Source: Bacteroidaceae bacterium (GTDB taxonomy: Bacteria > Bacteroidota > Bacteroidia > Bacteroidales > Bacteroidaceae). From it: 53,477 nucleotides of DNA. The translations under genes and the position numbers were made by a program. The stretch is taken from the NCBI GenBank assembly GCA_017448825.1, contig JAFSKR010000026.1, positions 1-53,477 of the forward strand, in the 5' to 3' direction. Below the pieces are notes generated by a model. It was given only the letters and a program-made list of their open reading frames with translations. It ran no database searches and was not told the DNA's origin. This document shows, piece after piece, positions 1 through 53,477 of this stretch (within the stretch, counting starts at the first letter, position 1; the number at the start of each line of letters is the position of its first letter).

Positions 1-77
1 CCATCCCGAACAGAGAAGTTAAGCCCGGGCGCGCCGATGGTACTGCACCGCAATGCGGGAGAGTAGGTCGCCGCCTT
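1..77 (+). rRNA. rrf: 5S ribosomal RNA, 3' part (cut by window start)
   Basis: The first bases are the conserved 5S core (CCGAACAGAGAAGTTAAGCC) followed by GGTACTGC and GGGAGAGTAGGTCG, the usual 3' half of a Bacteroidota 5S rRNA. Roughly the first 35 bases of the gene lie outside the window, so this is the distal end of an rRNA operon read on the plus strand. The 3' end is placed near 77 by analogy with other 5S genes and could differ by a few bases. Two terminators follow directly. Confidence 0.95.
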
Positions 78-84
78 CTTGAGG

Positions 85-125
85 GAGTCCCCCCACATCA
101 CGATGATGAGGGGGGACTCTTTGTT
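85..125 (+). terminator. rRNA operon terminator 1
   Basis: GAGTCCCCCC (85-94) pairs perfectly with GGGGGGACTC (110-119), extended inside by CATCA/TGATG, and is followed by TTTGTTTG. A strong intrinsic terminator directly after 5S rRNA. Confidence 0.9.
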
Positions 126-156
126 TGTATGGATACTGTCCTGTTGCGGGACGGGT

Positions 157-197
157 GGGACTCCTTGGAGCTTCAGGCTTCGAGGAGTCCCTTTTTT
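157..197 (+). terminator. rRNA operon terminator 2 (tandem)
   Basis: GGGACTCCT (157-165) pairs with AGGAGTCCC (183-191), followed by six T. It shares the GGGACTC stem sequence with the first terminator, so it may be a diverged duplication or a back-up terminator. Confidence 0.8.
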
Positions 198-228
198 GTG
201 TGTCCTCATCTTGTTTTTGGAGGGAAAA

Positions 229-260
229 TTTGGGCGGTAGATGAAAAAGCTGTATCTTTG
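229..260 (+). promoter_or_regulatory. Bacteroidota promoter of the PEP-binding gene
   Basis: TTTG (229-232) and TATCTTTG (253-260) are separated by 20 bases, matching the -33 TTTG / -7 TAnnTTTG consensus. The ATG at 281 is 20 bases after the -7 element, with AAAGGAG between as a likely ribosome binding site. Confidence 0.8.
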
Positions 261-280
261 TGCCTTAAAGGAGAATTTTT

Positions 281-3253
281 ATGGCTAATATGGATAATCG
301 ATATCCTCGGTTGAGGGAGACCAAGTTTGTGGATTTGATGCGGAGGCGCGTGTTTAATGTGCTGATTATTGCAAATCCATACGATGCGTTCATGCTGGAA
401 GACGATGGGCGTGTGGATGAGAAAATCTTTGATGAATATGCCAAGTTGGGACTTCGTTATCCACCTCGTTTCTTTCGTGCTGCATCACAGGATGATGCGG
501 CTGGTTTGATAGAGAAGAATTCTTTCGATTTGGTCATTTGTATGCCAGGAACTGCTAACAATGATGTCTTTGATATTGCTCGTGGCATCAAGACCGAATT
601 TCCGACACTTCCTATTGTTGTGCTGACCCCCTTCTCTCATGGAATTACTCGCCGAATGGAGAACGAAGACCTTAGTGCTTTCGAATACGTCTTCTGCTGG
701 TTGGGTAATACAGAACTTCTTTTGTCCATCATCAAGTTGATTGAGGACAAGATGAATTTGGAGAATGACCTCGCCGCTGGTGTGCAGATGATTCTTGTGG
801 TAGAAGACAGCATTCGTTTTTATTCCTCCCTCCTTCCCAATTTGTATCAGTTTGTGCTTCAGCAAAGTTTGGAGTTTGCCACCGAGGCACTCAACTCTCA
901 GTTGGAGATGCTTCGTATGCGTGGACGTTCCAAAATTGTTCTTGCACGTAGCTACGAAGAAGCGTGGGCACTTTATTCTAAATATAGCGATAATGTTTTG
1001 GGTGTCATCAGTGATTGTCGCTTTCCTATGCAGATGGGCAGCACAGAAAAGGATGAACTGGCGGGTTACAAGTTGCTTAGTGCCATCCGGGGAGTGGATG
1101 AATATGTGCCCTTGGTGCTTGACTCCAGCGAGACCGACAAGAAAGAATATGCCGACCGTTGCCACGCTGCTTTTATTGATAAGAACTCGAAGAAACTGAA
1201 TCAAGACATCAAAGATTTGCTTTCCAAGCACTTCGGCTTTGGTGATTTCATTTTCCGTAATCCCGACACCATGCAGGAAGTCGCCCGTGTGCACAATCTG
1301 AAGGAGCTTCAAGACAACATTTTCACCCTTCCTGCAGACTCTCTCAGTTACCACCTACGTCACAACAACGTCTCTCGTTGGCTTTCCTCGCGTGCCATTT
1401 TCCCTGTTGCAGAATTTCTCAAGAAAATTACTTGGAAAGTCGAGAGTGACGTAGATGCCCATCGTCAATACATATTCGATGCTATCGTCAGTTACCGAAA
1501 GATGAAAAACCAAGGTGTCGTTGCTATCTTCCATCGTGACCGTTTCGATAGTTACAGTCAGTTTGCTCGCATTGGTGAAGGTTCTCTGGGTGGGAAAGGT
1601 AGAGGTCTTGCTTTTCTCGATAACATCATCAAACGTCGTATCGACCTCAACGAATTCGAGAATGCCAGTGTTCAGATTCCCAAGACTGTTGTTCTCTGCA
1701 CGGATATTTTTGATCAGTTCATGGAGAGCAATTCCCTCTATGAGATAGCTCTTTCTGATATTCCAGACGAAGAGATTCTTCAGTATTTCCTTCGTGGTCG
1801 GCTGCCGGAAGACCTTGCTGACGACCTCATGTCCTTCATGGATGTGGTCAACGGCCCCGTTGCCATTCGTTCTTCATCCCTTCTTGAGGATAGCCACTAT
1901 CAACCCTTCGCTGGCATTTATTCTACCTATATGATTCCCCGTGTGGGCGATAAGTATGTGCGTCTCGAGATGCTGTCCAACGCCATTAAGAGTGTCTATG
2001 CTAGTGTCTTCTATCGAGCCTCCAAGGACTATATGGTTGCTACCTCCAACGTCATCGACCAAGAGAAGATGGCGGTCATTCTTCAGGAAGTGGTTGGTCA
2101 GCAATATGCCCACGGTTTCTATCCCACTATCTCGGGTGTGGGGCGTAGCATTAACTACTATCCCATTGGCGACGAGAGGGCCGAAGAGGGTATTGTTGAA
2201 TTGGCGCTTGGTCTTGGTAAGTATATCGTTGATGGTGGTCTTTGCCTCCGTGTCTGTCCTTATCATCCCGATAAGGTCTTGCAAATCAGTGAGATGGAAA
2301 TGGCCCTTCGTGAGACACAAACCAAGTTCTATGCGCTCGACACCGACCCCTTTACCGACTCAGTCCTGCAGTTTCAGGTGGACGATGCTTTTAACCTAAA
2401 GAAAGTTACTGTTCGTGATGCCGACCAAGACGGGTCTCTTCGTTGGATTGTCTCCACTTACGACCCTTTCGACCAGTGTATCTATGATGGGTACTACGAG
2501 GGTAAGAACCGCAAAATCATTTCTTTCTCAGGCGTGCTTCAAAATGGTGTCATCCCTTTGCCCGAACTTCTTCAGAAAGTGCTCTACTACGGGCAGAAAG
2601 AGATGGCGCGTCCTGTCGAAATCGAGTTCGCTGTCAACCTTCACAACGACAAGTCGGGCGAGTTCTATCTCCTTCAGATACGGCCAATGGTGGACAACCA
2701 GATGCAGCTTGATGAAGACCTTACTACGGTGCCTGATGACCATTGCCTTATCCGTAGTCATAACGCTATTGGTCACGGTGTCATTAGCGATGTTCACGAT
2801 GTTGTCTATATTAAGACCAACGACTATACTGCTGCCAACAATCCTGCCATAGCCGAAGAGGTGGAGCACATCAATCGTGGCTTTCTCCAGCGAGGCGAAA
2901 ACTATGTCTTAGTGGGGCCAGGCCGTTGGGGTTCCAGCGATTCATGGCTTGGCATTCCTGTCAAGTGGCCCAACATTTCAGCCGCCAAGGTTATTGTCGA
3001 GGCGGGTCTCAGCAACTTCCGTGTCGATCCCAGCCAAGGAACTCACTTCTTCCAGAACCTCACCTCGATGGGTGTTGGCTATTTTACCGTCAACGATTTC
3101 ATGGGCGATGGCATCTACAATCAAGCCGTCCTCAATACCTTGCCCGCTGTTGAGGAAACCGACCATGTACGCCACGTTCGTTTCCCAAGCCCCGTTGTCA
3201 TCAAGATTGACGGAATGAAGAAAGAGGGGTTGGTTCTCTTGCCGATGGAGTGA
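281..3253 (+). CDS. PEP/pyruvate-binding (PPDK_N-like) protein with N-terminal receiver-like domains
   Basis: 990 residues. A first receiver-like Rossmann domain (about 25-145) and a second one starting MILVVEDS (170) with a candidate acceptor Asp in SDCRFPM (D245) precede a PEP-synthase/PPDK-type ATP-grasp domain: IGEGSLGGKGRGLAFL at 431 and the nucleotide-binding VAIRSSSLLEDS around 527-538. The phosphohistidine swivel domain and the C-terminal PEP/pyruvate barrel of true PEP synthases are not recognisable, so it may be a regulatory or partial phosphotransfer enzyme rather than a complete PEP synthase. The product is soluble, with no signal peptide. It has its own promoter at 229-260, and an alkyltransferase gene follows after 18 bases, probably co-transcribed. 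Family membership is good; the reaction is unknown. Confidence 0.85.
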   Translation: MANMDNRYPRLRETKFVDLMRRRVFNVLIIANPYDAFMLEDDGRVDEKIFDEYAKLGLRYPPRFFRAASQDDAAGLIEKNSFDLVICMPGTANNDVFDIARGIKTEFPTLPIVVLTPFSHGITRRMENEDLSAFEYVFCWLGNTELLLSIIKLIEDKMNLENDLAAGVQMILVVEDSIRFYSSLLPNLYQFVLQQSLEFATEALNSQLEMLRMRGRSKIVLARSYEEAWALYSKYSDNVLGVISDCRFPMQMGSTEKDELAGYKLLSAIRGVDEYVPLVLDSSETDKKEYADRCHAAFIDKNSKKLNQDIKDLLSKHFGFGDFIFRNPDTMQEVARVHNLKELQDNIFTLPADSLSYHLRHNNVSRWLSSRAIFPVAEFLKKITWKVESDVDAHRQYIFDAIVSYRKMKNQGVVAIFHRDRFDSYSQFARIGEGSLGGKGRGLAFLDNIIKRRIDLNEFENASVQIPKTVVLCTDIFDQFMESNSLYEIALSDIPDEEILQYFLRGRLPEDLADDLMSFMDVVNGPVAIRSSSLLEDSHYQPFAGIYSTYMIPRVGDKYVRLEMLSNAIKSVYASVFYRASKDYMVATSNVIDQEKMAVILQEVVGQQYAHGFYPTISGVGRSINYYPIGDERAEEGIVELALGLGKYIVDGGLCLRVCPYHPDKVLQISEMEMALRETQTKFYALDTDPFTDSVLQFQVDDAFNLKKVTVRDADQDGSLRWIVSTYDPFDQCIYDGYYEGKNRKIISFSGVLQNGVIPLPELLQKVLYYGQKEMARPVEIEFAVNLHNDKSGEFYLLQIRPMVDNQMQLDEDLTTVPDDHCLIRSHNAIGHGVISDVHDVVYIKTNDYTAANNPAIAEEVEHINRGFLQRGENYVLVGPGRWGSSDSWLGIPVKWPNISAAKVIVEAGLSNFRVDPSQGTHFFQNLTSMGVGYFTVNDFMGDGIYNQAVLNTLPAVEETDHVRHVRFPSPVVIKIDGMKKEGLVLLPME

Positions 3254-3271
3254 TAACCTTCAATCTTAAGA

Positions 3272-3613
3272 ATGGAAAAGGGTATCGAAGACATTCGTAG
3301 TCGGGTTCTATCAGCTACAAACATCACAGCGTTTCAAAGGCGAGTATATCTTGAACTGCTTCATGTGCCTTGCGGAGAGACTATTTCTTACGGAGAACTG
3401 GCTCGCCGCATTGGGTGTCGTAGTGCGCAAGCGGTGGGACAGGCCCTGAAACACAATCCTTTTGCGCCCGATGTGCCTTGCCATCGAGTGATTGCCCGTA
3501 ATGGTGCTATTGGAGGCTTTGAAGGGCAACGGACAGGTGATAAAATAGAGAAGAAAAGGGCCTTGTTGGAGGCAGAACGTTCAGCCTTAGATGATGGCTG
3601 GAACAGGACGTAG
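3272..3613 (+). CDS. methylated-DNA--protein-cysteine methyltransferase (MGMT/Ogt family, short form)
   Basis: 113 residues, corresponding to the C-terminal DNA-binding and active-site domain of Ogt/MGMT without the N-terminal domain. The signature VPCHRVIARNGAIGGF is present, with acceptor Cys at residue 70, so it should be a suicidal alkyl acceptor rather than an alkyltransferase-like protein lacking Cys. The helix-turn-helix ISYGELARRIG (39-48) with its RSAQAVGQALKHNP continuation is typical. It removes alkyl groups from O6 of guanine. It starts 18 bases after the PEP-binding gene, and its last 27 bases overlap, tail to tail, the end of the minus-strand glycosylase gene, so two repair genes converge here. 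Confidence 0.9.
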   Translation: MEKGIEDIRSRVLSATNITAFQRRVYLELLHVPCGETISYGELARRIGCRSAQAVGQALKHNPFAPDVPCHRVIARNGAIGGFEGQRTGDKIEKKRALLEAERSALDDGWNRT

Positions 3614-4234
3614 ATAGAAAAGTTCAAACATCCTTTGGTAGGCAGTCACCTTCTTGTCGAAGGCGAGAGGGTAGGCGCGTGAGGAAGACGGAAGGCGGTA
3701 GAGGACAAGCTGCTTTCCGTCTTTGTTGTGGGTGTTGGGGATGGGGACAAAGGTGTTTACTTTAGGGACTTCGGGGATGTTGAGAGAGGTGCAGATAGTG
3801 TCTGTGGCTTTTTCGCCTGTGGTGACGATGGCTTGGCAGTGAGGAAGTTGCTGCAAGAGTGCGGGGATGTCGGTGGGGACAAGCACTTCGAGGAACTTGT
3901 CGGAGGCATTGTCTTTCAGCCGTCGGATGGCTGTGGAGGTGTCGAAGAAGGCGATGCCCTTTTCTTGGCAGAATGCCACGATTTCGTCAAGGCGGAAGCG
4001 TTTAGTCTTGAGGTCAACAAAATGGTTCTTGTCACCGAAGAAGATTTGTCCCTCGATGCGCCAGTGGTCGTTGATGAAGTTGGGGTAATAGAAGTCCATG
4101 CACCAGCGTTTGCGTTGGGGCGGAAAACTGCCGAGGAAGAGCACCTTGGCGTTTGCGGGCAGGAAGGGTATCAGAGGGTGATATTCCACTTCGTTTGTGC
4201 TTCGTTCGATGTTTTTTGTGTGTAGATAGCTCAT
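3587..4234 (-). CDS. uracil-DNA glycosylase family protein (G/U mismatch type)
   Basis: 215 residues from the ATG at 4234. The longer frame starts at a TTG at 4258 that lies inside the -7 element, so it is rejected. VLFLGSFPPQRKRW (31-44) resembles the first motif of the mismatch-specific UDG superfamily, and RLPSSSRAYPL near the C-terminus sits where the second motif (NPS type) is expected. The central part (AFFDTSTAIRR, AIVTTGEKATDTI) fits the alpha/beta fold of the family. Expected role is excision of uracil or related bases from mispairs. Substrate range cannot be told from sequence. It is transcribed from its own promoter at 4256-4263 and ends inside the convergent MGMT gene. Confidence 0.75.
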   Translation of the reverse strand: MSYLHTKNIERSTNEVEYHPLIPFLPANAKVLFLGSFPPQRKRWCMDFYYPNFINDHWRIEGQIFFGDKNHFVDLKTKRFRLDEIVAFCQEKGIAFFDTSTAIRRLKDNASDKFLEVLVPTDIPALLQQLPHCQAIVTTGEKATDTICTSLNIPEVPKVNTFVPIPNTHNKDGKQLVLYRLPSSSRAYPLAFDKKVTAYQRMFELFYLRPVPAII

Positions 4235-4255
4235 GGTTTCATGATTTTCTTCTTG

Positions 4256-4292
4256 CAAAGATAGAAAAATTCAATGGAAAGGTGTATCTTTG
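4256..4292. promoter_or_regulatory. divergent -7 elements for the glycosylase and sstT
   Basis: Minus strand TATCTTTG at 4263-4256 serves the glycosylase gene (ATG at 4234). Plus strand TATCTTTG at 4285-4292 lies only 4 bases before the sstT ATG at 4297, implying an essentially leaderless sstT mRNA. No convincing -33 TTTG is visible for either. Confidence 0.7.
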
Positions 4293-4296
4293 TAGC

Positions 4297-5517
4297 ATGA
4301 AAATTACAGATTGCTTGAAAAAATGGACGAGTATGAGCCTCGTCTTGCGCATCCTCATCGGTTTGGTGGTGGGTGTTGTGTTAGGTTTGTTCTGTCCGCA
4401 GTTTGCCGTTGTAGGCATTCTCGGCAAAGTGTTTGTCAGTGCCTTGAAAGCCATTGCTCCCGTGCTGGTGGCTGTGTTGGTAGCCGCATCTATTGCCAAG
4501 GCACAAGGTGGGTTGGGGGCGCGTTTCAGTACAGTCATCAGTCTCTACTTGCTGTCCACGTTCTTGGCAGCATTAGTGGCTGTGGTGGGCAGTTTCCTGT
4601 TTCCTGTCACCATGAGTCTCAAGGAGGCGGCATCTGGTGATGCTCCAGGGGGGCTGGACGACATCTTCACCCCTCTGCTCACCAACATGGTGACGAATCC
4701 GCTGCATTCGGTCACAGCTGCCAACTACATCGGCATCCTCTTTTGGGCTGTCATCATGGGATTGGCGCTGAAGATTCGTGCCAGCGAGCACACCATCCAA
4801 GTGGTCAGCGACTTCTCTGATGTCATCTCGCAGACGGTTAGTTGGGTGATTCAGTTTGCTCCTTTCGGCATCATGGGTTTGGTGTTCTCCTCTGTGTCTG
4901 AAAGTGGTTTGGAGATATTCACCGATTACGGCAAACTGCTTCTGCTTTTGGTGGGTTGTATGCTTTTCACCTCGCTTATTCTCAATCCTCTCATCGTTTT
5001 CTTTTATCTTCGGCGCAATCCCTATCCCTTGGTGTGGCAGTGCCTCAAGGAGAGCGGGTTGAATGCTTTCTTCACGCGTTCCTCGGCTGCCAACATCCCT
5101 GTCAACATGGCACTTTGCCAACGTCTTGGGCTTGACAAGAACTTCTATTCGGTCAGCATTCCGCTCGGTTCCACCGTCAGCATGAGTGGTGCGGCAGTCA
5201 CCATCACAGTGCTTTCCCTTGCGGTCGCTCATACGGTGGGCATTGAGGTCTCTTTCTTTTCAGCCCTCTTCTTGAGCCTCATTGCCACGCTTGGTGCCTG
5301 TGGAGCCTCGGGCGTGGCAGGTGGTTCTCTGCTGCTGGTGCCGATGGCGTGTTCCCTCTTCGGCATCTCGCCCGATGTGGCGATGCAGGCTGTCGCCGTA
5401 GGATTCATCATCGGTGTGGTGCAGGACTCTGTCGAGACAGCCCTCAACTCCAGCAGCGATGTGCTCTTCACGGCCACGGCTGAGATGCATGACCAGCGGA
5501 AAAAGCAGAAGTGCTGA
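4297..5517 (+). CDS. sstT: serine/threonine:Na+ symporter SstT
   Basis: 406 residues from the ATG at 4297; an upstream in-frame extension to 4153 runs through the promoter and the neighbouring gene and is rejected. It is a dicarboxylate/amino acid:cation symporter of the SstT branch: LGKVFVSALKAIAPVLVAVL near the N-terminus, the conserved hairpin AFFTRSSAANIPVNMALC with its serine-rich turn, SIPLGSTVSMSGAAVTITVL, CGASGVAGGSLLLVPMAC, and the C-terminal VGFIIGVVQDSVETALNSSSDVLFTA. About eight transmembrane helices plus two re-entrant hairpins are expected in the inner membrane. It takes up serine and threonine with sodium. Glycerate kinase follows 23 bases later and is probably in the same transcript; serine catabolism can feed glycerate, but that link is inference. 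Confidence 0.92.
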   Translation: MKITDCLKKWTSMSLVLRILIGLVVGVVLGLFCPQFAVVGILGKVFVSALKAIAPVLVAVLVAASIAKAQGGLGARFSTVISLYLLSTFLAALVAVVGSFLFPVTMSLKEAASGDAPGGLDDIFTPLLTNMVTNPLHSVTAANYIGILFWAVIMGLALKIRASEHTIQVVSDFSDVISQTVSWVIQFAPFGIMGLVFSSVSESGLEIFTDYGKLLLLLVGCMLFTSLILNPLIVFFYLRRNPYPLVWQCLKESGLNAFFTRSSAANIPVNMALCQRLGLDKNFYSVSIPLGSTVSMSGAAVTITVLSLAVAHTVGIEVSFFSALFLSLIATLGACGASGVAGGSLLLVPMACSLFGISPDVAMQAVAVGFIIGVVQDSVETALNSSSDVLFTATAEMHDQRKKQKC

Positions 5518-5540
5518 CTCTTTCTCTTGCTATTGTTTCC

Positions 5541-6701
5541 ATGAAAATCGTTGTGGCTCTTGATTCTTTCAAGGGCTGCCTTACGGCTGAAGAGGCGTGT
5601 GAGGCGGCAAGGGAAGGCATTCTCTCGGTGAAGGGGGATGCCGAGGTGGTGTGTGTGCCGTTGAGCGATGGCGGCGAGGGGCTGGTGTCGTGCTTTCTGC
5701 GGATGGGGAAGGCGAGGGTGGTGAGGGTGCGTGTGCATGGCCCCCTGATGGAGGAGGTGACGGCTGAGTATGCTGTCAGCGAGGGTGGCGAGACGGCTTA
5801 TATGGAGATGGCGAGCGCGTGTGGGCTGATGCTGGTGCCGATGGACAGGCGGAACCCGATGGAGGCAACCACGTATGGATTGGGCGAGATGATGATGGAT
5901 GCGGTGAAGCGGGGCGTGAAGCACATCGTGTTGGGCATTGGCGGGTCGGCAACGTGTGATGCGGGGATGGGAATGCTGGAGGCCTTGGGTTGCGACTCAT
6001 GGCTCAATGACGAGGAGGTGCGCTGGCGACCGCTTAACCGACGTGCCCCACGTCGGTTGACCGATGTGCCCCACGTCGGTAAGGCGATGTGCCCCACGTC
6101 GGTTTTGACCGTTGCGTGTGATGTCAACAATCCTCTTTACGGAGTGGAAGGTGCGGCTTACGTGTTTGCCCCTCAGAAGGGAGCGACTCCCGAGCAGGTG
6201 GAGTTGCTCGACCAGCGATTGAGGGCTTTTGCGAAGGCGACGGAGGCGATGGGCATTGCCACGCCTGAGGATGCTTTCCATCCAGGGGCTGGTGCAGCTG
6301 GAGGCTTGGGGTATGCGTTGCTGACGTATCTGCGGGCGGACTTGAAGCAGGGCATCGAGGTGGTGCTGGATGCCTGCCGGTTTGAGGAAATGTTGCAAGG
6401 GGCTGACATGGTCATCACGGGCGAGGGCTGCTCAGACGTGCAGACGACACATGGCAAGGTGGCGGCTGGTGTGGTGTGGAGAGCACAGAGGCTGGGCGTG
6501 AAGACGGTGCTGATGTCGGGACAAATCAAGGACAGGGAGGCATTGCTGAGCTATGGCTTTGACTGCCTGTGCTGCATCAATGAGGGGGATGCACGCCCTG
6601 TGGCAGAGCTGATGAGGACTGAGGTGGCGAAGGCGAACATCAAGCGAACCTGCCAGCGCATGATGAACCATTTTATACGCCCGAAGAATGGGAGAAACTG
6701 A
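5541..6701 (+). CDS. glycerate kinase (GarK/GlxK family) with an inserted repeat
   Basis: 386 residues from the ATG at 5541 (MKIVVALDSFKGCLTAEEA), the family's usual N-terminus. PLSDGGEGL, GIGGSATCDAGMGMLEALG, VACDVNNPLYG, GAGAAGGLGYAL and the late ITGEGCSD motif are all present, so all main parts of the two-domain fold are there. It phosphorylates glycerate with ATP. Odd feature: residues about 166-188 (RAPRRLTDVPHVGKAMCPTS) are encoded by a three-copy palindromic repeat (6036-6104) inserted without breaking the frame, between the substrate-domain segment and VACDVNNPL. Whether the enzyme tolerates this loop is unknown. The transposase gene follows 15 bases later. Confidence 0.9.
   Translation: MKIVVALDSFKGCLTAEEACEAAREGILSVKGDAEVVCVPLSDGGEGLVSCFLRMGKARVVRVRVHGPLMEEVTAEYAVSEGGETAYMEMASACGLMLVPMDRRNPMEATTYGLGEMMMDAVKRGVKHIVLGIGGSATCDAGMGMLEALGCDSWLNDEEVRWRPLNRRAPRRLTDVPHVGKAMCPTSVLTVACDVNNPLYGVEGAAYVFAPQKGATPEQVELLDQRLRAFAKATEAMGIATPEDAFHPGAGAAGGLGYALLTYLRADLKQGIEVVLDACRFEEMLQGADMVITGEGCSDVQTTHGKVAAGVVWRAQRLGVKTVLMSGQIKDREALLSYGFDCLCCINEGDARPVAELMRTEVAKANIKRTCQRMMNHFIRPKNGRN
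6036..6104. repeat. three-palindrome cluster A, inside glycerate kinase
   Basis: Three hairpin units built on CCGACGTGCCCCACGTCGG start at 6038, 6061 and 6084, exactly 23 bases apart. The first is a perfect 7-bp inverted repeat around GCCCC; the others have changes in the left arm (CCGATGT, GCGATGT). The outermost arms AACCGACGT and ACGTCGGTT also pair. A REP-like or MITE-like element is likely; a HUH transposase lies about 600 bases downstream. Confidence 0.8.
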
Positions 6702-6716
6702 AGCCTTACATCGCTT

Positions 6717-7754
6717 ATGAATAAGGAAGAATACGAGAAGCACAAGCCTTTTGCGGGCGAGAAGAAACCCTCCATGCTTCGGCGGCGGGTGGGGCATGAC
6801 TATGAATCACGCCGCATCTACCTCATCACGATGACAGTGGAGGGGAGGCGACCGCTGTTGGGAAAGTTGGCAGGAAGAAGCGATGCGGAAAAGGGAACGG
6901 CGGAGTATCCACGGGTGGAGTTGTCGGAGTTGGGAAAACGAGTAAGGGGATGTTGGATGGAGATAGAAACTTTACACCCAGAAATTAAAGTGGTAGCATT
7001 GCAAATGATGCCCGACCATCTGCATGGCATTCTTTTTGTGAGAGAAAGGATGGGACAACACTTGGGCAAAGTTATCAAAGGCTTCAAAACTGGTTGCAAC
7101 AAGGCTTACCGTGAGTTGCTGTTAGGTCAGCCTGTCAACTATGCTGCAACATTGTTGCAGCAAAGCGGACAAAAGAAACCCAAAGACGACCGCACCCACG
7201 GCTACCTCTGGTCTCGTGGTTACAACGACCACATCCTTTCTGGCAAAGGCGAACTCCAACGGTGGATTGACTATCTCCACACTAACCCCCTCCGCCTCCT
7301 CATCAAACGTGAGCACCCCGATCTCTTTCGTGTCCGCTTCGGCATCAATATCGCCGGGCAGACCTATGCAGCCATTGGCAACCAGTTCTTGCTCAACTAC
7401 CCCCGAAAACTGCAAGTGCAGTGCTCCCGCAGCCTCACCGACGAACAAATCCAAGAAAAGGTTGCCTTTTTCTTGAAAGAGGCAAAGCAAGGCGCCATCC
7501 TTGTCTCCCCTGCCATCTCCAAAGGCGAGCAAGCCATTATGCGTGCCGCTCTCGACGCTCGCCTCCCTCTCATCTTCCTCACTCCTTGGGGCTTCAACAC
7601 CTTCTCCAAGCCTGGACATCAATACTTCCAAGCCTGTTCCGAAGGTCGCTTCCTCATCCTTGCTCCATGGGAGCACCAGAACCAACGCATTCCTTTGACC
7701 CGAGAGATGTGCTTGACGCTGAATGGGATGACTCAAACCATCTGTAAGGTTTGA
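6717..7754 (+). CDS. HUH (Y1) transposase, REP-associated/IS200-like, with C-terminal DprA-like domain
   Basis: 345 residues. The N-terminal half is a Y1_Tnp domain: RIYLITMTVEGRRPLLG (strand 1), MMPDHLHGILF with the HUH histidines H101 and H103, GFKTGCNKAYRE, and the helix IDYLHTNPLR whose Tyr186 is the likely nucleophile. Such RAYT proteins act on short palindromes. Residues about 225-345 are an unusual extension, about twice the family length: LTDEQIQEKVAFF, GAILVSPAISKGEQAIMRAAL, LIFLTPWGF and FLILAPWEHQNQRIPLTREM look like a DprA/SLOG Rossmann-type domain (inference). No flanking terminal inverted repeats or target duplication were found, so it looks like a domesticated single-copy gene. 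It follows the palindrome-bearing glycerate kinase by 15 bases. Confidence 0.8.
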   Translation: MNKEEYEKHKPFAGEKKPSMLRRRVGHDYESRRIYLITMTVEGRRPLLGKLAGRSDAEKGTAEYPRVELSELGKRVRGCWMEIETLHPEIKVVALQMMPDHLHGILFVRERMGQHLGKVIKGFKTGCNKAYRELLLGQPVNYAATLLQQSGQKKPKDDRTHGYLWSRGYNDHILSGKGELQRWIDYLHTNPLRLLIKREHPDLFRVRFGINIAGQTYAAIGNQFLLNYPRKLQVQCSRSLTDEQIQEKVAFFLKEAKQGAILVSPAISKGEQAIMRAALDARLPLIFLTPWGFNTFSKPGHQYFQACSEGRFLILAPWEHQNQRIPLTREMCLTLNGMTQTICKV

Positions 7755-7825
7755 TGTTTAGACTAAATAACTTTTCTTTATGTTTTTATAACGAAGAAGT
7801 CGCATAGAGGACAGGGAAAAGTTCG

Positions 7826-7833
7826 TACCTTTG
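7826..7833 (+). promoter_or_regulatory. -7 element of the SDR gene
   Basis: TACCTTTG, 10 bases before the ATG at 7844; the predicted 5' leader is only a few bases. No clear -33 element. Confidence 0.6.
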
Positions 7834-7843
7834 CAGAAAAAAC

Positions 7844-8557
7844 ATGAATATTTTGATTGTTGGAGCCACTTCGGGTATCGGAAGGGCATTGTTTGAAAAG
7901 TTGGCAAAGGAGGACAATACGGTGGCTGTCGTTGGACGGCGGCAGTGCCTGTTGGATGAGTTGTGCCAACGCAATCCTGAGAAAATCTTTGCGGAGAAAG
8001 CCGATGTGACGAACATCGAAGAGGTGTCAGCGGTGATAGAAAGACTGGCAGGGAAGGTGGGACGCCTTGACCTTGCCATTGTCTGTGCAGGCACGGGAGA
8101 ACTGAATGCCGCCCTTGACTATGAAAGGGAAGTGCCAGCCATTCAGACGAATGTCGTGGGTTGGACGTATGTGGTAGATGCACTTTATCGGCGCTTTGAG
8201 CAGCAGGGACAGGGACATCTTGTCGCCATTACCTCTGTGGGCGGCTTGCGGGGCGAACCGAACGCACCTGCATACAGTGCCACCAAAGCCTACCAAATCA
8301 ACTATCTGGAGGCATTGCGGAAGAAGGCCTTTAAGGGCGGGAAGAAAGTCGTTGTGACTGACATCCGCCCCGGGCTCACTGACACGGCGATGGCGAAAGG
8401 CGAAGGGCTTTTTTGGGTGATGCCTGTCGAGAAGGTCGCTTCGCAAATCCTGTCTGCCATACAGAAAAAGAAAGGTGTGGCATACGTCACCAGACGCTGG
8501 CACGTCCTTGCTCTGCTGAACAAGAACGTGCCATGGAGTTTATATAAGCGAATGTGA
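7844..8557 (+). CDS. SDR-family NAD(P)-dependent oxidoreductase
   Basis: 237 residues, a classical short-chain dehydrogenase. The cofactor motif GATSGIG is at residues 7-13, VVGRRQ after strand 2 has the basic residues that favour NADP, CAGTGE replaces NNAG, the catalytic Ser is in AITSVGGL, and YSATK gives Tyr144 and Lys148. PGLTDTAM follows as in the family. The C-terminal tail (LLNKNVPWSLYKRM) is hydrophobic to basic, as in many Bacteroidales paralogues. The substrate is unknown. It is monocistronic with its own promoter and converges with the outer-membrane protein gene, the two stop codons lying 4 bases apart. Confidence 0.88.
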   Translation: MNILIVGATSGIGRALFEKLAKEDNTVAVVGRRQCLLDELCQRNPEKIFAEKADVTNIEEVSAVIERLAGKVGRLDLAIVCAGTGELNAALDYEREVPAIQTNVVGWTYVVDALYRRFEQQGQGHLVAITSVGGLRGEPNAPAYSATKAYQINYLEALRKKAFKGGKKVVVTDIRPGLTDTAMAKGEGLFWVMPVEKVASQILSAIQKKKGVAYVTRRWHVLALLNKNVPWSLYKRM

Positions 8558-8561
8558 AACT

Positions 8562-10664
8562 TTACTTTCTCATTCTCGATGTGTCCACTTCCTCGCGCTT
8601 CTTTTCCTTGTAGCCGCCGAACTTGTAGGTGAAGGTGATGCCGGCGATGCGGTAGCAGGAGAAGTCGGAGCGGAGGCGTTGGTGTGCCCAGGTGATGGTG
8701 GGGGAGATGGAGCGGGTTTGGAAGAGGTCTTGGCAGTAGGCGGTGAGGATGGCACGGGAGTGGGCGAAGGCGTAGCGGAGGGTGAGGTCGAGGTTGCCCG
8801 AGGCAGGGAGGTCCATCGTGCCTTGGATGGCTTTGCTACGGATGAGGCCATAGACAGTAAGTGAGAGGTCGTGGCGACGGGAGAAGCGGAGGGTGGTGCT
8901 GGAAGTAGCCATGCCGTAGGCGATGTCACGGTCGAAGGGGCAGGTGTAGTAGTCGCTGTCCTTCTCTCGCATCCACACGCCGATGAGATTGAGGCGAGTG
9001 GTGAACCACCACGAGAGGTTGAGGGGCAGGGATGCCATCAGCCCAGCCTGTTGATGGAAGTCGAAGTTGTTGAACTGGGCGATTTCGCTGAAGCGTTCGG
9101 ACGACTGGTACATGGTTTGCATGAAATAGTCTTTCTGATAGGTGAACCAAGTGCGGAAGATGTACTTGCCCTTCAGGATGTGGCTGATGCTGGTGCTGTA
9201 AGTCTTAGAGGGTTTCAGCAGCGGATTGCCAAGGATTTCTTCATACGCACCGCCATAATAGGTGGTGGCATTCTGCACAGCCCAATAGTCGGGATAGCGT
9301 TTGTCGCTGCTGAGGGAGAGTTGCCAGATGCGTTGGGCTTGGGGAGTGAAGGAGAGGCTGAGGGTGGGGAAGAAGTCCCAATCGTTCCACACGGGTGTGC
9401 GGTAGTGCTCGGCGGCGAGAGAGGCTTCAGCTGAGAGGTGGGTGCTGAACGTGTGGGAAGCCCCTGCGTAGAGGTTGAAGGTCTTTTCTGTGTTGCGAGA
9501 CAGGAGGTCGTCGGGCAGGTCGCTTTGCAGGGTGCTGCCTGTGGCGGTGTAGTGCTGTCGGCTGTGGTCAATCACGTAGGTGTAGGTGGCTCCGTAGTTG
9601 AGGCTCCAGTTTTTCTTCAGGGTGTGCTCTTGACGGAGGAAGTATTTGGTGCGGTTGATGCGTTGCTGGTTTTGTGTGAAGAAGTCCAGTTGGCTGCCAT
9701 TGAGGTTGCTGACGAGGTCTTGCGAGTGGTTGCTTTCGTAGTAGGTGAGGTCTGCCCCGATGTTCAGTCCGAAGGGGAGGGTGTAGTCGATGTGCCCGTT
9801 GTGGAGGATGTCCTTCTTGGTGTTGGCAATGGCGGATTGCTGCATACCCGTCATGTGGCTCTGGTAGTTGCCGCCGTCGTTGTTGCCGGTGTAGGCGAGG
9901 CTCAGTTGGTGTTGGTCGGAGAAGTCGTAGTCGAGCCCGATGCGGTAGTCGTGGGTGGGACGGGCATCGGATTGGGTTACGTTGTGAGTGTCGATGGGGT
10001 GTTGGGTTCCGTCGTTCAGGGTGTGGATGCCCGTCTGATGCGTTGTGTGATAGCCCTTGCCGTGGCTGATGCTGTAGAGGGCATCGAGCGAGAGTTTGCC
10101 TTGGTGATAGAGCAGGGTGGCACGTTCGTTGAACGAGGCTTCGTGCTCTGTTTCCGCTTTGGCATAGAGTTCGCCTTGCAGGGCGGTGTCTCCGTTGGTG
10201 GCTTTGTTCAGCACCAAATTGAGGAGGGCACCCCGCACTTGGTACTTGGCAGGGGCAGCCATCATCAGTTCCGCCTTTTGCAGTCGGCTGGCAGGTGTGG
10301 ACTTGAGCAGGGTGAGGAGTTGCTGGCGGGTCATGGAGGTGAGTTTGCCATTGAGGATGATGGGCACCGACTGTCCGCCCAGTTGCACGTCGTCGTCCGT
10401 GGTGGTCACGCCAGGCAGTTCTTTCAGAGCGTCGAAAGCGTTGTCGAGCGGTTTGCCCTCCGTCAGTTGGGGCATGTCGAAGATGAGTTTGCTGCCATCG
10501 ATTTGCACGATGGGGCGTTCGCCCTTCACCATCACTTCGGGCAGGGTGAGTTGGAGGCTGTCGGTGGTGGCTATTTGGATTTGGTGGGTGGAGAGCGTGT
10601 CGCTTTGGGCACGGAGGCAGGAGGGCATGACCATCACCGCCAAAAGAAGAATCATCTGTTTCAT
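8562..10664 (-). CDS. TonB-receptor-like outer membrane beta-barrel protein
   Basis: 700 residues from the ATG at 10664; the in-frame TTG at 10682 lies within the -7 element. There is a signal peptide (about 1-20, MKQMILLLAVMVMPSCLRAQ), then a short plug domain (IDGSKLIFDMPQL, LDNAFDALKELPGV, SVPIILNGK, PASRLQKAELMMAAPAKY) and a long C-terminal barrel rich in alternating aromatic strands. This is the OMP_b-brl_3 type common in Bacteroidales; the N-terminal carboxypeptidase-like repeat of SusC proteins is missing and there is no SusD neighbour. The transported or bound ligand is unknown. It is divergent from a histidine kinase/response regulator pair, which may control it (inference). Confidence 0.8.
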   Translation of the reverse strand: MKQMILLLAVMVMPSCLRAQSDTLSTHQIQIATTDSLQLTLPEVMVKGERPIVQIDGSKLIFDMPQLTEGKPLDNAFDALKELPGVTTTDDDVQLGGQSVPIILNGKLTSMTRQQLLTLLKSTPASRLQKAELMMAAPAKYQVRGALLNLVLNKATNGDTALQGELYAKAETEHEASFNERATLLYHQGKLSLDALYSISHGKGYHTTHQTGIHTLNDGTQHPIDTHNVTQSDARPTHDYRIGLDYDFSDQHQLSLAYTGNNDGGNYQSHMTGMQQSAIANTKKDILHNGHIDYTLPFGLNIGADLTYYESNHSQDLVSNLNGSQLDFFTQNQQRINRTKYFLRQEHTLKKNWSLNYGATYTYVIDHSRQHYTATGSTLQSDLPDDLLSRNTEKTFNLYAGASHTFSTHLSAEASLAAEHYRTPVWNDWDFFPTLSLSFTPQAQRIWQLSLSSDKRYPDYWAVQNATTYYGGAYEEILGNPLLKPSKTYSTSISHILKGKYIFRTWFTYQKDYFMQTMYQSSERFSEIAQFNNFDFHQQAGLMASLPLNLSWWFTTRLNLIGVWMREKDSDYYTCPFDRDIAYGMATSSTTLRFSRRHDLSLTVYGLIRSKAIQGTMDLPASGNLDLTLRYAFAHSRAILTAYCQDLFQTRSISPTITWAHQRLRSDFSCYRIAGITFTYKFGGYKEKKREEVDTSRMRK

Positions 10665-10679
10665 GTTGTTTTTTGAGTG

Positions 10680-10804
10680 CAAAGTTACGGTGCTTTTTTC
10701 GTTCCCGGCGAAGACTTTCAGTTATGGAGTCTTACCAACGAGACAGAAAAGTGTTATTTAGTCTTATCAAAAAACGGGAATCTGCATGAAAACCCTTAAT
10801 TTTG
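10680..10804. promoter_or_regulatory. divergent promoters: outer-membrane protein and histidine kinase
   Basis: Minus strand TAACTTTG (10687-10680), 15 bases before the outer-membrane gene ATG; plus strand TAATTTTG (10797-10804), 4 bases before the kinase ATG at 10809. The 108 bases between would be a natural site for the neighbouring response regulator; no clear direct-repeat operator was recognised. Confidence 0.6.
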
Positions 10805-10808
10805 CAGC

Positions 10809-12464
10809 ATGAAACTACCGCTCAAGACTATTACCGTTCTTGTCGTCGCAGCCCTCACAGCCATCTTCCTCTATCAGGTCTATTGGCTTCATCGCCTCTA
10901 CGAGACCCGCAAGCAGGAGATGGAGGAGAGCATTGTGGAGGCACTTCGCATCTCGGATTATAACGAGATGGTGCTCCGCATCGCCAAACTCTCGCAAAAG
11001 ACACAAACGCATGGCGAGGTCAGTTATGCCACGGGCTACAAGATGGACGTGGACAACCAGATGGTGTATGCTGGCTCTGTCACTACCGTCCGGCAGAAGG
11101 GCTACGACGCCATCATCATGAAGGACGAGAAACTGACCGACACCATCACCATTCGGCGTGACAGCGTGGCTGGCAAGCGGCACATGCGGGTGGACGTGCA
11201 TTCATACGATACCGAGAAAACGGAGAAAAACAAGGCATTGGTGAGTGGTGGAAATGGGCTTTTCTCCGCCGTGGTGGACGACCAGAAGTCTGTCCGCGAC
11301 TTGACGCAGATGATGCAGCAAGGCATCCACAACGGTATCGACCTGTTGAGCGAGCCCGACGTGGCGGTGTTCGACAGCCTCCTGACGTTGAGGCTGCAAG
11401 AGCATCACATCGACACGGCACATCGGCTGGAGCAACTTCTTTTCCATGTGAAAGCCACCGAAAAGGCGGACACACTGGGTGTGGACACCCTCAACCTTCT
11501 CACCACGCCTCACTATCAGCCCACCCCGAAAGCCGTGCATTACGACTACCACTACACCAGTTCGCCGCACAGCCTTTACCGCCTGTGGATGGAGCCGGTC
11601 GCCGTGAGTGTGCTGAAGTCGCTGAAGGGTATCATCGCCAGTTCCCTGTTCACGTTGATTGTTCTCGCATTCACGTTCTGGTATCTCATCCACACGTTGC
11701 TGAAACAGAAGACGCTCGACGAAATGAAGAGCGACTTCACCCACAACATCACCCACGAACTGAAGACTCCCATTGCTGTGGCATACGCTGCCAACGATGC
11801 CCTGCTTCACTTCCATCAAGGGGAGGACGCGGAGACACGGGAGAAGTACCTTCGTGTCTCTCAGGAGCAACTGCAACGCCTGGGCGGCATGGTGGAGCAG
11901 ATTCTGTCGGTGAGTGCAGAACGGCAGAAAAACTTTGTGCTGAAACTGGAAGTGTTGCGTGTGAAGGACGTGGTGACGGCAGCCATGGAGACTCAGAAGA
12001 TGAAGAACGGGAAGCCTCTCCACATCGCCACCGCCATTCGGCCCGACGACTTGACGCTGACGGCTGACCGCACCCTGCTCTTGCAGATGTTGGGCAATTT
12101 GCTGGATAATGCGGTGAAATACTCGGCGGCGGAGGCGGACATCAACATCTGTGGCGGCATCACTCGTGACGGAACAACGTTCATCTCTGTCAGCGACCGT
12201 GGCATCGGCATCACCCCCGAGCAGCAACGCCACATCTTTGAGAAGTTCTATCGGGTGCCTAATGGCAACCTCCACAACGTGAAGGGGCATGGGCTGGGGC
12301 TCTATTACGTGGCGACCATGATGCAGTTGCACCGAGGCGCTGTCTATGTCGAGAGCAAGCCAGGGGAGGGCAGCACCTTCATCCTTCATTTCCCCAAACC
12401 TAACGCCCACACGCTCAATCTTTTGGCATGGCTCATGGGCGGAATGCTCATCTCTTTCCTATAA
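10809..12464 (+). CDS. sensor histidine kinase
   Basis: 551 residues. One transmembrane helix at about 7-25, a periplasmic sensor region of some 230 residues with no recognised domain, and a second helix near 275-297 (ASSLFTLIVLAFTFWYLIHTLL). HisKA motif THNITHELKTPIA has the phospho-acceptor His316. The HATPase part shows the N box LLQMLGNLLDNAVKYS, the G1 box SDRGIGI, the F box FEKFYR and the G2 box GHGLGLYY. The extreme C-terminus (NLLAWLMGGMLISFL) is an unusual hydrophobic tail after the normal end of the ATPase fold. It is co-transcribed with the response regulator, whose ATG lies 5 bases downstream. The signal is unknown; the divergent outer-membrane protein is a candidate target. Confidence 0.92.
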   Translation: MKLPLKTITVLVVAALTAIFLYQVYWLHRLYETRKQEMEESIVEALRISDYNEMVLRIAKLSQKTQTHGEVSYATGYKMDVDNQMVYAGSVTTVRQKGYDAIIMKDEKLTDTITIRRDSVAGKRHMRVDVHSYDTEKTEKNKALVSGGNGLFSAVVDDQKSVRDLTQMMQQGIHNGIDLLSEPDVAVFDSLLTLRLQEHHIDTAHRLEQLLFHVKATEKADTLGVDTLNLLTTPHYQPTPKAVHYDYHYTSSPHSLYRLWMEPVAVSVLKSLKGIIASSLFTLIVLAFTFWYLIHTLLKQKTLDEMKSDFTHNITHELKTPIAVAYAANDALLHFHQGEDAETREKYLRVSQEQLQRLGGMVEQILSVSAERQKNFVLKLEVLRVKDVVTAAMETQKMKNGKPLHIATAIRPDDLTLTADRTLLLQMLGNLLDNAVKYSAAEADINICGGITRDGTTFISVSDRGIGITPEQQRHIFEKFYRVPNGNLHNVKGHGLGLYYVATMMQLHRGAVYVESKPGEGSTFILHFPKPNAHTLNLLAWLMGGMLISFL

Positions 12465-12469
12465 TTCCT

Positions 12470-13192
12470 ATGACTCCCAACGAAAACATAACGGTACTCT
12501 TGGTCGAGGATGAAGCCACCCTCGCCCTCATCATCAAAGACACGCTCGACACCCAAGGTTTCTCCATCCACATTGCCCGCGACGGCGAAGAGGGCTTGCG
12601 GATGTACTTCTCGCTTCGTCCCGACATCATCGTTGCCGACGTGATGATGCCCCGCATGGACGGTTTCGACATGGTGAAACGCCTTCGTCAGACTGACCCC
12701 CACATTCCCGTCCTTTTTCTGACGGCACGCACGGCGACCGAAGACGTGGTGCATGGTTTTGAACTCGGCGCGAACGACTACCTTCGCAAACCCTTCGGCA
12801 TGCAGGAACTGATGATTCGTCTCAAAGCCCTCGTCGGACGTGCCTGCATCGCTCCCGCCCCCGACAAGAAAGAGGAGCACCGCTTCATCCTCGGCAACTA
12901 CCAACTCGACACCCTCACCCAGCAACTCCTTTTCTCCGATGCTGACTTCACCCCGCAGGTCTTCTCGCTTTCCCATCGAGAGGCTGAAATCCTGAAACGG
13001 CTCTGCCAGCATCGAGGTGACGTGGTGCCCATCCGCGACATCCTCCTCGAACTCTGGGGCGACGATTCCTTCTTCAACACCCGCAGCCTTCATGTCTTCA
13101 TTTCCAAACTTCGCCACAAGCTCTCCCGCGACCCCGACATCCGCATCATCAACGTGCGCGGCATAGGCTACAAACTCATCACGAAAGACTGA
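12470..13192 (+). CDS. OmpR-family response regulator
   Basis: 240 residues from the ATG at 12470, directly after the kinase stop; an upstream in-frame ATG at 12428 would overlap the kinase and adds no receiver sequence. The receiver domain (ITVLLVEDEATLAL, DIIVADVMMPRMDGFD with acceptor Asp57, FLTART, DYLRKPFG with the conserved Lys) is followed by a winged-helix DNA-binding domain (LSHREAEILKRL, NTRSLHVFISKLRHKL, IRIINVRGIGYKL). It is the cognate partner of the preceding kinase. Confidence 0.93.
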   Translation: MTPNENITVLLVEDEATLALIIKDTLDTQGFSIHIARDGEEGLRMYFSLRPDIIVADVMMPRMDGFDMVKRLRQTDPHIPVLFLTARTATEDVVHGFELGANDYLRKPFGMQELMIRLKALVGRACIAPAPDKKEEHRFILGNYQLDTLTQQLLFSDADFTPQVFSLSHREAEILKRLCQHRGDVVPIRDILLELWGDDSFFNTRSLHVFISKLRHKLSRDPDIRIINVRGIGYKLITKD

Positions 13193-13200
13193 ACTCCTTA

Positions 13201-13301
13201 CGCCCGATACCCCAAAAGGGGTGAGAGTCTCACCTGTACCATAGGTGAGACTCTGACGTATACCACAGGTGAGAGTCTCACCCCTTGTGAGGCATCGGGC
13301 G
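13201..13301. repeat. three-palindrome cluster B, between the response regulator and trpS
   Basis: Units GGTGAGAGTCTCACC at 13220-13234 and 13269-13283 are perfect palindromes with a one-base centre; a half-degenerate copy (GGTGAGACTCT) sits between them at 13244, giving a 24-25-base period. The whole is enclosed by CGCCCGAT (13201-13208) and ATCGGGCG (13294-13301). The architecture matches clusters A and C, the sequence does not. Confidence 0.75.
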
Positions 13302-13312
13302 CACCTAAAAAC

Positions 13313-13356
13313 AGAGAGAGAGGAAATGCCGATGGGGGCACTTCCTCTCTCTCTTT
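13313..13356. terminator. bidirectional terminator between the regulator and trpS
   Basis: AGAGAGAGGAA pairs with TTCCTCTCTCT, with a second GCC/GGC contact inside, followed by TTTA on the plus strand. The flanking genes converge here. Confidence 0.6.
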
Positions 13357-13374
13357 ATGGGTTCTTTGTAGGGG

Positions 13375-14367
13375 TTAGTAAACTCTGAATCCGATAATCT
13401 TTCTCACCTCACGGAGCGTGGCAGCCGCACTTTCGCGTGCCTTTTCAGCACCGAGTTTCGCCACCTTGTCGAGCAGTTCCTGATTGTTCTTGTACTCAAG
13501 GATGCGTTCGCGGATGGGGGCGAGCGTGTTCACGATGTCCTCAGCCAGTTGCTTCTTCAGGTCGCCGTAGCGGATGGTCATGTCGTTCCACTTCTCGTTG
13601 AAGTAGTCGTAGGTCTCCTTGCTGGAGGCAATTTCCATCAGCGTGAAAAGGTTCTGGATGACTTCGGGCTTCTCCTGGTTGGGTTCCGTAGGACCTGAAT
13701 CGGTCACCGCCTTCTTCACCTTCTTCTCGATGCTCTTGGCGTCTTCGTAGAGGTAGATGCAGTTGCCTTCCGACTTGCCCATCTTGCCACTGCCGTCGAG
13801 TCCTGGAATCTTGATGGCATGGTCGCCAAAGTAGAAGTTCTGTGGCTCGGGGAAGAACTCCACGCCGTAGATGTTGTTGAAGCGGCGGGCACACTTGCGT
13901 GCCATCTCCATGTTCTGCTCCTGGTCTTTGCCCACGGGCACCTTGGCGGCACGGTGTTGCAAGATGTCGGCTGCCATCAGCGTGGGGTAGGTGAGCAAAC
14001 CGGCGTTCACGTTGTTGGGCTGCTTACGTGCCTTCTCCTTGAAGGTCGTCACACGCTCCAGTTCGCCGAGATAGCAGTTCATGTTCAGATAGAGGTACAA
14101 CTCGATGGTCTCGGGCACGTCACTCTGTATGTAGATGGTTGATTTTTCGGGGTCGATGCCGCAAGCCAGATACTCCGCCAAGATGGTGCGAGCCGACTGC
14201 TGGATGTCTTCGGGCTTGGGGTGGGTGGTGAGCGAGTGCCAGTCGGCGATGAAGTAGTAGCAGTTATAGTCTTCCTGCATCTTCACAAAGTTCTGCACTG
14301 CTCCATAATAGTTTCCGAGGTGGAGGTTTCCCGTAGGGCGAATGCCACTCAAAACGATTTCTTTCAT
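13375..14367 (-). CDS. trpS: tryptophanyl-tRNA synthetase
   Basis: 330 residues, normal bacterial length. The class I signature GNLHLGNYYGA (residues 14-24) stands for HIGH, and GKMGKSEGN (KMGKS at 195-199) for KMSKS. GIRPTGNLHLG, YFIADWHSLT, VGKDQEQNMEMAR and PGLDGSGKMGKS are characteristic of TrpRS rather than TyrRS. It charges tRNA-Trp. It is transcribed alone from a -7 element at 14391-14398 and terminates at the shared hairpin at 13313-13356. No tryptophan leader peptide was found upstream. Confidence 0.97.
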   Translation of the reverse strand: MKEIVLSGIRPTGNLHLGNYYGAVQNFVKMQEDYNCYYFIADWHSLTTHPKPEDIQQSARTILAEYLACGIDPEKSTIYIQSDVPETIELYLYLNMNCYLGELERVTTFKEKARKQPNNVNAGLLTYPTLMAADILQHRAAKVPVGKDQEQNMEMARKCARRFNNIYGVEFFPEPQNFYFGDHAIKIPGLDGSGKMGKSEGNCIYLYEDAKSIEKKVKKAVTDSGPTEPNQEKPEVIQNLFTLMEIASSKETYDYFNEKWNDMTIRYGDLKKQLAEDIVNTLAPIRERILEYKNNQELLDKVAKLGAEKARESAAATLREVRKIIGFRVY

Positions 14368-14390
14368 GTTTTATTTGCTTAAATTTTATG

Positions 14391-14398
14391 CAAAGGTA
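14391..14398 (-). promoter_or_regulatory. -7 element of trpS
   Basis: TACCTTTG on the minus strand, 23 bases upstream of the trpS ATG. No clear -33 element. Confidence 0.6.
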
Positions 14399-14405
14399 GT
14401 GATTT

Positions 14406-14505
14406 TAAGCGAAAAGTGAAGAGTGAAAAGTGAAAAATTGAAGTTTCCTTTGTCCTGATGGTTGGTAACTTCTGTTTTTCACTTTTCACTCTTCACTTTT
14501 TGCTT
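14406..14505. repeat. long imperfect inverted repeat (AAAGTGAAGAGTGAAAAGTG type)
   Basis: The left arm (14406-14445: TAAGCGAAAAGTGAAGAGTG, then AAAAGTGAAAAATTGAAGTT) and the right arm (about 14467-14506, its near-perfect complement) surround a roughly 20-base loop. The arms are about 39 bases. It fills the space between trpS and the AlkD gene, and the TAA of the AlkD gene lies at the edge of the right arm. It is a mobile-looking, MITE-like element that could also terminate transcription. Confidence 0.75.
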
Positions 14506-15298
14506 AAGAAACTTTCTTGTCCATCCACATCTTCCGTTCTCCCTCCGACATCTTCTCAATTGCATATCGGAGAGCCGTGCGGGGCATTTCGTGGGCGTGT
14601 AGGTCGAGGAAGTCGCGGAGAAGGTCGAGAGAAACACGCTTGCCCATCTCGCGGAGCATCCAACCGACGGCTTTGTGCATGAGGTCGTGGGGATGGTGAA
14701 GGTGCATCTCTGCATAGCGGAGGCACCACGAAGGGTCGCCCTGCTGTGAGGTCTTCCATGTGCAGACAATGCTCATGCGTTGCTTCCAGAGGTTGGGGCT
14801 GTGGGCGAGGGAATCGATGACTTTCTGTTTGTAGGCATGATGAAGCCCTGCCTCTTTGCCGCCAAGAAAGGTGGGCAGGAGCAGCCAATGCCCGATGACT
14901 TTAGGCACAGACATGTCCACCAAGTCCCAGTTGTTGGCTTGTTTGGCGTACTTCAGATAGAGCGTCACGATTTCATCTCGTTTGCGGATGGCATCAGGCT
15001 CGTTCGTCAGCCGTTTCGTTGCCAGTCGCTCGAATTTGTCAACCAGCAACAGCCAACCGCAGAGCCGCACTTCGTGCCAGCGGTTCATCAGCAGTTCGGG
15101 AATCTCGTTGAGTGGTGTGTCCTTTGCCGCCTTTACCACCTCTCGTGTCTGCGGCACCTTGATGCCCAAGAACTCGTCGCCATACCCATACTCTCCCTTT
15201 GCGGTCTTGAAAAACCGCATCAATCCCCGTCGCTGCTCCTCATCGTACAGCGACTCCATGTATTCGATAATGTCCTTTGCTGTTGTTTTTGTGTTCAT
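14504..15298 (-). CDS. DNA alkylation repair protein (AlkD-like)
   Basis: 264 residues, an all-helical HEAT-like repeat protein of the AlkD family: EFLGIKVPQTREVVK, LLMNRWHEVRLCGWLLLV, NNWDLVDMSVPKVIGHWL, and LHHPHDLMHKAVGWMLREMG with its conserved final-helix pattern. AlkD enzymes excise bulky or cationic alkylpurines without base flipping. WDLVD supplies the conserved Trp and Asp of the active site. It lies downstream of the acetyltransferase gene on the same strand, 13 bases away, and is probably co-transcribed. Its stop codon abuts the inverted repeat. Confidence 0.88.
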   Translation of the reverse strand: MNTKTTAKDIIEYMESLYDEEQRRGLMRFFKTAKGEYGYGDEFLGIKVPQTREVVKAAKDTPLNEIPELLMNRWHEVRLCGWLLLVDKFERLATKRLTNEPDAIRKRDEIVTLYLKYAKQANNWDLVDMSVPKVIGHWLLLPTFLGGKEAGLHHAYKQKVIDSLAHSPNLWKQRMSIVCTWKTSQQGDPSWCLRYAEMHLHHPHDLMHKAVGWMLREMGKRVSLDLLRDFLDLHAHEMPRTALRYAIEKMSEGERKMWMDKKVS

Positions 15299-15311
15299 AC
15301 AATGATGTTTA

Positions 15312-15929
15312 TTAGATGCTCTTTCCGTCAGCTACTCTGTCCCAACACTTCTCTTTGTCGGCTTCTGTAATCGGACGGATGACTCGGCAAGGATTGCCTA
15401 CGGCGACGGAGTTGCTGGGGATGTCCTTCACCACCACACTGCCACCACCGATGACGACGTTGCTGCCGATGGTGACGCCCGGCATGACTTGCACACCGCC
15501 ACCAATCCACACGTTGTCGCCAACCGTGATGGGATAGGCATATTCCAACCCAGCGTTTCGGCGTTCGGCATCGATAGGATGCCCTGCCGTGTAGAAGCCG
15601 CAGTTGGGAGCAATGAAGACGTTATCGCCAAAGGTGACCTTGGCGGCATCGAGAATCACGGTATTGTGGTTGGCAAAGAAGTTTTCGCCCACTTCGATGT
15701 TATAGCCATAATCGCACCAGAACGGTGCAATGATGCAGAAAGCCTCCTTGGTGCGTCCCAACAACTGTTGCATCAACGTCCGTTGCCCAGCCTCGTCCGA
15801 CGGCTTCAACTGGTTATACTCATAGCACAGGTCTTTCGCCCGTTTGCGTTCCTCGAGCAGTTCGGGGTCGTAGTTGGCATCGTACATCAACTGATGCAGC
15901 ATTTTCTCTTTTTCACTTAATATTTCCAT
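15312..15929 (-). CDS. sugar O-acetyltransferase (maltose/galactoside acetyltransferase family)
   Basis: 205 residues. The N-terminal Mac domain (SEKEKMLHQLMYDANYDPEL ...RAKDLCYEYN) is followed by a left-handed beta-helix of hexapeptide repeats (NFFANHNTVILDAAKVTFGD, VFIAPNCGFYTAGHPID with the active-site His, VTIGSNVVIGGGSVVVKDIP) and the terminal VGNPCRVIRPI. It transfers acetyl from acetyl-CoA to a sugar hydroxyl; the physiological sugar is uncertain. Trimeric and cytoplasmic by family. It has its own promoter at 15953-15960, divergent from nadD, and the AlkD gene follows. Confidence 0.9.
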   Translation of the reverse strand: MEILSEKEKMLHQLMYDANYDPELLEERKRAKDLCYEYNQLKPSDEAGQRTLMQQLLGRTKEAFCIIAPFWCDYGYNIEVGENFFANHNTVILDAAKVTFGDNVFIAPNCGFYTAGHPIDAERRNAGLEYAYPITVGDNVWIGGGVQVMPGVTIGSNVVIGGGSVVVKDIPSNSVAVGNPCRVIRPITEADKEKCWDRVADGKSI

Positions 15930-15952
15930 GTTAGTTCTTCCATTCTGTTATG

Positions 15953-16022
15953 CAAAGGTATCACTTTTTTCTGAAAAAACAATTGCTCAAGATGGAAGAA
16001 TCAAGAATTATCATTATCTTTG
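15953..16022. promoter_or_regulatory. divergent promoters: acetyltransferase and nadD
   Basis: Minus strand TACCTTTG (15960-15953) with TTG 19 bases upstream (15982-15980) serves the acetyltransferase gene. Plus strand TATCTTTG (16015-16022) lies 24 bases before the nadD ATG. Confidence 0.7.
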
Positions 16023-16046
16023 CAACCATAAAAACAGAAGCGCATC

Positions 16047-16625
16047 ATGAAAATAGGCATTTACGGAGGAAGTTTCAACCCCATCCATCGGGGGCATGTG
16101 GAACTGGCGGCATCGATTGTGAGGCAAGGGCTGGTGGATGAGTTGTGGTTGCTGGTTTCGCCGCTGAACCCTTTGAAGCAGGGGGCAGAGAGTGACATTG
16201 CGGAGTATGAGCATCGGCTGAACATGGCGCGGTTGGCGACCGAGGGAGTCGATGGCGTGAAGGTGTCGGACTTCGAGCGGCATCTGCCTGTGCCTTCTTA
16301 TACCATCACCACGTTGGGCGAACTCCGTAAGGCATATCCCGATCATGAGTTTGTGTTGGTGATTGGGGCAGATAATTGGGAACGTTTCCCGAGGTGGTAT
16401 CATGCACAGGAGATTGTGGACACATATAATATATTAGTGTATCGCCGACCTGGGCATGAGATAGATGAATCGGTTTTGCCTCCTTCGGTTCGGGTGGTGG
16501 AGACACCGTTGTATGATATCAGTTCGACAGAGATAAGGGAAGGGGTACAGAGAGGAGAGGACATGAAAGAATGGGTGGATGAGAAAGTGTCAGGGTATAT
16601 CAAGGAACATGAATTATACAGTTGA
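16047..16625 (+). CDS. nadD: nicotinate-nucleotide adenylyltransferase
   Basis: 192 residues. GIYGGSFNPIHRGH (residues 4-17) carries the nucleotidyltransferase HxGH-type motif, with SPLNPLKQ, LVIGADNWERFPRWYHAQEI and the terminal ISSTEIREGV (ISST.IR motif) as in NadD. It adenylates nicotinate mononucleotide in NAD synthesis. The start is supported by the promoter at 16015-16022. The downstream gene begins 25 bases after its stop. Confidence 0.95.
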   Translation: MKIGIYGGSFNPIHRGHVELAASIVRQGLVDELWLLVSPLNPLKQGAESDIAEYEHRLNMARLATEGVDGVKVSDFERHLPVPSYTITTLGELRKAYPDHEFVLVIGADNWERFPRWYHAQEIVDTYNILVYRRPGHEIDESVLPPSVRVVETPLYDISSTEIREGVQRGEDMKEWVDEKVSGYIKEHELYS

Positions 16626-16650
16626 AACTGAAACGCCAAGGAAAACGGTA

Positions 16651-17544
16651 ATGGAACACCAACAAAACAGCAATAATCAGACGCTACAGGCATTGTGCGA
16701 AGCCGTGGAGCAACGGATGGGCTGGAAACCGAACACGCCCAAGGATTTTGATCATCTCATTGGCGACATTTGGCAGAAGACACATGAACGCATCAGTGCC
16801 AGCACCCTCATGCGTATCTGGGGATATATCAAGAGCAACGGAATGCCCCGCATAGATACGCTCAACATCTTGGCTCACTATCTCGACTACGCCGACTATG
16901 CAAGTTTCGTCGCCACCTTACGTCCCGAATCTACCTCCCCCACACAAACTACGCCTGAGCCTGTGACTTCTGTCGTGAACAATCGTAAGAAGTCGATGCA
17001 CGGTTTGTTCGGGATTTGCATAGCCCTGTTTATCGCCTTGTCTCTCATCGCCGCATGGCATTTCTGCCATCAATCGGATGAAGATGTCAAAGGTCGCATG
17101 CTGCGAAAGGGGGAATATTTTGCCACCTATGACGACTATCTCTCCCTCTTTGGCATCAATTCCCCTTACGAACGGCACTACAAGAAGTTGCCTGACTATC
17201 CGGACATTGTATTGTGGGGACCCCAGTACCAACATCCGCAATACCACAACAGCGGTGACAGTGCCGCACTCTTTCCCACCATTTCGGAATACTTCACTGG
17301 AATCTGCCCCGACAGCGACAACTGGGCAATCACCGATTTCAACGAAAAACGATACTATCAGGCAATCGCCAACAACGAGGTGCGGTGTGTGTTCATGCAA
17401 AACCTTGTCGATTCTGGTTTTGTTTTTCTCGGTGTCTATCGCATGTCTCTCAATATGTCAAACACCGATTCCGTCGTTTGGGTTCGTGTGGCTGACTCCT
17501 GCGACCTCTCCAACCTCAAGGTCCTCCTCAACTACAGGAACTAA
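16651..17544 (+). CDS. membrane protein with N-terminal HTH-like domain, unknown function
   Basis: 297 residues from the ATG at 16651 (preceded by AAGGAAAACGGTA); earlier in-frame starts overlap nadD. The N-terminal 75 residues (LQALCEAVEQRMGWKPNTPK, DFDHLIGDIWQKTHERISAS, TLMRIWGYIKSNGMPRIDTL) are a helical domain seen at the start of many Bacteroidales proteins and look like a small HTH (inference). A single transmembrane helix follows (GLFGICIALFIALSLIAAWHF, about 112-132 with its flank), then a C-terminal, probably periplasmic region of some 160 residues with no recognised fold. A membrane-anchored regulator is one possibility; nothing here proves it. A terminator hairpin lies about 60 bases downstream. 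Confidence 0.7.
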   Translation: MEHQQNSNNQTLQALCEAVEQRMGWKPNTPKDFDHLIGDIWQKTHERISASTLMRIWGYIKSNGMPRIDTLNILAHYLDYADYASFVATLRPESTSPTQTTPEPVTSVVNNRKKSMHGLFGICIALFIALSLIAAWHFCHQSDEDVKGRMLRKGEYFATYDDYLSLFGINSPYERHYKKLPDYPDIVLWGPQYQHPQYHNSGDSAALFPTISEYFTGICPDSDNWAITDFNEKRYYQAIANNEVRCVFMQNLVDSGFVFLGVYRMSLNMSNTDSVVWVRVADSCDLSNLKVLLNYRN

Positions 17545-17602
17545 CCCTCTTTTTGGGGGATGTTTCTCTTCTTTCTCCCTTTCCTTCAAGTGCTGTTTCA
17601 CG

Positions 17603-17645
17603 GCCATTTCAAATTTGAAATAGTATTTGAAATGGTCTTTTTTAT
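17603..17645 (+). terminator. intrinsic terminator
   Basis: CCATTTCAAAT pairs with ATTTGAAATGG around a short loop (17604-17634), followed by a T-rich tract. It ends the nadD/16651 transcript. Confidence 0.8.
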
Positions 17646-17666
17646 GCCATCTTTTTTGCGATAGCG

Positions 17667-17779
17667 TATCTTTGCAAAGTGAGGCCAGCCCCGAATGCCG
17701 TATGGGCTGGTTAAGTACGCACTGGTTTTAACCTCGCCGACAGGCTGGAACAACAAAACAACTAAAACAATAAAACAAA
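17667..17779 (+). promoter_or_regulatory. promoter and structured leader of the lipoprotein gene
   Basis: TATCTTTG (17667-17674) is followed by about 100 bases before the ATG at 17780, an unusually long leader for this window. CCAGCCC (17685-17691) can pair with GGGCTGG (17704-17710), or its CCAGCC with GGCTGG (17743-17748). GGTTAA (17709-17714) can pair with TTAACC (17727-17732). The two pairings of CCAGCC exclude each other. Confidence 0.5.
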
Positions 17780-19204
17780 ATGAAAGCAGAGAGAAGTAAA
17801 CAGAAAAAAGCATGGATAGGCATGATGCTCATGCTTTGTGTCACGATGCTATGTAGCAGTTGTGACTCCAACAAGGGAAAGGTGAAGGAACTGACAGTGC
17901 AGTTCGTGGCAGCCGTGAACAACGCTGACAAGGCGTCCATCTATGACCTTTACCCCACAGCCAAGTCATACGGCAATCTACAGATGGTGACCAACATCAC
18001 AGAGGGAGACGTGACCGTAGAGCGTGACGACTCCACCTTGTTTTACACTGCATCCATTGACAACCAGCGCCAGCAGAAACTGGTGTTCTCGGTTGACACA
18101 CTTGGAAATATTACCCTTGTGGACAGTTATGGTATCCTGCTGTTGGACTCCTTGTCGAGTGAACTTGCCTTGAAGTGCGGCGTGCCCATCAAACGCATAT
18201 CCGACGTGGAGCAATCGAAGTTGATGGACGAGGAAAGTCTCTTCCTTTCATGGCTAAAGGAAAAGCACACCGAGGTATACGGTTCACTCCATGCTTCTTA
18301 TCTCTCATGGTCATGGGGCAGAAATTCTCAGGGATTCTATTGCTATGTTCACATACCTGTCACGAACTCGGGCAACCAGTTGGTGCATGGCAGTGAGTAT
18401 ACGCTCGAGGTCAAGTGCTACTCAAGCAATAATCCATACGGAGTGAGCATATCCAAAAGTTTTGACGGTGAAGATATTGCGCCGGGAGCAACCCGTACGT
18501 TCGAGTTTCAGGATGTAGGTTTGTATAACTGGGCCAAAGATAAAGTTCTTGCTGGATCCACTTCGGTGAAATACCGCAATAATTCGTTTGTAAGCCGACT
18601 TTTGCAGTATGCCACCTTTACTGGCTCAGAATATGAGGACTATGGTAAAGAGAAAGATAGTTACTATGTGATGAAAAAGGGAGAAGGTGGCATTGCCCGA
18701 AACGAGAAACAAGGACACGTCAACTGCTATGCTGAACCCTCGAAAGAAAGTCAAGTGACTGGCACAGCTTATCATCGCCAGAGCATCCGCATTGTTATCT
18801 CTCAGGAACAAGAGGGATGGAGCAAGGCATATCAATATGACGAAGACAGCAATGCCTACATCCTGCTGGGCTACATCAGCGACAAAGAATGGGTGAAAGA
18901 TGACGAATTTGCCACGCTGAAACCGCTCTACATCTCAGATATGATACTGGTCTCGGAAAACGACAGCGACATTCCTGTCTATGCCAAAGCCGACAAATCG
19001 GGCAAAGTGCTGAAACAGATGAAGCCCAAGACAAAGGTGCTTTCCGCATACGAGAACGACTGTTGGGATGTGGGCTTCATGGCCCTTTACGAGGCTGATG
19101 GGCAAGGCGGCTACAAAATCATTGGCTATGTGCCTATAGAGAATATTATGGAAGAGATGTCCTATGATGAAGACAGTGACGACCCGCTGGGGATTGGCGA
19201 ATAG
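17780..19204 (+). CDS. lipoprotein of unknown function with SH3-like domains
   Basis: 474 residues. The signal sequence ends in the lipobox LCSSC (Cys28), so it is a lipoprotein; the following SDSNKG-like residues do not form an obvious surface-export signal. A DUF4878-like start (KELTVQFVAAVNNADKASIY DLYP) is suggestive. From about residue 295 two bacterial-SH3-like segments appear: GIARNEKQGHVNCYAEPSKE with VTGTAYHRQS, and ILVSENDSDIPVYAKADKSG with VLKQMKPKTK. The acidic tail (EEMSYDEDSDDPLGIGE) is unusual. It sits upstream of another secreted protein gene, spaced 57 bases, possibly one transcript. Function unknown; envelope location is well supported. Confidence 0.75.
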   Translation: MKAERSKQKKAWIGMMLMLCVTMLCSSCDSNKGKVKELTVQFVAAVNNADKASIYDLYPTAKSYGNLQMVTNITEGDVTVERDDSTLFYTASIDNQRQQKLVFSVDTLGNITLVDSYGILLLDSLSSELALKCGVPIKRISDVEQSKLMDEESLFLSWLKEKHTEVYGSLHASYLSWSWGRNSQGFYCYVHIPVTNSGNQLVHGSEYTLEVKCYSSNNPYGVSISKSFDGEDIAPGATRTFEFQDVGLYNWAKDKVLAGSTSVKYRNNSFVSRLLQYATFTGSEYEDYGKEKDSYYVMKKGEGGIARNEKQGHVNCYAEPSKESQVTGTAYHRQSIRIVISQEQEGWSKAYQYDEDSNAYILLGYISDKEWVKDDEFATLKPLYISDMILVSENDSDIPVYAKADKSGKVLKQMKPKTKVLSAYENDCWDVGFMALYEADGQGGYKIIGYVPIENIMEEMSYDEDSDDPLGIGE

Positions 19205-19261
19205 TAAGTGTGTCGAAACAAGCAACAGTCAACAAATCATAACCAATAAAAGCAAATCAAC

Positions 19262-21202
19262 ATGATGAATCTTAAACATTTCGCCTTGCTCAGCCTGCTG
19301 TCCTTTCTGGGCTTGGGCTCGGCATCGGCACTGGGTAACGCCGCCCGAATGAGCGACATGGCAGTTTGTAGCCTTTCTTCCAGAGACAAAAAACAAAAAA
19401 ACAAGGGAAAGGAGAATGCCAAGCCCAAGCCTGTGAAAATGGGTGAATACATAGAATATAGCGGCAATGTCAATGAAGAGGGGCAGCCCGAAGGCAAAGG
19501 CACCCTCGAAGTGACCATAACGAAGAACGGTCTTCCTATCGGCAAAGATGTGATAACCGGCACTTTCACGCCCGGCAGCACTATCGTCCCTGATGCTGAG
19601 ATTACATTTGCCTCTGGTTGGAAGTTCAAAGGGGGCATGTCCTATCGAATCCGCGAAAGTTACGACTTGATTGCATACAATCTTCAAGCAGGCTATCTGC
19701 TTGCATTTGACCCTAATACCAATCGGGCTGATATGGTCATGAAACTGCTGCCCGTGGGGGTGAAGAACGACACTAATGTATATCTCCAACGTTCGCTGCC
19801 TTCTAACGAGTCCACCATTTCCGTGCCTATGTTCCATATTTTTTCCCCAGCGAACTATTACGACTGGCTGAACACCATCGCTTCGACAACAGCGGTGAAC
19901 CAAGTCCCCGTAGCAAACGATGCGGACGCCAATCAGCAGAAAATAGACGACCTGAAGAAGAAGCGGAATGAATATGAATACTTTTTAAATAATCGCGTTT
20001 CGGGCATGGACCCTGCTTTCTTCCAACAGCAGATAGCCATTATCGACAAGCAGATTGCAGAACTTGAAGAAAAGAACAGCACTGCTGGGAATGCGACAAA
20101 CACAGAGGGTGGCGAAAACAGCGAAACTCTTCCATTTCCCAAGGAAATGACCAGTTCCCTTTTCAGCCGTCAGGCGAATTCCGCTCCAGCCCAATTCATC
20201 TATCCGCTCAGGATGGATGACTTTAAGTCCTGTGGATCTTTTTACTTTGTGTTGAGTGCAACCATCAAAAGTATTGACGAGTCGAAATGGGGAACGGGTG
20301 ACTGGGGGCAAGATTCCCCGACAGGAGCCTTCAAGTCCATCGGCATCAATCTGGACGACATCCACGAGTTCTGGGCTCTGGATTACTACGGATTCACCCT
20401 CCATTTTGAGGATGGAACGGAATTGGGGAATTGTGACTATCAGGAAGCCCAAGATGAATATGCCATCTCCGTCAAGATACCAGGCCGGGATAACGATGAG
20501 TTTATCTACACCCCCACCCGAGGTTCAGACATGTTCGATACGGGGTGCATCTTGAGCATGAAAGTGAAACGGGATGGCATCGACTTTGAAATGAAGGGCA
20601 AGGCCAGAACTTCTGGACACGATTGTCAGGTCAACTACAAGAATGCCAATGGAGACCGATACGAAGGTACAGGATTCCTTCTCAAGGATTCGTCCTATGA
20701 CTACCTGCATTGGGTGTTTCAGACCTACTACATGCCGAATCCAATCAATACAAAGGCATTGGAATCCTCCTTTTGGCCGGTAACTGGAACGTGGAAACGT
20801 GCCAATGGAAAGGCTGAGGAGTGGTATGAAAGCACAAACAGGACTGCCAAGCAAGAGGAAAAGAAAGCCAACGAGCAGGGACTTGTCAAAGCCCTGCCAC
20901 CATTCTACCAGAAGTATGGCAAGGCGAATGTTGACCAGTTCGTCTATGGCGATCCCACGACTGGTATGTCCATAGCCATGATTCGGGATTTGGTATATAC
21001 CAAGAACCAGTACATTCGGAAAAAAATTCCCTACACCATCCTTTCAAAGCGAGCCCCCAGCGTATCTGAGGCTATCAAATATGGTTCTGGAATAGAGGTC
21101 TATCGCCTCGGTTCCACCTCTGGAATATATAATGATGTGTACTATGCTTTCGTCCTCTATGTCCGCAATGGAAAAGTTGTTGCAGGTCATGTGAACTGGT
21201 AG
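19262..21202 (+). CDS. secreted protein of unknown function with a MORN-like segment
   Basis: 646 residues (ATG at 19262 or 19265). Signal peptide at about 1-24 (LKHFALLSLLSFLGLGSASA). A lysine-rich stretch (RDKKQKNKGKENAKPKPVK) is followed by EYIEYSGNVNEEGQPEGKGT, which resembles a MORN repeat. A coiled-coil or helical region runs at about 220-265 (QQKIDDLKKKRNEYEYFLNN and DKQIAELEEKN). The C-terminal half has YKNANGDRYEGTGFLLKD, another MORN-like motif. No catalytic signature was seen. It follows the lipoprotein gene, and both look like envelope components. A strong terminator lies 13 bases after the stop. Confidence 0.7.
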   Translation: MMNLKHFALLSLLSFLGLGSASALGNAARMSDMAVCSLSSRDKKQKNKGKENAKPKPVKMGEYIEYSGNVNEEGQPEGKGTLEVTITKNGLPIGKDVITGTFTPGSTIVPDAEITFASGWKFKGGMSYRIRESYDLIAYNLQAGYLLAFDPNTNRADMVMKLLPVGVKNDTNVYLQRSLPSNESTISVPMFHIFSPANYYDWLNTIASTTAVNQVPVANDADANQQKIDDLKKKRNEYEYFLNNRVSGMDPAFFQQQIAIIDKQIAELEEKNSTAGNATNTEGGENSETLPFPKEMTSSLFSRQANSAPAQFIYPLRMDDFKSCGSFYFVLSATIKSIDESKWGTGDWGQDSPTGAFKSIGINLDDIHEFWALDYYGFTLHFEDGTELGNCDYQEAQDEYAISVKIPGRDNDEFIYTPTRGSDMFDTGCILSMKVKRDGIDFEMKGKARTSGHDCQVNYKNANGDRYEGTGFLLKDSSYDYLHWVFQTYYMPNPINTKALESSFWPVTGTWKRANGKAEEWYESTNRTAKQEEKKANEQGLVKALPPFYQKYGKANVDQFVYGDPTTGMSIAMIRDLVYTKNQYIRKKIPYTILSKRAPSVSEAIKYGSGIEVYRLGSTSGIYNDVYYAFVLYVRNGKVVAGHVNW

Positions 21203-21214
21203 GTGTTGGAAACT

Positions 21215-21265
21215 GACAAAACAAAAAGCCTACCCGCAGTCGGTGGGCTTTTTGTTTTGTCTTGT
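21215..21265. terminator. strong bidirectional terminator
   Basis: GACAAAACAAAAAGCC (21215-21230) pairs perfectly with GGCTTTTTGTTTTGTC (21246-21261). It lies between two convergent genes and gives T tracts on both strands. Confidence 0.9.
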
Positions 21266-21286
21266 CTAAATAACAATAGATTCGTG

Positions 21287-23374
21287 TCAGAACTTCCAAC
21301 GCACTTGCACCTGCAAGTCCTCCCGATGGTCGGCGTTTATCATCTCTAATCCTGTGCCGATGCTCTCTCGGTCGAAGTATTTCGTCATGCCGAGTTTGGC
21401 ATTGATGAAGAGGGATTGCTTGATGATGGGGATGGAGGCGAGGAGGGTGGTGCGGATGCCTTGATAATAGTATGATGTGGAAGCATAGGAGTAGAGGAGG
21501 GAAGGCTCGTAGTTGTAGATGCGGCTGTCATAACTGTCGGTGTTGAAGTAGATGATGCCAAGGTCGATACGGAGTTTCGTTTGAGGGTTTTGCCAACGGA
21601 GGTTCTCTCCGATGGCAAAACCTTTTTCGTTGGGATTGGCGCCGAAACTGATGAGAGAACCCGATGCGGAAGTGCGGAGGCTGAAAGAGGGGGATAGGGT
21701 ATAGTTCAGTTGCAGTTTCAGGCTTTGGTTGGTGTTGTACTTCAATGTTCTGAAGGTCCGTTCTGCTGCATCGTAGGAGAAGTCCTTTTGTTTCGATTTG
21801 ATGCGGTAGCGGGCAAGCAAACTCCAACGGCTATTGGGGGAATAAGTGGCTTGCAGCATGCCTTCGTAGCCGTAGGAACTTTCTGACGTTTGGTACTTCA
21901 GCCAAGGGAAGTACATAGCATCCACGTAGGCTTCCACCATCATGTTTCGGAGTGATTGGGTCGTCCAACTGAGGAACACGCCCTCTTCATTCTGCACCGC
22001 AGAGTTCTCGCCAAAAGCCTTTCCGTTGAGGCTCACAAACTTGGCACCGTAGTACCGCCCCACGAGGGTCAGCACATTGTCGCCATTCACTCGCCAACGC
22101 AGGGAGTTGAGGGTGGCAGTGCCGTTCTGATGCTCGTTGTTGCTCATGGCTGTTTCGCCGCTGAACGTGAGGGATTGGTGGCGATAGGCGTAGGCAATGC
22201 TGCCGACAAAGAAATCTTGTCCGTGCGCATTGTAGAGGCGGTAAGTGCTGGAGGGAGTGTCATGCTTCGGAGCCAAAGGCACGGACAGGTGTGTGGCAAT
22301 GGCTGTCGTCGAGAGTTGCAAGCCGTGGCTCGCCCAATGGAGGTTGCCACCAAAGTTGCTGGTGCCGAGATTGCCTTTTTTGCTATGTTCCAATTGAGTG
22401 CGGTGCAAGCCGTCGGTTTTGAGAGAAGACATGCCTGTGGAATCGCTGTTGTAGGTTCCATCATTTTTCCGATAAGAACCGAAGGCAGAAACCTCCACTT
22501 GTCCGAATCGGAGCGTGGCTGCCCCTCCTGTGAAATAGCCGTATTCGCTGGTCGATGAATGCTTCCTGATACCCACGTCCATCCTGTCCATCGAACTGAA
22601 CATCATCATCTTGCCAAACTTTGCCGAAGTGTTCACCGCCAATCCCTTTCCGAAACTCAACCGATAGTTGCCCACAATGGCGTTCTTCACCACGCCCATG
22701 TCTTTCACTTGCACATATCCCGACACATAATCCACCCCTTTCTCTCCAGCATCCTTCTCCATGTTCAACCCTGCCAACAAATGGTTCATGCTCGAAAACG
22801 CATACCGAAACGCATGATGAAACCTGTCGCCCCGATACACCTTGTTTGGCGATTTCTCCAACACTTCCGCTGCCACATCCTCATATCCAGCCTTCTTGTA
22901 AAACGGCACATCTGTCCTCCAAACCACCTCATTCTTCCCATACTTTAGCAACTTTCCCATGTTCCGTATGTCGTCATGCCATGACGACCCCTCCTTCACC
23001 TCCACAAACAGCCGCAATAGTTCCCTTCCTCTCTTTCCCAACTCCTTCACAAACATCAACTCTCCCAACGACTGCACAGGTCTATTTTTCTCCACATACC
23101 TCACAATCCCCTCAATCTGCTCCTCATTCAAAAACGGCAGCACCTCCAAGTCCTCTTTCCTCACCTCATTGATGTCCAACGGATTTCCATGCAACTCATA
23201 CAACTGCTCCATCAATTCCTCATCCACCCCGTATCCCTCATCGTTCTCGTCCATCATCGCCTCCACAAAGTCCTCCCATGACATCCTCTCCACTTCCTGC
23301 TCCGTTTGGGCGAAAGAGAGGGGAATGTGAAGACACGTATATAGTAATATAATGAACAAACGTTGTTTCATCAT
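21287..23374 (-). CDS. helix-hairpin-helix domain protein with probable outer-membrane barrel
   Basis: 695 residues from the ATG at 23374 (or 23371); the longer frame to 23503 crosses the promoter. Signal peptide at about 1-22 (KQRLFIILLYTCLHIPLSFA). Near the N-terminus are HHH motifs like those of ComEA: GNPLDINEVRKEDLEVLPFL with IEGIVRYVE, and PVQSLGELMFVKELGKRGRE. The rest is about 540 residues of short alternating strands ending in LQVQVRWKF, the terminal aromatic typical of outer-membrane barrels. This arrangement recurs in Bacteroidales. Exact function is unknown; the HHH part suggests contact with DNA or with a peptide partner outside the cell, which is inference. Confidence 0.75.
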   Translation of the reverse strand: MMKQRLFIILLYTCLHIPLSFAQTEQEVERMSWEDFVEAMMDENDEGYGVDEELMEQLYELHGNPLDINEVRKEDLEVLPFLNEEQIEGIVRYVEKNRPVQSLGELMFVKELGKRGRELLRLFVEVKEGSSWHDDIRNMGKLLKYGKNEVVWRTDVPFYKKAGYEDVAAEVLEKSPNKVYRGDRFHHAFRYAFSSMNHLLAGLNMEKDAGEKGVDYVSGYVQVKDMGVVKNAIVGNYRLSFGKGLAVNTSAKFGKMMMFSSMDRMDVGIRKHSSTSEYGYFTGGAATLRFGQVEVSAFGSYRKNDGTYNSDSTGMSSLKTDGLHRTQLEHSKKGNLGTSNFGGNLHWASHGLQLSTTAIATHLSVPLAPKHDTPSSTYRLYNAHGQDFFVGSIAYAYRHQSLTFSGETAMSNNEHQNGTATLNSLRWRVNGDNVLTLVGRYYGAKFVSLNGKAFGENSAVQNEEGVFLSWTTQSLRNMMVEAYVDAMYFPWLKYQTSESSYGYEGMLQATYSPNSRWSLLARYRIKSKQKDFSYDAAERTFRTLKYNTNQSLKLQLNYTLSPSFSLRTSASGSLISFGANPNEKGFAIGENLRWQNPQTKLRIDLGIIYFNTDSYDSRIYNYEPSLLYSYASTSYYYQGIRTTLLASIPIIKQSLFINAKLGMTKYFDRESIGTGLEMINADHREDLQVQVRWKF

Positions 23375-23390
23375 TGAGGATATTTGAGAA

Positions 23391-23540
23391 CAAAGGTAGA
23401 AACTTTTTGCCATATATACAAACTTTGTAATGCGATTGCTAACAATTTTCACAACTTTGGCTTTGCCGAAGTTACTATTACTCGGACGAGCAAAGAAAAA
23501 CAATTATTCTTTGCTCTTCTCTCGTTTTTCCGTAACTTTG
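23391..23540. promoter_or_regulatory. divergent promoters: HHH protein and metal permease
   Basis: Minus strand TACCTTTG (23398-23391) with TTTG (23422-23419), spacing 20. Plus strand TAACTTTG (23533-23540) with TTTG (23510-23513), spacing 19. Both fit the full consensus. Confidence 0.8.
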
Positions 23541-23578
23541 CACCCGAAAAGGAAACATCGTGAATTGTCAAACTTTTA

Positions 23579-25000
23579 ATGGTAAATGATATGATGACTG
23601 ATGTATGGGATATTGTGCTGGCAGTGGTGGGCATCGTGAACGAGATGTCCCCCTATCTGCTGTTGGGATTCTTGTTGGCAGGCGTGATGCACGCCTTCAT
23701 CCCTGACGGATGGTACACTAAATATCTGAGTGGAAACACGGTGCGGTCGGTGGTGAACGCCGCCATCTTTGGTGTGCCGCTGCCACTGTGCTCATGTGGT
23801 GTGATACCCACCGCCATGTCGTTGCGACGTGAAGGAGCCAGCAAGGGAGCGGTCGTGTCGTTTCTCATAGCCACGCCACAGACGGGTGTCGATAGCATCT
23901 TTGCCACCTATTCGCTCATGGGGCTTCCGTTTGCGGTGGTGCGTCCCATCGCGGCACTATTTACTGCCGTTATTGGCGGCACGTTTGTGAATATGGGAGA
24001 GAACCTCTCTCCAGTCTCTCAGGAGCAGACCCTCCCCTCACCCTCCCTACAGGGAGGGAGTAGTATCTCTGCAGATGAGAAAACAGACGAGCAAGGTAAC
24101 CACTCCCTCCCTGTAGGGGAGGTGAGGGGTGTTTTTGGCTCTTTATGGCCGAGGGTCCTTTCCGCTCTCCGTTTTGGTTTTGTCGAGATGATGGAAGATA
24201 TCGGTAAGTGGCTTGTGGTGGGTTTGGTGGTGGCAGGTCTTATCACCGTGCTGGTGCCCGACTCGTTCTTTGCCATCTTTAAGGATAACACACTCCTGAG
24301 TATGTTGCTGGTGCTGTGCATCAGTGTTCCTATGTACATCTGCGCCACGGGCAGCATCCCCATCGCGGTGGCACTCATGATGAAAGGGCTCACTCCAGGT
24401 GCGGCGCTTGTCATGCTGATGGCGGGACCTGCTTGCAACGTCGCTTCCATTTTGGTGGTCAACAAGGTGTTGGGCAAGAATACGCTGATTCTCTATCTCG
24501 CCGCCATCATCGGAGGCTCCATCCTGTTTGGAGTAGGCATCGACTATCTCTTGCCTCGTGAGTGGTTCACGGAGCACCTGAGCAACACCCATGCTTGTTG
24601 TCACGACGTGGCAAGTTGGTTCGAGTGGCTTTGTACAGGCATCCTTGTCTTGCTTCTCCTCAATGTCTTGCGCATGAAACTGATGCATCAGTCAGCCTGC
24701 AGTTGTGGGCATGAACATGGTGGTCACAGCCATTGCCATTGCCACGATGAGGCTTGCAGTTGCGAAGCAGAAAAGGAAGTCGATGCCCATATAGCCTATC
24801 AACCCCATACTTACATCATAAAGGGCATGAATTGCAACCATTGTAAGAACAACGCGGAAAAAGTTATCCGCACCGTCCCAGGGGTGGAGTCCGTTTCCGT
24901 TGACTTGCAAAGCGGCATCGCCACCGTGACAGGTGACAACATCGATGACGCAGCCGTTCGTGAAGCCGTCGAAAGCATCGGCTTTACCCTCCAGCCCTAA
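23579..25000 (+). CDS. SO_0444-type Cu/Zn efflux permease fused to an HMA domain
   Basis: 473 residues. The permease part (ArsP_1/DUF318-like) has two matching halves: PYLLLGFLLAGVMHAFIPDG with VPLPLCSCGVIPTAMSLRREG, and VVGLVVAGLITVLVPDSFF with ISVPMYICATGSIPIAVALM, the Cys-containing pore motifs of the family. A metal-binding linker rich in Cys and His follows (378-402, CSCGHEHGGHSHCHCHDEAC), then a C-terminal HMA domain with GMNCNHC (Cys419, Cys422). Likely exports copper, zinc or a similar ion from the inner membrane, with the linker and HMA as sensors or donors. Residues about 150-184 are encoded by a CT/AG-rich mobile repeat inserted in frame between the halves. The start at 23579 is the first ATG; 23591 is possible. 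Confidence 0.85.
   Translation: MVNDMMTDVWDIVLAVVGIVNEMSPYLLLGFLLAGVMHAFIPDGWYTKYLSGNTVRSVVNAAIFGVPLPLCSCGVIPTAMSLRREGASKGAVVSFLIATPQTGVDSIFATYSLMGLPFAVVRPIAALFTAVIGGTFVNMGENLSPVSQEQTLPSPSLQGGSSISADEKTDEQGNHSLPVGEVRGVFGSLWPRVLSALRFGFVEMMEDIGKWLVVGLVVAGLITVLVPDSFFAIFKDNTLLSMLLVLCISVPMYICATGSIPIAVALMMKGLTPGAALVMLMAGPACNVASILVVNKVLGKNTLILYLAAIIGGSILFGVGIDYLLPREWFTEHLSNTHACCHDVASWFEWLCTGILVLLLLNVLRMKLMHQSACSCGHEHGGHSHCHCHDEACSCEAEKEVDAHIAYQPHTYIIKGMNCNHCKNNAEKVIRTVPGVESVSVDLQSGIATVTGDNIDDAAVREAVESIGFTLQP
24028..24130. repeat. CT/AG-rich inverted-end element, copy 1 (in frame inside the permease gene)
   Basis: The left end (GACCCTCCCCTCACCCTCCC, then TACAGGGAGGGAGTAG) and the right end (GGTAACCACTCCCTCCCTGT, then AGGGGAGGTGAGGGG) are imperfect inverted copies of about 35 bases around a 30-base core. 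About 103 bases. Its frame reads TLPSPSLQGG at the left and HSLPVGEVRG at the right. Related copies lie at 37708 and 39009. Confidence 0.85.
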
Positions 25001-25062
25001 AGCAAATCCTTACGAATCGAAAAAAACTGGTTCGATTTGATGAAGTATTCAGATAATTTCTT

Positions 25063-25070
25063 TACATTTG
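25063..25070 (+). promoter_or_regulatory. -7 element upstream of the methyltransferase island
   Basis: TACATTTG, with TTTG (25036-25039) 23 bases upstream, slightly long for the consensus. A transcript from here would have about 340 untranslated bases before the first methyltransferase gene and would contain the structured element at 25199-25381. Confidence 0.5.
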
Positions 25071-25198
25071 CAAAAGAAACGCGGCACTCACCATCTTGAA
25101 AGTGGAGGAGAAGCCGTTCTGTAAAACCTCAAAACCAAAAAGACAAAGAAAAGAAGAATTTAGACAACATCATAGATTAACAAAGCATTAGCTATCTC

Positions 25199-25381
25199 GA
25201 AGTACCCCGAAAATTTGGCGATTTGAAAAGGTATTAAACAGATTTAGTTCATGTTCACGTTGTAGCGTGGGCAGGACTTATCGTTTGATACAGGTTACGC
25301 CAAATACCTCGGGTACTTGATAAGGGTCCACGCTTTTTGTGTGCCTACAAGTACCCGAGGTTTGTTGATGTAACCTGTATC
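25199..25381 (+). ncRNA. structured RNA or leader with interleaved inverted repeats
   Basis: Four arms are interleaved. A (25264-25282: AGCGTGG... TTATC) is complementary to A' (25319-25334: GATAAGGGTCCACGCT). B (25287-25319) is complementary over about 33 bases to B' (25348-25381): GATACAGGTTAC against GTAACCTGTATC, and CCTCGGGTACTTG against CAAGTACCCGAGG. The order A-B-A'-B' means the stems must form a pseudoknot or exclude each other. A further segment C (25199-25219, AAGTACCCCGAAAATTTGGCG) resembles the complement of B, so B has two possible partners. It sits between the promoter at 25063 and the first methyltransferase gene. It may be a regulatory leader or an independent RNA; I cannot name a family. 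A DNA recombination site is an alternative. Confidence 0.55.
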
Positions 25382-25417
25382 TCTCCGATTTAGACTGATG
25401 TGCAAGAAGACATGCAC

Positions 25418-26080
25418 ATGGACACTTTGATGCCCCCGCATCAGAAGGGGCAAATCAAGTCGAAGGAGCGTGTGTCGAAGCATGGAGAGGTGTTCACCGC
25501 CGAGCGCGAGGTGAACGCCATGCTTGACCTCGTGAAGCAGGAGACGGAACGCATCGAGAGCCGTTTCCTGGAACCTGCGTGTGGCGACGGTAACTTCCTC
25601 ATAGAGATTCTGCGCCGCAAGTTGGCGGTGTGCGAGGAACGTGTCCGCAAGCGGCAATACACCCAATTGGAGTATGAGAAGAATGCTGTGTGGGCGGTGA
25701 GCAGCATCTACGGCATCGAACTATTGCCCGACAATGCCGAGGCTTGTCGGCAGCGCCTCTATGCCTATTTCTGTGAGCAGTATGAGCGGCTGTTTGGCAA
25801 GCAGGGAAAACCTGCTTGTCGCGAGGCGGTGACGTATCTGCTGGAGCGCAACATCATTATGGGCGATGCGTTGACCTACCGACGAGTCGATAACCCCGAC
25901 GAGTGGATTGTGGTGAGCGAGTGGTCGTTCATTGGCAATGGTAAGGTGGTGCGACGCGACTACAGCTTCTCCTACTTGGTCGCTACAGGACAAGGTAACG
26001 ACCTCTTCAGCGACACCCCTTGCGACACCTTCCCGCCTGTGTATTTCTTGAACCTCAACCAGCAAGCCTATGAAAAGTAA
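25418..26080 (+). CDS. adenine-specific DNA methyltransferase-like protein (SAM-binding half)
   Basis: 220 residues from the ATG at 25418, 8 bases after AAGAAG; ATG at 25412 and GTG at 25400 are alternatives. KHGEVFTAEREVNAMLDLV and FLEPACGDGNFLIEIL (motif I, residues 50-65) are the N-terminal signature of type I/IIG N6-adenine methyltransferases, and YGIELLPDNAEACRQRL matches the motif II region. There is a GDALTY motif near the expected motif III, but the catalytic (N/D)PP(Y/F) motif is absent. The following gene, overlapping by 11 bases, has NPPY but a poor motif I. The two may work as one methyltransferase of two subunits (inference). First gene of the defence-like island. Confidence 0.75.
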   Translation: MDTLMPPHQKGQIKSKERVSKHGEVFTAEREVNAMLDLVKQETERIESRFLEPACGDGNFLIEILRRKLAVCEERVRKRQYTQLEYEKNAVWAVSSIYGIELLPDNAEACRQRLYAYFCEQYERLFGKQGKPACREAVTYLLERNIIMGDALTYRRVDNPDEWIVVSEWSFIGNGKVVRRDYSFSYLVATGQGNDLFSDTPCDTFPPVYFLNLNQQAYEK

Positions 26081-27590
26081 CACGTACAACCCCGATGTGC
26101 TCAACTGCCTTGCCAACCTGAGCAACGATGAGGTGTTTACGCCTCCCACGTTGGCCAATCAAGTGCTCGACCTCTTGCCGCAAGAGTTGTTCACGTCTCC
26201 CACCACCAGGTTCCTCGACCCTGTCTCGAAGTCGGGAGTCTTTCTTCGCGAGATTGTCAAGCGGCTCGACCGAGGGCTTACACCACAGATGCCTGACCGC
26301 CGTCAACGCATCGACCACATCCTGCGCAAGCAGGTGTTTGGCATCGCCATCACGGAACTGACGGCCCACCTCTCTCGCCGTTCCGTCTATTGTTCCAAAG
26401 ATGCCAGCAGCGAGTATAGCGTCACCCGTTTCAAGACCAAAAGCGGCAACATTCTCTATCGTCCACTTCGCCACACATGGGCAAATGGTAAGTGCCGCTA
26501 TTGCGGTGCCTCCCAAGAAGTGTACGACCGAGGCGACCAAGCCGAACAATATGCCTATCAGTTTATCCATACAGACAACCCCCACACATTATTTAATAAT
26601 ATGAAGTTTGACGTAATTATTGGAAACCCTCCGTATCAGTTGAGTGATGGAGGAGGTATGCAAACAGAATCATCAAGTGGAAGTGCCATTCCTTTGTATC
26701 AGAAATTTGTAGAACAAGCAAAGAAATTGAATCCGAGATTCTTAATAATGATAATCCCTGCAAGGTGGTTTAGTGGTGGACGTGGATTGGATGAATTTCG
26801 TGATACAATGCTGAAAGACTCCCATTTATCCACATTAGTAGACTTCTCTGATTCAAGAGATTGTTTTCCTGGTGTTGATATTGCAGGTGGGGTCTGCTAT
26901 TTTCTATGGGAAAGAGGATACAAAGGTTTATGCAATATTACGAACATCTATGGAGGTAAAAGATACACAAAAGAAAGAAAACTCGATGAATTCCCTGTTT
27001 TTGTACGATATTCCATTTGTGTGGATATAATAAAGAAAGTCCTTCTCAAGAAGGAAAGACTCATGTCTAATGTAGTATATAGTTCTAAACCTTTTGGCTT
27101 CAGAAGTTTTGAGACAGGACGTAAAACAAACTTTCCTGCATCAATAGAATTGTTAGGTAGTAAAGGAATTTCTTACGTGTCAGAGAAAGAAGTTTCTATA
27201 AATAAGAATCTGGTTGGCAAGTGGAAAGTAATAATGTCTAAAGCAAGTGCAGAACATGCAGGGCAGACAGATAAAGATGGACGGAAAAGAATCGTTTCGA
27301 AAGTCGAGGTGCTTCCTCCTAATACGATTTGTTCAGAATCTTACTTGTTGCTTTCCGTTTTTGACGATGAACAGAAGGCTAACAATTTAAGAGATTATGT
27401 GAAGACAAACTTTTTCCGTTTTCTTCTTTCTACAATATTGCTCACACAAAATATCGCTAAAGATAAGTTCCAGTTTGTCCCCCTCCAAGACTTTTCCCAT
27501 CCATGGACAGACGCAATGCTTTACAAGAAATATGGCTTAACCGATGAAGAGATTTCCTTTATCGAGAGCATGATACGACCGATGGAATAA
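26070..27590 (+). CDS. Eco57I-like adenine DNA methylase (catalytic and specificity part)
   Basis: 506 residues, overlapping the previous gene by 11 bases, which suggests coupled translation. NDEVFTPPTLANQVLDLLPQ and FLDPVSKSGVFLREIVKRL (48-66) correspond to the motif X/I region, but the glycine-rich loop is changed to VSKSG. KFDVIIGNPPYQLSDGGG has the catalytic NPPY (186-189), and FLIMIIPARWFSGGRG follows as in Eco57I methylases. The rest is a target-recognition-like region, with a cluster KCRYCGA that may bind metal. It should methylate adenine in DNA. From about 26580 to 27470 the sequence is much richer in A and T than both ends of the gene, a mosaic pattern expected if the specificity region has been exchanged. 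Confidence 0.82.
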   Translation: MKSNTYNPDVLNCLANLSNDEVFTPPTLANQVLDLLPQELFTSPTTRFLDPVSKSGVFLREIVKRLDRGLTPQMPDRRQRIDHILRKQVFGIAITELTAHLSRRSVYCSKDASSEYSVTRFKTKSGNILYRPLRHTWANGKCRYCGASQEVYDRGDQAEQYAYQFIHTDNPHTLFNNMKFDVIIGNPPYQLSDGGGMQTESSSGSAIPLYQKFVEQAKKLNPRFLIMIIPARWFSGGRGLDEFRDTMLKDSHLSTLVDFSDSRDCFPGVDIAGGVCYFLWERGYKGLCNITNIYGGKRYTKERKLDEFPVFVRYSICVDIIKKVLLKKERLMSNVVYSSKPFGFRSFETGRKTNFPASIELLGSKGISYVSEKEVSINKNLVGKWKVIMSKASAEHAGQTDKDGRKRIVSKVEVLPPNTICSESYLLLSVFDDEQKANNLRDYVKTNFFRFLLSTILLTQNIAKDKFQFVPLQDFSHPWTDAMLYKKYGLTDEEISFIESMIRPME

Positions 27591-27620
27591 TCCGAAGAAA
27601 TAAGGTATGCTCGCAACCCC

Positions 27621-27697
27621 CAAAGCGGTCTGACTCAGACCGCCTCGGCGGTGTGAGTCAGACCGACAAGTCGGTGTGAGTCACACCGCTTTTGAGG
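27621..27697. repeat. three-palindrome cluster C, after the methylase gene
   Basis: GCGGTCTGACTCAGACCGC (27625-27643), CGGTGTGAGTCAGACCG (27649-27665, one mismatch) and CGGTGTGAGTCACACCG (27672-27688) have centres 23 bases apart. The outer CAAAGCGGT and ACCGCTTTTG also pair. Same plan as clusters A and B, with a different sequence. Confidence 0.8.
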
Positions 27698-27851
27698 TGC
27701 TGAAAGCCCAGTTTGAGGGATGCTGACGGAGGGGGAGGAAGAGCGACGGACTTTCGGGAGGAAGGAAGAAAATAGCATAGAGAAAACAACAAGAGCCTTA
27801 TCATGGCTCGGCACGTTCTTTGAAATAATTTTGGAAAAAGAGGACAAAAAG

Positions 27852-27883
27852 TTTGGTGGTGTCTGTGAAAACATGTACCTTTG
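27852..27883 (+). promoter_or_regulatory. promoter of the vapD module
   Basis: TTTG (27852-27855) and TACCTTTG (27876-27883), spacing 20. The ATG at 27910 follows AAAAGGAGAAAG. Confidence 0.8.
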
Positions 27884-27909
27884 TGCCGAAAACCAAAAGG
27901 AGAAAGACT

Positions 27910-28086
27910 ATGGCTTTAGGCGACAGTGTTTTGATTTCACCAGACCTGACGAAACAGAAGGAATGGGTGGAAGGAAAAGTGATAGAGGTGGAAAACAACT
28001 CTTTCATAGGAACCGTGATTTCGGCTAAGACAGCGAATGGTACCATTTACTTTGGACGAGCAGAGGATTTTAAGGGGATTGCATAA
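27910..28086 (+). CDS. small protein upstream of vapD (probable antitoxin)
   Basis: 58 residues from the ATG at 27910, preceded by the ribosome binding site AAGGAGAAAG; the in-frame extension to 27853 lies in the promoter. [20 protein letters not shown] with [20 protein letters not shown] looks like a small SH3-like beta barrel. It has no recognised family. Its stop is 2 bases before the vapD ATG and it shares the vapD promoter, the arrangement of an antitoxin-toxin pair, so an antitoxin role is inferred from position only. Confidence 0.65.
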
Positions 28087-28088
28087 CC

Positions 28089-28370
28089 ATGTTTGCCATT
28101 AGTTTTGATTTAACGGTGTCCATTCTGGAGGAGGTCTATGGAACACCTTACAACAATGCCTATTATGAGGTAAAGAGTCTATTAAAAGCTGATGGCTTTG
28201 AATGGATTCAGGGAAGCACGTATTTGACCCCAAGCAATGACTTATCTACCGTGCTGAGGGCAATCATGCACTTAAAGCAGATAGATTGGTTTGTTAAGTC
28301 TGTGCGTGACATCCGAGGCTATCGTGTCGAAGACTGGTCAGACTTCACCGATTTGGTGAAGAACGGATAG
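28089..28370 (+). CDS. vapD: VapD-family endoribonuclease
   Basis: 93 residues, normal length. [20 protein letters not shown] with [12 protein letters not shown], then [13 protein letters not shown], and the very conserved [20 protein letters not shown], which is the VapD signature. The Asp in AISFDL corresponds to the family's catalytic Asp. VapD proteins have a Cas2-like ferredoxin fold and cut mRNA; they act as toxins when their small partner is lost. It is the second gene of a two-gene module inserted between the methylase and helicase genes. Confidence 0.93.
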
Positions 28371-28443
28371 GAAATCCTCCTAACAAAAAAACTCTTTTCC
28401 ACAAATCTTTTTCAGGGTTCGTGCCATAAACAAAAAATTGCTT

Positions 28444-31302
28444 ATGGCAACAACAGAACTATTACAGGGCAGAGTGGAAGGTCAGCCTTCCATCTATGCT
28501 TACGAGTTGCCCGAGGTGCCTTCGCATCGCGGGATGCTGAAGGTGGGTTACACCGTGAGGACTGCCGAGGAACGGGTGGCGGAGCAATGCAGGACTGCCC
28601 ACCTGAAGTACAAGATTGTGCTGGTGCGCTCGGCGATGAAGTCGGACGGCACTTCGTTTGATGACCATGCTGTGCACAGGGTGCTGCGTGGGGCAGGGTT
28701 TTCCAATCCCGAAGGGGAGTGGTTCCGCTGTTCGGTACGGGAAGTGGAACGGGCCATCGGGGCGGTGAAGGCTGGACGGGAGACGATGCTGGAACGCACG
28801 GAGACGTTCGCCATGCGACCAGAGCAGAAAGCTGCTGTGGACAAAACGGCCAGCTATTTTGAGTCTTTCTACCGTGAAGAGTTGGCTGCTGGAAGGACGG
28901 GAAAGGCGGGGGCGCCCCAGTTGGTGCCTCACTTTCTGTGGAACGCCAAGATGCGTTTCGGCAAGACCTTCACCACTTATCAGCTGGCACTCCGCATGGG
29001 GTGGAAACGGTTGCTGGTGCTTACGTTCAAGCCTGCGGTCAAAACGGCTTGGAAGGAAGACCTCTTGACGCATCGGGACTTTGAAGGATGGCAGTTCTGC
29101 GAGAAGCAGGAGGTGATAGGACAGAGTGCCCGTTTCAACCGAGTGGATGAGCGGAAACCGTTCGTGTGCTTCGCCTCGTTCCAGGATGTGCTGGGACGCA
29201 ATGCCGCTGGTGGCATCAAGGCGACGAATGAATGGATTCAGGAGGTGGAGTGGGATTGCATCGTGCTGGACGAGTACCACTATGGTGCCTGGGGCAAACA
29301 TGCCAAGGACTTCTACAATAAGCAGGATGTGGAGCAACTGGCTCGTGCGGTGGAGGTGACAGAACTGATGGCGGAAGATGCAGACAGCCGCAAGGAGCTG
29401 GACAGCCGAGAACTGTATGATGAGGGGCTGATGCCGCTCACCACCCATGCTTACCTCTATCTGTCAGGCACTCCGTTCCGCGCCATCAGCACGGGCGAGT
29501 TCATCGAGGAACAAATCTACAACTGGACTTATTCGGACGAGCAACGGGAGAAGGAAAACTGGAAGGGCGAGAACAACCCCTATTTGGCGTTGCCGAAGAT
29601 GGTGATGATGACTTATCAGTTGCCTGACAGCATCAAGGAGGTGGCTGACCAGGGGGAGTTTGATGAGTTTGACCTGAATGAGTTCTTCCGTGCCGATGAA
29701 CGGGGCTTCGTGCATGAGGAGCACGTGCAGAAGTGGCTTGACTTGATTCGGGGTTCGTACAAAGAAAATATCATCACCGAACTGAAACAAGGCACGGAAC
29801 GTCCACCTATGCCGTTCAGCGATGTGCGTCTGCACGGCTACCTGCAACACACCTACTGGTTCCTGCCCTCGGTGGCGGCTTGTAAGGCGATGGAACGGCT
29901 GATGGCAAAGCCCATCAATCGCTTCTACCACGACTACGAAGTGGTGGTAGCAGCTGGCAACGAAGCGGGCATGGGCGCAGAGGCGGTGCGACCTGTGTAT
30001 GAAGCCATGAATAGGGAAGGAGACCCACGGCAAAGCAAGACCATCACGCTGTCGTGTGGCAAACTGTCAACGGGTGTGACCGTGCGACCTTGGACGGGGA
30101 TTCTGATGCTCCGCAATGCCCGTTCGCCAGAGACGTATTTTCAAGCAGCGTTTCGTGTGCAGTCGCCGTGGACGACTCATGACGAGTGGGGCAAAGAGGT
30201 CATCTTGAAACCTTATTGCTATGTGTTTGACTTTGCACCGAATCGTGCCCTTCGGCAGGTGGAGGAGTACAGTTGCCAACTGAACCTGCATGAGCCGAAC
30301 CCTGAGAAGAAGGTGGAGGAGTTCATCCGCTTTTTGCCGGTGCTGGCTTACGACGGCAGTTCGATGAAGGAGATTGATGCGGCTGGCATCCTCGACATGG
30401 CGATGAGCGGCACGACTGCCACGCTGCTGGCGAGGCGGTGGGAGAGCGCGGTGCTGGTGAATGTGGATAATGCAACCTTGAGCCGACTGATGAACTCGCC
30501 CGAGGCGATGAAGGCGCTGATGAACATCGAGGGATTCCGCTCGCTGAATCAGGACATCGAAACTATCATTAACAAGAGCGAGCAGGTGAAGAAGACCAAA
30601 CGTGAACAGGGTGAGAACTTGACTCCGAAGCAGAAGAAGGAACTGACGGAGGCGGAGAAAGAGTATAAGAGTAAACGCAAGGAGATTCAGCAGAAACTCA
30701 TCAAATTTGCCACACGCATTCCTGTATTCATGTACTTGACCGACTTCAGGGAATACTCGCTGAAGGATGTCATCGTCAATCTGGAGCCAGAACTGTTCCG
30801 CAAGGTGACGGGCTTGAGCATCAGCGACTTCGAACTGCTGGTGAGCCTCAATGTGTTCAACAGCGAACTGATGAACGATGCGGTGTATAAGTTCAAACGC
30901 TATGAGGACAGCAGCCTCGACTATACAGGCATCGACACGCACAAGGGAACGGTGGTTGGTGGTTGGGACACGGCGATAGAGAGGAGTGTGCTTGATATGC
31001 AGAAAAGCACCCTGCCTACAGCCAAGGAAGATGCCTTGAGGCAAAAAGACGTGAAAAAGGACTTCGTGCAGGAGAAGAAACCATCGCGGAATGAACAAAA
31101 AAGGCTGCCCAAAGAGGCTGTTTCACAACCTGCTTGGGCAAGCCTAAAAGTGGGTGATTCTGTCACGCACAAATCTTTTGGTCACGGTGTGGTGAAGTCG
31201 GTCGATGGACGCTTCATCGTCGTCGCATTTTCCTACAAGGAAGCGAGGTTCCTCTATCCCTGGGTATTTGAACAAGGATATATGTGTTTGGAGCAGAATT
31301 AA
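28444..31302 (+). CDS. GIY-YIG nuclease / DExH helicase fusion, restriction-like
   Basis: 952 residues from the ATG at 28444; a TTG at 28438 is less likely. N-terminal T5orf172/GIY-YIG-like domain (SIYAYELPEVPSHRGMLKVG then YTVRTAEERV, about 16-48). A superfamily 2 helicase follows: motif I AKMRFGKTFTTYQLAL (Lys174), DEYHYGAWG (276-284), SGTPFRA, and SCGKLSTGVTVRPWTG with FQAAFRVQSPW near motifs V-VI. A long helical region (QVKKTKREQGENLTPKQKKE) comes next, and a C-terminal Tudor-like segment as in UvrD/PcrA (VGDSVTHKSFGHGVVKSVDG). Together with the two methylase genes upstream it forms a likely restriction-modification system in which this protein translocates and cuts. The target and the need for ATP are inference. 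Confidence 0.85.
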   Translation: MATTELLQGRVEGQPSIYAYELPEVPSHRGMLKVGYTVRTAEERVAEQCRTAHLKYKIVLVRSAMKSDGTSFDDHAVHRVLRGAGFSNPEGEWFRCSVREVERAIGAVKAGRETMLERTETFAMRPEQKAAVDKTASYFESFYREELAAGRTGKAGAPQLVPHFLWNAKMRFGKTFTTYQLALRMGWKRLLVLTFKPAVKTAWKEDLLTHRDFEGWQFCEKQEVIGQSARFNRVDERKPFVCFASFQDVLGRNAAGGIKATNEWIQEVEWDCIVLDEYHYGAWGKHAKDFYNKQDVEQLARAVEVTELMAEDADSRKELDSRELYDEGLMPLTTHAYLYLSGTPFRAISTGEFIEEQIYNWTYSDEQREKENWKGENNPYLALPKMVMMTYQLPDSIKEVADQGEFDEFDLNEFFRADERGFVHEEHVQKWLDLIRGSYKENIITELKQGTERPPMPFSDVRLHGYLQHTYWFLPSVAACKAMERLMAKPINRFYHDYEVVVAAGNEAGMGAEAVRPVYEAMNREGDPRQSKTITLSCGKLSTGVTVRPWTGILMLRNARSPETYFQAAFRVQSPWTTHDEWGKEVILKPYCYVFDFAPNRALRQVEEYSCQLNLHEPNPEKKVEEFIRFLPVLAYDGSSMKEIDAAGILDMAMSGTTATLLARRWESAVLVNVDNATLSRLMNSPEAMKALMNIEGFRSLNQDIETIINKSEQVKKTKREQGENLTPKQKKELTEAEKEYKSKRKEIQQKLIKFATRIPVFMYLTDFREYSLKDVIVNLEPELFRKVTGLSISDFELLVSLNVFNSELMNDAVYKFKRYEDSSLDYTGIDTHKGTVVGGWDTAIERSVLDMQKSTLPTAKEDALRQKDVKKDFVQEKKPSRNEQKRLPKEAVSQPAWASLKVGDSVTHKSFGHGVVKSVDGRFIVVAFSYKEARFLYPWVFEQGYMCLEQN

Positions 31303-31311
31303 ACCTATGGG

Positions 31312-31377
31312 CAAAAAAAATGGGTAGCCGCCGCTACCCGAACCTTTGTTAACCTTAAATCTAATACTATGAAAAAC
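31312..31377 (-). ncRNA. short sRNA with own promoter and terminator
   Basis: On the minus strand a complete small transcription unit is visible: promoter at 31384-31414, about 65 bases (ending CATAGTATTAGATTTAAGG, TTAACAAAGGTTC), and the hairpin GGGTAGC-GGCG-GCTACCC-like stem (31339-31322) followed by ATTTTTTTT. No ORF fits inside it. It runs toward the 3' end of the helicase gene, ending 10 bases from its stop. I recall similar short sequences in other Bacteroidales genomes, but cannot name the family. Confidence 0.6.
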
Positions 31378-31383
31378 ACGTTG

Positions 31384-31414
31384 CAAAGGTACGAACATTT
31401 TTTATATGTGTCAA
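31384..31414 (-). promoter_or_regulatory. promoter of the short sRNA
   Basis: CTTGAC (containing TTG, 31414-31412) and TACCTTTG (31391-31384) on the minus strand, spacing 20. No ORF follows within reach. Confidence 0.65.
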
Positions 31415-31440
31415 GTTTTGGATGAAAAAAATGATGAAAA

Positions 31441-31498
31441 AATTGCATTTTCATGATTTATGTCAATAGAATTCATGAAAAATGCGATTTTTTTACAA
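31441..31498. terminator. AT-rich hairpin, probably bidirectional terminator
   Basis: ATTGCATTTTCATGA (31442-31456) pairs with TCATGAAAAATGCGAT (31473-31488), with T tracts on both strands. It separates the helicase/sRNA region from recJ. The rest of 31499-31700 is AT-rich, without a recognised gene or promoter. Confidence 0.55.
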
Positions 31499-31700
31499 TT
31501 ATTTGGGTTAAAATGATGCACATGTCATTTTTTTTGCCTAATTTTACAACCTATATTGGTGAATTGTGTGCTGATGAGTCGTGAGAAAGGGCTGAAAATG
31601 TTGTGTTGATGGAGTGCGGAAAGAGGATGAAGTTTGTGCTGTTGATGGGAGATAAAAGTGATGATGAACCCTAAAAAAGCATAAAAAATGACAACATATA

Positions 31701-33503
31701 ATGATTTACAAATGGAATTACCAACCACCTACAACCGAGAAACAGGCACAGGCGGCAGAACTGGCTGAAGCGGCAAATGTTAGTTTGCCGATTGCACAGA
31801 TGCTGGTGGCGCGTGGCATTTATACGGCAGAAGCGGCGAGGTTGTTTTTCCGTCCGCAGTTGCAGGAACTCCACGACCCCTATCTGATGAAGGATATGGA
31901 TGTGGCTGTGCAGCGACTGAACGAAGCCATGGGGCAGCGCGAACGCATCATGGTGTATGGCGACTACGATGTGGACGGATGTACGGCAGTAGCCCTTGTC
32001 TATCGTTTCTTGACACAGTTTTACTCGAATGTGGAGTGCTATATTCCCGACCGTAGTGAAGAGGGGTATGGCGTATCGTTGAAAGGGGTGGATTATGCGG
32101 CGAGTCAAGGCGTAAAACTCGTCATCGTGCTCGATTGTGGCATCAAGGCCATCGAGGAAATTCAGTATGCCAAGCAGAAGGGCATCGACTTCATCATCTG
32201 CGACCATCATGTACCTGACGAGGTGCTTCCATCGGCTGTGGCGATTCTCAATGCCAAGCGTGTGGACAACACCTATCCTTATCTCGACCTTTCAGGATGT
32301 GGGGTGGGCTTCAAGTTCATGCAAGCCTTTGCCATCAGTAATGGCATTCCGTTCAGCACTTTGATACCGCTGCTCGACCTGTGTGCCGTCAGCATTGCCA
32401 GCGACATCGTGCCCATCATGGGTGAAAACCGCATCTTGGCATATCATGGCTTGCGTCAGTTGAACAACAACCCCAGTGTGGGATTGAAGGCGGTGATTGA
32501 CGTGTGTGGCTTGACAGGCAAGGACTTGACAATGAGTGACATCATCTTCAAGATAGGCCCTCGCATTAATGCCAGCGGACGCATCCAGAATGGAAAGGAA
32601 TCGGTTGACCTGTTGGTGGAGCATGACTTCAAGAAAGCCTTGGTACTGGCTGACACCATTAACCAATACAACGAAGAGCGTAAGGAACTTGATAAGCGCA
32701 TGACGGAAGAGGCGAGTCAAGTGGTGGGGCATATGCCTGGCATCGAAGAGAAGAGTGCCATTGTCATCTATAACGCTGATTGGCACAAAGGTGTGATAGG
32801 TATCGTTGCTTCGCGATTGACGGAAGAGTTCTATCGTCCAGCAGTAGTGCTGACTCTCGACGGCGACACCGTAACGGGTAGTGCACGCAGCGTGAGTGGC
32901 TTTGATGTCTATAAGGCGATTCAGCAGTGTGAGGACTTGCTTGACAATTTTGGAGGACACACCTATGCTGCAGGTTTATCGATGAAATTAGAGCATGTGG
33001 CAGAGTTTACACGCCGTTTCGAAGCGTATGTGCAAGACCATATCGACCCCGAGCAGACACGTCCGAACCTCGACATCCATGCTGTCATCAGTTTCCGCGA
33101 TATCAATTCGAAATTCCAGTCAGACCTGAAACGAATGCGTCCATACGGCCCCGATAATCCCAAGCCCGTCTTCTGTACGCAGCACGTCTATGACTATGGA
33201 ACCAGTAAGGTGGTGGGTCGTCAGCAGGAACACATCAAACTTGAATTGGTCGATAACAAGTCCAACCGTGTGATGAATGGCATTGCTTTTGGACAAAGTT
33301 CGGAAGCACGCTACATCAAGACAAAACGTGCGTTCGACATCGTTTATAATATAGAGGAAAATTCACGCAAGCATGGTGAGGTGCAATTGGTGATTGAGGA
33401 TATTCGAATCAGTGAACCAGAAGATGGTTCTACGGGCGGACAGGAGACCCCTGCCAATGGTTCTCCAATCTCTCCCAAACCCAAGGAAACGACAACGAAA
33501 TGA
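31701..33503 (+). CDS. recJ: single-stranded-DNA exonuclease RecJ
   Basis: 600 residues. The DHH phosphoesterase motifs are complete: GDYDVDG (87-93), VLDCGIKA, CDHHVP with DHH at 168-170, and the DHHA1-type GGHTYAAGLSM. SASDIVPIMGENRILAYHGL and NASGRI are typical. It degrades single-stranded DNA 5' to 3' in recombination and repair with a helicase such as RecQ. Its stop overlaps the ATG of recQ (ATGATG at 33500-33505), so the two are translationally coupled. Confidence 0.96.
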   Translation: MIYKWNYQPPTTEKQAQAAELAEAANVSLPIAQMLVARGIYTAEAARLFFRPQLQELHDPYLMKDMDVAVQRLNEAMGQRERIMVYGDYDVDGCTAVALVYRFLTQFYSNVECYIPDRSEEGYGVSLKGVDYAASQGVKLVIVLDCGIKAIEEIQYAKQKGIDFIICDHHVPDEVLPSAVAILNAKRVDNTYPYLDLSGCGVGFKFMQAFAISNGIPFSTLIPLLDLCAVSIASDIVPIMGENRILAYHGLRQLNNNPSVGLKAVIDVCGLTGKDLTMSDIIFKIGPRINASGRIQNGKESVDLLVEHDFKKALVLADTINQYNEERKELDKRMTEEASQVVGHMPGIEEKSAIVIYNADWHKGVIGIVASRLTEEFYRPAVVLTLDGDTVTGSARSVSGFDVYKAIQQCEDLLDNFGGHTYAAGLSMKLEHVAEFTRRFEAYVQDHIDPEQTRPNLDIHAVISFRDINSKFQSDLKRMRPYGPDNPKPVFCTQHVYDYGTSKVVGRQQEHIKLELVDNKSNRVMNGIAFGQSSEARYIKTKRAFDIVYNIEENSRKHGEVQLVIEDIRISEPEDGSTGGQETPANGSPISPKPKETTTK

Positions 33504-35422
33504 TGGACAGCAGGTGTCTGGACATACTGAAGCAGTACTGGGGATACGACTCTTTCCGGGGCATACAGGCCGACATCATCGAGAGTGTTATCAGTGGTCG
33601 TGACACCTTGGGGTTGATGCCTACGGGTGGTGGCAAGAGCATCTGTTTCCAGGTGCCGGCACTGATGATGGAGGGGCTTTGTATCGTGGTCACTCCACTC
33701 ATTTCACTGATGAAAGATCAGGTGCAGCAGTTGAAGAGTCGTGGCATCAAGGCTGAAGCGGTCTATTCAGGCATGATGCGTGAGGACATCATCCGAGTGC
33801 TTGACAATGCAGTTTTAGGTGCGTACACATTGTTGTATGTCTCTCCTGAACGACTTTCCACTGAAATTTTTCTGGCAAAGGTTGAACGCATGCGTCAGGT
33901 GAGCATGATTGTGGTCGATGAGGCACATTGCATCTCGCAATGGGGCTATGATTTCCGTCCTTCTTATTTGCAAATATCGAAAATCCGGCAACTGTTGCCT
34001 ACAGATGGAGTGCCGGTTCTGGCATTGACTGCAACCGCTACACCAAAGGTGGTGGATGATATTCAGGAGCGTCTCCGATTTAAGGAGAAGAATGTTTTCT
34101 CCATGAGTTTTGAGCGCAAAAACCTCAGCTATGTGGTACGTGAAACGGAGGACAGGGCAGGGGAAATGTTGCGCATTCTCCAATCGGTCCCCAATGGTAG
34201 TGCCATCGTCTATACGCGTACTCGTCAACAGACGGTTGATGTTGCTCGTTTTTTGGAAGAAAGTGGTGTGACTGCCAGCAACTACCATGCAGGACTGACC
34301 GATGCTGAAAAAGATTACCGTCAAATTAACTGGACAAAGGATCGTGTACGTGTGATGGTTGCTACCAATGCTTTTGGCATGGGTATCGATAAGCCTGATG
34401 TGCGGTTGGTTATCCACTTCAATATGCCTGATTCGCTCGAGGCCTATTTTCAGGAGGCAGGACGTGCAGGGCGTGACGGTAAACCCTCTTACGCTGTGCT
34501 GCTCTACAATCGCCAAGACCTCAAGACCCTCAACAAGCGTGTCGCTGAAGCCTATCCCAGTATCGACTATGTACGTCAAACCTATGAGAATGTATCCTTC
34601 TTTCTTCAAGTGGGTATTGGTGAGGCATTAGGTCGTACTTTCTACTTCCCAATGGAGACTTTCTGCCGTACTTTTCATCAGTTCCCTGTACAAACCAATG
34701 CTGCGCTTAGTTTGCTCAACAATGCGGGGTATATTGAATTTCATGAGGAACAGGAATTTAAGTCAGCCCTCCATTTCATCCTCCGGAAAGAAGAGCTCTA
34801 CCGCATCCATGAAGCAGACGAAGAAACCGATCTTGTCATCCAAGCCATCCTTCGTTCCTACCCAGGAGTCTTTGCCAAATTTGTCTATATCGAGGAGACC
34901 TTTCTCTTTCATCAGACAGGTCTTTCGGTTGAGCGTATCTATCAGATACTCAAAGACCTGCACCATAATCGCGTGATAGACTTCATCCCTCACCGTACGA
35001 CACCTACCATTTGCTATACAGTTGCACGTGTTGATACAGAACAGATATATCTGCCGCAATGGGTTTATGAAGACCGGAAGAATGACTTCCAACAGCGTAT
35101 TAACCAAATCATTGAATATGTCACCTCCACAGACAAATGTCGTAGCCGTATGCTCCTTCGCTACTTTGGTGAGACAGATACGCATGATTGTGGCCAGTGT
35201 GATGTCTGTATCGCTCGCAAGAAGTCGGAATCTGCCAACATCGAAGACATCCAACGAGCCTGCCAAACCATCACGGACTTCCTTCAAGATGGTGAACTAC
35301 ACCCACTCACTTCCTTGAAGACTTTGCCCATCAAGACCGCTATTCTTGACGAGGCCATCCGTTATATGGCCGCTGAAGAAATGCTGCTGGTTGATGGCTT
35401 TAAAGTAAAAATTAGAAGTTGA
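33500..35422 (+). CDS. recQ: ATP-dependent DNA helicase RecQ
   Basis: 640 residues. Walker A PTGGGKS (41-47), motif Ia TPLISLMKDQ, DEAH box (140-143, VVDEAHCISQWGYDFRP), ALTATATPKV, IVYTRTRQQTVDVARFLEE, ATNAFGMGIDKPDVR and QEAGRAGRDGKPS are all present. The zinc-binding region is seen in CRSRMLLRYFGE with CGQCDVC, and a winged-helix region follows. An HRDC domain was not recognised. Start ATG at 33500, or 33503 where it overlaps the recJ stop. It unwinds DNA ahead of RecJ in recombination repair. Confidence 0.96.
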   Translation: MMDSRCLDILKQYWGYDSFRGIQADIIESVISGRDTLGLMPTGGGKSICFQVPALMMEGLCIVVTPLISLMKDQVQQLKSRGIKAEAVYSGMMREDIIRVLDNAVLGAYTLLYVSPERLSTEIFLAKVERMRQVSMIVVDEAHCISQWGYDFRPSYLQISKIRQLLPTDGVPVLALTATATPKVVDDIQERLRFKEKNVFSMSFERKNLSYVVRETEDRAGEMLRILQSVPNGSAIVYTRTRQQTVDVARFLEESGVTASNYHAGLTDAEKDYRQINWTKDRVRVMVATNAFGMGIDKPDVRLVIHFNMPDSLEAYFQEAGRAGRDGKPSYAVLLYNRQDLKTLNKRVAEAYPSIDYVRQTYENVSFFLQVGIGEALGRTFYFPMETFCRTFHQFPVQTNAALSLLNNAGYIEFHEEQEFKSALHFILRKEELYRIHEADEETDLVIQAILRSYPGVFAKFVYIEETFLFHQTGLSVERIYQILKDLHHNRVIDFIPHRTTPTICYTVARVDTEQIYLPQWVYEDRKNDFQQRINQIIEYVTSTDKCRSRMLLRYFGETDTHDCGQCDVCIARKKSESANIEDIQRACQTITDFLQDGELHPLTSLKTLPIKTAILDEAIRYMAAEEMLLVDGFKVKIRS

Positions 35423-35477
35423 AGGTTGAATGAATTACATGGTCAACTTTCAATTTCTCAACCTTTCAATTCTATAA
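35413..35477. repeat. short imperfect inverted repeat (GTTGAAGGTTGA type)
   Basis: AGAAGTTGAAGGTTGA (35413-35428) faces TCAACCTTTCAATTCT (about 35459-35474). The recQ stop lies in the left arm, and the TPR gene follows 7 bases after the right arm. Bacteroidales-type dispersed repeat; possibly a weak terminator. Confidence 0.6.
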
Positions 35478-35480
35478 ATT

Positions 35481-35804
35481 ATGTTACCCATCGAAATAAT
35501 CACCCAAACCACTCAAGCTATTGCAGCTAACCCCTCTGACACAAAAGCATATCTGCTTCGTGCCGTCACTCTTTACCAAATGCAGCAATATGACGAAGCA
35601 CTGAAAGACTTCGACACCCTTATCGACACTTTCCACGTCGAAGATGCCGAAATCTATCAACTTCGTGGTGATCTTCGTATGAAAAAGAATGACAAAACTG
35701 GTGCCCTCGATGATATGCGTCATGCCATAGCCCTTAATCCTGAACTGCTCCACCAATTTAGTGGAGAATTCAGGACCAAGGGAAAAAGGGGCGAGGAAGC
35801 ATAG
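35481..35804 (+). CDS. small TPR protein
   Basis: 107 residues with about two and a half tetratricopeptide repeats: DTKAYLLRAVTLYQMQQYDE with ALKDFDTLID, then AEIYQLRGDLRMKKNDKTGA with LDDMRHAIALNP. No signal peptide. TPRs bind other proteins; no partner is evident. Downstream of recQ on the same strand, possibly co-transcribed; convergent with tyrA. Confidence 0.85.
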   Translation: MLPIEIITQTTQAIAANPSDTKAYLLRAVTLYQMQQYDEALKDFDTLIDTFHVEDAEIYQLRGDLRMKKNDKTGALDDMRHAIALNPELLHQFSGEFRTKGKRGEEA

Positions 35805-35854
35805 GTCAACATATTGAGGTATGATTCCTCACTGACGATTGTGATACAGCTTGT

Positions 35855-36631
35855 TTACTTGATGTTCTTCCGAATCTTCGTCAGGTATTGCTGCATGTGC
35901 TCTTCGTCGCGGGTGTCGATGATTTCGATAATCTCTTTCATCTCCTTGCGAATTTGTTCCACTTGCCCCTTGGTGTAGGGGTTGAAGAGGATTTCACGCA
36001 ACAGTGTGTCATCCTCACTGAGCACACCCTTGGCTATCTTCATGTGGCGCTTGAAGGTGGTGCCAGGGGCATCTTGATGTTTCATCACGGCAGCGAAGGC
36101 GAAGGTGGAGATGAAGGGAATGGAGAGAGAGTATGCCACCGTCTGGTCGTGCTCCTCGAAGGTGTATTCGAAAATGTTAAGTCCCAGCCGTTGGTAGAGG
36201 TCTTTGAAGAAGCAACGCCCCATGTAGTCGCCTTCATTGATGATGATGGCGTTCTCGTCGCTCAGTTTGCCGAGGTTGGCAAACGTGGGACCAAACATGG
36301 GGTGGGTGCTGACATAATGGAAGCCGCTTGCCTCGTAGTATTCCTTGAAGCCTGTCTTCACTGACGAAATGTCGGAGAGGATACAGTATTCCTTGGGCAG
36401 ATAGGGGATGACTTGGTCAAACACTTGCAGCGTATATTTGAGGCTGACAGCGTTGATGACAAGGTCTGCCCTGAATTTGCCAATCTCTTCCAGCGTGGTG
36501 AACCGCTGGGTGTTGTACATGAATCTTAATCGCTTGGGGTCGATGTCGTAAACAGCCACCTCGTGGTCGAATGACAGCAGGTCGGTGAAGAACGAACCCA
36601 TCTTTCCTGCTCCTAATATCAGTATCTTCAT
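35855..36631 (-). CDS. tyrA: prephenate dehydrogenase
   Basis: 258 residues. Rossmann start MKILILGAGKMGSFF and VYDIDPKRL, then VINAVSLKYTLQVFDQVIPY, LSDISSVKTGF and the substrate region VSTHPMFGPTF, which is the prephenate dehydrogenase pattern. HDQTVAYSLSIPF is the dimer-helix His motif. It makes 4-hydroxyphenylpyruvate for tyrosine. Last gene of the Phe/Tyr operon, 7 bases after the DAHP synthase/chorismate mutase gene, so it is controlled by the attenuator upstream of pheA. Confidence 0.9.
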   Translation of the reverse strand: MKILILGAGKMGSFFTDLLSFDHEVAVYDIDPKRLRFMYNTQRFTTLEEIGKFRADLVINAVSLKYTLQVFDQVIPYLPKEYCILSDISSVKTGFKEYYEASGFHYVSTHPMFGPTFANLGKLSDENAIIINEGDYMGRCFFKDLYQRLGLNIFEYTFEEHDQTVAYSLSIPFISTFAFAAVMKHQDAPGTTFKRHMKIAKGVLSEDDTLLREILFNPYTKGQVEQIRKEMKEIIEIIDTRDEEHMQQYLTKIRKNIK

Positions 36632-36638
36632 GATGCCA

Positions 36639-37703
36639 TTATTTGTTGATGATTTCTATCTGCTGGTGTACGCTTTCCTCATGGATGCTCTCAAAGACCT
36701 TGGCAACGAACTCGGGGCTCATGCCGCAGAGTGAGCCTTGTACGCCTCTCTTCGAGAGAATCTCGTTGTAGCGAACAGCCTGCAAGACGGTCATGTTGTG
36801 CTCCTTCTTGTAGTGGCCGATTTCGCGACACACTCGCATGCGTTTGGCAAGGATGTCCATGAGCTGGTTGTCCAGTTCGTCAATCTGCTTGCGCAGGCTG
36901 GTCAGGCCCTCGGCGGTAGTGTGCTCATCGCGGATGATGAGCAGCGAGAGGATGTAGTCAAGCACTTCGGGCGTCACCTGCTGCTTGGCATCACTCCATG
37001 CCTTGTCAGGGTCACAGTGAGCCTCGACAATCAGCCCGTCAAAGCCCAAATCCATTGCTTGTTGGCAGAGTGGGGCAATGAGCTCGCGGCGGCCACCAAT
37101 GTGCGAAGGGTCGCAAATGATGGGCAGGTTGGGGATGCGGCGGTGCAACTCGATGGGAATTTGCCACATCGGGGCATTGCGGTAAATCTTCTGCTCGTAG
37201 CTGGAGAAGCCTCGGTGGATGGCTCCCATGCGCTTTACCCCTGCTTGGTTGATGCGCTCCAAGGCACCAATCCACAGTTCGATGTCAGGGTTGACGGGAT
37301 TCTTCACAAACACGGGCACATCTACGCCTTTCAGTGCATCGGCCAATGCCTGTACGGCAAAAGGGTTGGCAGTCGTTCGGGCACCTACCCAAAGGATGTC
37401 CATGTCGTATTTCAGTGCCAATTCCACGTGTTCGGGGGTGGCCACTTCGGTGGAGATGAGCATGTGGGTCTCTTCCTTCACTTGCTTCATCCACGGCAGG
37501 GCCTTCTCTCCGTTGCCCTCGAAACCTCCAGGCTTGGTGCGTGGTTTCCACACACCGGCACGGAAGTTGTGGCAACCTTTCATGGCGAGTTCACGTGCTG
37601 TTGTCATCACTTGCTCCTCCGTCTCGGCTGAGCATGGGCCAGCAATCACGAACGGGCGTTCGTTGTCGCTGGGCAAATTCAATGGTTGTAGTTCGAGTTC
37701 CAT
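36639..37703 (-). CDS. bifunctional DAHP synthase / chorismate mutase
   Basis: 354 residues. The DAHP synthase part (about 1-260) has FVIAGPCSAETEEQV, FRAGVWKPRTKPGGFEG, VGARTTANPFAVQAL, PVFVKNPV, IICDPSHIGGRRE and VEAHCDPDKAWSDA. A chorismate mutase type II domain (about 270-354) follows: LRKQIDELDNQLMDILAKRM and YKKEHNMTVLQAVRYNEIL. The fusion commits erythrose-4-phosphate and PEP to aromatic synthesis and converts chorismate to prephenate for the flanking pheA and tyrA genes. Its ATG lies 5 bases from the repeat at 37708, whose AGGGGG end forms the likely ribosome binding site. Confidence 0.93.
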   Translation of the reverse strand: MELELQPLNLPSDNERPFVIAGPCSAETEEQVMTTARELAMKGCHNFRAGVWKPRTKPGGFEGNGEKALPWMKQVKEETHMLISTEVATPEHVELALKYDMDILWVGARTTANPFAVQALADALKGVDVPVFVKNPVNPDIELWIGALERINQAGVKRMGAIHRGFSSYEQKIYRNAPMWQIPIELHRRIPNLPIICDPSHIGGRRELIAPLCQQAMDLGFDGLIVEAHCDPDKAWSDAKQQVTPEVLDYILSLLIIRDEHTTAEGLTSLRKQIDELDNQLMDILAKRMRVCREIGHYKKEHNMTVLQAVRYNEILSKRGVQGSLCGMSPEFVAKVFESIHEESVHQQIEIINK

Positions 37704-37707
37704 ATCA

Positions 37708-37851
37708 GACCCCCTACCCGCTCCCCCTATGAGGGAGAGAGTAGAATATTAGTGGGGAGGATTCTACTTGTTGTTTCTATCTTATTCTTGTTTTTACTAT
37801 CGGAAGATGAGGTGGCCACTCCCTCCCTCACAAGGAGGGCGAGGGGAAGAC
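37708..37851. repeat. CT/AG-rich inverted-end element, copy 2 (aminotransferase to DAHP synthase)
   Basis: Left end AGACCCCCTACCCGCTCCCC and right end GGCCACTCCCTCCCTCACAA, then GGAGGGCGAGGGGAAGACC, are inverted copies of about 40 bases. An internal stem AGTAGAAT/ATTCTACT lies beside the left end. On the minus strand it encodes the final residues VFPSPSL and the TGA of the aminotransferase, and ends AGGGGGTCTGAT before the next gene's ATG. Confidence 0.85.
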
Positions 37852-39006
37852 CTCCTTAATTCTCTGCAATGCGGTTTTCATTTTCTCGTCTTTGGCACAA
37901 AGCGAGATGCGGATGTAGCGTGTGCCATTCGAACCGAAGATGAAACCTGGAGTGATGAAGACGCGGGCTTCGTGCAGCACCTTCTCCGTCAAGTCCTCCA
38001 CGTCGGCAATGCTGTCGGGGATGCGTCCCCAGAGGAACATGCCCTGCTGTGTGGGGTCGAAGGTGCAGCCGAGGGTGGTCATAATATCTTCAGCAATCAT
38101 GCGTCGTGTGGCATAAGTCTCAATGTTGGCGTGTGTGTGCCATGCTTCTGTGTTTTTGTATGCTTGTGCTGCGGCTAATTGCAGTGGGCGGAATGTGCCC
38201 GAATCGATGTTGCTCTTGATTTTCAGAATCCACTGAACAAACGTGCTGTTTGTAGCCAGCATACCCACACGCCAACCAGGCATATTATGGCTCTTTGACA
38301 TCGAGTTGAACTCGATGCAGCATTCCTTGGCACCTTCCACTTGGAGGATGCTTAGGTGCTCGTCTTTGTTCAGGATGAAAGAGTAGGGGTTGTCGTTTAC
38401 CACTACGATGTTATGCTTCTGTGCAAACGCCACAATCTTCTCATACAGTTCACGGGTGGCACGTCCGCCTGTCGGCATATTGGGATAGTTCGTCCACATC
38501 AGTTTCACCCCTGTCAAGTCCATTGCCTCCAACTGTTCAAAGTCTGGTTGCCATCCATGGTTCTCCATCAGGTCATAGTTCACAATCTCCTGACCCAGAA
38601 TCTTGCTCAATGACGTATAAGTTGGATATCCAGGGTTCGGCACCAGCACCTTGTCCCCAGGGTTGCACAGTGCCAAAGTCACGTGCAAGATACCTTCCTT
38701 GCTGCCGATGAGCGGCTGAATCTCTGTGGCAGGGTCGAGTTCCACGCCATACCACCTTTTGTAGAAATCTGCCATTGCCTTCCTCAGTTCGGGGATGCCT
38801 ACCGTGGGCTGATAGCCATGTGCATCGGCTTTTTTCGCATTTTCACAGAGTACGTCGATGGTTTCTGCACTGGGTGGCATATCGGGCGAGCCGATGGCAA
38901 GCGAGATGATGTCCTTGCCCTCCGCATTGAGTTTTGCCACTTCTTTTAGTTTTCTCGAAAAGTAATACTCGCTGACCAATGCGAGTCTGTCTGCTGGCTG
39001 TATCAT
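37828..39006 (-). CDS. class I/II pyridoxal-phosphate aminotransferase (Phe/Tyr operon)
   Basis: 392 residues. ISLAIGSPDMPPSAETID, the cofactor site region NPGYPTYTSLSK, WTNYPNMPTGG, VVNDNPYSF and the PLP-binding lysine in SMSKSHNMPGWRVG are typical of the AspC/LL-DAP-aminotransferase-like group. In this operon it most likely transaminates phenylpyruvate and 4-hydroxyphenylpyruvate or, less likely, prephenate. Located between pheA and the DAHP synthase gene. The C-terminal VFPSPSL comes from the inserted repeat, so the original C-terminus was different. Its ATG follows AGGGGGTCTTT, the end of the repeat at 39009. Confidence 0.85.
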   Translation of the reverse strand: MIQPADRLALVSEYYFSRKLKEVAKLNAEGKDIISLAIGSPDMPPSAETIDVLCENAKKADAHGYQPTVGIPELRKAMADFYKRWYGVELDPATEIQPLIGSKEGILHVTLALCNPGDKVLVPNPGYPTYTSLSKILGQEIVNYDLMENHGWQPDFEQLEAMDLTGVKLMWTNYPNMPTGGRATRELYEKIVAFAQKHNIVVVNDNPYSFILNKDEHLSILQVEGAKECCIEFNSMSKSHNMPGWRVGMLATNSTFVQWILKIKSNIDSGTFRPLQLAAAQAYKNTEAWHTHANIETYATRRMIAEDIMTTLGCTFDPTQQGMFLWGRIPDSIADVEDLTEKVLHEARVFITPGFIFGSNGTRYIRISLCAKDEKMKTALQRIKEVFPSPSL

Positions 39007-39008
39007 AA

Positions 39009-39162
39009 AGACCCCCTCCCCGCTCCCCCTGGAGGGGGAGAGTAGAATGTTGGTGGGGAGGATTCTACTTGATATTATTTTGTTGTTATTTATCCTTGTT
39101 GTTTTTTTGTATGCTGTAGAGGTAACCGCTCCCTCCCTATAGGGAAGGTTAGGGGAGGGTCT
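39009..39162. repeat. CT/AG-rich inverted-end element, copy 3 (pheA to aminotransferase)
   Basis: Left end AGACCCCCTCCCCGCTCCCC, then TGGAGGGGGAGAGTAGAAT; right end GGTAACCGCTCCCTCCCTAT, then AGGGAAGGTTAGGGGAGGGTCT. Body and ends match copy 2 closely near the left end; the middle is diverged. On the minus strand it supplies residues ETLP and the TAA of pheA and the AGGGGG run before the aminotransferase ATG. Confidence 0.85.
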
Positions 39163-39994
39163 CCTTGCCTTCCTTATATTCTCCTAACACTTTCAGTTGC
39201 TTCGTCAGCGGCCTTACCGCATCAATGCTCTGACGGTAGCGTGTGTAGTCATTGTACATCACGTCAATGTAGAACATATATTCCCATTCCCTCCCGATGA
39301 TAGGTAGCGATTGAATCTTTGTTAAGTTGATTTTGTAGAATGAGAAGATGCTCAACACCTGCGAGAGCGAACCCTCGCTGTGAGGTAGGCTGAATACGAT
39401 GCTTGCTTTGTTTGACTGGCTCGGTACACATAGCTCCTCGGCATGCCAAGGGTCTGCCAGCACTAAGAAGCGTGTGAAGTTATGCTTGTTTGTCTCGATG
39501 CCCTCCTCCAGAATCTTCATGCCGTAAAGTGGTGCAGCAAATTTCGAGCAGATGGCGGCGTGTCCTCTCAACCCCTTCTCTCTGATATTCTTTGCAGACC
39601 CTGCCGTGTCGTCCGTTTCTACAATCTTCAGATTAGGGTGACGCTTCAGGAAGTTCCTGCACTGCATCAGTGCCACGGGGTGCGAGTTCACTTCCGTGAT
39701 GTCCTCCCATTCATCTTCGGGCAGACACATGATGCTGTGCGAAATCCTCAGCTTATGCTCTCCCACAATCTGCACGCCGCTGTCGCGCATCAGTTCATAG
39801 TTGTGCAGCAGCGAACCGGCAATGGTGTTCTCTATTGCCATCATGCCAATTACGTTCGAGTCCTTCTTCATCTCTTCAAACACCTCCTCGAAAGTGTCAC
39901 AGCACACCAGTTCGATGTCCTCGCCTTCAAAGTAATAGTGGCTTGCCACATCGTGATAACTGCCAATCTCTCCTTGTATTGCTACTCTTCTCAT
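39149..39994 (-). CDS. pheA: prephenate dehydratase
   Basis: 281 residues, dehydratase only (no chorismate mutase domain). Periplasmic-binding-protein-like catalytic part: VAIQGEIGSYHDVAS, AIENTIAGSLLHNYELM, HPVALMQCRNFL, ETDDTAGSAKNIREKG with the TDDTA catalytic motif, then TRFLVLADP. An ACT regulatory domain follows (KASIVFSLPHSEGSLSQVLS, with the GSLSQ and YMFYIDV parts), the site for phenylalanine feedback. It makes phenylpyruvate. First gene of the operon; the C-terminal ETLP and stop codon come from the inserted repeat. Preceded by the attenuator. Confidence 0.93.
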   Translation of the reverse strand: MRRVAIQGEIGSYHDVASHYYFEGEDIELVCCDTFEEVFEEMKKDSNVIGMMAIENTIAGSLLHNYELMRDSGVQIVGEHKLRISHSIMCLPEDEWEDITEVNSHPVALMQCRNFLKRHPNLKIVETDDTAGSAKNIREKGLRGHAAICSKFAAPLYGMKILEEGIETNKHNFTRFLVLADPWHAEELCVPSQSNKASIVFSLPHSEGSLSQVLSIFSFYKINLTKIQSLPIIGREWEYMFYIDVMYNDYTRYRQSIDAVRPLTKQLKVLGEYKEGKETLP

Positions 39995-40017
39995 ATTTAT
40001 TATTATAGTATATTCAT

Positions 40018-40047
40018 CAAAAAAGCCCCACTCGTATGAGCGGGGCT
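40018..40047 (-). terminator. attenuator terminator of the Phe/Tyr operon
   Basis: AGCCCCGCTC pairs with GAGTGGGGCT (minus strand, 40047-40024) and is followed by six T, 24 bases upstream of the pheA ATG. Its 5' arm CCCGCTC (40044-40038) is also the perfect complement of GAGCGGG (40105-40099), directly after the leader peptide stop. Confidence 0.9.
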
Positions 40048-40105
40048 ATATTGTTACTTTCTATGTATCTTTCGTAGGTCTGATGAAACACATAACTTCC
40101 CGCTC

Positions 40106-40162
40106 TTACTCGTTGCTAAAGTAAAAGTAAAAATAAAAGTATGTGTTGTACCAAGACTTCAT
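40106..40162 (-). CDS. Phe/Tyr leader peptide (attenuator)
   Basis: 18 codons from the ATG at 40162 to the TAA at 40108-40106: MKSWYNTYFYFYFYFSNE. After one Trp and a Tyr, residues 8-15 are an uninterrupted alternating Y-F run; in total 5 Tyr and 4 Phe. It ends 1 base before GAGCGGG (40105-40099), which can pair with the 5' arm of the terminator. A ribosome stalled in the Y/F run leaves GAGCGGG free to form the antiterminator; a ribosome reaching the stop codon covers it and the terminator forms. This is the arrangement of Phe- and Trp-type attenuation, here for a combined Phe/Tyr operon. The reading is directly visible; regulation itself is inference. Confidence 0.88.
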   Translation of the reverse strand: MKSWYNTYFYFYFYFSNE

Positions 40163-40190
40163 CTTTTTCTATTTCTTTTCAAAATCGCTG

Positions 40191-40221
40191 CAAAAGTACA
40201 CACAAATATTGAAACTGCAAA
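40191..40221 (-). promoter_or_regulatory. promoter of the Phe/Tyr operon
   Basis: TTTG (40221-40218) and TACTTTTG (40198-40191) on the minus strand, spacing 19. Expected start near 40184, about 22 bases before the leader peptide ATG. Confidence 0.8.
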
Positions 40222-40299
40222 CATTTTTTAAGAAAAAATATACTTTTCATTGAAAAAATATACATAGAACCTCTTTTTCGTGCCGAATCGTCAGTTTCT

Positions 40300-42855
40300 C
40301 TATTTCCTCACACGGAACTTCTTCCCCTCCCTGATATAGATGCCTGGACTGAGGTTGTTGTCATTGACGCGGCGACCGCTGAGGTCATAAGTGCTACCCT
40401 CTGTAGTGGATGAATGGCTATAGGCTGCACGGATGTCCGTTTCCTTCTCAATGACTTGATGGCGGAGTGCCGAGCGTACGGCATACCACGCAGGCTTGCG
40501 GGAGAGTCCTGACGTGTAGAGCAGCGGACTGGATGCCTCCCTCCAGCTGTTATTGTCCTTCAGCCCCCAAATGATGAGATTCGGGCAATGCTCGTTATGC
40601 AGCATGATGTCCGTGATGACACGATAGTTGCGAGCCTGTTCCTCTAAGTCGCTGGCAGAGGTCGATGGAATGCCCATGTCCAGTTCCGTGATAATGCACT
40701 TCAGCCCTGCCTCCGCAAAACGCTGGATGGTCTTTTCCAACTTCACAGAATCCACGTCGCCTATCGAGAAGTGGCACTGCAAGCCCACACCATCAATCGG
40801 GATGCCGCTTTTCTTCAAACGCATGGCGAGGTTATAGAAAGCCGTAGCCTTCGCCTTGCCCTGCATCTCCACGTCATAGTCGTTCAGATAGAGCAGGGCA
40901 TCGGGGGCTGCGCGATGAGCATACACAAAGGCAGAGTCGATGAAGTCCTCCCCGATGGCAAGAGTCCACACGCTCGAACGCAAGTCGTAAGCCTCAGGGT
41001 TGGAGCGCACGGAGGTTTGGTCATCGCTCAGACATTCATTCACTACATCCCATTCAGCCACCTTCCCCTTGAAGTGCTTCGCCACGTTGGTGATATGGTT
41101 CTCCAGTATCTGCAACGCCTCCTTGCGGCTCCAGTTCTTGTCGTTCTTCTTGCCGTCACTCGACACCCATTGGGGCAGCTGCGAATGCCATGCCAGACAG
41201 TGTCCCCTCATTGCCATGTTGTTCCCGTGAGCATAGTTGACCAGATTATCCGCAGCCCAATAGTTGAATTCGCCACGTGAAGGTTCCAAAGCATCCCATT
41301 TCATCTCGTTCTCAGCTACAAGCATATTGAATTGTTGCCCAATTTCCATTGTTTCGGCAAGGCTTTCGTTCGTGATGTCATTCTTCCATGTGGAGATGGC
41401 CGTGCCGATGTACTTCCCGTTCTTTTCCGCATAGTGGCGCAAGGTGTTCCTGTCTGTTTGGTCATCGATGCCGTCATCATAAAACGCACCCATGAGTTCC
41501 TTGTTGTCGGGGTCATCTGGATCATCGGGATTGTTTGGATTATCAGGCTCATTCATCGACACCACTCGCACCCTCACCTCATATTGTCCGTTTCCCTCAC
41601 TTTCCACCAACTCCCATGTATAGTGTGCTGGCTGCTTCAGTTCAAACGCCCATTCGCCTGCTTTCGTTGTCTTGCTCTTTGCCGTAAGCAGAAGAAACTC
41701 GTCACCCACCTTCACACCAGCATCCTCCTCCAGCACTAGTTGAATGACAGGCATCCTTTCACTGGCCGAAAAGTCCTGCATGATGTTCAAGTATCTCACT
41801 TCCCCGTTCACCACCAATCGGTCATGGCTCATTGCCGAGGCGATTTTGAAGCGCAGTGCCGAGGCTGGACGCACAAAGAGGTTCGTCTTCTTCGAAGTCG
41901 TGGCAAAGTTCTTCAACGTGAGCGTTCCCACAGCGTTATCTCCAGGCTCAATGGTGCCATAGTTATCCACCGTGCCACCAACACTTCCTGTTCCACCCAG
42001 CACACCCTCCTCAAACACATATACAATGGCATCGTTCTCCTCAGTCTTGGCACCCAAGGCACCCCTCAGTTTCTTGCTTTCCGCCATCTTTGGGTCGTTC
42101 ATCACCAACACGCGTCCTTCCATCACCCGAAGTGCCCCCGTCAGATAGTTCTCGTTGCCCGTGATGCGGTAGGTGCCCTTGCCCTCCTTGATGATGCCCA
42201 CAGGATGCGAGTCGCTGTAGTCAGGCGGTGCAATCCTTCCTGCTATCGTGGCATCAGTGCCGAGGTTGCCTACCACGAAATAGGCGGAACGGGTGTTCTT
42301 CTTCATATATCCCTGAATCGTGCTGCCCGCCTCCGTGTTCAGTTCACCGATGCGGAATCCGGCACCGTTCGTGTTCGCCTCACAGCAGAGCACAGCTCCA
42401 TCATGCAGCGTCACATGACACTTCTCCATCGAGTTGTTCACCTTGCCAGATTTGATGGCATCCTCCACATTCTCAGGCGAGAAGTTTTTGCCGCCATGTG
42501 CCATCACCACACCATAGAACCCCGCTTTTGCCGAGTTTTCCTTGTAGGGATAAATGTGGATGTCGCCCTTGAAATTCGTCCAGTTAGGCCAGCTGGCACC
42601 TTTCGCCGTGCCCAGATAGCAACGCTCACCACCAGCATAGAGGTTTAGTGTGCCCGTTCCCGTGATGGTCGAATTGAAATAGCAATACCGCGCCATCAGC
42701 ACGTCCACAGTCTTGTCTGACGGCAGTGCAATGGCCTTGTCATACGAAACATAATTCTTGTCTGTATTGTCACCACTGATGTCAATGGTGCTGTTCTGAG
42801 CCATCGCAGACGACAGCATTAACTGCAAGGCAAAAACAAAAAAAGCTTTCTTCAT
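40300..42855 (-). CDS. secreted endo-1,4-beta-xylanase (GH10) with N-terminal beta-helix region
   Basis: 851 residues. Signal peptide 1-19 (KKAFFVFALQLMLSSAMA). Residues 20-440 form an autotransporter-like, repetitive beta-helix region with patterns such as GTYRITGNENYLTG and VGGTVDNYGTIEPG. A linker of NPDDPDDPD repeats (about 445-458) leads to a GH10 domain (about 465-800): acid/base Glu607 in WDVVNE and nucleophile Glu724 in ITELDMG, with MRGHCLAWHSQLPQW and IIWGLKDNNSW. A short C-terminal domain (GSTYDLSGRRVNDNNLSPGI, YIREGKKFRVRK) resembles type IX-like sorting tails of Bacteroidales. It cuts xylan at the cell surface or outside. No PUL genes (susC/susD) are nearby. Confidence 0.92.
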   Translation of the reverse strand: MKKAFFVFALQLMLSSAMAQNSTIDISGDNTDKNYVSYDKAIALPSDKTVDVLMARYCYFNSTITGTGTLNLYAGGERCYLGTAKGASWPNWTNFKGDIHIYPYKENSAKAGFYGVVMAHGGKNFSPENVEDAIKSGKVNNSMEKCHVTLHDGAVLCCEANTNGAGFRIGELNTEAGSTIQGYMKKNTRSAYFVVGNLGTDATIAGRIAPPDYSDSHPVGIIKEGKGTYRITGNENYLTGALRVMEGRVLVMNDPKMAESKKLRGALGAKTEENDAIVYVFEEGVLGGTGSVGGTVDNYGTIEPGDNAVGTLTLKNFATTSKKTNLFVRPASALRFKIASAMSHDRLVVNGEVRYLNIMQDFSASERMPVIQLVLEEDAGVKVGDEFLLLTAKSKTTKAGEWAFELKQPAHYTWELVESEGNGQYEVRVRVVSMNEPDNPNNPDDPDDPDNKELMGAFYDDGIDDQTDRNTLRHYAEKNGKYIGTAISTWKNDITNESLAETMEIGQQFNMLVAENEMKWDALEPSRGEFNYWAADNLVNYAHGNNMAMRGHCLAWHSQLPQWVSSDGKKNDKNWSRKEALQILENHITNVAKHFKGKVAEWDVVNECLSDDQTSVRSNPEAYDLRSSVWTLAIGEDFIDSAFVYAHRAAPDALLYLNDYDVEMQGKAKATAFYNLAMRLKKSGIPIDGVGLQCHFSIGDVDSVKLEKTIQRFAEAGLKCIITELDMGIPSTSASDLEEQARNYRVITDIMLHNEHCPNLIIWGLKDNNSWREASSPLLYTSGLSRKPAWYAVRSALRHQVIEKETDIRAAYSHSSTTEGSTYDLSGRRVNDNNLSPGIYIREGKKFRVRK

Positions 42856-42880
42856 TACTCTTTCATTGTAAAAAACGCTG

Positions 42881-42888
42881 CAAAGTTA
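42881..42888 (-). promoter_or_regulatory. -7 element of the xylanase gene
   Basis: TAACTTTG on the minus strand, 25 bases upstream of the ATG at 42855. Confidence 0.6.
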
Positions 42889-42936
42889 CCGAAGAAAACG
42901 AAAACCACCTCTCTTGAATGTGTCAGAAACTATCAA

Positions 42937-43030
42937 TTCTGTAACACAGTATGGGCACATTCATGCAAAACCCATGCCGCTGATGCTCACCCTGTACTTC
43001 TTCTGTAACGCAGCATGGTCACAGTCATGC
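42937..43030. repeat. two imperfect 30-base direct repeats
   Basis: TTCTGTAACACAGTATGGGC (continuing ACATTCATGC, 42937-42966) and TTCTGTAACGCAGCATGGTC (continuing ACAGTCATGC, 43001-43030) differ at about 5 of 30 positions. Period 64. They lie in the non-coding gap between the xylanase gene and the RhuM fragment. Nothing else was recognised at 42900-43105. Confidence 0.55.
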
Positions 43031-43105
43031 CCTGAGGGACATCAAGATTGTTTCTTCCACCCCACACCGCTGTATTAGTAAGTCTGTGCTTTGCTTTCAT
43101 GCTCA

Positions 43106-43435
43106 TTACTGGAATTGGGTGGTACGAATGCTGTTCACACGAAATCCAACAGCGATGATGGTATCAAGCTTGTAGAACTTTGTGTTATAGTTCTTTCCAT
43201 CTGAGTCAGTATGTACAAATTTTGTGCATACTTGTGGCTCATATAGTTCTCCTGTCTCAAAGACATTTCTCAAATGCTTTGTGACAACACTCCTGTTGTA
43301 GTCGAACAGTACGGAAAAGGCTTTTTGTGTAACCCCAATGTTTTCTTCTTTATAATCTTTACAATATACTTCCACACCCTGCTCCCTTGTCTCTGCTTGG
43401 AATATCAGGAACTCGGCTGTACTATTTCCTTTCGT
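43106..43435 (-). pseudogene. RhuM-family remnant (truncated, start lost)
   Basis: In one minus-strand frame, TKGNSTAEFLIFQAETREQG and VEVYCKDYK are followed by TQKAFSVLFDYNRSVVTKHL, TKFVHTDSDGKNYNTKFYKL and DTIIAVGFRVNSIRTTQFQ, matching the N-terminal third of virulence RhuM proteins. A stop follows exactly where FRxWA would continue, removing about 200 residues. There is no in-frame start: the ATG at 43443 is one base out of frame and meets a stop after 12 codons. So it is doubly broken. GTG at 43375 could still start an 89-residue piece. Confidence 0.75.
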
Positions 43436-43530
43436 TTGACCATATAATAGTAGTATTTTATTCCTTTTATATAAACAAGATTATTCGTCGATGTTAGTTG
43501 TTAAGTATTAGGTTTCATTCACAAAGTAGT

Positions 43531-43617
43531 TAAAACAAAAGTCCCCGTTGAAGGACGAGGACTGAACCTAAATGTCTTCACAACGGAATAATCCTTATTG
43601 TGAATTGCTACAATTAG
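43531..43617 (-). ncRNA. tracrRNA of the type II-C CRISPR system
   Basis: The minus strand starts near 43617 with the anti-repeat CTAATTGTAGCAATTCACAA (43617-43598), which is nearly complementary to bases 1-23 of the repeat in its minus-strand sense (GTTGTGAATTGCTTACAAATTAG with small gaps). It continues TAAGGATTATTCCGTTGTGA, a core with the inner hairpin GGATTATTCC, and ends in the hairpin AGTCCTCG/CGGGGACT (43563-43540) followed by TTTTGTTTT. A TATCTTTG promoter element lies immediately upstream. Length about 87 bases. Transcribed away from cas9; position, anti-repeat, core and terminator all agree. Confidence 0.88.
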
Positions 43618-43622
43618 TGGGG

Positions 43623-43680
43623 CAAAGATAAAGTTTTTTATAAAAATGAACAAAAGAATCAAAGAAAATTTGTAGATTTG
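43623..43680. promoter_or_regulatory. divergent promoters: tracrRNA and cas9
   Basis: Minus strand TTTG (43654-43651) and TATCTTTG (43630-43623), spacing 20, for the tracrRNA. Plus strand TAGATTTG (43673-43680), 45 bases before the cas9 ATG, without a clear -33 element. Confidence 0.75.
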
Positions 43681-43725
43681 TGGCCAAAAATATCAAAAAC
43701 AATCTTAATAGCAGAAAATAGCACC

Positions 43726-46700
43726 ATGAAAAAGATATTAGGTCTTGATTTAGGCACAACAAGTATTGGATGGGCGTTGGTCAATGAAGCCGAAAATCAG
43801 AATGAGCACTCATCTATTATAAAATTGGGCGTGAGAGTCGTTCCTCTTACTACCGATGAACAAGGGAATTTTGAAAAAGGCAAGAGTATCACGACTAATG
43901 CAGAAAGAAGTTTGAAGAAAAGTATGCGACGTAATTTGCAACGTTTCAAGCTTCGTCGACTCAATTTGATAGATTGCTTGTTAGAGCATCATATTATCGA
44001 TGATGAGACTATCATGTGTGAGCAAGGTAATTTCACTACATTTCAAACATATAGAAATCGGGCTAAAGCAGTCTCTGAGGAGATTGGATTGGATGAGTTT
44101 GCAAGAGTGCTGCTCATGCTAAACAAAAAGCGTGGATATAAAAGTAGTCGTAAAGTTACTTCTGATGAAGGAACATTGATAGATGGAATGGCTATTGCCA
44201 AAGAATTGTATGAAAAGGATATGACCCCTGGCGAATATGTCTTGCAACTATTGCAGACGGGTAAGAAGTATGTTCCCGATTTTTACCGTTCCGATTTGGA
44301 AAGCGAGTTAAAACGAGTGTGGGTTTTCCAGAGCCAGTTTCATGGTTGTATCTTAACTGATGAATTTGAACATCAGTTGGCAGGGCGTTCAAAAACCAAT
44401 ACTTCCAAAATATTTTTGGCCAAATATGGTATCTATACTTATGAAAATAAGGAAAAGGACAAACGTTTGAATGCTTATAAACTGCGTGTTAAGGCACTGA
44501 AAGAACCTCTTGAGAAGGATGAATTAGCCTTTGTTATAGCTGAATTGAACGGTGCCATATACAATTCCAGTGGCTATTTGGGAGCTATCAGTGATCGTAG
44601 CAAAGAGTTGTTCTTCAACCATCAGACAGTGGGGCAATACTTGATGAAAAAATTAGACCAAGACCCACATTTCAGTTTGAAGAATAAGGCATTCTATCGT
44701 CAAGACTATTTGGACGAATTTGAAAGAATTTGGGAATGTCAGGCCACATTTCATCCCGAGCTAACCCCGAAACTCAAAAAAGAAATCCGTGACATCATTG
44801 TTTTTTATCAACGACCGCTGAAGAGCAAGAAAGGCTTGATTGACATATGCGAGTTTGAAAACAGGCAAGTGGAAATAGACGTAGAGGGTAAGAAGAAAGC
44901 GAAGACCGTTGGGCTAAAAGTCTGCCCTAAATCTTCGCCCTTGTTTCAAGAATTTAAAATTTGGCAAATTCTCAATAATCTGAAAGTCACTGATACTTTA
45001 AATGGTACTTCACGAACATTGGAACAAGAGGAAAAAGAACTCCTATTTATTGAGTTGAGTACCAAGGAGAAATTGTCAAAAACGGAAGTCTTGAAATTGT
45101 TGTTCGACCGTACCAAGAATTTGGAACTGAATTACAAAGATGTGGAAGGCAACCGTACTATGTCACCACTTTTGAAGGCATGTCTCCAGATTGTAGCCAT
45201 GACTGGGCATGATGAGTATGATGCAGCCAAGCTGAAGGGTTCAGAAGTGCTCCATATTGTTGAGAGCGTGTTTGCAGGGATAGGCTATAAAACCGATTTT
45301 CTGCATTTCAACGCAGAGCTGTCTGGCAAAGATTTCTATCAGCAGCCAGCCTATCAATTGTGGCATTTGCTCTATTCATACGAAGGAGACAATTCTAAGA
45401 CAGGGACAGAAAAGCTGGTAGAAAAAATAGGTGTGCTGACGGGGTTGGAGAGTGAATATGCCTCAGTCATCTCTAAAGTCACTTTTTCCGATGATTATGG
45501 CAATCTCAGCGCCAAAGCTATCCGTAAGATTCTGCCGTTCATGAAAGTAGGAAACGAATATAGCCTTGCTTGTGAGTATGCGGGCTACAGGCATTCCAAA
45601 CGCTCGTTGACAAAAGAAGAGATTGCAAACAAAGTATTGGTCAATAAGATAGAGTTACTTCCACGCAACAGTTTGCACAATCCTGTGGTTGAAAAGATTC
45701 TGAACCAGATGATTAATGTGGTGAATAGCCTCTCGGTCACTTATGGAAAACCTGATGAAATACGTATTGAGTTGGCGCGTGAACTGAAGAAAAACGCCAA
45801 AGAGCGTGAAGAATTGACTTTGGCCATCAACAAGGCAAATGCTCTGTACGAGAAATACACAGAAACCCTACAGAAAGAATTCGGCATCCTACATGTGAGT
45901 CATAACGACATTTTGCGTTATCGGTTGTATCTGGAGTTGGAATCTAACGGCTACAAAACACTCTACACCAACACCTACATACCCAAAGAAAAACTGTTCA
46001 GCAAAGACTTCGATATTGAACACATCATTCCACAAGCACGTCTTTTTGATGATTCTTTCTCAAACAAGACTCTTGAAAGCCGTGCTGCTAATCTGGAGAA
46101 AAGTAATACGACAGCCTACGATTATGTACAGGGGAAATACACAGATGAGGAAGTTGAGAAATACAAATTGCGTGTGGATGACCTTTGGAAGAGCGGTGCC
46201 ATCAGCAAAGCCAAGCATGATAAATTGTTGATGAGAGAAGCCGACATTCCAGAAGGATTTATAGAAAGAGACTTGCGCAATTCTCAATACATTGCAAAAA
46301 AAGCAATGGAAATTCTAGAACAAATGGTTCAATTTGTTGTTCCAACAACTGGTTCAATCACAGACAGACTACGCGAAGATTGGCAGTTGGTTGATGTAAT
46401 GCAAGAACTCAACTGGATAAAATATGACAAATTGGGTATGACAGAAACCTATAAAGACAAAGATGGTCGCGAGATTCATAAAATAATAGATTGGACAAAA
46501 CGCAATGACCACAGGCACCATGCAATGGATGCCTTGACAATAGCATTTACTCATCGAGCCATTATCCAATATTTAAACAACCTGAATGCCCGAAGTGACA
46601 AGTCCAGTAGTATCTACTCAATAGAGAAGTCATATCTATATCGTGATAAGCATGGACGATTGCGCTTCAATCCGCCAATGCCGCTCGATGAACTACGTTC

Positions 46701-47844
46701 AGCAACGAAGGAAGCCTTGGAGAACATTCTAGTGTCTATCAAGTCGAAGAATAAGGTAATGACTCAGAATGTCAATAGATCAAGAATAAGGGACGGATAC
46801 AACCGAAAAATTCAATTAACCCCACGTGGACAGTTGCATAATGAAACCATCTATGGAAGCATGAAACGCTATGTGACCAAGGAGGTGAAGGTTGGTGCTT
46901 CCATGACAATGGAGATGGCAGAGAAGGTAACGAAGAAAAAATACCGTGAAGCCTTGCTTGCTCGTTTATCAGCATTTGATAACGATTCGAAAAAAGCATT
47001 CTGTGGAAAAAATTCTCTTGACAAGAATCCAATCTATCTGAATGAATTTCATACAGAACAAGTACCTTCAAAAGTTAAGATTGTAGAATACGAAACAATC
47101 TATCCTATTCGTAAAGCAATTGACAAAGAATTGAAGGTCGATAAAGTGATTGATAAAGGAATTCGTGATATTTTGCAGCAACGGTTAGAAGAGTACGGAA
47201 GAGATGCCAACAAAGCCTTTTCTAACCTTGATGAAAATCCTATTTGGTTAAACAAAAAGGCTGGCATCAGCATTAAACGTGTGACTATAACAGGCATAGC
47301 GAATGCGACGCCACTCAGAGAAAAGAAAGACCATCAAGGAAACTTTATCCTTGATGATGAAGGCAAGCGGCAACCTGTCGACTATGTGAATACAGGCAAC
47401 AACCACCATGCGGCCATCTTCCGCGACGAGAAGGGTGAACTGCAAGAACATCTGGTTTCATTCTATGAAGCTGCAGCACAAGTTTCTCTTGGCTTGCCTG
47501 TGGTGGATAAGGAATATAAGCAATCCGAAGGGTGGACTTTCTTGTTTACAATGAAACAGAATGAATATTTTGTTTTCCCTAACAAAGAAACTGGTTTCAA
47601 TCCAAAAGAAATTAACTTGATGAGTCCTGATAATTATGAAGAAATCAGCCAAAACTTGTATCGGGTACAAAAGTTCTCATCTAAAGATTATTATTTTAGA
47701 CATCATTTGGAAACAGTGTTGAATGATGATAAAAAACTTAAGAATATAACATGGAAACGAATAAATTCCATGTCAGGATTAGAGGGAATAGTAAAAGTCC
47801 GCATCAATCACATCGGCCAAATAGTTTCTGTAGGTGAATATTAA
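43726..47844 (+). CDS. cas9: CRISPR-associated endonuclease Cas9 (type II-C)
   Basis: 1372 residues from the ATG at 43726; an in-frame TTG at 43678 overlaps the promoter. RuvC-I ILGLDLGTTSIGWALV (Asp8), an arginine-rich bridge helix (RSLKKSMRRNLQRFKLRRLN), RuvC-II IRIELARE (Glu682), the HNH domain FDIEHIIPQARLFDDSFSNK (His766), and RuvC-III RNDHRHHAMDALTIA (His932, Asp935) are all intact, so the nuclease should be active. Long recognition lobe; the C-terminal region presumably reads the PAM. No csn2 or cas4 is present, hence type II-C, and the size fits large Bacteroidota Cas9 proteins. The stop is directly followed by cas1. Confidence 0.97.
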   Translation: MKKILGLDLGTTSIGWALVNEAENQNEHSSIIKLGVRVVPLTTDEQGNFEKGKSITTNAERSLKKSMRRNLQRFKLRRLNLIDCLLEHHIIDDETIMCEQGNFTTFQTYRNRAKAVSEEIGLDEFARVLLMLNKKRGYKSSRKVTSDEGTLIDGMAIAKELYEKDMTPGEYVLQLLQTGKKYVPDFYRSDLESELKRVWVFQSQFHGCILTDEFEHQLAGRSKTNTSKIFLAKYGIYTYENKEKDKRLNAYKLRVKALKEPLEKDELAFVIAELNGAIYNSSGYLGAISDRSKELFFNHQTVGQYLMKKLDQDPHFSLKNKAFYRQDYLDEFERIWECQATFHPELTPKLKKEIRDIIVFYQRPLKSKKGLIDICEFENRQVEIDVEGKKKAKTVGLKVCPKSSPLFQEFKIWQILNNLKVTDTLNGTSRTLEQEEKELLFIELSTKEKLSKTEVLKLLFDRTKNLELNYKDVEGNRTMSPLLKACLQIVAMTGHDEYDAAKLKGSEVLHIVESVFAGIGYKTDFLHFNAELSGKDFYQQPAYQLWHLLYSYEGDNSKTGTEKLVEKIGVLTGLESEYASVISKVTFSDDYGNLSAKAIRKILPFMKVGNEYSLACEYAGYRHSKRSLTKEEIANKVLVNKIELLPRNSLHNPVVEKILNQMINVVNSLSVTYGKPDEIRIELARELKKNAKEREELTLAINKANALYEKYTETLQKEFGILHVSHNDILRYRLYLELESNGYKTLYTNTYIPKEKLFSKDFDIEHIIPQARLFDDSFSNKTLESRAANLEKSNTTAYDYVQGKYTDEEVEKYKLRVDDLWKSGAISKAKHDKLLMREADIPEGFIERDLRNSQYIAKKAMEILEQMVQFVVPTTGSITDRLREDWQLVDVMQELNWIKYDKLGMTETYKDKDGREIHKIIDWTKRNDHRHHAMDALTIAFTHRAIIQYLNNLNARSDKSSSIYSIEKSYLYRDKHGRLRFNPPMPLDELRSATKEALENILVSIKSKNKVMTQNVNRSRIRDGYNRKIQLTPRGQLHNETIYGSMKRYVTKEVKVGASMTMEMAEKVTKKKYREALLARLSAFDNDSKKAFCGKNSLDKNPIYLNEFHTEQVPSKVKIVEYETIYPIRKAIDKELKVDKVIDKGIRDILQQRLEEYGRDANKAFSNLDENPIWLNKKAGISIKRVTITGIANATPLREKKDHQGNFILDDEGKRQPVDYVNTGNNHHAAIFRDEKGELQEHLVSFYEAAAQVSLGLPVVDKEYKQSEGWTFLFTMKQNEYFVFPNKETGFNPKEINLMSPDNYEEISQNLYRVQKFSSKDYYFRHHLETVLNDDKKLKNITWKRINSMSGLEGIVKVRINHIGQIVSVGEY

Positions 47845-48780
47845 ATGATTAAAAAGACTCTTTACTTTGGCAACCCAGCCTATCTTTCGCTCAGCAAAGC
47901 ACAGCTGGTTATTCAAATTCCAGATGTGCAAGCTAACAACACGTTGACACCTGAGTTCAAAAAAATGAACGAGCGCACCATCCCGATTGAAGACATCGGG
48001 ATGGTAGTACTTGACAACAAACGAATCACCATCACTTCGGGTGCCATCGAGTGCTTGCTGGAGAACAATAGTGCTTTGATAACGTGCGACAGTAAAAGCA
48101 TGCCGACAGGACTGATGTTGCCACTTGAAGGGAATACACTGCAAAGCGAGAGATTCCGCCATCAGATTGATGCTTCACTGCCGCTCAAAAAACAACTTTG
48201 GCAACAAACAGTTAAACAAAAAATCATGAACCAAGAGAATGTGCTTTCTATGTATGGACAGACAAACACACAATGTATGAAGGTGTGGTGTCATGAGGTG
48301 AAAAGTGGTGACACAGACAATGTGGAGGCCAAAGCTGCAGCTTATTATTGGAAGAACATTTTTCCTGATGTGCCAGATTTTACACGGGGAAGAGAACTTG
48401 CTCCACCCAACAATCTTCTTAACTATGGGTATGCCATTCTTCGTGCTGTTATTGCCCGTTCGTTGGTGGGTAGTGGGCTAATTCCCACGTTGGGCATTCA
48501 TCACCACAACCGTTACAATGTCTATTGCTTGGCAGATGACATCATGGAACCTTACCGTCCGTTTGTTGATGAATTGGTCATTCAGATTATGCATAGTGTG
48601 GATGATTATTCAGAATTGACACGTGACATCAAGGCTATGTTGTTGAATATTCCTGTCCTTGATGTGTTGATAGAAGGTAAACGGTACCCCCTGATGGTAG
48701 CGGCAGGTTTCACTACGGCATCGTTGGCCAAGTGTTTCAGCGGAGAATCGAAACAAATAAAATACCCAGAAAGATTGTAG
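47845..48780 (+). CDS. cas1: CRISPR integrase Cas1
   Basis: 311 residues, ATG immediately after the cas9 stop. TLYFGNPAYLSLSKAQL and ERTIPIEDIGMVVLDNKRIT form the N-terminal beta domain. The catalytic metal ligands lie in NVEAKAAAYYW (Glu161), LGIHHHNRYN (about His219/220) and LADDIMEPYRPFVDE (Asp231/232 and Glu235). It integrates new spacers with Cas2. Confidence 0.96.
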   Translation: MIKKTLYFGNPAYLSLSKAQLVIQIPDVQANNTLTPEFKKMNERTIPIEDIGMVVLDNKRITITSGAIECLLENNSALITCDSKSMPTGLMLPLEGNTLQSERFRHQIDASLPLKKQLWQQTVKQKIMNQENVLSMYGQTNTQCMKVWCHEVKSGDTDNVEAKAAAYYWKNIFPDVPDFTRGRELAPPNNLLNYGYAILRAVIARSLVGSGLIPTLGIHHHNRYNVYCLADDIMEPYRPFVDELVIQIMHSVDDYSELTRDIKAMLLNIPVLDVLIEGKRYPLMVAAGFTTASLAKCFSGESKQIKYPERL

Positions 48781-48783
48781 ATC

Positions 48784-49128
48784 ATGTTTTTCGACTTCAC
48801 ACGTTTCAGTGAATACAGAGTTATGTGGATACTTGTTTTCTTCGATTTGCCGACAGATACCAAGAAAGACAAGCGGGCCTACACGGACTTTCGTAAGAAT
48901 CTGCAACGCGATGGATTTACCATGTTCCAATTTTCCATCTATGTGCGTCATTGTGCCAGCAAGGAGAATATGGATGTCCATATGAAGCGTGTCCGTTCCT
49001 TCCTGCCTGAATTCGGGAAAGTGGGAATGTTGTCTATCACCGATAAACAGTTTGGGGACATGGAGATTTTCTATGGGAAGAAAAGTGTGGAGCCGAAAGC
49101 ACCAGGGCAACAGTTGGAACTTTTCTGA
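48784..49128 (+). CDS. cas2: CRISPR adaptation protein Cas2
   Basis: 114 residues, 3 bases after the cas1 stop. RVMWILVFFDLPTDTKKDKR has the conserved Asp21 after strand 1, followed by FRKNLQRDGFTMFQFSIYVR and SFLPEFGKVGMLSITDKQFG as in type II Cas2, and a C-terminal tail. It forms the Cas1-Cas2 complex. Confidence 0.96.
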   Translation: MFFDFTRFSEYRVMWILVFFDLPTDTKKDKRAYTDFRKNLQRDGFTMFQFSIYVRHCASKENMDVHMKRVRSFLPEFGKVGMLSITDKQFGDMEIFYGKKSVEPKAPGQQLELF

Positions 49129-49260
49129 ATATTTCAACGTTTTTCCCTTTGTTCAATTTTTTTTGTTCATGGCGATGTTATGTGAAAACCTTCCATTTTG
49201 CAAAATAAAGATGGCAAAGGGGAAGAATAAAATCTCTGAATGTGACTTTCTCATAAAAGA

Positions 49261-49294
49261 AAGAATCTCATCTATAGTGATGAGATTCTTTTTT
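49261..49294. terminator. terminator between cas2 and the array
   Basis: AAGAATCTCATC (49261-49272) pairs perfectly with GATGAGATTCTT (49279-49290), a 12-bp stem with a 6-base loop and T run on the plus strand. On the minus strand a T-rich tail also follows, so it may stop leftward crRNA transcripts from reaching cas2. The rest of 49129-49364 is AT-rich without a gene. Confidence 0.85.
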
Positions 49295-49364
49295 CTATCA
49301 TACGGTTTTTTTTGAGTCTGCTTCTATCATAAACAATTGATTGTGATACTAATATGTATAGTCT

Positions 49365-52300
49365 GTTGTTTCTGATAGTGCAAAGATACTAATTTGTAAG
49401 CAATTCACAACCAGCCACTTGCCCTGCTCCACGGAGGAAGGTTGTTTCTGATAGTGCAAAGATACTAATTTGTAAGCAATTCACAACATCTGTATCGGTG
49501 CCATGTCGTAAGCGAGGGTTGTTTCTGATAGTGCAAAGATACTAATTTGTAAGCAATTCACAACTGTATGGGACGAAAATCCTCACAGCGTGGAGTTGTT
49601 TCTGATAGTGCAAAGATACTAATTTGTAAGCAATTCACAACCTTCCACAGACTCCACCAGCGGCGGCGGTAGTTGTTTCTGATAGTGCAAAGATACTAAT
49701 TTGTAAGCAATTCACAACAGGTGAAGGAGGAGAAGGCCGAAACCGTGGTTGTTTCTGATAGTGCAAAGATACTAATTTGTAAGCAATTCACAACTAACCC
49801 ACGGGCCGGGTGTTCGCTGGCAAGTTGTTTCTGATAGTGCAAAGATACTAATTTGTAAGCAATTCACAACGCAGTTGCAGTTTGATGTAATTGAGGTTAA
49901 GTTGTTTCTGATAGTGCAAAGATACTAATTTGTAAGCAATTCACAACTCTGTGAAAAAGGGTGAGTGTGATGTTCGGGTTGTTTCTGATAGTGCAAAGAT
50001 ACTAATTTGTAAGCAATTCACAACTGGCGGTCATGTCTTTGCGACGAAGTGGGCGTTGTTTCTGATAGTGCAAAGATACTAATTTGTAAGCAATTCACAA
50101 CCCTCGTGTGTATCAAGAGCGCAGAGCGTATGTTGTTTCTGATAGTGCAAAGATACTAATTTGTAAGCAATTCACAACCAATGGTGCATTCTCTCCCATC
50201 TACATGGTGTTGTTTCTGATAGTGCAAAGATACTAATTTGTAAGCAATTCACAACTAGCGTTTAATCCTTCTCGTAGTAGGTCTTGTTGTTTCTGATAGT
50301 GCAAAGATACTAATTTGTAAGCAATTCACAACCCGTCGCCGAGTTGCCCCAGCGCAGCCAGCGGTTGTTTCTGATAGTGCAAAGATACTAATTTGTAAGC
50401 AATTCACAACACATGAAGCCCACGTTGTCGGCTACGAGGTGTTGTTTCTGATAGTGCAAAGATACTAATTTGTAAGCAATTCACAACACTTTCTTGATGC
50501 CACGCTCCTGCATGGTGTTGTTTCTGATAGTGCAAAGATACTAATTTGTAAGCAATTCACAACACCTCCCAATAGATGCACTCCTTCCCGTTGGTTGTTT
50601 CTGATAGTGCAAAGATACTAATTTGTAAGCAATTCACAACCTCGCTCGTCTTGGCTGTCACCATTCCCGTGTTGTTTCTGATAGTGCAAAGATACTAATT
50701 TGTAAGCAATTCACAACCTGCTGCTGCTTTGTTTGCTGCTGTTTTTTGTTGTTTCTGATAGTGCAAAGATACTAATTTGTAAGCAATTCACAACGTCGAG
50801 GGAAAACAATGTTGCGAAGTTAGCGTTGTTTCTGATAGTGCAAAGATACTAATTTGTAAGCAATTCACAACCGGCTGCTGTTGTTTGCGCTGTTTGCGCT
50901 GGTTGTTTCTGATAGTGCAAAGATACTAATTTGTAAGCAATTCACAACGTGCTGCGTTATCAACTACGGCGGCGGGGGTTGTTTCTGATAGTGCAAAGAT
51001 ACTAATTTGTAAGCAATTCACAACATATCTTCTAAAGATTTTGCCGAAGATACGGTTGTTTCTGATAGTGCAAAGATACTAATTTGTAAGCAATTCACAA
51101 CTATACTGGTGCAGTGCCTCCAGTGTCCACTGTTGTTTCTGATAGTGCAAAGATACTAATTTGTAAGCAATTCACAACAGTGCGCCGTAGGCTTCGTCCC
51201 GGCTGGCAGTTGTTTCTGATAGTGCAAAGATACTAATTTGTAAGCAATTCACAACTAATAATGTCCTGATTGAAACCCTTCCTATGTTGTTTCTGATAGT
51301 GCAAAGATACTAATTTGTAAGCAATTCACAACGTATGAGAGTGTTTAATCTTCAATTTCTAAGTTGTTTCTGATAGTGCAAAGATACTAATTTGTAAGCA
51401 ATTCACAACACTTATTTTTGTCGTACCAAAACATTATCGGTTGTTTCTGATAGTGCAAAGATACTAATTTGTAAGCAATTCACAACCGACCACCTCTGCC
51501 CACTCCTGCGTAGGAGGTTGTTTCTGATAGTGCAAAGATACTAATTTGTAAGCAATTCACAACATGCTATCCGTGAGTATGCGGAACTGAGCGGTTGTTT
51601 CTGATAGTGCAAAGATACTAATTTGTAAGCAATTCACAACTTGTCCTTGGAGCGTAGCGAAGAGGGCGTGGTTGTTTCTGATAGTGCAAAGATACTAATT
51701 TGTAAGCAATTCACAACACCGTTCCGTTTGGCCGCCACAAAAGACGGGTAGTTTCTGATAGTGCAAAGATACTAATTTGTAAGCAATTCACAACCTCCGC
51801 GATGTCTGCACCTTCAACCGCTAGTTGTTTCTGATAGTGCAAAGATACTAATTTGTAAGCAATTCACAACAGGGATATGCAACGACAGATGCCGCCACTG
51901 GTTGTTTCTGATAGTGCAAAGATACTAATTTGTAAGCAATTCACAACTCTGCACTTTTTCTTTTCAAAGGTACGAAAGTTGTTTCTGATAGTGCAAAGAT
52001 ACTAATTTGTAAGCAATTCACAACCAGTAGGCGCAGGACTGTCAATCGACGAGTGTTGTTTCTGATAGTGCAAAGATACTAATTTGTAAGCAATTCACAA
52101 CACGTGTCGAGGAAGGCAGGGCTGCGCGGCAGTTGTTTCTGATAGTGCAAAGATACTAATTTGTAAGCAATTCACAACGTGTAGAGTTCGGCTTTCTGTT
52201 GCGACACTGTTGTTTCTGATAGTGCAAAGATACTAATTTGTAAGCAATTCACAACCATTCTGCGACAAGAGACCGAACACGATGCGTTGTTTCTGATAGT

Positions 52301-53477
52301 GCAAAGATACTAATTTGTAAGCAATTCACAACTGTCAGTCCGTACTTGTCATTGAACATTATGTTGTTTCTGATAGTGCAAAGATACTAATTTGTAAGCA
52401 ATTCACAACAGACTGTCATTGTGGGAGATGTGCAGGAAGTTGTTTCTGATAGTGCAAAGATACTAATTTGTAAGCAATTCACAACTCGCTTGGCTTTGTT
52501 AAACAAGGTGATAATGTTGTTTCTGATAGTGCAAAGATACTAATTTGTAAGCAATTCACAACTAAAATTGAAAAACATTCATTGGCGCAGAGTTGTTTCT
52601 GATAGTGCAAAGATACTAATTTGTAAGCAATTCACAACTGGTGAAGTGCGATTCCATCAAGGACGACAGTTGTTTCTGATAGTGCAAAGATACTAATTTG
52701 TAAGCAATTCACAACTGCTCGAAGATGGGGGAGCGGGCGGTCTCGTTGTTTCTGATAGTGCAAAGATACTAATTTGTAAGCAATTCACAACGGTTGTTAA
52801 TAAGGGCAGGCTGCGGCAAGGTTGTTTCTGATAGTGCAAAGATACTAATTTGTAAGCAATTCACAACTTGCAGTGTTGTGTAGTGCTGCACGGAATTGTT
52901 GTTTCTGATAGTGCAAAGATACTAATTTGTAAGCAATTCACAACTATATTATTGTGAAACGTATTGAAAAACAAGTTGTTTCTGATAGTGCAAAGATACT
53001 AATTTGTAAGCAATTCACAACTCGCGGATGTCCTGCCACATGCGGCGTGTGTTGTTTCTGATAGTGCAAAGATACTAATTTGTAAGCAATTCACAACTTG
53101 GAATGTTGGCAGCAGTATTGGGATAAAGTTGTTTCTGATAGTGCAAAGATACTAATTTGTAAGCAATTCACAACTAGTAATCATCCGTTGAGGTACATGC
53201 AATTGTTGTTTCTGATAGTGCAAAGATACTAATTTGTAAGCAATTCACAACTAAGTGGCGGGGTTAGTGTTGTCGTGTGTAGTTGTTTCTGATAGTGCAA
53301 AGATACTAATTTGTAAGCAATTCACAACGCCTTTGGCGGCGGCATCTGTGCGGCCTGTGTTGTTTCTGATAGTGCAAAGATACTAATTTGTAAGCAATTC
53401 ACAACCCACCCGTGTACCTATGTCGATACTCGCATGTTGTTTCTGATAGTGCAAAGATACTAATTTGTAAGCAATTC
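49365..53477 (-). CRISPR. type II-C CRISPR array, 54 repeats (last one cut), 53 spacers
   Basis: Repeats of 47 bases, plus-strand form beginning GTTGTTTCTGATAGTGCAAA and ending TAAGCAATTCACAAC, start at 49365, 49441, 49518 and so on to 53435; the last is truncated after 43 bases, so the array continues beyond the window. Spacers are mostly 30 bases, about eleven of 29 and one of 31. All repeats look identical by eye except the one at 51748 (GTAG instead of GTTG at its start). The minus strand is the crRNA sense, judged from the tracrRNA anti-repeat. Each repeat contains TATCTTTG on that strand. The leader-proximal end is probably outside the window to the right (inference). Confidence 0.98.

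Follow-up and report, generated by a model that had tools for sequence, protein, structure and literature searches.

The element at positions 40018-40221 (minus strand) of the window, meaning the whole stretch of 53,477 nucleotides analysed here, very probably controls transcription by ribosome-mediated attenuation, with charged tRNA-Phe and charged tRNA-Tyr sensed jointly. By its testable features, it belongs to the trp/pheA type, with a putative regulatory response. The basis in hand is its anatomy, its conservation and covariation among relatives, a narrow spacing between the last control codon and region 2, and some match between codons and gene content where the operon is split. A sequence-only reading had described a promoter, a leader ORF, GAGCGGG right after its stop codon and CCCGCTC as a terminator arm; all of these are present, confirming that observation, and its interpretation as an attenuator is supported by the comparisons below. 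The window is contig 15 of a draft genome (2.9 Mb, 86% complete), in which the leader locus, on the minus strand, sits between a GH10 gene (40300-42855) and pheA, with the following parts:

40018-40221, minus strand: whole element, promoter to terminator, from reading the sequence
40190..40221, minus strand: promoter, from the sequence, with -33 TTTG (40218-40221), a 19-nt spacer and -7 box TACTTTTGC (40190-40198)
40106..40162, minus strand: leader ORF MKSWYNTYFYFYFYFSNE, stop TAA, from the alignment of relatives and frame-specific F/Y enrichment
40118..40141, minus strand: control codons Y F Y F Y F Y F (TAC TTT TAT TTT TAC TTT TAC TTT), an aromatic run kept in the genus
40140..40147, minus strand: region 1, AACACATA, partner of region 2b, from folding and inter-order covariation
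40099..40105, minus strand: region 2 core GAGCGGG, abutting the stop codon TAA, from pairing with region 3 and inter-order covariation
40087..40094, minus strand: region 2b, TATGTGTT, with region 1, the local downstream arm or an antiterminator extension as possible partners
40038..40047, minus strand: region 3, AGCCCCGCTC, the terminator 5' arm, whose CCCGCTC (40038-40044) pairs with region 2, from covariation
40019..40033, minus strand: region 4, GAGTGGGGCT (40024-40033), and T run (40019-40024), from covariation of the terminator stem
39149..39994, minus strand: pheA, prephenate dehydratase (PF00800, 4.3e-55)
37828..39006, minus strand: class I/II aminotransferase, called aspC here (PF00155, 2.2e-61)
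36639..37703, minus strand: DAHP synthase-chorismate mutase (DAHPS-CM) fusion (PF00793 and PF01817)
35855..36631, minus strand: tyrA, prephenate dehydrogenase (PF02153, 7.8e-9)

The terminator is a 10-bp hairpin (AGCCCCGCTC-ATAC-GAGTGGGGCT) ending in six T (40019-40047, minus strand), and the pheA ATG lies at 39994. The Pfam matches for pheA, the aminotransferase, DAHPS-CM and tyrA bear out the proposed four-gene operon, whose exact order recurs in 73 of the 124 loci with downstream sequence examined; tyrA is nearby on the same strand in 102 of them, and several of the other 22 are short contigs. Elsewhere in the window, a CRISPR array (49365-53477, 54 matches to RF01362) runs off the contig end, downstream of a large ORF (43678-47844) that, from its start, is presumably Cas9; a FopS small RNA (RF04319, 76.5 bits) occupies 31310-31379, and a partial 5S rRNA (1-79) stands at the contig edge.

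For comparison, searches for PheA succeeded in 47 of the 61 near genomes and in 42 of the 149 at class level, one fragment match being left unused in each set (G042:C88 and G082, respectively), and 80 named loci, the best of a longer list, were added, with 168 loci in total. Leaving out a second copy of the window locus (L130) and truncated loci (L045, L086, L111), there were 164 upstream regions, 159 of them distinct. The closest PheA among the best 80 named loci, at 93%, belongs to a roe-deer rumen Bacteroidaceae MAG (L050). A leader ORF was defined as 8-45 codons from start to stop with at least six F, Y or W in ten, and the same kind of leader, proposed earlier as a check in relatives, is present upstream of pheA in 140 of the 159 distinct Bacteroidia loci. 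The same rule picks out 52 of 3180 dinucleotide shuffles, 6 of the 159 reverse strands and 5 of 648 other ORFs with a length of 200 aa or more. At seven in ten, 136 of 159 loci are retained, with one of 3180 shuffles, two reverse strands and two other ORFs, these last being the same leader reached through an overlapping ORF (L103) and a leader followed by an additional first gene and then pheA (L120). At five in ten, the counts are 143 of 159 loci, 371 of 3180 shuffles, 35 reverse strands and 40 other ORFs; 16 of 159 loci have no leader even by this rule, including all five of family f37 (L139, L141, L142, L147, L151). In the window, a Bacteroidota-type promoter precedes the ORF on the minus strand, and TAnnTTTG, the consensus in the accessible part of PMC9723704, occurs at most 90 nt before 123 of 140 leader ORFs, with 7.4 expected from mononucleotide shuffles.

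The leader is thus a short ORF rich in codons for the operon products: Phe codons occur in all 140 leaders and Tyr codons in 139, Tyr having a mean share of 0.51 of the run (138 leaders). The leader of Phocaeicola vulgatus ATCC 8482 (L064), for instance, is MKALYNTYFFFFYYFYFSNKVKREFVCVR. The single Trp codon of the window leader is not conserved, most relatives having Leu, Phe, Tyr or another residue, and a role for it is not supported. Frame conservation points to translation of the ORF, as the F/Y codons number 1146, 347 and 196 of 1400 in frames 0, 1 and 2 (140 leaders), and F and Y swap order between clades with the frame unchanged. These same figures make it extremely improbable that the T-rich run works untranslated at the RNA level (by Rho loading, by binding a protein or as an unstructured spacer) with the F/Y peptide as by-product, even though its T content and its places of invariance in the genus would fit such a role; the region 2 core, read in different phases or after the stop (4, 38, 28 and 44 loci, as given below), also speaks against that reading and for a translated leader.

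In the window's genome, six-codon F/Y runs gave 14 overlapping matches at nine places, fewer than the 24 of a reversed control pattern, so the run alone is uninformative. One of the other eight places, before a gene that we take to be rsmI, was read and is not a leader. A scan of this genome found no convincing leader peptide directly before hisG, the homoserine dehydrogenase gene or ilvD. A Trp leader (MTQNNKTYWWWRSLGFKES) was seen on the reverse strand (L236, G000:C45, 743-684), preceded by promoter-like TTACTTTGC and followed by a strong hairpin and T run, upstream of a gene that looks trpB-like by eye.

Regarding the RNA, the window leader has a more stable fold than any of 200 dinucleotide shuffles (z -3.8). 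The 7-bp match of GAGCGGG with CCCGCTC is equalled by 7 of 50 shuffles of its own downstream sequence and is not significant alone; consequently, the case rests on the conservation and covariation seen in relatives. An alignment of 36 sequences from the window's genus and its near kin shows 98.3% pairing in the terminator stem, where five pairs have changed in both arms (0/500 shuffles), so that the covariation proposed as a check is found there within the genus. The 2:3 pairing hardly varies at this depth (99.2% of cells paired, one double change, 16/500 shuffles), and its covariation is found between orders, in 39 loci hand-picked for divergence and with terminators located independently of region 2. 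Region 2 scores 20.0 with its own region 3 and 14.4 when partners are swapped (0/20000 permutations), the own region 3 being the best or tied-best partner in just 14 of the 39 representatives. The independent search located no terminator in 35 of 140 loci, which were excluded from this test. The letters of 2:3 differ by clade with the pairing kept, as in GAGCGGG/CCCGCTC, GGCAGGATT/AATCCTGCC, GACCGGGA/TCCCGGTC, CGAGGCTT/AAGCCTCG, GCCGGGGCT/AGTCCCGGC and others.

Taking region 2 as the best stem with downstream sequence, searched 3 to 31 nt after the last aromatic codon, the 2:3 stem is matched by at most 2 of 50 shuffles in 101 of 140 loci and by more in the other 39, the window included. Region 3 is then reused in a hairpin with at least four T in its 9-nt tail in 133 of 140 loci, and the 2:3 antiterminator and 3:4 terminator are mutually exclusive; an intrinsic terminator with a U-tract therefore stands before the first gene in the window and in these 133 loci, the U-tract being degenerate in one subclade. 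Stricter criteria, later abandoned, left 65 of 168 loci without leader plus terminator, with a terminator in 86 of 140 and the wrong hairpin for the window.

The pairing of region 1 (40140-40147) with region 2b (40087-40094), absent from the sequence-only reading, completes the set of 1:2, 2:3 and 3:4 with a hairpin overlapping the ORF. Within the genus, 87.8% of its cells are paired in the 36 relatives, and its covariation is not above shuffles (148/500). Between orders, it scored 17.9 against 15.8 in the first form of the test (39 loci, 1/20000 permutations) and 16.8 against 14.4 in a retest with shorter, non-overlapping windows (37 loci, 0/20000; L049 and L137 were dropped because their windows overlapped), and a control window further downstream was not significant in this test (2038/20000). 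The form RCAYAY/RTATGY is seen in only 40 of 140 loci.

As for the longer contacts that had been suggested to extend the antiterminator, relatives give mixed support. The pairing of TGTGTTTC with GAAAGATACA finds some support (64.8% of cells paired in 36 relatives, 1/500 shuffles), but it is part of a local hairpin compatible with antiterminator or terminator and thus does not choose between them. GTTA with TAAC is pairable in 32, 30, 25 and 13 of 36 rows. Another candidate for the extension, GUUAUGU with AUAUAGC, shows more pairing (78.0% of cells) but does not clearly exceed shuffles (23/500; covariation 267/500). Considering energies, the fold predicted with no ribosome combines 1:2 and the terminator at -41.6 kcal/mol, against -17.1 for 2:3 alone, and in the fully transcribed RNA, the terminator with the local hairpin (-26.0) is more stable than 2:3 (-17.1); therefore, antitermination would have to be kinetic.

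In 129 of 140 loci, region 2 starts at a distance of 7-14 nt from the last aromatic codon. The stop codon is placed more loosely, 3-51 nt past that codon, before region 2 in 51 loci and inside or beyond it in 89. The AGCGG core lies inside the ORF in 4, 38 and 28 loci according to phase and after the stop in 44, with 26 leaders lacking it; since the core is read in all three phases or after the stop, it is the RNA, and not the peptide end, that is conserved. A ribosome reaches up to 12 nt beyond a stop codon, according to PMC4833913. On the simplest reading, a ribosome held on a control codon would leave region 2 free, and one moving past would cover it.

From this anatomy, we infer a transcription start, translation of the ORF, a kinetic order of folding, stalling and a response to Phe and Tyr, which would proceed as follows. 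After transcription from the promoter, a ribosome would enter the leader ORF and, with Phe or Tyr short, would stall in the YFYFYFYF run, disrupting region 1. Region 2, located about 12 nt downstream of the final aromatic codon, would thereby remain available to region 3; the terminator would then fail to form, and RNA polymerase would read into pheA-aminotransferase-DAHPS/CM-tyrA. When both amino acids are plentiful, the ribosome would reach the stop codon and cover region 2, so that the 3:4 terminator forms and transcription ends. In Bacteroides- and Prevotella-type leaders, the ribosome would instead translate through region 2. If translation did not occur, the 1:2 hairpin would leave the terminator free, making the default state off. 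Such a leader could find use in Bacteroides as a switch that responds to Phe and Tyr.

Attenuation could also act on translation, the 3:4 hairpin hiding the pheA start region, and relatives whose hairpin stops 18-19 nt short of the ATG and is followed by at most 2 consecutive T (L011, L033, L035, L036, L110) or 3 (L034) would suit such a mechanism. It is nevertheless very unlikely for the element as a whole, as the T run is at least 5 in 36 of 48 listed leaders (6 in the window, where the ATG is 29 nt away), and the length of the T run shows no correlation with the spacing to the ATG over these 48 (p 0.68). In the relatives just named, the hairpin is kept and the T run is degraded (GGGGCTTATAC), and this subclade has possibly switched to translational control. 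Likewise, little probability is given to a trans role for the terminated leader (as a regulatory small RNA) or its peptide. A precedent is the leader peptide peTrpL of Sinorhizobium, which acts in trans according to PMC7298713; against it, the window leader matches no Rfam family at gathering score, tRNAs alone reach gathering in ten named Bacteroidales pheA loci, and cis pairing accounts for the conservation.

Whether the codon mix follows the operon content can be seen where the operon is naturally split. In one genome (G054), pheA stands alone (L038/L226, the next gene converging) behind leader MTRFFTHFFFFFTQQ, which has seven Phe codons and is the sole Tyr-free leader among the 140. Another leader, MNNTFGYYAFYYYFFYNN, with six Tyr and four Phe codons, precedes the separate tyrA-DAHPS-CM operon of this genome in a complete attenuator with GAAGCGGGGC/GCCCCGCTT; the 17 other loci found in this genome's family carry mixed leaders. 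L038 had been flagged as possibly tandem, and no terminator was seen after its first ORF. In another genome, an aspC-tyrA operon (L321) carries leader MILFSKYYYYYFYSLNGI with the run YYYYYFY. This last case comes from an order-wide survey covering the 30 best tyrA loci and 11 longer stretches, which also hold tyrA-DAHPS-CM (L311-L314, one family) and aspC-tyrA-DAHPS-CM (L315-L317) with no pheA in the stretch. Among the longer stretches, L319 is G054 again and L320 holds pheA; no leader was seen in the little sequence before tyrA of L318. Among the 30 tyrA loci, L292, L299 and L300 show aspC, with their upstream ends beyond the stretch.

Other cases are mixed. Among pheA-led operons, the Tyr share does not differ between those with tyrA (93) and those with DAHPS-CM only and no tyrA nearby (7, mean 0.48; p 0.42), the leader of the lone pheA of L106 keeps two Tyr codons and, of two genomes with no PF02153 match, G163 has a Tyr-poor leader and G139 has YYFFFY. 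At that locus of L106 (2550-2930), pheA precedes genes that look trpB- and trpE-like by eye, with long simple-repeat runs between. In operons with no pheA, the Tyr share rises weakly (p 0.10 over nine loci, 0.03 by family), with opposite cases in L317 (10 Phe, 5 Tyr) and L313/L314 (4 Phe, 3 Tyr). A Trp codon within the run is commoner in operons with no pheA (6 of 9) than in the others (12 of 138); by family, it is present in three of six (p 0.015 in a post-hoc test). Codon content thus appears to follow gene content in part, so that the claim of one leader reading both Phe and Tyr is partially supported by the split operons (G054, L321), with the unchanged Tyr share (p 0.42) and L313, L314 and L317 contrary to it.

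These data also bear on a plain Phe attenuator like E. coli pheL, in which the Tyr codons would be incidental, TTT being one or two steps from TAT/TAC in a pyrimidine-rich run. Phe codons in every leader, pheA as the first gene and the independence of Tyr share from tyrA among pheA-led operons would be expected from it; even so, Tyr makes up about half of the run and is missing from one leader, which precedes a lone pheA, and operons with no pheA retain Tyr codons, making this explanation highly improbable relative to joint sensing of Phe and Tyr. In broader terms, there is about an even chance that aromatic synthesis in Bacteroidia is under one old, modular leader-peptide attenuator, which would be Phe-only before lone pheA, Tyr-dominant before aspC-tyrA, Phe and Tyr before the joint operon and Phe, Tyr and Trp before some DAHP-synthase operons with no pheA, sometimes doubled in series for a steeper switch, and with a stop codon whose position can vary, the spacing between the last control codon and region 2 being all that counts. 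The natural splits make the evolution of control codons with gene content testable.

Tandem aromatic leader ORFs, each followed by a hairpin and T run, were seen upstream of pheA in L043, L049, L138, L166, L167 and L320 and upstream of aspC in L315 and L317; L043, L049, L138 and L166 were called by rule and L167, L320, L315 and L317 by eye. This arrangement suggests tandem attenuators in several families.

Among known systems, the closest in kind is pheL-pheA of E. coli (RF01859, Phe_leader), which shares a short Phe-rich ORF, alternative hairpins and an intrinsic terminator before pheA, and differs in its organisms and in a peptide with Phe as the only signal. The window scores 26.6 bits against a gathering threshold of 55 (33.7 for the best of 12 order-level loci) and is thus not a member of that family; such sub-threshold matches, including BTnc231 at 19.5 bits, were not taken as evidence. 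For the T-box riboswitch, the window as a whole has no Rfam match at gathering, and 39900-40320 has none even at E up to 5. Reading several operon products with one leader is known from the enterobacterial ilvGMEDA (Leu, Val, Ile) and thr (Thr, Ile) leaders, which share this multivalence with the present element and differ in their amino acids; we know of no Phe/Tyr leader of this type. The comparative survey of bacterial amino-acid attenuators by Lopatovskaya, Seliverstov and Lyubetsky (2010), cited in PMC4833913, could already list Bacteroidetes cases.

The statement that no Phe/Tyr example is described in Bacteroidota stands insofar as no such leader was found in the open-licence papers searched, but a structured 5' element of pheA with no Rfam match is known from Flavobacterium psychrophilum and other Flavobacteriaceae (PMC9723704). 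It shares phylum, gene and the lack of an Rfam match with the window element; the accessible part of that article reports strong clues for leader-peptide attenuation before amino-acid operons and describes no peptide, codon content, dual sensing or pairing for pheA. PMC2965389 describes ribosome-mediated attenuation as known for a long time mainly from Proteobacteria and Actinobacteria, and in 2010 its authors knew no leader-peptide system beyond those phyla, save the atypical ermC, before their own Firmicutes case; no such element was found before the phenylalanine or tyrosine operons of Actinobacteria (PMC1262725), pheA is listed among enterobacterial attenuators (PMC1183508), and leader-like sORFs occur in B. 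thetaiotaomicron (PMC7366714). Two leader ORF-attenuator units in series are also found in Salmonella mgtCBR, where, according to PMC3641672, they sense different signals, ATP and proline, whereas both units carry Phe/Tyr codons here (L043, L049, L138, L166, L167). The attenuator is therefore of a kind already known, and its dual sensing, floating stop codon and tandem units look new.
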